From Candidatus Gastranaerophilales bacterium (GTDB taxonomy: Bacteria > Cyanobacteriota > Vampirovibrionia > Gastranaerophilales > Gastranaerophilaceae): DNA of 35,362 nucleotides. Positions 1 to 35,362 of the stretch are shown piece after piece; within the stretch, counting starts at the first letter, position 1, and every line of letters begins with the position of its first letter. A model generated the notes under the pieces. That model was not told the DNA's origin. It saw only the letters and a program-made list of their open reading frames with translations, and ran no database searches. A program made the translations under genes and the position numbers. The stretch spans positions 1-35,362 of the forward strand of contig CAJOOA010000064.1 of the NCBI GenBank assembly GCA_905236055.1, read 5' to 3'.

Positions 1-1
1 A

Positions 2-91
2 TACACCTCAACAAGCGTAAATAATCAGGTACAGCATTTCTTTAACGTCACTTTGAAAACATCTTTGGAAGCATTAAGAAAAAATCAATAA
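2..91 (+). CDS. Possible C-terminal end of a gene cut by the window
   Basis: Frame 2 is open from the window edge and ends with TAA at 89-91, giving 29 residues; the other two plus frames stop within the first 25 bases. The peptide has no recognisable motif. It could be the tail of an upstream gene or chance read-through of a short stretch. The next gene starts 40 bases later with its own Shine-Dalgarno, and a TATAAT at 93-98 could be its -10 element, which fits a gene ending here. Confidence 0.35.
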   Translation, partial: YTSTSVNNQVQHFFNVTLKTSLEALRKNQ

Positions 92-130
92 ATATAATCA
101 ACTGAAGGATATTAATTTAAGGAGTAAAAA

Positions 131-1312
131 ATGCATATCTATCCAATTAACACAAGCATTAATAATCAAGCTTCTTTTAAAGCGTTTCTATTGAAAGATA
201 ATGTTGAACTAACAGATTCTGTTAACGGCGAACCAATAAATGCTGCAATTGTAGAGCTAGAAACAGAGCCCAGAGAACTCATTGCAGATGCACGTTACAG
301 AGCAAGACAAAAAATGTCAAATGAAGAATTTGACAAAATTCTTACTGATAAACTCCTTAAGTTTGAAGATAAATATAGTGCATTGGATGAAATAGCTAAT
401 TATGAGAAGAATATTTATTTTGGCGATTATAAGTTTATGAACGATTTAGCAGAAAAAGGTACACTGCCGTACATTAGAGAAATTAATAAAAGAATCCAAA
501 GTACAAATTTGTTTAATAGAGAATTTGATGATAACAATGCAATATCAATAGGAAAATATTGGCATGATTATACGAATGGAAAGATGGATATTGTTCCCTC
601 AAAAAATTATGGCTTATCGGACAAAAAACTCGATGGATACATAAAAACAGGATACCCATGGAATCTTTCCCCGATTGACAGTTTTATTCCCCTATATTTT
701 GATTCACAACCAAAACGACAACGGATTTTGCTTGCCGTAAATTCACAAAATGACGGTAATTATAGAGATTTAAAGCCCGATACGAAAGTATACGGCTTGG
801 CCGAAATTTATACTGAAAGAGCAATGGATGCAATTGAAGGTTATTGTACCGGGAGAGAAAAACAATTTGCGGAAATTCGTAATGATGAAAAAGAATTGGA
901 TAATTTTATAAAGAAATGGGCTGATACTGCAGATAGAAAATATATTGAACTGTTTGATAAACTTCTGTACAGAATTTTACATAAGAACGGAATTTCAGAA
1001 AATGAATTTTTACAAAGTACTTATATCAAATCCCCAAAACAGCTAGGAGAGGAAGCGATTAATGATTTATACTTAAAAGACAGCAAGATAGAACCAGTAC
1101 ACATATCTTCCATAGGAATACTTAGCCATATCAAAGGCACCGGAAAAGCTCTTTTAAAAACAATATGCGAAAAAGGTAAATATTGCGGCGTGGAGGTTAA
1201 TACTTCCGACTTAATGACAGAAGGATTTTTCGCTAAATACGGATTCAAAAACATCCCCGGCTTGAAAGAAAATAAATTATTTAAGCCAGGTATTTTCAAA
1301 ATGTTTCATTAA
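131..1312 (+). CDS. GNAT-like acetyltransferase-fold protein with F-x-A N-terminal motif
   Basis: A 393-residue protein of unknown function. The start is ATG 131 behind AAGGAG at 119-124. The first 18 residues are Asn-rich and end in SFKA (15-18), a pattern shared with other proteins in this window. Residues about 25-220 are charged and probably helical, with no domain I recognise. The C-terminus looks like a GCN5-related N-acetyltransferase: a strand VHISSIGIL, then a K-G-T-G-K acetyl-CoA loop (about 335-339) leading into a helix, then FFAKYGF (366-372), a typical end of the GNAT fold. The substrate cannot be told. The gene stands alone and converges on the next gene over a shared terminator. 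The GNAT call is moderate; the N-terminal two thirds could be a separate domain. Confidence 0.8.
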   Translation: MHIYPINTSINNQASFKAFLLKDNVELTDSVNGEPINAAIVELETEPRELIADARYRARQKMSNEEFDKILTDKLLKFEDKYSALDEIANYEKNIYFGDYKFMNDLAEKGTLPYIREINKRIQSTNLFNREFDDNNAISIGKYWHDYTNGKMDIVPSKNYGLSDKKLDGYIKTGYPWNLSPIDSFIPLYFDSQPKRQRILLAVNSQNDGNYRDLKPDTKVYGLAEIYTERAMDAIEGYCTGREKQFAEIRNDEKELDNFIKKWADTADRKYIELFDKLLYRILHKNGISENEFLQSTYIKSPKQLGEEAINDLYLKDSKIEPVHISSIGILSHIKGTGKALLKTICEKGKYCGVEVNTSDLMTEGFFAKYGFKNIPGLKENKLFKPGIFKMFH

Positions 1313-1328
1313 TAAAATAAGTTTATAA

Positions 1329-1361
1329 AAAGCGGTGTGTCTTATTCAAGCACACCGCTTT
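1329..1361. terminator. Bidirectional hairpin terminator
   Basis: An 11-bp perfect stem, AAAGCGGTGTG (1329-1339) and its complement (1351-1361), encloses an 11-base loop. It lies between two convergent genes. The minus-strand side is followed by a T-rich stretch, and the plus side by a weak T-run. It serves as shared terminator for the GNAT-like and matrixin-like genes. Confidence 0.85.
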
Positions 1362-1380
1362 CTTGTGTACAACCTATTAT

Positions 1381-2601
1381 TTATTCAATTTCTCCCGCAG
1401 TTTTACCATATTTTCTGATTGTAGCATTTAAGAGATTTTCGTGATGTTTATCTCTATAAATTTGACATAAAAGCTTGTATGCATATTTATTATACGGATT
1501 TTCTCTCAAGAGTTGTTCAAGTTGTTGAACAGCTGTATTTGAACGCTTCATATAATAATTCAACAAGGGAGGAAGTGTAATCGTTAAATCATTTTCATCA
1601 GTAGCCCATGCAATATCTGCAGCACTTTTCGCATCATCAAACATTTCTGCATCGAGATACATTACCGCAACTTCGTAGTATACTTCCGAACGGCTTCTGT
1701 TATCAGTTTTTGACTGAGCAACAATCTGGTATTCACGTGCAGCTTTGTCATATTGCGCACGTTTTCTTAATTGTTCCGCAAGTGCCAAATGAGATTCAAC
1801 ATCTGTTCCAACATATTCGTTTAGGTCAGTATTATCATCAACCGGAACATTCAATGTCGCAAGAATTTCAGAGGATGTAAATAACAATGCTTTTTCGCCT
1901 TCTGAAAGAGGAACATTTGTAATATCAGGAATTGTTGCATAAACCAATGCAAGCGTTTTTAAATCTCTTGTCGTAATTTCTGTATTAAATTTCGTTCCAA
2001 CAGGATACATAACGTCATAAATACTAGGGCTTGCTCCTGTTAAACCAATTGAATGGCCTATCGTTTGCAATGCTGAAGAATAAAGTTGTTTAGAATCGTG
2101 ACTATGACCTTTATCATCAGCCCTGCTGAAGGTTATAACAGAATTTGTAATAATATTATCTTTAACAGCGAATTCATGAACACCCATTGCTGAATTTGTT
2201 TGGCTTACACCTTTGAAATAACATTTAGTATCAGCTTGAGAAGAATCTTCAACAAATTCAAATCTTACTATTCCTTCGCTTGCTCTTTGCCATGCAAGGT
2301 ATGCGTTCATAACAACTTCTCTGTAATATTCCGGAACACTTTTTGAATCTTCTATATAAACTTTTAACGGCATGGAAGCTGTGTTCCAACGAATAATTTT
2401 CCCGCCTTTGCAAATTTGTCTGTAATAACTGTCAATGACCGCTGCCTTTATGGTTTTTTGACTCATAAGTTTGTCATAACGTAAAGTAATTGCCGCAATT
2501 TTTTGCAGTCCGAAGTTTTGTTCTTGCGGAGCTGTCTGAACACTTGTAAAAGCAAATACTCCAAATGCAATCAGGAATGTACCAATAACCAGTTTTTTCA
2601 T
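1381..2601 (-). CDS. Secreted matrixin-fold protein with lost zinc site, plus TPR-like tail
   Basis: A 406-residue exported protein. A signal peptide (KK then a hydrophobic run to about residue 23) leads into a region shaped like the matrixin metallopeptidases: a WNTASMPLKVYI strand, an active-site helix, and a Met-turn D-V-M-Y-P (196-200). The zinc motif HExGHxxGxxH reads Q-T-I-G-H-S-I-G-L-T-G at 179-189, so the first His, the catalytic Glu and the third His are all replaced. It is therefore probably not a protease but keeps the fold. Residues about 265-400 look like three tetratricopeptide-type helical pairs, usually for protein binding. A GTG 15 bases upstream is in frame, but ATG 2601 is chosen because GAGG (2610-2613) is well spaced for it. 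Binding or scaffold function in the envelope is inference. Confidence 0.85.
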   Translation of the reverse strand: MKKLVIGTFLIAFGVFAFTSVQTAPQEQNFGLQKIAAITLRYDKLMSQKTIKAAVIDSYYRQICKGGKIIRWNTASMPLKVYIEDSKSVPEYYREVVMNAYLAWQRASEGIVRFEFVEDSSQADTKCYFKGVSQTNSAMGVHEFAVKDNIITNSVITFSRADDKGHSHDSKQLYSSALQTIGHSIGLTGASPSIYDVMYPVGTKFNTEITTRDLKTLALVYATIPDITNVPLSEGEKALLFTSSEILATLNVPVDDNTDLNEYVGTDVESHLALAEQLRKRAQYDKAAREYQIVAQSKTDNRSRSEVYYEVAVMYLDAEMFDDAKSAADIAWATDENDLTITLPPLLNYYMKRSNTAVQQLEQLLRENPYNKYAYKLLCQIYRDKHHENLLNATIRKYGKTAGEIE

Positions 2602-2696
2602 CTGTTTTAACCTCACTTTATCTAAAAATATTTTCCAACTAAATACAAAATTTATTTGTGATACCCTTGCGCTTATTCTACAACAGATAAAATAAA

Positions 2697-2725
2697 TTTA
2701 CAATTATTGAGTTTCATGATAAACT
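2697..2725 (+). promoter_or_regulatory. Predicted sigma70-type promoter
   Basis: TTTACA (2697-2702), a 17-base spacer and TAAACT (2720-2725) preceded by TGA, an extended -10. Transcription would start near 2732, just ahead of the Shine-Dalgarno of the 40-residue gene. Confidence 0.5.
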
Positions 2726-2745
2726 TCTAATATCAGGAGGGATAT

Positions 2746-2868
2746 ATGCACGAATACGTTTTTAAAATGAAAAAAGGCGACATTGAAATTGAACTCAAAT
2801 CTGATGATTTGGAGTTTGTTGAAGAACAGTTAAACAAATGGAGAGAAGAACTCTTACAACAGGACTAG
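2746..2868 (+). CDS. 40-residue protein, short relative of the next gene's N-terminus
   Basis: A small gene with a perfect AGGAGG (2735-2740) five bases before ATG 2746, ending at TAG 2866-2868. The protein is charged, with no signal peptide. It aligns with the first 40 residues of the downstream gene: both have Y-x-F near the start, then K-K-G, an E-L strand, a D, then E-Q and a W (about a dozen identical positions). It looks like a strand-strand-helix unit that exists alone here and as the N-terminal module of its neighbour. The two genes are 11 bases apart and share a promoter, so a duplication is likely. Function is unknown; a role as a small partner or regulator of the neighbour is inference. 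Confidence 0.85.
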   Translation: MHEYVFKMKKGDIEIELKSDDLEFVEEQLNKWREELLQQD

Positions 2869-2879
2869 TAATTTAACTT

Positions 2880-3611
2880 ATGGCTAATTATTCATTCATA
2901 ATTAAAAAAGGGAAATATCGACTTGAATTAATTACTACGGACAGAGAACTTTTATCTGAGCAATTTGAGCAGTGGGTTCACAGTGCCGGTGATTATGTTT
3001 TGCAAAAGAAAATGCTTGAACATAAAAATGCTATGGATACCCAAATACAAGAAGAAGAAAAAATAACCCAAAAAAATATTGAAAAACAGATTCGCAAAAC
3101 TGAGCCAGAAAAGGTTGAAATTAAAGAAGAGCCCGATCCTAAAAATGAAGAAACCCAATTGAAAGAAGATTTGGATATATTTTATTCCGTTCCTGCAAGT
3201 GAAACACCTGAAGAAGAATCAAAAACACAACCGTCAGAAAGTGTTTTTGACTCTATATTAGACAATTCCATGAAAAATCCGCAAACTGAAGTTTCATTTA
3301 AATCAAGTCCTTCCATCAAAAAAGACAATGCTTTTATTAATTTCATGGGAGACAAAAAAATTGACAAAAAAATAGATTATTTGCTTTTAACTGCATACTA
3401 TTTTTCACAATTCGAACAAAAACCCCGTTTCACTCTTAAACAATTAAATTCAAAGTTAATGCAAAATTTGGCGGTCATTATTGACCATAGCGTACTACAA
3501 GAAGCAATTAACAGGGATTATATAGAATGTTTGCCGGATTTAACAGGTTTGGTTGGAGCGAGTGAATATCGTTTAACGGCATATGGTGAAAAAACCATTT
3601 TAGATGCCTAA
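2880..3611 (+). CDS. Three-part protein: duplicated N-module, acidic linker, C-terminal helical domain
   Basis: A 243-residue cytoplasmic protein that I do not recognise. Residues 1-45 match the preceding 40-residue protein. Residues about 46-150 are a low-complexity, Glu/Lys/Pro/Ser-rich linker, likely disordered. Residues about 155-243 form a compact, conserved-looking domain (DYLLLTAYYFSQFE, then LTAYGEKTILDA at the end) that resembles a winged-helix or similar DNA/protein-binding fold. No signal peptide or membrane segment. It follows the 40-residue gene by 11 bases with only a weak Shine-Dalgarno, so it is probably translationally coupled. Its stop overlaps the stop of pncC on the other strand by four bases. 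Confidence 0.85.
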   Translation: MANYSFIIKKGKYRLELITTDRELLSEQFEQWVHSAGDYVLQKKMLEHKNAMDTQIQEEEKITQKNIEKQIRKTEPEKVEIKEEPDPKNEETQLKEDLDIFYSVPASETPEEESKTQPSESVFDSILDNSMKNPQTEVSFKSSPSIKKDNAFINFMGDKKIDKKIDYLLLTAYYFSQFEQKPRFTLKQLNSKLMQNLAVIIDHSVLQEAINRDYIECLPDLTGLVGASEYRLTAYGEKTILDA

Positions 3612-4084
3612 TTTTTAATAAAGGTTTTGATATTTTTAAGCACTTCTTCCGCAAACAACTCTTTCATTTCAATTCGCGGAGTATCTGAAGGTTTAATAAT
3701 TTTATAAATTTTGTATTCCTTGGGAGTGTAAATGCAAGAATACATTAATCCCACCGGTTTATCTGCACTCCCTCCTGTCGGACCTGCAATACCTGTCGTT
3801 GAAACACAAATATCGGATTTTGTTAGTTCGAAAAGTCCTTTTGCCATTTGATATGCACATTCTTCACATACAGCGCCTTTTGTTTTAAGCAAATCTTCAT
3901 TTACTCCGAGCAGCTGCATTTTTGCTTCATTTGCATAAGTTACAATATTAAGCGTAATATAGGCCGAACTTCCCGAAACATCAGTCAATTTTGAACTCAA
4001 AAGCCCACCGGTACATGATTCTGCAGTAGAAACGGTTAATTTCTTTTCTATCAATAATCTTCCGACTTCTTCCGCAATATCCAT
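3608..4084 (-). CDS. pncC: Nicotinamide-nucleotide amidohydrolase (CinA C-terminal family)
   Basis: A 158-residue stand-alone CinA C-terminal domain. This family deamidates nicotinamide mononucleotide to nicotinate mononucleotide, recycling the NAD by-product made by DNA ligase. The signature blocks are present: TAESCTGG (20-27), VTYANEAK (48-55), and TTGIAGPTGG (96-105). Length is right for PncC without the CinA N-terminal domain. Its ATG overlaps the TAA of the secreted unknown by one base, so the two are co-transcribed and coupled. The name competence/damage-inducible protein is historical for this family. Confidence 0.93.
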   Translation of the reverse strand: MDIAEEVGRLLIEKKLTVSTAESCTGGLLSSKLTDVSGSSAYITLNIVTYANEAKMQLLGVNEDLLKTKGAVCEECAYQMAKGLFELTKSDICVSTTGIAGPTGGSADKPVGLMYSCIYTPKEYKIYKIIKPSDTPRIEMKELFAEEVLKNIKTFIKN

Positions 4085-4686
4085 TAATACGTCGTCCTTT
4101 TTAAAATAACTTTAGAATGCTTGTCATACATATTATGTTTATACCAAACACCTTTAAAGGTTCCGTCCGGTTCAAAAATATATTGATTATCCTTTGATAC
4201 ATAATATACTGCGCTCACAGGTTTGCCGGAAACTCTGTATTGAATGGCATAATAAGGATACTCAGGATATTCACCATAAATGTAATCAACATATCTTAGG
4301 TGCCCCAAAGCATCATAATAATAGGATTTTGATACGTCTTTTTTATTTTGTAGTGCATACATATAAATGTATTTTTGATTTTTGTAATAAAATGCGGAAA
4401 TTATATCTTCACCGCACTCTTCATGCCCCGCGGATGCGGCTAAATAATGTTCCATATGATTTTTATCTTTGCGCCTGTCTTTAATATCCGCCTTGATATC
4501 TTTTTTCCGTAATTCCGGGGCTTCAAAAATAATATCGTGAACTTCGTTAATTATAGCTTCCTTTTCAACATCTGTTTTTTTAATCCAATCGTATTGAATA
4601 TCTGCAATGTAAATATCATTGTAGTTGGCGCAGCATAAACCTTGTGCAATAAAAACAGATATTAAACAAAATAAAAATTTCTTCAT
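4084..4686 (-). CDS. Secreted tyrosine-rich protein of unknown function
   Basis: A 200-residue exported protein I do not recognise. Residues 1-19 are a signal peptide (MKK, hydrophobic core, C-C-A cleavage region); the CC could also suggest lipidation but does not form a clear lipobox. Residues 30-85 are charged helix. Residues 95-190 are rich in Tyr and read as a run of short beta strands (YYDALGHLRYVDYIYG, YYAIQYRVSG, YVSKDNQYIFEPDG), like a small antiparallel sheet or YD/MORN-type repeat. A GGAGG (4691-4695) precedes ATG 4686. It is the first gene of a two-gene unit with pncC. Confidence 0.85.
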   Translation of the reverse strand: MKKFLFCLISVFIAQGLCCANYNDIYIADIQYDWIKKTDVEKEAIINEVHDIIFEAPELRKKDIKADIKDRRKDKNHMEHYLAASAGHEECGEDIISAFYYKNQKYIYMYALQNKKDVSKSYYYDALGHLRYVDYIYGEYPEYPYYAIQYRVSGKPVSAVYYVSKDNQYIFEPDGTFKGVWYKHNMYDKHSKVILKRTTY

Positions 4687-4752
4687 TGATCCTCCGCAAG
4701 ATAATTATACCATATTTTTTAAATCACAATATATAGTACTAAATGCTAATGT

Positions 4753-4780
4753 TTGTAATGAAAAATACGGTTATTATGAT
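4753..4780 (+). promoter_or_regulatory. Predicted promoter of a short leader RNA
   Basis: TTGTAA (4753-4758), 16 bases, TATGAT (4775-4780). Transcription would start near 4787 and run straight into the hairpin at 4807-4826, then the F-x-A coiled-coil gene. Confidence 0.5.
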
Positions 4781-4806
4781 ATAGAATCCTCATCGCTCAA
4801 ATATTT

Positions 4807-4841
4807 CCTCCCTGTTTTCGGGGAGGTTTATTTTTTTATTT
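4807..4841 (+). terminator. Intrinsic terminator in the leader of the 116-residue gene
   Basis: Stem CCTCCC (4807-4812) with GGGAGG (4821-4826), followed by a long T-rich run. No plus-strand gene lies upstream before the divergent start at 4686, so it terminates either a tiny RNA or the leader of the gene at 4907. It may work as an attenuator. Confidence 0.7.
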
Positions 4842-4906
4842 CAAGTAGCAAAAAAAATTTTTACGTGTTTTTGTAAAAGTAAAGCCAAAAAAAAGGACGT
4901 GATAAT

Positions 4907-5257
4907 ATGTATACAAACCCCGTAAATTATTCTTTTAATTCAACATTTCAAGCAAAACCGATTTACCTTAAAGGTAAGAAATTAATTCCGCGTACAGAAT
5001 ACAAAGAACCTATTTTAAAATTGACAAAAAATGATGAAAAGAAAATAAATCTATTACAAAATGAGATTGCTAATCTTGAACTTGAGCACTTGAGTCTTGC
5101 CGAATATTATAGCCATAATGCAGCGGCAATATTACGAAGAGATAATTATGACAATGCTTTCTTCAAAATTAAAGCTCAAATTGATTCATTGAAAAATGAA
5201 ATAGAAGATATTAAATACAATCGTCACCAAGAACAGATTTCAAAGTTAGGTAACTAA
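4907..5257 (+). CDS. Small coiled-coil protein with F-x-A N-terminal motif
   Basis: A 116-residue protein of unknown function. The start is ATG 4907 after AAGGA (4893-4897). The N-terminus is Asn/Ser-rich with N-P-V-N at 4-7 and TFQA at 13-16, the same plan as the gene at 131. Residues 42-110 have heptad-like hydrophobic spacing ([16 protein letters not shown] and [15 protein letters not shown]), predicting a coiled coil. No signal peptide or membrane segment. A promoter and terminator-like hairpin precede it. It converges with yidD, sharing four bases at the stops. Confidence 0.85.
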
Positions 5258-5460
5258 GGAACAGGGTCATATCCGCCTTCATTTAGCGGATGGCACCTGA
5301 CAATTCGTTTTATTCCAAGCCAAGAACCTTTAATAAGGCCGTATTTTAGTATCGCTTGCTTGGTATACTCTGAACATGTCGGATAGAATCTGCATCTTGA
5401 TGGAGTTATTGCAGATATTTTTTGATAAATTGATATAAAAAAAATCGCTAATTTTTTCAA
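5254..5460 (-). CDS. yidD: Membrane protein insertion efficiency factor YidD
   Basis: A 68-residue YidD. Family hallmarks are clear: [24 protein letters not shown], with the conserved R-F-x-P-T-C-S block, and the C-x-P-x-x-x-G-G-x-D-P end. It helps YidC insert inner-membrane proteins. Elsewhere it usually sits between rnpA and yidC; here it is isolated. The start is TTG 5460, consistent with the usual M-K-K beginning, and uses a GGGA next to the stop of the upstream gene. It lies ten bases behind the phosphoesterase-like gene and is probably co-transcribed with it. Confidence 0.95.
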
Positions 5461-5470
5461 TATTGATTCC

Positions 5471-6241
5471 CTATTTTAGAGTAGACCATATTGTGGGATT
5501 ATCGCCTGTGCAATCTATAATTTCTATTATTCTGTATTGAGGATATCCCGCAGTAGTAATGTGTTTAATCCCGTTGACGTCATTTTCGCTGTTAACACCG
5601 AATCCGGATACAACTGCCTTAACATTTTTATGTTTACCGAGCATTTCAAAATAGTCTTCACTCTTATAGGTTCTGTAAGCATCCTCATTTTTGGGCGGAT
5701 AAATTGGAAAATGCTGTAATATCACGGCATTTTTGTCGGCATTTTCCGTTAATTTCGTATCAACAAATTGTATTACATCTTCTCTATAATATCCGAACGG
5801 AGTTTGAATAAATTCCTTCGCACCATCAGCAACAATAAAAACCACACCATTTTTCGCAAAAATATAATTTGGTTGTTTTATATTTTTGTGGGTTAAATTC
5901 TTAACCTTTTTCATATATTCAAGTTTAGTAAGGCCTTTTTTCTTATTCAAATCCTTATGTCCAAGTGCAACATAGCAGGGCGCATCTAATTTTTTTGTAC
6001 TTTTTAAAAATTCAGCAAGATATTTTTTATCTGATTTTGCGATATTATTTCCCGTAAAAATTACAAAACTAACATCTTTCTGCTTATTTATATCTTTAAC
6101 TGTGTTTTTGAAATTCTGAACAGAATCTTCCGAATATGGAGAAAATTTCAGGTTATCAATCTGTACAAATTTAATATCTGTCGCATAACTTTTTATTGTT
6201 GCAAATATAAAGAATGCCAAAACATATATAAATTTTTTCAT
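5471..6241 (-). CDS. Secreted calcineurin-fold protein with degraded metal ligands
   Basis: A 256-residue exported protein with the strand order of metallophosphoesterases. An N-terminal signal peptide (1-20) precedes [16 protein letters not shown] (59-66), VALGHKD (91-97), AVILQHFP (172-179) and AVVSGFG (209-215). These align with the five metal-binding motifs, but most ligands are gone: the Asp of G-D is Asn65, G-N-H-D reads G-H-K-D, and the terminal G-H-x-H reads G-F-G-V. Only D97 and H177 look kept. It is probably a pseudo-enzyme or uses a different site. An upstream in-frame TTG/ATG extension was discarded because ATG 6241 has AGGGAG (6248-6253) and begins the signal peptide. It reads into yidD. 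Confidence 0.85.
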
Positions 6242-6307
6242 AATTATCTCCCTAATACGATAAAATGATTTTACCATGAAAAGACTAGAAAAACTTAAAA
6301 AATAGGT

Positions 6308-6313
6308 TATAAT
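6308..6313 (+). promoter_or_regulatory. -10 element TATAAT
   Basis: A consensus TATAAT at 6308-6313; no clear -35 is seen at the right distance. The expected transcription start near 6320 leaves room for GGAG at 6334-6337, supporting the GTG 6347 start. Confidence 0.4.
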
Positions 6314-6346
6314 AAACATGCAATGTATAATACGGAGTCGAAAGAG

Positions 6347-6598
6347 GTGTCTTTTAACTTCAGTAACAATATCAACCAGTTTAAAGCACAAGCTGCCTAC
6401 AAAGACGGAAGCGGTATGGGCGGTGGCGGAATGTATTTCCAACAGCAAAAAAAACGTAAAGATCAACCGGAAGATGACATTTTTCAGTCAACAAGTAAAG
6501 ATGAGGAAACTTCTTTTGATATCGACATAAAAGAAGAAGACATTCCGCAAGACACTCTATTTAACAAATTCGTAAATTGGTTCAGACCGCAAGACTAA
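6347..6598 (+). CDS. Small acidic protein with F-x-A N-terminal motif
   Basis: An 83-residue protein of unknown function. Start choice: an ATG lies at 6323, but it has no Shine-Dalgarno and falls almost at the predicted transcript start; GTG 6347 has GGAG nine bases ahead. From there the protein begins S-F-N-F-S-N-N-I-N-Q-F-K-A, so the QFKA tetrapeptide is at 11-14, as in the other F-x-A proteins. A Gly-rich patch (25-30), a basic QQQKKRK patch and an acidic disordered tail follow, with an amphipathic end LFNKFVNWFRP that could touch membrane or a partner. It converges on the PilZ gene with one base between the stops. Confidence 0.75.
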   Translation: MSFNFSNNINQFKAQAAYKDGSGMGGGGMYFQQQKKRKDQPEDDIFQSTSKDEETSFDIDIKEEDIPQDTLFNKFVNWFRPQD

Positions 6599-6599
6599 T

Positions 6600-7235
6600 T
6601 TAGATGCTTTTTGTTCGCTTATCTTCAATTTGTTTTTGTATACAGATTTGAGAAATATAATCTCTGTCTTTGTTTTGGATTTCTGTATATTTAAAAGATA
6701 ACTTATAACCGGCTTCAACTTTTTCGCTTCTTACATAGCGGATTTTGGCAGATATAAGCCGTTCTTCTACCATCATTTCTATTTCTGCATCTCCTTCCGA
6801 AAAAATATGAACCGGTAAAATTATGCTTACCCCGTTTGCAGAAATATCAACTGTCTGAGCATCAAAGGCAGATCGCTGCCCGTTGTTATCAACATAATAC
6901 ACGCATTTGAAAGCAGCGGGAACTCTGAAATATTCTCTGCTTTGCTGATATTCCAAACTTTCTGGAGTTTCAATATAAAATGTAATATATGGTACTTTTA
7001 GAGAATAAGACTTAAGTATAGTTTTGGTTCTGTACAACCCTTCAGAACATACAATACTTAATGTAACTTGTTGAGGTGTTTTTATATTAAAATCGTCATC
7101 ATATTTAAAACAAGCTGTAATTTCTCTTTCATCAATTCGTTTCAATGCAGCCCTCGTAGAAACCGGATTGCCTTCAGAATTAGCATATAATACTTTGACG
7201 TATTTTATATTTTCTAAGCTTAAATTAAACTTCAC
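6600..7235 (-). CDS. PilZ domain protein, YcgR-like, likely c-di-GMP receptor
   Basis: A 211-residue protein. The N-terminal half (about 1-90) is a beta-rich domain like the YcgR N-terminal domain. The PilZ domain follows, with the c-di-GMP ligands R-E-Y-F-R (R100, R104; the R-x-x-x-R motif) and D-I-S-A-N-G (130-135; the D-x-S-x-x-G motif) both intact. It therefore probably binds c-di-GMP and alters surface motility or secretion; the pilus operon 4 kb away is a plausible target, but this is inference. The start is GTG 7235 with GGAGG at 7242-7246. It diverges from rsmH. Confidence 0.9.
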   Translation of the reverse strand: MKFNLSLENIKYVKVLYANSEGNPVSTRAALKRIDEREITACFKYDDDFNIKTPQQVTLSIVCSEGLYRTKTILKSYSLKVPYITFYIETPESLEYQQSREYFRVPAAFKCVYYVDNNGQRSAFDAQTVDISANGVSIILPVHIFSEGDAEIEMMVEERLISAKIRYVRSEKVEAGYKLSFKYTEIQNKDRDYISQICIQKQIEDKRTKSI

Positions 7236-7252
7236 AGCTTCCCTCCGAATTT

Positions 7253-7306
7253 ATTGTATCATACCGGATACTTTAATACAATCGGAACAAAAGTTTATGA
7301 TACAAT
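7253..7306. promoter_or_regulatory. 11-bp inverted repeat overlapping the rsmH promoter
   Basis: ATTGTATCATA (7253-7263) and its exact reverse complement (7296-7306) are separated by 32 bases, centres 43 bp apart (about four helical turns). The left arm contains the -35 TTGTAT (7254-7259), which is 17 bases from TACAAT (7277-7282). The right arm contains another TACAAT (7301-7306). It may be a two-site operator between pilZ and rsmH, or a hairpin in the leader. Confidence 0.6.
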
Positions 7307-7313
7307 TGTAGTC

Positions 7314-8240
7314 ATGAACGATTTTAAACATTATACCGTTATGCTCAATGAGGCCGTGGATGCGTTGGAATGTCAGAATGGCAAAATATACGTTGACTGT
7401 ACTCTCGGAGGAGGAGGGCATAGTGAACTGATTTTGCAAAGAATTTCGCCTGACGGAAAACTTATAGCATTTGATATCGACGATGAAGCCATTGCATATT
7501 CAAAAGAACGGTTAAAAAATTACAAAAATCTTACTATCGTTAAATCCTCTTACACAAATATAAAATCAGAACTCAAAAAGCTGGGAATAGAAAAGATTAC
7601 CGGTGGTGTTATTCTTGACTTAGGCGCCTCATATCATCAGTTAACGAAAGCGGAACGCGGTTTTTCTTTTTCTAAAGATGCCCCACTCGATATGAGATTT
7701 AATAATGACAGTGAGCTCACCGCTTTTACGGTTGTTAATACCTATAAAGAAGATGAATTAATACGTATTTTCAGTGAATATGGCGAAGAGAGGTTTTCAA
7801 AAAGAATTGCAAAAAAAATTGTTGAAGTTCGTTCTAAAAAGAGGATTGAAACAACTTGCGAATTGGCAAATATTATTTTGGGCGCAACACCAAGAATTAA
7901 AAGTTCTGTACACCCTGCTACAAGAGTATTTCAAGCCATTAGAATTGAAGTCAATAATGAGTTACAAAATGTAAATAATGTGTTGCATGATATATTGGAT
8001 TTAATAGATGTTGGTGGTATAATTTCGGTATTAAGTTTTCATTCGCTGGAAGACAGAATCGTAAAAAAATTCTTTAAGTATGAAAGCCAAAGGTGCAGAT
8101 GTAATGAAATGATTTGCAAATGCCCACCGCCTAAAATAGAGCTTGTTAATAAAAGGCCTATTACGGCATCAATGGAGGAGTTAAAAATAAATCCGCCATC
8201 GAGAAGCGCTAAGCTTAGAATAGCGAGATGTATTTCCTGA
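7314..8240 (+). CDS. rsmH: 16S rRNA (cytosine1402-N4)-methyltransferase
   Basis: A 308-residue RsmH (MraW), which methylates the N4 of C1402 in 16S rRNA using S-adenosylmethionine. Seen are the family start F-K-H-Y-T-V-M-L, the SAM loop VDCTLGGGGHS, LDLGASYHQL, ERGFSF..DAPLDMRF, VLSFHSLEDRIVKKFF, and the C-terminal P-P-S-R-S-A-K-L-R. An in-frame TTG 60 bases upstream was rejected since the conserved family N-terminus begins at ATG 7314. There is no Shine-Dalgarno before it, and a TACAAT lies seven bases upstream, so a leaderless transcript is possible. As in the dcw cluster of other bacteria it is followed by an ftsL-like gene. Confidence 0.96.
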   Translation: MNDFKHYTVMLNEAVDALECQNGKIYVDCTLGGGGHSELILQRISPDGKLIAFDIDDEAIAYSKERLKNYKNLTIVKSSYTNIKSELKKLGIEKITGGVILDLGASYHQLTKAERGFSFSKDAPLDMRFNNDSELTAFTVVNTYKEDELIRIFSEYGEERFSKRIAKKIVEVRSKKRIETTCELANIILGATPRIKSSVHPATRVFQAIRIEVNNELQNVNNVLHDILDLIDVGGIISVLSFHSLEDRIVKKFFKYESQRCRCNEMICKCPPPKIELVNKRPITASMEELKINPPSRSAKLRIARCIS

Positions 8241-8259
8241 TTGATTAGGGAGAAAATAG

Positions 8260-8805
8260 TTGGTATACGCCTTCAAAAGTTATAACAATAATCAGTCTTA
8301 TAAAAGAGAAGATAACGGCAGTCCTTTGGATGTTTTGATTAAAAAGATTTCTGGAGAAACAGTTTCTCAATATCCGAAAAGGAAAAAAACATTTTTGGAC
8401 AAATCTGTTCAAAATCTTGCCGTTAATAGTATAATAGAGGGGAATTTTCCCAAGGAGAACGTCGTACGACAAATGGCTATTAAACGTGTAAATAAAATGC
8501 TTTGTGTTATTTTGAGTATTCTTATTGCCGTTGTTATTGTAAGTTATTATTTCGTTATAACAAATGAGATGAAACTTAATGAGATTAGCAGACAAACCAT
8601 CGTTTTAAACAATGAAAATGCGGAGTTGCAAAACAGGTTAGACAGTCTGAAATCATTTAACAACGTTGATAAAACCTTACAAAAAAATAATATGCTTCAA
8701 AGAGCAGGACAAGTTATTGAAACTAAAGCTATCGAAGTCGATTCAAGTGAAAGTGCCGTAAAAACTTCAAAAAGAAGATTGTTTAATTATGCAATCGGGT
8801 TTTAG
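8260..8805 (+). CDS. FtsL-like bitopic membrane protein
   Basis: A 181-residue protein: about 79 basic cytoplasmic residues, one transmembrane segment (80-100), then a coiled coil (about 103-135) and a short basic tail. This topology and its place 19 bases behind rsmH match FtsL, the division protein that joins FtsB/FtsQ at the septum; FtsL sequences diverge too much to confirm by motif. The cytoplasmic part is longer than in most FtsL. The start is TTG 8260 with AGGGAG at 8247-8252. mraZ, ftsI and mur genes do not follow, so the cluster is cut short. I leave the symbol blank because identity rests on topology and context. Confidence 0.8.
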   Translation: MVYAFKSYNNNQSYKREDNGSPLDVLIKKISGETVSQYPKRKKTFLDKSVQNLAVNSIIEGNFPKENVVRQMAIKRVNKMLCVILSILIAVVIVSYYFVITNEMKLNEISRQTIVLNNENAELQNRLDSLKSFNNVDKTLQKNNMLQRAGQVIETKAIEVDSSESAVKTSKRRLFNYAIGF

Positions 8806-8816
8806 GTTCTTCGCAA

Positions 8817-9764
8817 ATGTGTGTGAATTTATTAAAAAATAAAACTTTTTTTAAACTCGTATGCGGAGCCGGCAATGAAGATTTGGAATCCGTGAAAAAG
8901 TGTGTGTACGTTTACGCAAAAGCCGGTTGTAAGGTTTTTGATTTATCTGCAAAAAAAGAAGTTTTGGAAGCAGCAAAAGATGGAGTGGATGCAGCAGGTA
9001 TATCGGATGCATATTATTGCGTATCAGTAGGTATTAAGGGGGACCCGCATATTTCAAAAGCGGGAGTAAACAGCTCTGCTTGTACAAAATGTGGCAATTG
9101 CGCAAGAAATTGCCCAAACAGTGCAATTTATCCGCCCAATTTGGTTGATGAAAAAAAATGCATCGGCTGCGGAATTTGTGCACAAAAATGTCCGGTATCC
9201 GCAATAAAAATGTACGAAAAAGATGTTGATGTCAAAAATATACTTCCTGATTTAGTAAAAAATGGTGCAAAAATTTTAGAATTGCATATTATGGGACACG
9301 ATAAGCAAGATTTGGAATACAAGTGGGAAATTATAAATAATTGCGCACCTGAACTTGCCTCTATTTGTGTCGATAGAGAAACGGTGGGAAACAAAGAAAT
9401 TTTATCCCTTTTAAAAGAAATGCTCAATGCAAGAACACCATACACAACCATAATTCAGGCCGACGGAATCCCTATGAGCGGTGGCTCGGACGATTTTAAA
9501 ACAACTCTGCAAGCGGTTTCTATGGCAGAGATAATTCAAAATGCGAATTTACCTGCCTATCTTACCCTATCAGGAGGAACAAATTCAAAAACGACAGAAT
9601 TATGCCGGCTTTGTAACATTTCTCCCAACGGAATCGCTATCGGTTCTTGGGCAAGAAAAATTATAAAACCATATACAGATATGCCTGATTTTTGGGAAAA
9701 TAAAGGAGCACAAAATAATGCAATCAAACTAGCTAAAAATCTTATTGACGCCAATTTAGGATAA
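8817..9764 (+). CDS. ldpA: LdpA family iron-sulfur protein
   Basis: A 315-residue homologue of cyanobacterial LdpA (light-dependent period), an iron-sulfur protein that in Synechococcus senses redox state and adjusts circadian period. The match covers the whole length: FFKLVCGAG near the start, two ferredoxin-type clusters (C89, C92, C95, C99-P and C115, C118, C121, C125-P), then the LdpA C-terminal region with IIQADGIPMSGG, LTLSGGTNSKT and GIAIGSWARK. All eight Cys are present, so two 4Fe-4S clusters are expected. The start is ATG 8817; the Shine-Dalgarno is only a TAGG at the ftsL-like stop. It is the last gene of the rsmH unit. What it senses here is unknown. Confidence 0.92.
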   Translation: MCVNLLKNKTFFKLVCGAGNEDLESVKKCVYVYAKAGCKVFDLSAKKEVLEAAKDGVDAAGISDAYYCVSVGIKGDPHISKAGVNSSACTKCGNCARNCPNSAIYPPNLVDEKKCIGCGICAQKCPVSAIKMYEKDVDVKNILPDLVKNGAKILELHIMGHDKQDLEYKWEIINNCAPELASICVDRETVGNKEILSLLKEMLNARTPYTTIIQADGIPMSGGSDDFKTTLQAVSMAEIIQNANLPAYLTLSGGTNSKTTELCRLCNISPNGIAIGSWARKIIKPYTDMPDFWENKGAQNNAIKLAKNLIDANLG

Positions 9765-9766
9765 AA

Positions 9767-9794
9767 AATATGCGGAGAAGTTTCTCCGCATATT
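9767..9794. terminator. Bidirectional terminator between ldpA and gltX
   Basis: A 13-bp perfect stem: AATATGCGGAGAA (9767-9779) pairs with 9782-9794 around a two-base centre. Each side is followed by a T-rich run in its own direction of transcription. Confidence 0.9.
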
Positions 9795-9813
9795 ATATTG
9801 TTTTACTTCCTTT

Positions 9814-11292
9814 TTACTTCACATTAGACAAAATACATTTTTTAGCTCTGTTGAGCGAATGTTCTTTGCCTAAAATTGCAAGAATTGCTGTCATATCAGC
9901 GCCGCAAAGACGTCCTGTAATAGCTGCTCTTATTGCCCACATTGTGAATTTCGGCTTATAACCTTTTTGTTCTTTAAAATCTCCTCTGAATTTTTCAAGT
10001 TTCTCATGAAGATTTTCTTCAGTCCATTCCCATGTTTCAGCTTGTTCGACAAAAGTGCGCAAAACATCTTGAGAAAGTTCTGTTTCGATATTTTCTTTCG
10101 CTTTTTCATCAAGCTCGACATCATCGCCGCCGAAGAAATACGTAACAGCATCGGTTATGTCGGAAAGCAAGGTCAAAGGTTCATAAGTAATTTCAATCAT
10201 TCTGGTATATTTAGCATCCGTCATTGAAGAAAGATCATATTTTGTTAAATATTTTTTCAATTTTTCTTTTAATTCCTCAATCGGAAGCATCTTTATATAA
10301 TGGCTGTTCATCCATTTCAATTTATCATATTCAAAAATGGAATTTGAAGATGAAATTTCATTAATTCTGAAGTCTTGAGCTATTTCATCAACTGTTTTTA
10401 TTTCCTGTCCGTCTGATGGTGCCCAGCCCAAAAGTGCGACAAAGTTAAGCAGGGCATCTGTTAAATAACCTTGTTCAACAAAATCGGAAACTGCGGTTGC
10501 GCCGTGTCTTTTTGAGAGTTTACTTCTGTCCGGCGCAAGAATCATACCCAAATGTCCAAATTTCGGCACTTCAAAACCCAATGCTTCAAATATTAAGATT
10601 TGCTTATAAGTATTTGAAATATGGTCCTCACCTCTTATTACATGTGATATTTTCATAAGAGCATCATCAATGACAACCGCATAGTTGTAAGTTGGTGCTC
10701 CGTTTGATTTCATAATTACAAAGTCACCTATAAGGTTTGTGTCAACGTGAAGTTTTCCTTTTACCAAATCATCGAATTCAAGAATTGATGAATCATGAAA
10801 TGCTTTTTGTGCTTTGGAAACATTAAATCTGATCGCCGGTTTTCTTCCTTCAGCACGAAATTTTGCTTTTTCTTCTTCCGTCAGATTTTCACATTTTTTT
10901 GAATAAACATATGCTTGTTTATTTTTTGTAGCTTCTTCCTTTTCTGCTTCAAGTTCTTCTGGAGTACAGAAACATTCATAAGCAAAACCTGAATCTAAAA
11001 GTTTTTGTACATACTTCGGATATATATCAAAGCGTTCTGATTGTGTGTATGGACCGTAATCCCCACCAACGTCAGGACCTTCGTCCCAATTTAATCCCAG
11101 CGCTTTCAGAGAATCAAAGATATTGTCAACGTATTCCTGACTTGTTCTCTCTGCGTCAGTATCTTCTATTCTCAAAATAAATTTTCCGTTATTTTTCTTA
11201 GCAAATAAATAATTAAACAATGCTGTCCTTGCCGTTCCTATGTGTAAATTACCGCTCGGCGAAGGAGCTATTCTTACTCTTACTTCGTTCAT
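9814..11292 (-). CDS. gltX: Glutamyl-tRNA synthetase
   Basis: A 492-residue class I synthetase that loads glutamate on tRNA(Glu). Seen are RIAPSPSGNLHIGT with the HIGH-type motif at 17-20, RIEDTDAERT, the conserved HVIRGEDHISNT block, and KLSKRHGA with the KMSKS-type motif at 258-262. The length is normal for the bacterial enzyme. The start ATG 11292 has AAGGA shortly upstream. It has its own promoter and shares its terminator with ldpA. Whether it is discriminating or also charges tRNA(Gln) cannot be told by eye. Confidence 0.97.
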   Translation of the reverse strand: MNEVRVRIAPSPSGNLHIGTARTALFNYLFAKKNNGKFILRIEDTDAERTSQEYVDNIFDSLKALGLNWDEGPDVGGDYGPYTQSERFDIYPKYVQKLLDSGFAYECFCTPEELEAEKEEATKNKQAYVYSKKCENLTEEEKAKFRAEGRKPAIRFNVSKAQKAFHDSSILEFDDLVKGKLHVDTNLIGDFVIMKSNGAPTYNYAVVIDDALMKISHVIRGEDHISNTYKQILIFEALGFEVPKFGHLGMILAPDRSKLSKRHGATAVSDFVEQGYLTDALLNFVALLGWAPSDGQEIKTVDEIAQDFRINEISSSNSIFEYDKLKWMNSHYIKMLPIEELKEKLKKYLTKYDLSSMTDAKYTRMIEITYEPLTLLSDITDAVTYFFGGDDVELDEKAKENIETELSQDVLRTFVEQAETWEWTEENLHEKLEKFRGDFKEQKGYKPKFTMWAIRAAITGRLCGADMTAILAILGKEHSLNRAKKCILSNVK

Positions 11293-11318
11293 CTTTTATC
11301 CTTTCTTTTCGCACACAA

Positions 11319-11347
11319 ATTATCTTACAAAAAAAAGTTAAAAACAA
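11319..11347 (-). promoter_or_regulatory. Predicted gltX promoter
   Basis: On the minus strand, TTGTTT (11347-11342), 17 bases, GATAAT (11324-11319), about 27 bases ahead of the gltX start. Confidence 0.5.
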
Positions 11348-11409
11348 TATAAATTCAAAAATCAATAATTTATAAAAACTTGTTACAAAAACATCGTTTC
11401 TAGGTGATT

Positions 11410-11437
11410 TTTACACTTGCTTTATATTGTGTAATAT
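11410..11437 (+). promoter_or_regulatory. Predicted promoter of the pilus operon
   Basis: TTTACA (11410-11415), 16 bases, TAATAT (11432-11437). It would give a leader of about 140 bases. The leader holds an imperfect hairpin (TTTAATC with GATTAAA near 11490-11510) but no open reading frame with a Shine-Dalgarno. The 293-base gap between gltX and this operon otherwise shows nothing I can identify. Confidence 0.5.
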
Positions 11438-11585
11438 GTTAAGCTTGTTAGGTAAGATATATTAATATAGGAGAGAGTTTATCATTTTAATCAAGAAACG
11501 GATTAAATAGACCAAATATATGGTTTAAATTCTTTTCGCATATTGTATAGTTTAGAAAGGTATCATTAGATAGTTAGAAGTGAAT

Positions 11586-12257
11586 ATGAGAATGCATAAA
11601 TATATGAAGGAATGCAATATTCCTGACTTGATGCTTACAATTAAGCAGGGATGTGGAAGGGTAAAAGAATTTATTTTTGCACATAAGAAGGGATCTTGGA
11701 CAACGCTTAGTGTCCTGCTGTTGGTTACGACTGCCACTTTGATAACAAATGGCGTCAGAGAAGCCGAAATTACGAGCATAAGCGATTTGGGGTTGTCTGA
11801 TTTGTCAACAGCAGCGGCTTCTGCGCAAAAAAGTGTAATTACAATTCCAAAGGGAATTGTTAAGGCAAACCCTTTTGTCCCATACAGGGATATTACAGAA
11901 TCATCAAATGTAGTGCGTGATATACCTACTTATAACATTGTTGAACCGCCTGAATTTGTGAACGAAAATTCTGATGCTGCTCGTATAATGGATACAATAG
12001 TTTCAGGTATATTGTTTGATAAATTTAGTCCTTCTGCAATTATTAACATTGAAGGAACTGATTATCTTGTTAAAAAAGGTGATGTCGTGAATAATTATAA
12101 GGTTTTGAACATTACACGTGATTCAGTGTGTGTCCAATTAGGTTCCAATACATATAAAGCCGGAATCGGTGAAATATTAACTGAAGGGACTATGAATCAC
12201 AATAATGTTCCTAATTTAAAAAACAAATTCGGAGGTGAAAATAATGGGTTACACTAA
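11586..12257 (+). CDS. PilP/GspC-like inner-membrane pilus or secretion protein
   Basis: A 223-residue bitopic protein. About 38 cytoplasmic residues precede one transmembrane segment (about 39-55). A periplasmic linker with N-P-F-V-P-Y follows, then a C-terminal beta domain (about 135-200). That domain has SGILFDKFSPSAIINIEG, YLVKKGDVVNNYKVLNI and VCVQLGSNTYKAGIG, the pattern of the GspC/PilP homology region that links the inner-membrane platform to the secretin. Position directly before the secretin supports this. The start ATG 11586 follows a weak AGAAG; an in-frame GTG at 11580 is the alternative. The end overlaps the secretin gene by 14 bases. Confidence 0.85.
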   Translation: MRMHKYMKECNIPDLMLTIKQGCGRVKEFIFAHKKGSWTTLSVLLLVTTATLITNGVREAEITSISDLGLSDLSTAAASAQKSVITIPKGIVKANPFVPYRDITESSNVVRDIPTYNIVEPPEFVNENSDAARIMDTIVSGILFDKFSPSAIINIEGTDYLVKKGDVVNNYKVLNITRDSVCVQLGSNTYKAGIGEILTEGTMNHNNVPNLKNKFGGENNGLH

Positions 12258-14205
12258 TATAAAACGGGTTTTGTCTGCGGCACTGTTGATCGCTTTTACA
12301 TCCCCAGCATTGTATGCAGTTACGAACGAATCCTGTTATAACGCTTATGCAGGTAACAGTTCGATGGCGTTATCGGGCGATGTTAGTTTGACCAACAGTA
12401 ATCAGCACATTACTCTGAGTTTGAGAGATTCGGACGTAAAACAAGTTCTGCGCATGTTTGCTGACAAAGCCGGCATGAATATAGTTTTCCATGATTCTGT
12501 TAATGGTAAAGTAACTCTGGATTTAGTTGAAACACCTATTAATGAGGCATTTAATCTTGTTTTATCAGTTTCCGGATTAAATTATTACAAGCAAGGAAAC
12601 ACAATGATAATTATGGCAAAAAACAGTGCTGATAATGCCGCTTTTTCAAAACAGGAAATGATGGTATTCCCTGTTAATTATGTAAGTGCTCAAAGCATTG
12701 CTGATTTTCTTAACAAGAATGTATTCAGCATGAATAAAGCTGGTATTTCAGGTACTGAAGCCGCAACAGTTAACTCTGCAACAAACGAACTAATTGTATT
12801 TGGCATGCCATCAGATGCAGCTATTGTAAAAAAAGTTATCGAACAATTTGACAGAGAACCATATACAAAAACATTTGCAGTAAATCATACAACACCGGCA
12901 GAAATGGCGTCAATGATTTGCGATTTGCTTCTTCCATCAAGAGGAATGGGACAAGTAGGTGGTGATTCCTCTTCGGTAAGCGGTGAAGATAAGGGGAGCG
13001 GCGAAGAGGGTATGCCGACAGGCGGTGCTGCAGGTATTTTAACAGGTGCGGCAGCTGACTCCTCCGGTGGGAGTGCTGAAGCTTTAAAACTTGGTGAAGG
13101 CGTTGTAGCTTGTACATTATCAAGTCCAATGGGCGGTTCAATTGCACCTTTCAACGTTCAGAATTTATCAATTGCATACTTCCCGCAAAGAGGTACAATC
13201 ACTTTAATGGGTGGCTCTGAAGCTCAAGCAAAAATGATAGAACATTTTATAAAAGTTAATGATGTTAAACAGCCACAAGCATATTTGGAAGTTTCCATTG
13301 TAGAACTTAACGAACAGGGTTCAAAAGAATTCCAAAATCAGTGGAATGTCGGTATGAAACATTGGCAGTTCAATTTTGACGGAACTAAATTCTCGGGCGG
13401 ACGTCCGGGTGGACAAGCATGGCACACAAAAAGTGAATATATTTGGGATGGCGGCTCTAACTTGAATGGCATATTACAAGGAGAAGCTCCGAATGGCAAC
13501 CCTTATCCGAATTATACATATGATGATTTGGGGAACATTACCGGTTTTGACGGATTTACGATTCCTCAACAAGTATTACGTACTGTTATGACTCAAGTTC
13601 CTTCTGTTCATATCAACTGGATGATGAATTATCTTATACAAAATCGTAAGGGCAGAGTTCTTGCTAATCCAAAAATCTTGATTACAAACGGACAAGAATC
13701 TGTTATAGACTTAACCCAAGACTATGTTGAAAAAGTTGATTCCGAGTTCTTATCAGCAGCAAGCAACGGTACAAGTACGGTAGGTTCAGTACAAAGAACG
13801 TATACAATTGGTAATAATCTGGGTATTAAGGTAACTCTGGTTCCGTTTATATCACCGGAGGGCTATGTAACACTTAATGTTAAGCCAAATTATTCAACGA
13901 TTTCAGACCAAATATACTCACAAGGCGCTACCGGAACAAATGACCTTGTAGCAACGCTTTTAAGCAGAAGAGATCTGGATCTTAAAAATGTCAGAATAAA
14001 AGATGGCGAAACTCTTGTAATAGGTGGTATGCTCCAAGAAGTTGAAAATAAAACAGTTAATAAAATACCATTCTTGGGTGATTTACCGTGGATTGGAGCA
14101 GCTTTCCGTTCTACATCAACGTCAAAAACAAAATCAGAATTAGTAATAATGATTACACCCAGTATTATTAATGACAGCGAAGGTGCTATCGCCGATAGTG
14201 TATAA
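12244..14205 (+). CDS. pilQ: Outer-membrane secretin of type IV pilus / type II secretion
   Basis: A 653-residue secretin, forming the outer-membrane ring through which a pilus or cargo passes. A signal peptide (about 1-25) is followed by an STN-type domain (ITLSLRDSDVKQVLRMFADKAGMNI begins it), two N-domains with VFPVNYVSAQ and FAVNHTTPAEM, and a Gly/Ser-rich insert (about 235-285). The C-terminal secretin domain has GRVLANPKILI, VTLVPFISPEGYVTL, IKDGETLVIGGML and KIPFLGDLPWIGAAFR. The start is ATG 12244, seven bases after GGAGGT at 12231-12236; a GTG at 12235 lies inside that Shine-Dalgarno and was rejected. No AMIN domain is seen. PilQ and GspD cannot be separated by eye; neighbours favour a pilus-type system. 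Confidence 0.94.
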   Translation: MGYTNIKRVLSAALLIAFTSPALYAVTNESCYNAYAGNSSMALSGDVSLTNSNQHITLSLRDSDVKQVLRMFADKAGMNIVFHDSVNGKVTLDLVETPINEAFNLVLSVSGLNYYKQGNTMIIMAKNSADNAAFSKQEMMVFPVNYVSAQSIADFLNKNVFSMNKAGISGTEAATVNSATNELIVFGMPSDAAIVKKVIEQFDREPYTKTFAVNHTTPAEMASMICDLLLPSRGMGQVGGDSSSVSGEDKGSGEEGMPTGGAAGILTGAAADSSGGSAEALKLGEGVVACTLSSPMGGSIAPFNVQNLSIAYFPQRGTITLMGGSEAQAKMIEHFIKVNDVKQPQAYLEVSIVELNEQGSKEFQNQWNVGMKHWQFNFDGTKFSGGRPGGQAWHTKSEYIWDGGSNLNGILQGEAPNGNPYPNYTYDDLGNITGFDGFTIPQQVLRTVMTQVPSVHINWMMNYLIQNRKGRVLANPKILITNGQESVIDLTQDYVEKVDSEFLSAASNGTSTVGSVQRTYTIGNNLGIKVTLVPFISPEGYVTLNVKPNYSTISDQIYSQGATGTNDLVATLLSRRDLDLKNVRIKDGETLVIGGMLQEVENKTVNKIPFLGDLPWIGAAFRSTSTSKTKSELVIMITPSIINDSEGAIADSV

Positions 14206-14211
14206 TTGATT

Positions 14212-16245
14212 ATGTCTAATCAACTTGAAAAATTAAAAAATAGTATAAAAAAAGAATATACTGATAATTTTGAATTAAACCTGATGAAATCATCAGGTTT
14301 TATTCCAGTTGATAAAAGACAAACAGATTTTTACGTGATTTTGAATAAAAATAAGGCCGGAGGTAAAGCCCAAATTGAAAATATTATTAAATCCAAGTAT
14401 GAGGGTTTAACTCCAAAATTTATTCCGGTTGAAGCAAATGATTTTGAGAACCTTATTAGTTCTATAGTCAAACAACCCGCTGAAACAGAAGAACCTCCAA
14501 CGGAAATAGCAGAACCAACTGCAGAAGATATGTTGGTCGGGATTGGATGGATTACAAAATCGCAATTGGCAGAATGTAAATCCGAAGCTGATCAAAAAAA
14601 TATGCCACTCGATGCAATTTTTTACGAAAAAGGGTACTTATCTTCAGAAAAAATTGTTTCTTATTTAAAGAAAAAGTATGGCTGTGAAGTAATAACAAAG
14701 GCAAATATAAATGTAGACCATAAAATTCTGAAAATGCTTCCTGATGATTTTATGGAGAAAAAACATGCAATCATAATGTCAATGGAAAATGACAAACTTG
14801 CAGTTGCAATGATTAATCCGGATGATAAATATACCATACGTGAGATTTCATTATCCACAGGACGTTCTTTGAATGTATATGCAATTCCTTACAGCGAGTA
14901 CGAAATGTTTATTAAAGAATTTACTTTAATGAAACAAAACGAAGAACATGCTAAGGAAACCGAACGCATTATTCAAAGTATTGAAGAAGAAACTGCCCAA
15001 TACAACCAAGAAGAATCCCTTTGGACGCAAGTTGAGAAAGAGCTTCAAGATGCAAGTGGTAATGTCGCAAAATTCGTATACAAAATAATAACAGATGCTA
15101 TTGATGCAAAGGCATCAGATATTCACATAGAACCAAGAATCGGTTATTACGTTGTTCGTGTACGTTCTGACGGTATATTAAAAAAGGTTCTTGAAATTCC
15201 TGGCAGCATTGAACAAGCTGTAATAACCCGTTTCAAAGTTTTAGCGAGAATGAATATCGCTGAACATAGAAGACCGCAAGATGGTACGTTTTCTATAAAA
15301 TATAACGACCGAATGTACGATTTCCGTATAAACACACTTCCCGTTTCCGGGAAAGAAAAAGTTGTAATACGTATTCTTGCACCGGCAGTAAGTTTAAAAG
15401 CTTCCGGCGAAAAAATGATAATTCAGGGTGCCTCTGATGAAGATATTCAAAAAATACACGATATGGTTCAATGTCCTAACGGTATTATCCTAACTTCAGG
15501 TCCTACCGGTTCAGGTAAGACCACAACTTTGTACACAATACTTAAAGCTCTAAACAAAGAAGATGTAAATATTACCACGATCGAAGACCCTATAGAAATC
15601 AAGCTTGAGGGAATTAATCAGTCGCAGGTCAATCCAAAAGCAGATATAACTTTTGCTTCCTGCATGAGAGCAATTTTAAGACAAGACCCTGACATTATAC
15701 TTATCGGTGAAATCCGTGACTTTGAAACGCTAGAAGTAGCCATTTCCGCAGCGTTAACAGGGCACCTCGTCTTGAGTACCGTTCACACAAACTCAGCAGC
15801 CGCAACAGTTACTCGTTTAATTGAAATGGGAGCAAAAGATTATTTGGTTTCTTCAACTTTAACGGGTGTAATTGCACAGCGGCTTGTAAGACGCCTTTGT
15901 GACAAATGTAAAGAAGCATATTTCCCAACCGAAGAGGAGGTTAAACATATTTCCACAAACGCAGAAGAACAGCAACAACTTTTAAAAACGAAACTATACC
16001 GTAAAAAAGGTTGTAAAGAATGCGGTTATTTGGGATATTCAGGCAGGTTGGGCATTTACGAAATTATGCCAATAACAAGAGAGATAAAAAAACTTATTGC
16101 TCAAGGTGCGCATGATATTGAAATAGAAGAAGCTGCAGTTTCTGCAGGAATGCATACACTCAGATTTTCTTGTTTAAATCATATAATTCAAGGTAATACA
16201 ACTACAGGTGAATTTATAAGAGTTTTGGGTTACGCAAACGAATAG
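14212..16245 (+). CDS. pilB: Pilus/secretion assembly ATPase PilB/GspE
   Basis: A 677-residue hexameric ATPase that powers pilus extension or pseudopilus assembly. A divergent N-terminal segment (1-90) leads to an MshEN/GspE N-terminal domain (about 105-235), then the ATPase core. Seen are Walker A GPTGSGKTT (430-438), the Asp box ITTIEDPIE, Walker B IILIGEIRDFET, the His box GHLVLSTVHTN, and a zinc-binding C-x-x-C pair (CDKC and CKEC). The start ATG 14212 has no Shine-Dalgarno and lies seven bases after the secretin stop, so translation is probably coupled; a small hairpin (CTATC with GATAG) sits over the junction. No PilT retraction ATPase is in the window. Confidence 0.95.
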   Translation: MSNQLEKLKNSIKKEYTDNFELNLMKSSGFIPVDKRQTDFYVILNKNKAGGKAQIENIIKSKYEGLTPKFIPVEANDFENLISSIVKQPAETEEPPTEIAEPTAEDMLVGIGWITKSQLAECKSEADQKNMPLDAIFYEKGYLSSEKIVSYLKKKYGCEVITKANINVDHKILKMLPDDFMEKKHAIIMSMENDKLAVAMINPDDKYTIREISLSTGRSLNVYAIPYSEYEMFIKEFTLMKQNEEHAKETERIIQSIEEETAQYNQEESLWTQVEKELQDASGNVAKFVYKIITDAIDAKASDIHIEPRIGYYVVRVRSDGILKKVLEIPGSIEQAVITRFKVLARMNIAEHRRPQDGTFSIKYNDRMYDFRINTLPVSGKEKVVIRILAPAVSLKASGEKMIIQGASDEDIQKIHDMVQCPNGIILTSGPTGSGKTTTLYTILKALNKEDVNITTIEDPIEIKLEGINQSQVNPKADITFASCMRAILRQDPDIILIGEIRDFETLEVAISAALTGHLVLSTVHTNSAAATVTRLIEMGAKDYLVSSTLTGVIAQRLVRRLCDKCKEAYFPTEEEVKHISTNAEEQQQLLKTKLYRKKGCKECGYLGYSGRLGIYEIMPITREIKKLIAQGAHDIEIEEAAVSAGMHTLRFSCLNHIIQGNTTTGEFIRVLGYANE

Positions 16246-16256
16246 AAAGGGTAAAA

Positions 16257-17456
16257 ATGCCAATATACAGTTATGAAGCATTAAAAAACGGCAAACAAGT
16301 TATCAAGGGAGAAGTTACCGCAAATAGTTTGAAAGACGCACGTGAAGTCGTCAGAAAAATGGGGCTTGTTCCTACCAGAATAAATGAAGCCATTAATGCC
16401 AAAGGCAAAAATTCAGGTGGAATCCCGCCTTTATCATTAACAGAAAAAATAGATTTTATTTCAACATTACAGATATTACTTTCGTCAGGTATTCCGGCAG
16501 TAGAATCTTTAATGTTTATGGAACAGGAAGCTACAAGAAAAAAGATTAGAATTGTAGCCAAAGTCCTAAAAACTCAAATTATGGGCGGTTCAACTTTTGC
16601 TGATACTTTGGCAAGATACCCGAATGTATTCGGGCATATATTTATCGGTTTGTTCAACGCCGGTGAAGAAGCCGGTGAGCTTGAAAAAACATTAGGCCGT
16701 ATCCATGATTTGCTTGCAAAACAAGCAAACTTAAAAGCCAAAGTTATCGGAACCTTAATATATCCTGCATTTGTAATAGTTCTTGCTATTATAATTACAC
16801 TTATTATGTTAATTTTCGTATTCCCTGCTTTTAAGGAAATGTTCGAAAATCAAGATAAGGCATTACCATGGATTACATCTATAATGATAGGTGCAGGAGA
16901 TTATTTAAAAGAATATTGGTTTACTATTCCGATATTTATTTTGGCATTTGTTGCATTTTGTATAGTATGCGCAAAATGGAAACCTGCAAGAGAAATCGTA
17001 GACAGAGTCGTTTTGAAAATTCCTATGTTAAGTAATTTGATATTATATTCAAATTATTCTAACTTCCTATCAGTACTTAGCGTTTCTTATGATGCAGGTA
17101 TACCAATCGTAGACTGTTTACACTTATCTATAATCACTCTTGAGAATTCAGTATTGAAGTCGAAAATGAATAGTGCGGTAGTTAAGGTACAACAAGGTTT
17201 ACAAGTTTCGCAGGCATTAAAATCTACCAAAGTAGTACCTAAAATGCTTTTATTTATGATCGCAACAGGTGAGCAATCAGGTCGCTTAGGAGATATGCTT
17301 GAAAAAGGTGTTAATTTCTTAGATAAGACATTAGACGGTATCGTTGATACAATGACAAAAATGATAGAACCGATTATGCTTCTTGTAATCGGTAGTATAG
17401 TACTTGTTATGGCACTTTCTCTCTATCTGCCGCTGTTCCAGTCTTATATGCAATAA
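16257..17456 (+). CDS. pilC: Inner-membrane platform protein PilC/GspF
   Basis: A 399-residue polytopic protein. The N-terminus MPIYSYEALKNGKQVIKGEV is the classic PilC/GspF beginning. Two T2SSF domains follow: the first with LLSSGIPAVESL and AGEEAGELEKTL, then a transmembrane pair (about 170-195 and 220-240), the second with VSYDAGIPIVDCL and ATGEQSGRLGDML, and a final transmembrane segment. It anchors the ATPase and pilus base. ATG 16257 follows AAGGG, 11 bases behind the ATPase stop. Confidence 0.95.
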   Translation: MPIYSYEALKNGKQVIKGEVTANSLKDAREVVRKMGLVPTRINEAINAKGKNSGGIPPLSLTEKIDFISTLQILLSSGIPAVESLMFMEQEATRKKIRIVAKVLKTQIMGGSTFADTLARYPNVFGHIFIGLFNAGEEAGELEKTLGRIHDLLAKQANLKAKVIGTLIYPAFVIVLAIIITLIMLIFVFPAFKEMFENQDKALPWITSIMIGAGDYLKEYWFTIPIFILAFVAFCIVCAKWKPAREIVDRVVLKIPMLSNLILYSNYSNFLSVLSVSYDAGIPIVDCLHLSIITLENSVLKSKMNSAVVKVQQGLQVSQALKSTKVVPKMLLFMIATGEQSGRLGDMLEKGVNFLDKTLDGIVDTMTKMIEPIMLLVIGSIVLVMALSLYLPLFQSYMQ

Positions 17457-17483
17457 AGATAATAACTAAATACGAGAGGCACA

Positions 17484-17762
17484 ATGGAAAAAAAAGAAGT
17501 TTCTGAATTTACAAATTCAGCGTGGAAAGAAAAAGTTTATATTGAAACTGCTGAACATATAATTTGCGGTTACATATTTATGCCTAAAATAGGGAAAAAG
17601 GACCGTCTGCTAACAGAAGTACTAAACGCAGGAAAAAATTTCATTGCAGTAAAAGAATGTACGCTTGAATATAAACACCTTCCTAACAAAAATATTGAAA
17701 CACATGATTTTATGCAAGTTAATGTCGCTTCAATATTAATAATGAGACCTTTGGATGAGTAA
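17484..17762 (+). CDS. Small protein of unknown function, possible Sm-like barrel
   Basis: A 92-residue cytoplasmic protein. ATG 17484 follows AGAGG. The middle reads as beta strands around KVYIETAEHIICGYIF and DRLLTEVLNAGKNFIAVKEC, a strand-turn-strand with L-T-E-V-L-N that resembles the loop of Sm-like or PilZ-like small barrels; I cannot assign a family. It follows pilC by 27 bases and overlaps the next gene by eight bases, so it belongs to the pilus transcription unit. A regulatory or adaptor role there is inference from position only. Confidence 0.75.
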   Translation: MEKKEVSEFTNSAWKEKVYIETAEHIICGYIFMPKIGKKDRLLTEVLNAGKNFIAVKECTLEYKHLPNKNIETHDFMQVNVASILIMRPLDE

Positions 17763-18585
17763 AAAGAAGATTTATGTTATAACAGGCGCGGCATCAGGAA
17801 TCGGTTTTGAACTCACAAAAAAATTATGTGCCGATAATATTGTATTTGCCGGATATAGAACAGAAAGTAAGAAAGCCCTATTAGAGGGTATATCTAAGAA
17901 TATTTACCCATTTTATGCGGATTATTCAAAACCGGAAACTATCAAATCCGCCTCAGAATTTATTAAAGCCAACTGCAGTAAAATTGATACACTTATAAAT
18001 GTAGCCGGGTGCGTAGTCGCAGGCCCTGTTGAAAATATTCATATTGATGAAATACGCAAACAATTTGACGTAAATGTGTTTGGGCATTTGGAAATTACTC
18101 AACAACTTATAGATTTACTAAGTGATGGCAAAATTATTAATGTAAGCTCAATGGCGAGCTTTGGAATTTTCCCGTTTATTTCACCCTATTGTGCATCTAA
18201 AAGATGTCTCGATATGTTTTTTAATTCTTTTTTAATTGAAAATAAACGTAATATTAAAGTTATTTCAATAAAACCTGGAGTTATAGTTACACCTTTATGG
18301 GAAAAATCTGTTGCTGAAAATTCCAAATTCCAGGATTTGCGCAATGGCTATGAAAAAGAAATGGATTATGTAATAAAAAATGCTCAGAAAAACGAATCCT
18401 GTGGTCTTGGGGTAAATAAAGTCGCAGAAGTCATTTTAAAAGCTGACAGGGCTAAAAATCCAAAACTGTCATATACCGTTGGTTATGATGCATTTTTTGC
18501 CAAAATAATTTCCAAACTGCCTCAAAATTTAATTAACAAAATTATAAAATTGGGGATTAAGTTAAGAATACGGAATATTCCTTAA
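17755..18585 (+). CDS. Short-chain dehydrogenase/reductase (SDR)
   Basis: A 276-residue classical SDR using NAD(P)H. Seen are the cofactor loop T-G-A-A-S-G-I-G (10-17), N-V-A-G (82-85, the N-N-A-G motif), the catalytic Ser at 131/132 in NVSSMAS, and Y145-x-x-x-K149 in SPYCASKR. A membrane-leaning C-terminus (FFAKIISKLPQNLINKIIKLG) resembles retinol-dehydrogenase or DltE-type SDRs acting on lipid-like substrates. The substrate is unknown. ATG 17755 lies within the end of the preceding gene, with no Shine-Dalgarno of its own needed. It is the last gene of the pilus unit. Confidence 0.9.
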   Translation: MSKKKIYVITGAASGIGFELTKKLCADNIVFAGYRTESKKALLEGISKNIYPFYADYSKPETIKSASEFIKANCSKIDTLINVAGCVVAGPVENIHIDEIRKQFDVNVFGHLEITQQLIDLLSDGKIINVSSMASFGIFPFISPYCASKRCLDMFFNSFLIENKRNIKVISIKPGVIVTPLWEKSVAENSKFQDLRNGYEKEMDYVIKNAQKNESCGLGVNKVAEVILKADRAKNPKLSYTVGYDAFFAKIISKLPQNLINKIIKLGIKLRIRNIP

Positions 18586-18602
18586 GGAGTATATTCCTGT
18601 AA

Positions 18603-18632
18603 TTGCATTATAAATTTTTACAATTGTATAAT
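18603..18632 (+). promoter_or_regulatory. Predicted promoter
   Basis: TTGCAT (18603-18608), 18 bases, a consensus TATAAT (18627-18632). The start site would be near 18639, giving a 25-base leader with GGAG (18653-18656) for the next gene. Confidence 0.55.
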
Positions 18633-18663
18633 ATATAAGTTGATTTGAGAGCGGAGTAAATAT

Positions 18664-20265
18664 ATGGAATGTGTTTTTTTAAGTTTATTGGCACTATTTA
18701 TAAGCGGTTTTTTGGTTTTTTGTGCGAAACCGAAGTATAAATTCATTTTGTTCGCTATATGTTCTTTAATAGCGATTGGAGCAGTTATCAAACCCATATT
18801 TGATTCCCTAATGTTAGGTACCGGTTTTGATGTAAACAATGGGTTTCAAGTTTTTAAAGAACTGTTGCAAGTTAGCATAGATCCGTTCTCTGCGTTTATA
18901 ATTTTTATTACCGCTATACCATGCTTTTTATTCATAATTTACAAATTATTCCTAAAAGATTATGAATCGGATAATTTAATACCCGAAATTCTGACAGTAA
19001 CTTTGTTTTCTCTATTCTTAATTACATACACTCAAAACGAAATATATTTCTATATTGGATTTTTTATAGCAAATGTTGCCCTGCTGATGCTAATAACTAT
19101 TACTAATAATTCTGTCAAATTCGGAAGACAACTGATTTTGTGTGCTTGTTGTTGCTTTGTTTCATTGGCAATGATGTTGCTTGGAAAGCATTCACAAAGT
19201 TTCACGTTTAATGAAATTGTCAACTCCCTTGTAAGCAACGCATCCTACAGTAATGATATTTTTACGCTTATTTTTGCAGGATTCGGAATACCAGCAGTTA
19301 TACTAGGCAATTTAACAATTCGAGCAAAAAGTTTAAAAAATTCACGCTTTAGTGAATTACTGGTTGTCGAAACTTTATTCTATTCGATTTATTTTTATGG
19401 ACTGTTCAGATTTATTGGAATGGGCGCAGTACCATTTTTTATACGCCATTACACTATTTTAGGCATTTTGATACTTGCTATTGCAATACAACTTTATAAT
19501 TTTTTTAAAACAATAGATATTATAAAAATTTGCTCATACATAAAATCTATTCATTTCTCATTAGTATTACTTTCAATTTTGTTCGGAATCTTCGGATATG
19601 TATGTGAGATCCCTATTATTATGATATTAGGTTATTCAGCTGCTTTTATATTTTTTACAAATATTGTATTTGCAGGATACACTTTACAATTTAATATGAA
19701 TAAAATAACCCAAGATATAAATGAAACTGAAAAAAGAGAAATTGGACTGATTGAAGCATCCGGTTACAGAAAAATTCTTCCGATTGGGCTATTAAGTTAT
19801 GCCGGAGCCCCTGCAACTCTCGGGTTTTTAGGTTGGGCCGCCCTTGTTTGTGCTTTATATTTTGGTATTATTTCTCCAATTATTCAGTTAAAAATAGCTG
19901 CAATTATTCTCACAATTTTTGTTATAATAGTTTTTCTGCTTCAAAATACAAAAATATTTTTAGTAATGAAGGAAATTTATTGCAACAAAAATCAAGTTTT
20001 AAAAACTCACTTGCCGAAGCTGAATTTAACTTTTGCTTTAATTATAGTACTTGCAGGGTTATTCCCGAGTAAATTTTGTAATTTAATTTTTGTACCTGTA
20101 TCATTTTTTACAGGCGGTACTAAATTTTATAACATTTTTAACCATATTTTAATTATTTTGCGAAACTTTGGGATATATTTGACTATTTTTACAGTACTTT
20201 TTGTATCTTATCTTGTATTACGAGCATTAGTTCTAAAATATATTGAATCTCGTACAAAAGTATAA
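18664..20265 (+). CDS. Complex-I-like antiporter-type membrane subunit, lone and divergent
   Basis: A 533-residue protein with about 14 hydrophobic segments, resembling the NuoL/M/N and HyfB antiporter-like subunits. A glutamate in NEIYFYIGFFIANVALL lies where the family has its conserved TM5 Glu, and YAGAPATLGFLGWAALV matches the G-x-P-x-x-x-G-F signature. The usual lysine-bearing G-x-x-K segment of TM7 reads AGFGIPAVILGN, without Lys, and the Lys after G-F is Trp. No other nuo, mrp or hydrogenase gene is near. It may have lost or changed proton transport. It has its own promoter and Shine-Dalgarno. Confidence 0.8.
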   Translation: MECVFLSLLALFISGFLVFCAKPKYKFILFAICSLIAIGAVIKPIFDSLMLGTGFDVNNGFQVFKELLQVSIDPFSAFIIFITAIPCFLFIIYKLFLKDYESDNLIPEILTVTLFSLFLITYTQNEIYFYIGFFIANVALLMLITITNNSVKFGRQLILCACCCFVSLAMMLLGKHSQSFTFNEIVNSLVSNASYSNDIFTLIFAGFGIPAVILGNLTIRAKSLKNSRFSELLVVETLFYSIYFYGLFRFIGMGAVPFFIRHYTILGILILAIAIQLYNFFKTIDIIKICSYIKSIHFSLVLLSILFGIFGYVCEIPIIMILGYSAAFIFFTNIVFAGYTLQFNMNKITQDINETEKREIGLIEASGYRKILPIGLLSYAGAPATLGFLGWAALVCALYFGIISPIIQLKIAAIILTIFVIIVFLLQNTKIFLVMKEIYCNKNQVLKTHLPKLNLTFALIIVLAGLFPSKFCNLIFVPVSFFTGGTKFYNIFNHILIILRNFGIYLTIFTVLFVSYLVLRALVLKYIESRTKV

Positions 20266-20353
20266 AATATTTAAAAAGTATCTTTACAAAATTAACCGTA
20301 TAAAGTATCATTAGCATGTCGCTTAATATATCGTTACATTATGTTTTTATAAT

Positions 20354-20382
20354 TTGTTTTCAATTTTTATTTAAAATATAAT
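20354..20382 (+). promoter_or_regulatory. Predicted promoter of the TpsB gene
   Basis: TTGTTT (20354-20359), 17 bases, TATAAT (20377-20382). The leader would be about 64 bases. It contains an ATG at 20403 that is in frame, but the signal peptide starts at 20453. Confidence 0.6.
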
Positions 20383-20452
20383 GTAGCATGTGGTTAAGCA
20401 CATGCAATCCACAATTAACAATAACTATCACATAATTAGGAATAAGAATACT

Positions 20453-22201
20453 ATGAAAAAATCAATTTGCTATTTGGCTGCAGCATTGCTTTTGTGTAAT
20501 GTAAATCAAGCAAATGCTATTGGCGAGGCAGATATAACCTCAAGAGGTTATGAAGCCGGTGCTTTTAACAAAATGGAACAATTGCAGCTTAAAGATTTTC
20601 AGTTGGAAAAAAGTTATGTTCAAACCCTTGATCACGTAACTGATGATGACAGAATCTATGATGCTTCTGTTGAAGAAGATTTAGCAAGAGAAGGTATTTT
20701 GTACAACCCGCACTTCTTACTCGAGAAAATAAATTTTGAAGGAAACACAGTCATTCCTGATGAAGAACTTGAACATCTTGCTTTAGAAGTACTTGGTGAA
20801 GATGTATTTTTCGATGAGTTATTGGAAGTATGCTCCAAAGTAACTAATTTGTACCACTCAAAAGGATACTTAACTTCTTATGCAACAATTCCGCCACAAA
20901 GAATTGTTGACGGCGTTGCTACAATAAAAATTATTGAAAGTAAAGTCGGAGAATTAAATATTGAAAATGAAAAATGGACTCGTGAGTGGTATTTGAGACA
21001 TATAATAATGGGCAAGTCAGGACTTCGTGTCGGCGATGTCTTTAATGCAAAAAATCTTCAAAGAGCCATGAAAGAAATTAACCGTGAATCTTATGTTCAG
21101 GTTCAAACGGAAGTTGAGCGTCAAGATGGCGGAGATGAAAATACAGAAATCACACTTAATGTCAGAGACAGGTTTCCTGTTCAGTTGGGGTTTGCATACG
21201 ATGACTATGGAAGAAGATATACCGGCGAACAAAGGGTATCTTTCCTTGTAGGTATGCATAACCTTACCGGTTTAGGAGATAAAATTTACGGCGGTACAAT
21301 ATTATCTTCGGGCGCAACCGGATGGATGGCAGGATACTCTTTGCCGGTTTCATCCTACGGAACTCGTCTGTCTTTTGATTTTTCTGATTCACACGTAAAA
21401 TTAGGTCGCGGTCTAAAAATCAATGACGTTAAAGGTAACGCCCAAAGCTACTTCACTAAAATAACACATCCTTTAATCCAAACAGCTAAAACTGATTTAT
21501 ACCTATACAGCGGTTATGATTTTGTAAGAGCTAATACAACAATGCATAATCCGTACGCTAAAATTTCAGATTATCAGTTAAATGTATGGCGTTCAGGATT
21601 GTATGGTATGACAGACGACAATTACGGCCGTTGGATTGGTAATTTGGGTATTGATTTTGGTATGGGCGGTTCGGATAAGAATCACTCCAGATACGATACA
21701 ACTTTCTTTAAAATGACAGCCGGAATTACGCGTGCACAAAGATTGTTTACAAGAAGTATGGGTATTGTAAGATTGAGCGGTCAGTACTCGCCAAATAAAT
21801 TGTTTGCTGCTGAACAAATGCAGTTAGGCGGTCCTTACACATTAAGGGGCTTCCAGCCGGCAGAAATCATAGGTGATTACGGCTTTTCCGGTACTGTGGA
21901 ATACAGAACTCCGTTCCCGTTCCTGGGCAAAGTCTGGCCATGGCTTGATGACAGATTAAGACTCGCTGCATTTTATGATTATGGCTGGCTGGGTTCAAAC
22001 AGTCATATTGATTATCCGGCTAAATTCTTACACAGCGTAGGTGTTGGTGCTTATATCAACTTTACAGATTGGCTCGGTGTTCAATTCGGTTTGGGATTCC
22101 CGTTAATTGATGACTACGGTAAGAACACAGCAAGATTCTACTTCGGATTGAATTCCGACTTGGACAAGTTAATTCCGTTGAGAAATCCTGAAAAATTATA
22201 A
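20453..22201 (+). CDS. TpsB-type outer-membrane transporter (ShlB/FhaC family)
   Basis: A 582-residue outer-membrane protein of two-partner secretion. A signal peptide (1-22, ending A-N-A) is followed by about 65 helical residues, POTRA domains (about 85-240, with LEKINFEGNTVIPDEEL and YHSKGYLTSYATIP), then a 16-strand barrel. The barrel shows the signature loop L-R-G-F in GPYTLRGFQ and F-Y-D-Y-G, the F-x-D-x-G motif it contacts. The start ATG 20453 with AGGA at 20438-20441 fits the signal peptide; 21 in-frame residues upstream were dropped. The family secretes a large TpsA exoprotein, but none is next to it. It confirms an outer membrane. Confidence 0.92.
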   Translation: MKKSICYLAAALLLCNVNQANAIGEADITSRGYEAGAFNKMEQLQLKDFQLEKSYVQTLDHVTDDDRIYDASVEEDLAREGILYNPHFLLEKINFEGNTVIPDEELEHLALEVLGEDVFFDELLEVCSKVTNLYHSKGYLTSYATIPPQRIVDGVATIKIIESKVGELNIENEKWTREWYLRHIIMGKSGLRVGDVFNAKNLQRAMKEINRESYVQVQTEVERQDGGDENTEITLNVRDRFPVQLGFAYDDYGRRYTGEQRVSFLVGMHNLTGLGDKIYGGTILSSGATGWMAGYSLPVSSYGTRLSFDFSDSHVKLGRGLKINDVKGNAQSYFTKITHPLIQTAKTDLYLYSGYDFVRANTTMHNPYAKISDYQLNVWRSGLYGMTDDNYGRWIGNLGIDFGMGGSDKNHSRYDTTFFKMTAGITRAQRLFTRSMGIVRLSGQYSPNKLFAAEQMQLGGPYTLRGFQPAEIIGDYGFSGTVEYRTPFPFLGKVWPWLDDRLRLAAFYDYGWLGSNSHIDYPAKFLHSVGVGAYINFTDWLGVQFGLGFPLIDDYGKNTARFYFGLNSDLDKLIPLRNPEKL

Positions 22202-22227
22202 AGCAATAAGTTTAATATTGTTATAAC

Positions 22228-22270
22228 AAATAAGTGAATGAGCGTTTTTAATAGACTTATTCACTTATTT
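22228..22270. terminator. AT-rich bidirectional terminator
   Basis: A 12-bp stem AAATAAGTGAAT (22228-22239) pairs with 22259-22270 across a 19-base loop, between the convergent TpsB and MBL genes. The stem is AT-rich, so strength is uncertain. Confidence 0.6.
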
Positions 22271-22283
22271 ATTTGTAAACATA

Positions 22284-22958
22284 TTATAAAAACAAGTTGT
22301 GTTCTTTCTCCCAGCCAACAGTCGTTTGCTTGCCATGTCCCGGGTAAATGATTGTATCTGCAGGAAGTGTGTATATTTTCTTTTCAATGCTGTCTACGAT
22401 TTGTTCAAAATCTCCCCCTTGAAGATCACATCGGCCTACGGCCTCTCTAAAGATTGTATCACCGGAGAAGAGGCAATTCTCAACATAGTAACAAACTCCG
22501 CCTTGCGTATGTCCAGGGGTATGTAAAATTTTTATTTCCAAATTTCCTAAGTGAATTATATCCCCATCTTCAACGAACTTATCAATTTCCGGTATACTCA
22601 TTTCGGGCATTCCCATCATGGGCATGTATTCGTTAACTCTTTTTACCCATTCCAAATCTGCCTTATGCATACAAACTTGCGGGGGTAAATTATTGTCTTT
22701 TTCGGACAAAATCGAACGTATACCTGCAATATGGTCAAAATGTCCGTGTGTTAAAAGTATATATTTAAGTGTAACCCCTTTAACTTCCTGACGGTTTTCG
22801 CCGGAAGTACTTGCGGAAACATTCCCGAATGTATACGGTACTTTATCCCAAATATCCGAAGCGGAACAATCAACTAGCGCCGCTTCCCTTGTGCTCTCAT
22901 CAATAATTACATAGTTATTATTATCAATAGGTGGCTCAATAAAAGTCTTAACAATCAT
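22284..22958 (-). CDS. MBL-fold hydrolase, glyoxalase II-like
   Basis: A 224-residue metallo-beta-lactamase-fold protein. All metal ligands are present: T-H-G-H-F-D-H (70-76), HTPGHTQGG, SGDTIF and YPGHGKQT. The family closest by pattern is the glyoxalase II/YcbL-like group, hydrolysing thioesters such as S-lactoylglutathione; the substrate here is not proven. Residues about 34-60 are an extra loop. ATG 22958 has no Shine-Dalgarno, and a promoter -10 ends six bases before it. It lies 50 bases behind the GT5 gene but appears to have its own promoter. Confidence 0.92.
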   Translation of the reverse strand: MIVKTFIEPPIDNNNYVIIDESTREAALVDCSASDIWDKVPYTFGNVSASTSGENRQEVKGVTLKYILLTHGHFDHIAGIRSILSEKDNNLPPQVCMHKADLEWVKRVNEYMPMMGMPEMSIPEIDKFVEDGDIIHLGNLEIKILHTPGHTQGGVCYYVENCLFSGDTIFREAVGRCDLQGGDFEQIVDSIEKKIYTLPADTIIYPGHGKQTTVGWEKEHNLFL

Positions 22959-22964
22959 AAATCT

Positions 22965-22994
22965 ATGATATCACATTATTAAATACATTTACAA
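22965..22994 (-). promoter_or_regulatory. Promoter placing the transcript start at the MBL start codon
   Basis: On the minus strand TTGTAA (22994-22989), 18 bases, TATCAT (22970-22965), then six bases to ATG 22958. The expected start site is the A of the ATG, so the mRNA may be leaderless. Confidence 0.5.
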
Positions 22995-23008
22995 AATCGT
23001 AAAGATTT

Positions 23009-25819
23009 CTAGGAAATTTCATCAAAATCTTCATCGTATTCATCTTCGAATAAAATATTCTGAGAATTCTGCAAAACTTTATTTTTATTTGAATTTTTAT
23101 TTATTGCTAATCCGCCGAGAATTAATGCAAGCCCTGCCGTTATACCTATTGCCCATTTACCGGTTTTAGAAAGGGATCTTGTCGTATTAATTACAACTTC
23201 GTTGGATTCTGCACTTTGTACTTTTCTGTAGTTTTCAATAATCTCGTTACAATTGCTGCGTAATTTAGACAGCAATGTATCTTTTTCTTTGATGGGCTTG
23301 GGATCTGTTTGGAAAGAATTTCTGTATTTTTGAGCAGAAGGTATTCCATCGCGCTTTGTTCTTCCGTTATTTTCCCAATCTGTCTTCATCAACCTGTGGT
23401 TTTGGAGCATCAAATCCTGCACCTGTTTACCGGAATCATCTATTAGTGCTCTCCTATAACATTCGGCTAAGTCATTTTCTATAATCTTATCTCTGAAAGG
23501 TCTTAAAACATCAAAGTTGTATTCATAATTTAATGTCGCATCCGTTAAAATCTTTTCTGTAATAACTTCTTCCGTAACATTTGCAGAATGAATATTAGAT
23601 TTTATTTTGTTACGGAATCTTTTTATAGCATTATCTAATTCAGCATTATCTTCCGCATTAAGATTTGCCTTTATTTCATCAAGATGCATTGTATATGCAT
23701 GTTTTGTTTTGTAACCGGTAACTTTTTCCGCCTCACCCTCAAAAGAAGCATCAAAATTCTTCTGACTCAAACCCTGAATATCTGTAACAATAGGTGATGC
23801 AAACATTTTCATGGACTCTAAATCAGTAAGCTCACAAGGAGCAAACCTGGATGGGAAAATTGTGAAATCCGCCGCTGAAGCAAACGGTTTATTTGGCAAA
23901 AAGCCGTCAATATAAACCACTCTACCAGCAACGTCGGAATCCTTTGCATATTGCTTAATAATTTTTACACATTTATCTGTTTCATCCGCAGTAGGACCAC
24001 CTACAAATAACACGGAATATTTATCCTGTTGTCCGTATGTTTTCAGATAGTTGATAAAAGAGCGCAATACTGAATCCATCGCTTTTTGAGCATCGCTTCT
24101 GCCCCATGCGGCAAGTAGTTTTACCTTACTGCCTTCTTTTTGAGCTTCAAGCAAAATATCTTTCTTAACATAACCATAAACTTTTGCGTCTTTATTTTTC
24201 AATCCCAAAATAAAGTTACTGAAATCTTTTTCGTGACCTTCAACTTCTTTTAGCCGATTAAGTTCTTTGAGGACATCTTCATTAAATCGGGTAAACAAAT
24301 TAACCTTATTTTGTCTTTTGATTTCTCTTACATGCCCAATATCAACGGCGCCCTCTTTAATTTTTTCTGCATCAAAAGCTTTTATGGGCTCTATCGTTAT
24401 TTTGTTACCGTTTACGTTAAGTTCTATGCTGTCTTTATAATATCCGCCTACACCTTGAGTTGTTGCAGGATTCATTTCTACATTCTCAAATGCATTAACT
24501 ATACCTTCAAGAACGCCATTTTCTTTGAGATCTTTGAGATATTTATAAATACTGGGCGCAAATTCGGGGTCAGTAGCAAGTGCTTCTGCATATTTTTCCG
24601 AAACCGGATGTATCTTTGTTACCAAACCTTTTTCCGCCCAATATACCGTGTTTTTAAAAGGACTTACTTGCCCTTGCGCATCAAGAAACTCTTTAGGAAG
24701 GAGATTTTTAAAATAATCGCTGACCGCTTCACTTCCTTCTCTCGCTGCATCTATAAAGCCCTGATCATTATATACCGCATTCCTTAACTCTTTATCCGCT
24801 ATATTGACAAACATGTTCATATAACTAGTTCTTTGCACATATCCGTCGCCTAAATTGTGTCCTACAAATACTGCTTTTTTACCTTTCCAAAATTCAGTTC
24901 CCTTTGAAACTTTTTGCGCCATATATTCTGACGCATAACCTGCTTGCGAATCATTCAAAATTAATGTCGCTGGATCAAATTTTAAGCCATCAATACTTGC
25001 CTGCTTACATATTTCCGGCATATATTCAATAAAAGCTTTTGCCGCCTTCGCATCAGCAACACCTTTCCAAGTTTGGTTAAGTTTTCCAGGAGTTGTTGAA
25101 TAACCGCCTTTAGAATACGGATCTTTTAATGTTGCTGTAAGGTCGGTAAAGATTTTGAAATCATTTGTTTTCTTTAACTCTCCGTTAACCTCAAGCTGAA
25201 CCCTAAACAGTTTGGTTTCCGATTCTTCTAATCCGCCAAAATCGAGTTTCTTTACGGGATTTGGAATTTCTTCCAGAATAAAAATATTTCCTTTTATTCC
25301 GCTTTTTTCAATTCTCCCGACATCTAAATTCTCTTTCTCAAAAAATTCCTTAATATCTGTATAGTTATTTAAATTCCCGTTTGTAGTCTGAAAATATTTA
25401 CCCTCGTATTTTTTAAACGGACTTTTTTCATCTAATCCTGACGGAATTTTCGGAACATCTACTTTTTCTACTAAACCGTTCTCGGGGTTGTAAGTTATTT
25501 TACCGTTGTATATAGGATCTACCAGTACTTTGTTTTTCTGTGCATAAAATTCAAAAGAATTTTTCATTTCATTTGTTACAAGAGGATCTCGTTCAGAAAC
25601 CCGTAAAGCCCTGAAATCTTGCATAACCGTAGCAACCCCACCCGCTTTATTGTAAGGTGGAATTTCCACACCAAACATAATTACCTGTTCTTTATTACCC
25701 CCTCTAAAATTTATAACAGTGTTTCCGGATCTTAGAATAGGAATCTGACGAGCGTTTACGTTAGAAACGCTACTGTTAATTCTTCTTGAATAATCAGCAC
25801 CTATCGGGTTAATTTTCAT
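23009..25819 (-). CDS. Large membrane-anchored GT5 glycogen/starch synthase-like protein
   Basis: A 936-residue protein related to GlgA, about twice the usual 480 residues. The N-terminus begins MKINPIG and reaches VINFRGG (about 35-41), an F-x-G variant of the tag seen in other genes here. The GT5 entry motif K-A-G-G is at 58-61. The domain has a long insertion (about 80-300). The donor site follows: GHNLGDGYVQ, WGRSDAQKAMD (Arg and Lys kept), and FPSRFAPCELTDLESMK. That last block normally reads F-E-P-C-G-L; the catalytic-region Glu is replaced by Ala and a Glu appears two residues later. A hydrophobic segment (about 889-905) and acidic tail suggest a tail anchor. ATG 25819 has AGGAG (25826-25830); an upstream GTG/ATG extension was dropped. 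It diverges from a GH57 gene. Confidence 0.88.
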   Translation of the reverse strand: MKINPIGADYSRRINSSVSNVNARQIPILRSGNTVINFRGGNKEQVIMFGVEIPPYNKAGGVATVMQDFRALRVSERDPLVTNEMKNSFEFYAQKNKVLVDPIYNGKITYNPENGLVEKVDVPKIPSGLDEKSPFKKYEGKYFQTTNGNLNNYTDIKEFFEKENLDVGRIEKSGIKGNIFILEEIPNPVKKLDFGGLEESETKLFRVQLEVNGELKKTNDFKIFTDLTATLKDPYSKGGYSTTPGKLNQTWKGVADAKAAKAFIEYMPEICKQASIDGLKFDPATLILNDSQAGYASEYMAQKVSKGTEFWKGKKAVFVGHNLGDGYVQRTSYMNMFVNIADKELRNAVYNDQGFIDAAREGSEAVSDYFKNLLPKEFLDAQGQVSPFKNTVYWAEKGLVTKIHPVSEKYAEALATDPEFAPSIYKYLKDLKENGVLEGIVNAFENVEMNPATTQGVGGYYKDSIELNVNGNKITIEPIKAFDAEKIKEGAVDIGHVREIKRQNKVNLFTRFNEDVLKELNRLKEVEGHEKDFSNFILGLKNKDAKVYGYVKKDILLEAQKEGSKVKLLAAWGRSDAQKAMDSVLRSFINYLKTYGQQDKYSVLFVGGPTADETDKCVKIIKQYAKDSDVAGRVVYIDGFLPNKPFASAADFTIFPSRFAPCELTDLESMKMFASPIVTDIQGLSQKNFDASFEGEAEKVTGYKTKHAYTMHLDEIKANLNAEDNAELDNAIKRFRNKIKSNIHSANVTEEVITEKILTDATLNYEYNFDVLRPFRDKIIENDLAECYRRALIDDSGKQVQDLMLQNHRLMKTDWENNGRTKRDGIPSAQKYRNSFQTDPKPIKEKDTLLSKLRSNCNEIIENYRKVQSAESNEVVINTTRSLSKTGKWAIGITAGLALILGGLAINKNSNKNKVLQNSQNILFEDEYDEDFDEIS

Positions 25820-25876
25820 ATTGAACTCCTTACACACAAAATCCTACTAATATATAAAACGCCTCAAAACAAAACT

Positions 25877-25949
25877 TGCTAGTATATTTAAAATTAATTA
25901 AATAACTTAAAGTAAATGTGCGAGGGACCATTACAACGTCATACTAGCA
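25877..25949. repeat. 9-bp inverted repeat between the GT5 and GH57 genes
   Basis: TGCTAGTAT (25877-25885) and its exact complement ATACTAGCA (25941-25949) lie 55 bases apart. The left arm sits close to the GT5 promoter region. Possible operator half-sites. Confidence 0.4.
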
Positions 25950-25983
25950 GAAATACGCAGTTTTTTCAAGGGTTAAAAGCATA

Positions 25984-25997
25984 TTAACTTAAGTTAA
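25984..25997. promoter_or_regulatory. 14-bp perfect palindrome, candidate operator
   Basis: TTAACTTAAGTTAA is perfectly palindromic. Its centre is about 60 bases before the predicted GH57 transcript start, a usual activator position. A related imperfect dyad, TAACTTAAAGTAA (25903-25915), lies about 80 bases away on the GT5 side. Confidence 0.5.
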
Positions 25998-26015
25998 ATT
26001 TTAGTTGTCATACTC

Positions 26016-26044
26016 TTGAAATAGCATGTTGTTTAATTTATACT
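26016..26044 (+). promoter_or_regulatory. Predicted GH57 promoter
   Basis: TTGAAA (26016-26021), 17 bases, TATACT (26039-26044), giving a leader of about 16 bases with a G-rich Shine-Dalgarno (GGTGGGG) before GTG 26067. Confidence 0.6.
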
Positions 26045-26066
26045 CATGGCATAGGTGGGGTGAAGT

Positions 26067-28283
26067 GTGAAAAAATTATCACTTGCAATATATTGGCACA
26101 TGCATCAGCCGGTCTATGAAATTGAAGGCACTTACCTTATGCCTTGGACACGTTTACATGCGGTCAAGGATTATCTCGATATGATTTTATTTTTGGAAAA
26201 ATATCCAAAATTAAAGTTAAATTGTGATATAGTCCCTGCCCTTTTGGATACCTTAATTGCTTATTCTGAAGGTGCTCATGATATTCATTCCGAGCTTACC
26301 ATTTCGGATGTTTCAATCATGTCAGCTGAAGAAAAATCTTTTGTACTTTTAAATTTCTTTAGTCCGAAGTTTGAAACAATGGTATTTAAGAGCGAAACCT
26401 ATAAAGAGCTGTATCAGAAAAGATTTAGTGATGATTTTTGCAACCCCAACGATTTTACAGGTCGCGAAATTTCTGATTTGATGGCTCTTTTCAACCTCGT
26501 ATGGATTGATCCCGTACATTATGAAAGATATCCGGAATTACAACGGCTTTGGGAAAAACAGAAGGATTACACACAAGAAGACAGAATTGAAATTATTAAC
26601 ATTCATCGCAAAATTATAAGCGAAATTATACCAACTTACAAAAAGTATATTGATGAGGGCAGAATAGAAATCACGGCAAGTACATACTATCACGCAATAT
26701 TGCCAATTCTTATAGATATGAAGTCTACGCTAAAATCTGTACCCACTACAGAAGGACTTCCTTCAACATTAAGTATGCGTGATACTGCTGCTTATCAGGT
26801 TAAAATGGGCATAAAGAGAATTGAGGAGATTTTTGGTGTTCGTCCGGAGGGCTTTTGGCCCCCTGAATTATGCATTTGCCCCAAAACACTCGATTTACTT
26901 GCAAAAGAAGGTATTAAATGGACTATTTCGGATGAAAAAATTCTATCTGCATCTACGGGCTTCGATTTCGTCAGGGATTTCAAAGGAAATCTTAATGACC
27001 CTTATCACTTACTGAAAACATATCAGTTTAAAACAAAATCAACACCTATTAATTTAATATTCAGGGATCGCTCGATTCCAAACCTAATAAATTTTGAATA
27101 TGCAGGAATTAATCCGAGAATGGCTGCAGGTGATTTATACGAAAAAATTAAAAATATTCAGAATAAACTTTTGATATCACCTGATAACTCTCATCTTTTA
27201 ACCATTGCTCAGGATGGTGAAAATTGTTGGGAAAATTACGAAAACGACGGTAATGATTTTCTAAACGATTTTTATTCGCTTCTTGAAAATGACGAAACAT
27301 TAGAAACAGTTTTAATTTCAGATTATATAAAAGCTGACGAACACAAAAAAGAACTTCACAAAATCAGCCCGGGTTCATGTGTAGATAAATCTTTCAAATA
27401 TTGGATAGGGGACCCCACCAAAAACAGAGCTTGGTATTATCTAAAAAATGCAAAAGACGTATTTGACAAAATGGCTTCAAAAAATAATAAAAATACTGAA
27501 ATTGCCAGAAGAGAATTATTAATAGCACAGAGCAGTGATTGGTTCTGGTGGTATGGTGAACCAAATAATTCAGGACAAGATTTTGTCTTTGATTATATGT
27601 TTAGGGAACACGTTAAAAACATTTATCTTGCGCTCGGCTGCGATGTTCCGGAATACTTAAATAATTCTCTTATAAGTAAAATCGAAATACCGTTCAAAAA
27701 GCCATCCCGAGAAATCACACCGAAGATGGACGGATTATATACGAGCGATGATGATTGGTATAATTCGGGCTTAATAAGTTTATTAGACGGACCTGTTCAC
27801 AGAGAGAGCAAAAACATCGATAAGATACTTTTCGGATGCGATAACAAAAACATGTATTTCAGGTTACATGTTAATAAGAATCCTGATGATATTAGTTTTA
27901 TTGACAGGATTAATCAGTTATACATATATGTACGTAATGCAACACATGCCGGTTCTCGTGCTTATATAAGGTTAATAAGTAAGACAGACAATCCTTACCC
28001 GATTCTAAATGAAAAATTTGAAAAAGAATTAACACTTACTCTGGTTAAAGATACTTTATATCCGCCAAGACTATCCACATGTTTACATCAAAATATGTGG
28101 ACACTTGCAAATCCAGAGGGAGTAAATTTGGTTTACAAAGACGTAATCGATTTGTCTGTGCCTTTTGATACCTTAGGTGTAAACCACGGCGAAAAGGTAG
28201 AATTCTTCATCGCAAATACCGATTCCGGAGTAAAAAATACCTATATTCCGCAAGAAGTTATGCTCTCAATGAAAAGACGTTAA
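26067..28283 (+). CDS. GH57 glycoside hydrolase (amylase/pullulanase type) with C-terminal beta domain
   Basis: A 738-residue cytoplasmic enzyme (no signal peptide). The GH57 barrel shows motif 1 W-H-M-H-Q-P (10-15), the catalytic nucleophile E267 in GFWPPELC, and the general acid D383 in AQDGENCW. A C-terminal domain (about 560-738) with TSDDDWYNSG and repeated strands resembles the glucodextranase-type beta domain found on GH57 amylopullulanases. The expected substrate is an alpha-glucan such as glycogen. GTG 26067 is the start, since the protein must begin just ahead of the L-A-I-Y-W-H motif. It is divergent from the GT5 gene, pairing synthesis with breakdown. Confidence 0.93.
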   Translation: MKKLSLAIYWHMHQPVYEIEGTYLMPWTRLHAVKDYLDMILFLEKYPKLKLNCDIVPALLDTLIAYSEGAHDIHSELTISDVSIMSAEEKSFVLLNFFSPKFETMVFKSETYKELYQKRFSDDFCNPNDFTGREISDLMALFNLVWIDPVHYERYPELQRLWEKQKDYTQEDRIEIINIHRKIISEIIPTYKKYIDEGRIEITASTYYHAILPILIDMKSTLKSVPTTEGLPSTLSMRDTAAYQVKMGIKRIEEIFGVRPEGFWPPELCICPKTLDLLAKEGIKWTISDEKILSASTGFDFVRDFKGNLNDPYHLLKTYQFKTKSTPINLIFRDRSIPNLINFEYAGINPRMAAGDLYEKIKNIQNKLLISPDNSHLLTIAQDGENCWENYENDGNDFLNDFYSLLENDETLETVLISDYIKADEHKKELHKISPGSCVDKSFKYWIGDPTKNRAWYYLKNAKDVFDKMASKNNKNTEIARRELLIAQSSDWFWWYGEPNNSGQDFVFDYMFREHVKNIYLALGCDVPEYLNNSLISKIEIPFKKPSREITPKMDGLYTSDDDWYNSGLISLLDGPVHRESKNIDKILFGCDNKNMYFRLHVNKNPDDISFIDRINQLYIYVRNATHAGSRAYIRLISKTDNPYPILNEKFEKELTLTLVKDTLYPPRLSTCLHQNMWTLANPEGVNLVYKDVIDLSVPFDTLGVNHGEKVEFFIANTDSGVKNTYIPQEVMLSMKRR

Positions 28284-28305
28284 TTTGCATGCACTAATTT
28301 AAGAT

Positions 28306-29328
28306 TTAGGCAATTTCTTTTAGCCATCCTTCAGGAGCTTCTATTCTGCCCATTTGAATTCCTGTCAGCGTATCATAAAGTTTTTGTGTTATTTCACCCA
28401 TATGCGTCATACCTGCAGGAATTAAGATTTCTTTCCCGTGGTCAACTATTTTCCCGACAGGAGAAAGTACTGCAGCAGTTCCGCAGAGAGCACATTCTTT
28501 AAACTCAGGAACTTCCGTCATATAAATTTCACGTTCTTCCGCTTCCAAGCCCAAATATTTTTGCGCAACATACATCAATGAACGTCTGGTAATAGAAGGT
28601 AAAATCGTATTAGATTTTGGAGTAACAACTTTATTATCTTTAGTTACAAAAATTATATTTGCACCGCCGGTTTCCTCAACCTTGGTTCTTGTTGCAGAAT
28701 CAAGATAGATATTTTCGCTGTAACCTTGATTATGCGCATCTACTATTGCATGCAAGCTCATTGCATAATTCAAACCCGCTTTTACATGCCCTGTTCCTCT
28801 CGGAGCAGCCCTGTCAAAATCAGGTACTCTTAAAGTAATCGGTTTTGCCCCGCCTTTAAAATACGGACCCACCGGTGTTGTAAAGATTCTAAATTGGAAT
28901 TCTGTTGCCGGTTTTACACCAATGACAGCATTTGAACCAAACATGTAAGGCCTCAGATACAAAGTCGCACCTGAACCATAAGGGGGAACATATTCTAAAT
29001 TTGCTTTTACTACTTTTTCAACAGCATCGACAAATCTTTCTTCCGGAAAAACAGGCATTTCCAATCTTTTTGCAGTATCTGCCATTCTTTTTGCATTCAT
29101 ATCAGGCCTAAAGCACACAACTCTGTTATCTACCGTACGATATGCTTTCAAACCCTCAAAGCACGTCTGAGCATATTGAAGTACGCACGCACTTTCGTTT
29201 AATGTTATCGTTTCATCTGTGGTTAAGTTACCTTTGTCCCACTTTCCGTCTTTATAGTTTGATACATATCTATAATCCGTTTTTATATAGCCAAACCCAA
29301 GTGATGACCAATCAATATCTTTTACCAT
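28306..29328 (-). CDS. ilvE: Branched-chain amino acid aminotransferase
   Basis: A 340-residue class IV PLP aminotransferase of the type II (eukaryotic-like, about 340-360 residue) BCAT group. It transfers amino groups to the keto acids of leucine, isoleucine and valine. Seen are CFEGLKAYR, LYLRPYMFG, the PLP lysine K183 in GHVKAGLNY, VEETGGANI and ECALCGTAAVLSPV. ATG 29328 follows GGAG (29335-29338); 23 upstream in-frame residues were dropped. It ends 22 bases from the GH57 stop, with no hairpin seen. Confidence 0.95.
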   Translation of the reverse strand: MVKDIDWSSLGFGYIKTDYRYVSNYKDGKWDKGNLTTDETITLNESACVLQYAQTCFEGLKAYRTVDNRVVCFRPDMNAKRMADTAKRLEMPVFPEERFVDAVEKVVKANLEYVPPYGSGATLYLRPYMFGSNAVIGVKPATEFQFRIFTTPVGPYFKGGAKPITLRVPDFDRAAPRGTGHVKAGLNYAMSLHAIVDAHNQGYSENIYLDSATRTKVEETGGANIIFVTKDNKVVTPKSNTILPSITRRSLMYVAQKYLGLEAEEREIYMTEVPEFKECALCGTAAVLSPVGKIVDHGKEILIPAGMTHMGEITQKLYDTLTGIQMGRIEAPEGWLKEIA

Positions 29329-29362
29329 GCTTCTCTCCAAATCTCCTGTCGATAGCACTATT

Positions 29363-29390
29363 ATATTACAAATATTACGAAAAATAACAA
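29363..29390 (-). promoter_or_regulatory. Predicted ilvE promoter
   Basis: On the minus strand TTGTTA (29390-29385), 16 bases, TAATAT (29368-29363). Confidence 0.45.
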
Positions 29391-29407
29391 TCGGCATGTT
29401 TTTATAC

Positions 29408-29436
29408 TTGTGTTAGAAATGTTTATAATATAATAT
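29408..29436 (+). promoter_or_regulatory. Predicted promoter of the acidic coiled-coil gene
   Basis: TTGTGT (29408-29413), 17 bases, TAATAT (29431-29436), with an overlapping TATAAT at 29429-29434. The Shine-Dalgarno GAGGGAG follows near 29457. Confidence 0.5.
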
Positions 29437-29469
29437 TTACATCAGTATAAATTTACGAGGGAGTAGATT

Positions 29470-30060
29470 ATGAATAACGAAAGCGTAGGGAAAAAAATAG
29501 TTGAGGCCTTAAAAAAACAAGCTGAAAGTATGGATATGAATGAATCTGTTGATACATCGGTTTTTGAAGATTCTGCTCAAGAAGAATTTTTAAGCACTGC
29601 TGAAACTTCCGACAGCGACGACTTCTTTGCGGAAGCAAAACAAGAAACAACCTCTTCAAATTTCTTTGATGATATTGAAGAAGAAAAACCCGCAGGTTTT
29701 ATGTCGGATCCGCAAACCCAAATGCCCGGAATAGACATTGCTACGGATAATTTCGAAATGCCTTCAAATATAGCTGTATTAAAGAAACTTATTTCTCAAC
29801 TTCCGAGCGGAGTTTCAAGACATACAGGCGCACAAATAATTAAACAGACTATGGAAGCCCTTGGAATCTCAATGAAAAGCGTTTTGCAAGATGCTCAGCA
29901 AGTTCAGGAAGGATTAAAAACTTCTGCAAGAGAATGCCAAGGTACAATTCAAGAATACAAAAAACAAATTCTTAGTCTTGAGAAACAATCTCAAAATTAT
30001 CAAAAACAATATTCTGCACTTAATGATTTAATAAGTTTGTTTATACAAACAACTAAGTAA
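29470..30060 (+). CDS. Acidic protein with C-terminal coiled coil, unknown function
   Basis: A 196-residue cytoplasmic protein I do not recognise. Residues 1-95 are very acidic and Ser/Phe-dotted (SNFFDDIEEEKPAGFMSD), likely disordered. Residues about 96-145 form a compact helical block (PSNIAVLKKLISQLPSGV, then QTMEALGISMKSVLQDA) and lead into a coiled coil to the end (ECQGTIQEYKKQILSLEK, with regular heptads). This plan resembles cell-shape, polarity or scaffold proteins, but no family can be named. It has its own promoter, a GAGGGAG Shine-Dalgarno and a strong terminator, so it is a single-gene unit. Confidence 0.85.
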   Translation: MNNESVGKKIVEALKKQAESMDMNESVDTSVFEDSAQEEFLSTAETSDSDDFFAEAKQETTSSNFFDDIEEEKPAGFMSDPQTQMPGIDIATDNFEMPSNIAVLKKLISQLPSGVSRHTGAQIIKQTMEALGISMKSVLQDAQQVQEGLKTSARECQGTIQEYKKQILSLEKQSQNYQKQYSALNDLISLFIQTTK

Positions 30061-30076
30061 TCAACAAAATGTAGAG

Positions 30077-30107
30077 CGGGAGGGTAGAATACTCTCCCGT
30101 TTTTATT
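30077..30107 (+). terminator. Strong intrinsic terminator
   Basis: A 10-bp stem CGGGAGGGTA (30077-30086) with one G-U pair, loop GAA, complement 30090-30099, then TTTTT. It ends the acidic coiled-coil gene. Confidence 0.9.
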
Positions 30108-30132
30108 GCAATTTTATACACTAAACAAAAGA

Positions 30133-30162
30133 GGCGGGATGGTTGTTTAGACCAATCCCGCC
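30133..30162 (-). terminator. Second hairpin, terminator of the minus-strand small gene
   Basis: GGCGGGATGGT (30133-30143) pairs with ACCAATCCCGCC (30151-30162) with one bulged A. On the minus strand it is followed by a T-rich run and lies 31 bases past the stop of the 52-residue gene. It may also back up the first terminator. Confidence 0.75.
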
Positions 30163-30193
30163 CTTTTAGGGTATTTGTACTTTTGAGTCCTTA

Positions 30194-30352
30194 TTATACT
30201 CTTAATTCTTCCCGTTCGGAAAAGAATTCAACTACTGTATCCATTACATTGTCAAAAAAGAAATCAAGTTCCCCTGAAATACTCATCTCACTGCCGCCTT
30301 CTACAGATTGCGATTTACTCAATCTTGATAACATTTCATTTTCGATACGCAT
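30194..30352 (-). CDS. 52-residue protein of unknown function
   Basis: A small minus-strand gene in a 527-base gap. ATG 30352 has AGGA seven bases ahead, and it runs 52 codons to TAA at 30194-30196, with a terminator hairpin just beyond. The protein begins MRIENEMLSRLSKS, has a short Gly/Ser turn, then an acidic amphipathic helix (DFFFDNVMDTVVEFFSE) with regularly spaced Phe/Val. No signal peptide or membrane segment. A complete gene layout (Shine-Dalgarno, frame, terminator) argues it is real. Function unknown; a small helical partner protein is a guess. Confidence 0.75.
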   Translation of the reverse strand: MRIENEMLSRLSKSQSVEGGSEMSISGELDFFFDNVMDTVVEFFSEREELRV

Positions 30353-30587
30353 ATTCTAATCCTTTCCTGTATATTTCCGATTCTGCTTCTTAACTGCTTA
30401 CAGTTTTTATATCGGCAATTTTTTCTAAAACTTTAGAGTTTTTGTTAATTTTGTTACAAAAATTTACACTTAAATTCCATTTAGTTTTTAATGTTAAATT
30501 TCATGAAGTCAAGGATAAAATTTCCTTGTCAGAAGATGCTGTTTATACTAAAATAATGGGGTAGAGAGATATTTAAGGGGTATTTAT
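30353..30587. other. Divergent intergenic region between the small gene and dnaN
   Basis: It contains the dnaN promoter and two dyads: TCTAAAACTTTAGA (30424-30437) and CAAGGA...TCCTTG (30510-30528). No cluster of DnaA boxes (TTATCCACA-like) is visible, so I see no origin here. Confidence 0.5.
30526..30554 (+). promoter_or_regulatory. dnaN promoter
   Basis: TTGTCA (30526-30531), 17 bases, TAAAAT (30549-30554), a strong match. The -35 overlaps the right arm of the inverted repeat CAAGGA (30510-30515) / TCCTTG (30523-30528), a likely operator position. Confidence 0.7.
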
Positions 30588-31709
30588 ATGAGATTTATCG
30601 CCGGGAAAGAAGATTTGTTAAACGGAATAAGAATTGTTGAAAGAGCTACCGTAGTTAAAGGTTTGCAACCTGTTCTTGCAAATGTTTTAATCGAAACTCT
30701 TGAAAATAATCAGATTAAATTAACCGCAACAGATTTCGATTTATCAATAACAACTGTTATTAATGCTCAAGTTGAAGAACAAGGCAAATTTACACTTCCT
30801 GCAAGAAAACTCGGAGATATAATATCGAGATTACAAGATGAACTTGTAAAAATAGAGTTAAATGGCTCTGTTGCAACAATAACTTGTAAAAAAACAAAGT
30901 TTGACATAATCGGAATTTCCGCAAACGAATTCCCGCAAGTTGAAGAAAATATCTCAGAAGAAGATTCGATAGAGATTGAAACAAAACCGTTTATAAAAGC
31001 AATAAGACAGGTCGTTTCAGCAGCTGCTAACTACGAAACGAACAATCTTCTTTCAGGCGTTGTTTGTGAAGTTAATAAAAATATATTAGAAATGGCAGCC
31101 ACAGACGGTAATCGTTTGGCAAGAGTAAGAGAAGTAGTGAAGAACAATTCCGCTGACAGCGAAAAAACATTTGAAATGCTGCTTTCTTCAAGAGTATTGG
31201 CAGAGCTTTCAAAAATTTCTTTACTTACGGAATCCGAAAATATCAAAATATGTAAAGAAGTTAAGAAAATTGTAATAACAATCGACAGAACAAAGATTAT
31301 TACAAGACTCATGCAAGGGCAGTTCCCAAAATATAACCAACTCATTCCGCAAACTTTCCCGAAGGAAGCAATTATGGATAAATTCAACCTAATTTCCGCA
31401 CTTGAAAGAGTTGCGATAATGGTTAATGAAAAAAACAGCATCGTTAAATTCAACTTTGCCGATAATCAATTAACCTTGTCGGGTGATTCTCCTGAAGCAG
31501 GCAACTCTCAGGATATAATCGATATCAAATATTCTGGCGAACCTCTTACAATTGCATTCAACTACAAATTTGTACTCGAATTTCTTAAAATAGTTGAATC
31601 GGAAGAAGTCGCGGTTAAACTCAATTCTTCGCTTTCGGCAACAGTATTTGCACCATGTTCTGATGAAGATTATATCTACCTCGTCATGCCCGTACAATTA
31701 AGAGGATAG
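30588..31709 (+). CDS. dnaN: DNA polymerase III beta sliding clamp
   Basis: A 373-residue beta clamp, the ring that holds the replicative polymerase on DNA. Three clamp domains are seen: RIVERATVVKGLQPVLANVLI at the N-terminus, LTATDFDLSI, TLPARKLGDIISRL, ATDGNRLARVR in the middle, GQFPKYNQLIPQ, and the typical end YLVMPVQLRG. The length is normal. ATG 30588 follows AGGGG. dnaA is not next to it. leuD follows after 19 bases, so the two are probably co-transcribed. Confidence 0.97.
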   Translation: MRFIAGKEDLLNGIRIVERATVVKGLQPVLANVLIETLENNQIKLTATDFDLSITTVINAQVEEQGKFTLPARKLGDIISRLQDELVKIELNGSVATITCKKTKFDIIGISANEFPQVEENISEEDSIEIETKPFIKAIRQVVSAAANYETNNLLSGVVCEVNKNILEMAATDGNRLARVREVVKNNSADSEKTFEMLLSSRVLAELSKISLLTESENIKICKEVKKIVITIDRTKIITRLMQGQFPKYNQLIPQTFPKEAIMDKFNLISALERVAIMVNEKNSIVKFNFADNQLTLSGDSPEAGNSQDIIDIKYSGEPLTIAFNYKFVLEFLKIVESEEVAVKLNSSLSATVFAPCSDEDYIYLVMPVQLRG

Positions 31710-31728
31710 GGGTAAAAGGAGTAAGAGA

Positions 31729-32223
31729 ATGCGAGGTAAGGCATTTAAATTCGGAGATAATATATCAACAGACCACATAGCACCGGGCAGATTATTCCAC
31801 CTCAGGTCTGATTTACAAGAGTTTTCAAAACATGTTCTTGAAGATGCGGATGAAAACTTCGCAAAAGAGATGAAAAAAGGTGATTTTGTTGTTGCAGGAA
31901 ACAATTTTGGATTGGGTTCGTCAAGAGAGCATGCCCCTCAAATTATCAAAATTGCCGGAGTTGGCGCTGTTATCGCAAAATCCTTCGCAAGAATTTTTTA
32001 TAGAAACGCAATAAATATCGGGCTTTTGGCAATAGAATGCGACACTGACGGAATTGATGCCGGCGATGAGTTGGATTTGGATATCAAAGAAGGGATTCTG
32101 AAAAACCTTACAAAAGGTACAACAACTATGATTGAACCCCTGCCTGACGTAATGATTCAACTCCTAAATGACGGCGGCTTGATTGAACACATCAAGAAAA
32201 ACGGCGACTTAGTCTTGGGCTAG
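31729..32223 (+). CDS. leuD: 3-isopropylmalate dehydratase small subunit
   Basis: A 164-residue swivel-domain subunit of the LeuCD isomerase in leucine synthesis, of the short (about 165-residue) type related to the archaeal/homoaconitase group. Seen are FGDNISTDHIAPGR, GDFVVAGNNFGLGSSREHAP and IAKSFARIFYRNAINIGL. The Shine-Dalgarno AAGGAG is before ATG 31729. The partner leuC is not in the window. Homoaconitase or 2,3-dimethylmalate use cannot be excluded; ilvE nearby fits branched-chain synthesis. Confidence 0.92.
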   Translation: MRGKAFKFGDNISTDHIAPGRLFHLRSDLQEFSKHVLEDADENFAKEMKKGDFVVAGNNFGLGSSREHAPQIIKIAGVGAVIAKSFARIFYRNAINIGLLAIECDTDGIDAGDELDLDIKEGILKNLTKGTTTMIEPLPDVMIQLLNDGGLIEHIKKNGDLVLG

Positions 32224-32248
32224 GGGTAAATATTTCTCAAAATACGTT

Positions 32249-34552
32249 CTATTCTTCTGTTTCAATATTTCCCGAAGTTTTTTTGTAAGAACATTTTCTG
32301 TTTGAACAGCTTTCAACGACACCGTTTTTAGTTGTTCGTCTTACTATCAATTCGCCGCAATCGGGGCAATGTTCACCTGTCGGTTCGTCCCAAAGCGCAT
32401 AATCGCATTCTGGGTATCTGTTACAGCCAAAGAAAATTTTTCCTGCTTTGGATTTCTTTTCAACAATTTCGCCCTGAGCACATTTTGGGCATTTAACACC
32501 TGTTGAACGGATATATCTTTTACGATTTTTACACTCGACGCACTCGGTATATTTCCCGTATGGACCTGTTTTAAGAACCATTTGTCCGCCGCATTTTTCA
32601 CATCTTTCTTCCACTGTTTGCGATTGAGCTGTTTCGCCGCTTTCTTCTTCCGAGCTTTCAAGTTCGTTCATATTGTTTATGGAAATTATTGTTTTACACT
32701 CAGGATAACCGGAACATCCCAAAAACTGATTACCGAAACGGCTTGTCCGCACAATCATTTTTCTTCCGCAATTCGGACAAACTTTGTCTGTTTCTATAAC
32801 AACTTTCTGCGCTGTTTTCATTACGGAATTAACTTCTTCCATAAACGGTGTATAAAACTCTTTCAGGACAACATTCCAAACGGCTTTCTTTTCTGCAATG
32901 GCGTCAAGTTTTTCTTCCATGCCGGCCGTAAATTTGTAATCCATAATATCGGCAAATTGTGAAACTAATTGTTTGCAAACCGTCTTGCCCAAAAGTGTCG
33001 GGATAAGCGCTTTATCTTTTTTTTCAACATATTTTCTGGTTTGAATAACAGTAATTATTGTTGCATAAGTAGACGGACGTCCTATTCCCTGTTCTTCAAG
33101 CGCTTTGACCAAAGATGCTTCATTGTATCTCGGAGGCGGTTGGGTAAAATGCTGTTTTGGGTTAACCTCTTTACATTTTACAACATCGCCCTGTGATAAA
33201 TCCGGTATCTTTGCTTCTTTTTCCTGTTCTTCTTCCTCGGCATCATTATAGACTTTCAAAAATCCGTCGAAAACAACCTTGCTTGTGCCGGCTCTCAAAC
33301 CGTATTCTCCTGCCGATATATCAATAGTTTTGTTCCCGATTTCTGCAGGTGCCATTTGAGAGGACATAAATTTTTCCCATATCAATTTATAAAGCTTGTA
33401 TTGGTCAGGGGGTAAATATTTTTTTAGACTCTCAGGTGTTCTTTCAGGATAAGAAGGACGAATTGCTTCGTGCGCATCCTGAACGTTCTGTTTCCCTTTA
33501 ACATAAACATTTGTTTTTTCGGGATAATATTTTTCTCCGTAATTTTCCATTATGAAATTTTTTGCCATTTCATGCGCATCATCGGAAATACGTACAGAGT
33601 CGGTTCTCATATACGTAATTAAACCTACAGGAGTACCTTCTATCTCAATCCCTTCGTAAAGTTTTTGTGCAACCTGCATCGTTTTTTGGACACCAAACCC
33701 GAGCTTTGAACTCGCTGCTCGCTGCAAGGTCGAAGTTATAAAAGGCGCTGTGGGTTTACGTTTGGTCGTTTTTTGTGTAACTTTTTCAACTTTATATTCA
33801 AGGTCGGGCTTAAGCAGATAATCTTTTATCGCATTTGCCTCTTCTTCGTTATTTATGTCAAACTTCTTATCTTTGTGTTTAACAACTTCCGCTTCAAATA
33901 ATTTACCCCCTTTATCCATAATTGTATGAATAGACCAATATTCTTTGGGGACAAATGCCTCTATTTCTTCTTCTCTTTCGCAAATCATTCTGAGGGCAAC
34001 AGACTGAACTCTTCCGGCTGAAAGGTGATAATTCCCTAATTGCCGCCAAAGAACAGGTGACAATTTATAGCCCACAAGTTTATCTAAAATTTGTCTAGTC
34101 TGCTGTGCCTGAACCTTATCCATATCAATTTGACGCGAATGTTCAACCGCATATTTTACGGCTTTTGGAGTTATTTCGTTAAATTCGATTCTTAAAATCT
34201 TGTTGTCATTAACATCTAAAAGCTCACGCACATGCCATGCGATTGCTTCTCCTTCACGGTCAGGGTCGGAAGCAAGGTAAATTTTATCGGAGCGTTTTGC
34301 AAGTTCATTTAGCTTTGTTACAACTTTTTTCTTTTCCGGAATAATAACATAGGTTGGTTTGAAATCATTGTGCACATCAAATCCGAGCACATTTTCAGGT
34401 AAATTTCTAACATGCCCGAAACTCGCTTCAATTTGATAACCGTCTCCCAAAATCTTTTTAATAGTTTTAGATTTAGCCGGAGACTCAACTATTACCAGAG
34501 CCCGCTCTTTTTTGCTTTTATTCGGTTTTTCCTCGGCAAATGCCTCCGCCAT
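32249..34552 (-). CDS. topA: DNA topoisomerase I
   Basis: A 767-residue type IA topoisomerase that relaxes negative supercoils. The Toprim domain has ALVIVESPAKSKTI (18-31) and SDPDREGEA (95-103). The active-site tyrosine is Y314 in LITYMRTDS. The C-terminus carries four Cys4-type zinc ribbons (CPNC, CEKC, CPKC and CPDC starts), the usual number being three to four. It begins 10 bases after dprA's stop and the AGGTAG at that junction is its weak Shine-Dalgarno; a dprA-topA pair is common in bacteria. Confidence 0.97.
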   Translation of the reverse strand: MAEAFAEEKPNKSKKERALVIVESPAKSKTIKKILGDGYQIEASFGHVRNLPENVLGFDVHNDFKPTYVIIPEKKKVVTKLNELAKRSDKIYLASDPDREGEAIAWHVRELLDVNDNKILRIEFNEITPKAVKYAVEHSRQIDMDKVQAQQTRQILDKLVGYKLSPVLWRQLGNYHLSAGRVQSVALRMICEREEEIEAFVPKEYWSIHTIMDKGGKLFEAEVVKHKDKKFDINNEEEANAIKDYLLKPDLEYKVEKVTQKTTKRKPTAPFITSTLQRAASSKLGFGVQKTMQVAQKLYEGIEIEGTPVGLITYMRTDSVRISDDAHEMAKNFIMENYGEKYYPEKTNVYVKGKQNVQDAHEAIRPSYPERTPESLKKYLPPDQYKLYKLIWEKFMSSQMAPAEIGNKTIDISAGEYGLRAGTSKVVFDGFLKVYNDAEEEEQEKEAKIPDLSQGDVVKCKEVNPKQHFTQPPPRYNEASLVKALEEQGIGRPSTYATIITVIQTRKYVEKKDKALIPTLLGKTVCKQLVSQFADIMDYKFTAGMEEKLDAIAEKKAVWNVVLKEFYTPFMEEVNSVMKTAQKVVIETDKVCPNCGRKMIVRTSRFGNQFLGCSGYPECKTIISINNMNELESSEEESGETAQSQTVEERCEKCGGQMVLKTGPYGKYTECVECKNRKRYIRSTGVKCPKCAQGEIVEKKSKAGKIFFGCNRYPECDYALWDEPTGEHCPDCGELIVRRTTKNGVVESCSNRKCSYKKTSGNIETEE

Positions 34553-34562
34553 AATAATCTAC

Positions 34563-35362
34563 CTAAATACCCTTTTTATATTTATCGCCTTCCGACTGTT
34601 CTATTAAACCTTGAAGTTCCATTTCTGTCAACATAATTAATAGCTCATCCGTCTGCATACTTGTTTCAGCTTGGATTTCATCAAAACTTTTTGGCTCGAT
34701 GGATACTGCATTAAATATCGGCAAATATTTTTCAGGAACGTCAATTTGTTTAGTATCATTTTTAGTAACCGGAAGTTCCCACCCCAAAGCGTTCAGAATA
34801 TCTTCGCCTTTAGTCACCATTGTCGCACCGTCTTTCAGGAGCTTGTAAACTCCTTCTGTATTGACGTTATTAATAGCCCCCGGTATGCACATAAGTTCTC
34901 TTCCTTGTTCCAAAGTAAGATTTGCGCTTATTAATGCACCGCTTTTTATTGCCGCCTCTCCGACAACAGTTCCGTACGAAAGCCCTGTTACAATTCTGTT
35001 TCTCTGCGGAAATCTAAACTGCATCGGCTCAAAAGTCGGGTAGTATTCCGTAACAACAGCACCGCATCCGTTCTCAATTTGTTCATATAGCGCCTTATTT
35101 CCGCTTGGGTAAATATAATCAAACCCGCTTGCAATAACACCTATGGTTTTCAAATTATTTTCAATTGCACTTTTGTGAGAAATCGCATCGATTCCCGTTG
35201 CAAGCCCCGAAACTATACATAAATCCGTATTTCTTAAATCAGAAATAACACGACTTACCCCTTCTTTACCCGCAAAACTTGCTCTTCTTGAACCCACAAA
35301 TGCAACCGTTCTCTTTAGATTACAGCTAAACAAATCACCTTTATAATAAAGCACCATCGGAG
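34563..35362 (-). CDS. dprA: DNA processing protein DprA, N-terminus cut by the window
   Basis: The reading frame is open to the window edge; its first visible residues P-M-V-L-Y-Y-K-G match the conserved P-x-L-Y-x-K-G near DprA residue 80-90, so the internal ATG at 35357 is not the start. The Rossmann-like core shows VAFVGSRRAS, CIVSGLATGIDAISH, VIASGFDYIYPSGN, FRFPQRNRIV and SGALISANL. A C-terminal winged-helix (about the last 60 residues) is present. DprA protects incoming single strands in natural transformation and loads RecA, so it fits with the pilus operon as DNA-uptake machinery. Confidence 0.94.
   Translation of the reverse strand, partial: PMVLYYKGDLFSCNLKRTVAFVGSRRASFAGKEGVSRVISDLRNTDLCIVSGLATGIDAISHKSAIENNLKTIGVIASGFDYIYPSGNKALYEQIENGCGAVVTEYYPTFEPMQFRFPQRNRIVTGLSYGTVVGEAAIKSGALISANLTLEQGRELMCIPGAINNVNTEGVYKLLKDGATMVTKGEDILNALGWELPVTKNDTKQIDVPEKYLPIFNAVSIEPKSFDEIQAETSMQTDELLIMLTEMELQGLIEQSEGDKYKKGI

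Follow-up and report, generated by a model that had tools for sequence, protein, structure and literature searches.

What does a protein of the cyanobacterial clock do in a bacterium that neither photosynthesizes nor appears to keep time? The only role described for LdpA, in Synechococcus elongatus, is redox sensing for the clock: the protein senses the redox state of plastoquinone and alters the levels of CikA by a mechanism given as unknown (PMC13421787). LdpA has also been called exclusive to Cyanobacteria (PMC5520375), and none of the papers covered by our literature search joins it with Melainabacteria. The question is raised by a contig of 35,362 nucleotides from a Candidatus Gastranaerophilales bacterium, referred to here as the window, in which an ldpA-family gene follows rsmH and an ftsL-like gene (Table 1). 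From this arrangement the first-pass annotation had proposed that LdpA once coupled redox state to cell division or rRNA maturation and was later recruited by the clock.

Table 1. Features of the rsmH-ftsL-ldpA unit and its surroundings in the window.
Feature	Position	Strand	Basis and remarks
rsmH, 16S rRNA m4C1402 methyltransferase, first in unit	7314..8240	+	TIGR00006, 351.8 bits; PF01795
ftsL-like gene, TTG start	8260..8805	+	hydrophobic stretch, then coiled-coil-like region (by eye); weak DivIC/FtsL_2 matches
ldpA-family gene	8817..9764	+	315 aa, zero internal stops; two-[4Fe-4S] ferredoxin set into a Ycf23-type (beta/alpha)8 barrel; PF12617, AlphaFold2, hhalign
ferredoxin-type insert, residues 82-136, eight Cys	9060..9224	+	Fer4 matches; alignment of 172 relatives; gap in Ycf23
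12-pair hairpin, terminator-like	9767..9794	.	2 bases past the ldpA stop codon; -20.6 kcal/mol, z -4.7 against shuffles

The unit is as compact as had been described. Only 19 bases separate rsmH from the ftsL-like frame and 11 bases separate the latter from ldpA, and the segment originally singled out, 8260-9764, spans both of these downstream genes. The DivIC profile scores the ftsL-like product at 14.7 bits, below its cut-off; the FtsL assignment, weak by profile, draws support from relatives, where the gene sits between rsmH and a PBP transpeptidase gene, and the position of rsmH ahead of ftsL is conserved in the whole order. The hairpin behind ldpA is terminator-like for the whole unit and might possibly serve the convergent gltX gene as well. 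Elsewhere in the window, five sizeable frames lack a Pfam match at E <= 1e-5: 131-1312 (+), 1381-2616 (-), 2880-3611 (+), 4084-4686 (-) and 18664-20265 (+).

The claim of an intact LdpA with all of its cluster cysteines holds at the level of the protein family. The window protein matches LdpA_C (PF12617) at 72.6 bits against a cut-off of 22.2, and carries two CxxCxxCxxxC motifs, at C89-C99 (C89, C92, C95, C99) and C115-C125 (C115, C118, C121, C125), as expected for two 4Fe-4S clusters. Across 172 relatives all eight cysteines are conserved, with departures solely at C92, in five of the six sequences of families f12 and f26. PF12617 matches all 92 aligned members, and PF25160, which describes the iron-sulfur domain, matches 82 of the 92 relatives at E <= 0.001 and scores the window protein at 26.3 bits, just under its cut-off of 27.6. 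The NCBIfam equivalog of the clock protein (NF045992) gives 140.7 bits, below its cut-off of 450, where one photosynthetic LdpA reaches 589.9; the window protein is therefore a member of the LdpA family rather than a certified clock LdpA. It shares with the photosynthetic forms the domain order, the eight cysteines, the invariant residues of the barrel and homology over the full length, but differs from them in its gene neighbors and in a host that lacks Kai proteins, photosystems and, by report, quinones. In the f12 and f26 sequences (L173-L178), the second cysteine of the first cluster is replaced by H, R or N, so that the cluster there may be [3Fe-4S] or otherwise ligated.

The lineage itself bears out the supposed absence of photosynthesis. 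Close relatives of the window are labelled Candidatus Gastranaerophilales, and reaction-centre genes were found in none of the 146 genomes of the class. Whether kai genes are missing from the same genomes was examined for KaiC and KaiB. KaiC exceeds its curated cut-off in 7 of the 146 genomes, all of family f8, and in neither the window genome nor any other LdpA-bearing genome of the class sample, while KaiB occurs in 2 of 57 relatives and is absent from the window genome. In family f8, LdpA was found neither with PF12617 nor with a deeper profile, and since KaiC over the cut-off is confined to this family, LdpA and a clock-type KaiC never occur together in the class sample (Fisher P about 0.001, computed over genomes that are not independent). 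Family f8 comprises large-genome Vampirovibrionia (for example G320, G357 and G358), and the KaiC of its seven positive genomes is full-length and clock-type. Melainabacteria are moreover reported to have neither quinones nor an electron transport chain, and to encode homologues of RpaA, RpaB and NblS (PMC3787301). Without quinones, plastoquinone sensing would be unavailable to the window lineage.

Gene order in relatives bears directly on the age of the link to division genes. The order rsmH-ftsL-ldpA is found in 29 of 34 genomes of the window genus (G000-G033), whose LdpA proteins make up a single subclade. Counted by locus, with duplicates included, it is kept at 63 of 71 loci of the genus, with a spacing mostly between -17 and 11 bases. 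Conservation across Vampirovibrionia, which the first-pass annotation had proposed to check, was not observed: a comparison of gene order recovered the linkage in no other family of the order. Nor is the link fixed within the genus, where ldpA lies away from rsmH-ftsL in G006, G016, G022 and G033, and where an insertion of two genes separates ftsL from ldpA in G026 (L046). An ldpA placed elsewhere in close relatives is the outcome that the first-pass annotation had named as refuting its idea. The other families of the order have, behind rsmH-ftsL, a gene whose product carries PBP transpeptidase and dimerisation domains, the classical position of ftsI. The rsmH-ftsL unit is thus conserved across the order and ldpA is not a fixed member of it; with the linkage confined to the window genus and an ftsI-like gene elsewhere, ldpA must have arrived behind ftsL in one subclade. 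Its position is a derived and recent local rearrangement, not an ancestral functional link, which may nonetheless give ldpA a growth-linked expression. One of the unlinked genomes, G006 (L090), has an RsmH and an FtsL that are 84% and 78% identical to those of the window, but an LdpA that is only 48% identical. The latter is 73% identical to a protein of family f6 (L084, G049) and is not encoded behind ftsL, an apparent replacement or else a binning error.

The older, phylum-wide neighbor of ldpA is a different gene, encoding an R3H/SpoIIIAA-type ATPase. It is the next gene after ldpA, in the same orientation, in 38 of 43 photosynthetic loci, in 15 of 20 loci from other orders of the class, in 14 of 17 Sericytochromatia-like loci and in 7 of 19 loci from other families of the order, a few genomes entering these counts twice. 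The neighboring ATPases are SpoIIIAA-like, match PF19568, PF25516 and PF01424, and include the R3H domain in full-length copies. Both genes are retained in the window genus and family, where they are unlinked; the window genome keeps its copy on another contig (G000:C81). We call this ATPase Ycf45-like, after the plastid gene, as a lead only. In five photosynthetic loci, NdhN lies upstream of ldpA.

LdpA is close to universal in the phylum. LdpA_C was detected in 240 of 244 genomes sampled across it, and in one of 14 control genomes, that of S. elongatus. A deeper profile recovered the protein in five genomes negative for PF12617 (G215, G220, G310, G316 and G341), and it was still missing with this profile from G056, G320, G300, G182, G319 and G106. 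The sample includes 18 deep-branching genomes that lie outside the class (families f10, f12, f16, f19, f20, f23 and f26) and that we call Sericytochromatia-like by elimination; 17 of them encode LdpA, and none of the 18 has a reaction centre or a KaiC over the cut-off. The remainder of the phylum outside the class is referred to here as photosynthetic, the reaction centre having been checked directly in three cases. Since LdpA is phylum-wide, it predates, or is at least independent of, both photosynthesis and the clock. That it is actually older than photosynthesis in the phylum depends on the accepted branching order, from which we infer it. The idea of an older role thus survives in part: the presence of an intact LdpA in a clockless, non-photosynthetic lineage, together with its spread throughout the phylum, favors a function that preceded or did not need the clock, whose use of the protein is probably secondary, and gene order speaks against that function having been a coupling to division. 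Extra N-terminal frames in two long f19 sequences (L223 and L224) were considered as gene fusions and rejected, as they read as GC-rich non-coding sequence.

A tree of 119 LdpA proteins, in which the root was not placed, agrees with this distribution. Twenty canonical photosynthetic sequences form one clade (SH-aLRT 100) and 15 Sericytochromatia-like sequences another (99), while the window protein falls inside a 13-member clade of its own genus (99), deep among Gastranaerophilales. When four long branches are omitted and the rows of f23 and g107 are set aside, all Gastranaerophilales lie on one side of a single branch (support 80). The tree is consistent with descent from the phylum's ancestor and some later transfers. 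It does not fit a recent acquisition from a photosynthetic cyanobacterium, the other outcome that the first-pass annotation had named as refuting; vertical descent of the window gene is plausible. The transfers include two picocyanobacterium-like genomes of about 1.7 Mb in a single contig (G276 and G220; family f35, genus g107). Their LdpA proteins (L218 and L220) are 53-56% identical to those of the non-photosynthetic family f23 (L217 and L219), with which the tree groups them at full support, and 33-36% identical to those of other f35 members, which looks like replacement by transfer.

The structure predicted for the protein offers a clue to its chemistry. AlphaFold2 models the window LdpA with a mean pLDDT of 95.2 and a pTM of 0.93 as a TIM barrel, with strands at residues 11-15, 40-43, 66-72, 151-157, 180-185, 211-216, 248-252 and 272-275; strand 3 is followed by the inserted ferredoxin segment (about 82-136). 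The insert repeats the CxxCxxCxxxC motif twice, as do two-[4Fe-4S] bacterial ferredoxins (Fer4, RnfB and polyferredoxins), but it sits in the barrel between strand 3 and helix 3 and is not a separate carrier. The best matches among solved structures are the phosphate-binding barrels KDPG aldolase, ribulose-phosphate 3-epimerase (RPE) and TrpA (Z 16-18). LdpA resembles these in fold and in having a GG behind strand 7 and a G-S behind strand 8, placed as in phosphate sites; it is only about 10-18% identical to them, and the comparison brought out no catalytic set in common. Many TIM barrels matched equally well, and no single enzyme function was named from the fold; in a sequence search of the PDB, the best 60 of 297 matches were to ferredoxin domains only.

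The nearest relative by profile is Ycf23/DUF561 (PF04481). Alignment of the LdpA and Ycf23 profiles from the same phylum by hhalign gave 98.4% (E 9e-15, 227 columns), with the gap in Ycf23 falling exactly at the ferredoxin insert, as against 1.5% for an unrelated TIM barrel (HMGL-like) and less than 1% for shuffled or reversed columns. Individually, 22 of 92 LdpA members match DUF561 (E <= 0.001). The window protein does not (cut-off 21.6 bits), and given the homology between profiles it is thus a relative of DUF561 and not a member. Of the near-invariant residues other than cysteine, 17 of 21 lie at the C-terminal ends of strands, which form the ligand face (P = 2e-8). A set of invariant residues of the barrel, K13, D42, S70, D76, H78, E155, H157, Q214, D216, G217, G253, G254, N256, G276 and R280, lies on the same face as the ferredoxin insert. 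K13, D42, S70, E155, Q214, D216 (E in Ycf23), G217, G253 and G276 align with conserved residues of Ycf23, so that the two homologous barrels have K, D, S, E, Q, D/E and G in common at the mouth; Ycf23 differs in lacking the iron-sulfur insert. Either LdpA, a Ycf23 relative, gained a two-cluster ferredoxin or Ycf23 lost one, and the tree fits both. Like LdpA, Ycf23 occurs in nearly all genomes sampled. Known as a plastid reading frame, it also occurs in members of the phylum that do not photosynthesize: the window genome has it (G000:C28:350-1051), as do 21 of 22 other genomes tested.

With somewhat better than even confidence, we propose that the window gene is the Gastranaerophilales version of an LdpA inherited across the whole phylum Cyanobacteriota, and that LdpA belongs, as a redox-active enzyme or as a protein that binds a ligand, to the ancestral metabolism of cyanobacteria and was secondarily used by the clock. 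The mouth of the barrel, beneath the inserted ferredoxin, would hold a small and probably phosphorylated ligand, and the clusters could pass electrons to or from this ligand or report its redox state. In a fermenting member of the Gastranaerophilales, the partner might be the ferredoxin/hydrogenase electron pool, the natural candidate where photosystems, Kai proteins and, by report, quinones are absent. Wiring of this module to the clock through CikA would have come later, in photosynthetic cyanobacteria. A more specific version, which we hold tentatively and at less than even confidence, makes LdpA an oxidoreductase that has gone unrecognised and was already at work in the last common ancestor of Cyanobacteriota. 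It would have arisen when a two-cluster ferredoxin was inserted into a Ycf23-type barrel and would have acted on a phosphorylated metabolite, and the clock would later have taken the state of this enzyme as its redox input. Counting against an enzyme, we know of no ligand, substrate or reaction for either Ycf23 or LdpA, and the invariant residues of the barrel may have a structural role or may hold a ligand that regulates the protein. The absence of C92 from the f12/f26 group, the existence of family f8 without LdpA and the description of clock-related redox sensing as the sole role in S. elongatus (PMC13421787) also weigh against the proposal.

It is conceivable, if rather unlikely in our view, that LdpA is purely a redox sensor or regulator, its clusters sensing the redox state of the cell and its barrel serving as a rigid platform that binds no substrate but a partner protein such as a two-component regulator. 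The role described in S. elongatus, where LdpA senses redox state and affects how much CikA is present (PMC13421787), and the RpaA, RpaB and NblS homologues of Melainabacteria (PMC3787301) are in keeping with this, but the invariant polar residues gather at the barrel mouth as they do in enzymes, and some of them are common to Ycf23, which has no clusters. The conserved neighbor raises another alternative, in which LdpA works with the R3H/SpoIIIAA-type ATPase in an ancestral, redox-gated process involving RNA or other nucleic acids, potentially related to the ribosome. The frequency of this adjacency in four groups of loci and the domains of the ATPase argue for such a partnership; yet adjacency can mean shared expression only, the two genes are unlinked in the window genus and family, and LdpA itself has no known RNA-binding element, which together make it improbable.

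Far less probable still is that the rsmH unit tied LdpA ancestrally to division or to the maturation of rRNA, with recruitment to the clock following later. The unit is conserved in the window subclade and ends in a hairpin in the window, but it is limited to one subclade of one genus, a PBP transpeptidase gene occupies the place of ldpA in relatives, the ancestral neighbor is a different gene and the G026 insertion has already broken the linkage; gene order across genus, order and class thus leads us to reject division coupling as the ancestral role. It is most unlikely that gut bacteria recently acquired a clock LdpA from a photosynthetic cyanobacterium. Such a transfer would suit a protein described as exclusive to Cyanobacteria (PMC5520375), and transfers within the family do occur (G006, G220/G276), but the fully supported clade of canonical photosynthetic sequences excludes the window protein, whose identity to photosynthetic forms is only about 26-31%, and the tree rejects this origin.

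The interest of this locus therefore lies in a clockless, phylum-wide family with a Ycf23-plus-ferredoxin architecture, and not in the division genes beside which it was found. Published work presents LdpA as a clock-input protein that only Cyanobacteria possess, and we find it throughout their non-photosynthetic, clockless sister lineages. The combination of a Ycf23-type barrel with a ferredoxin insert provides a concrete hypothesis for LdpA chemistry, and the R3H/SpoIIIAA-type ATPase is a conserved neighbor worth testing. Clockless lineages supply natural 'clock-free' versions of the protein, and if LdpA is indeed an ancestral oxidoreductase, these gut relatives would show its original reaction.
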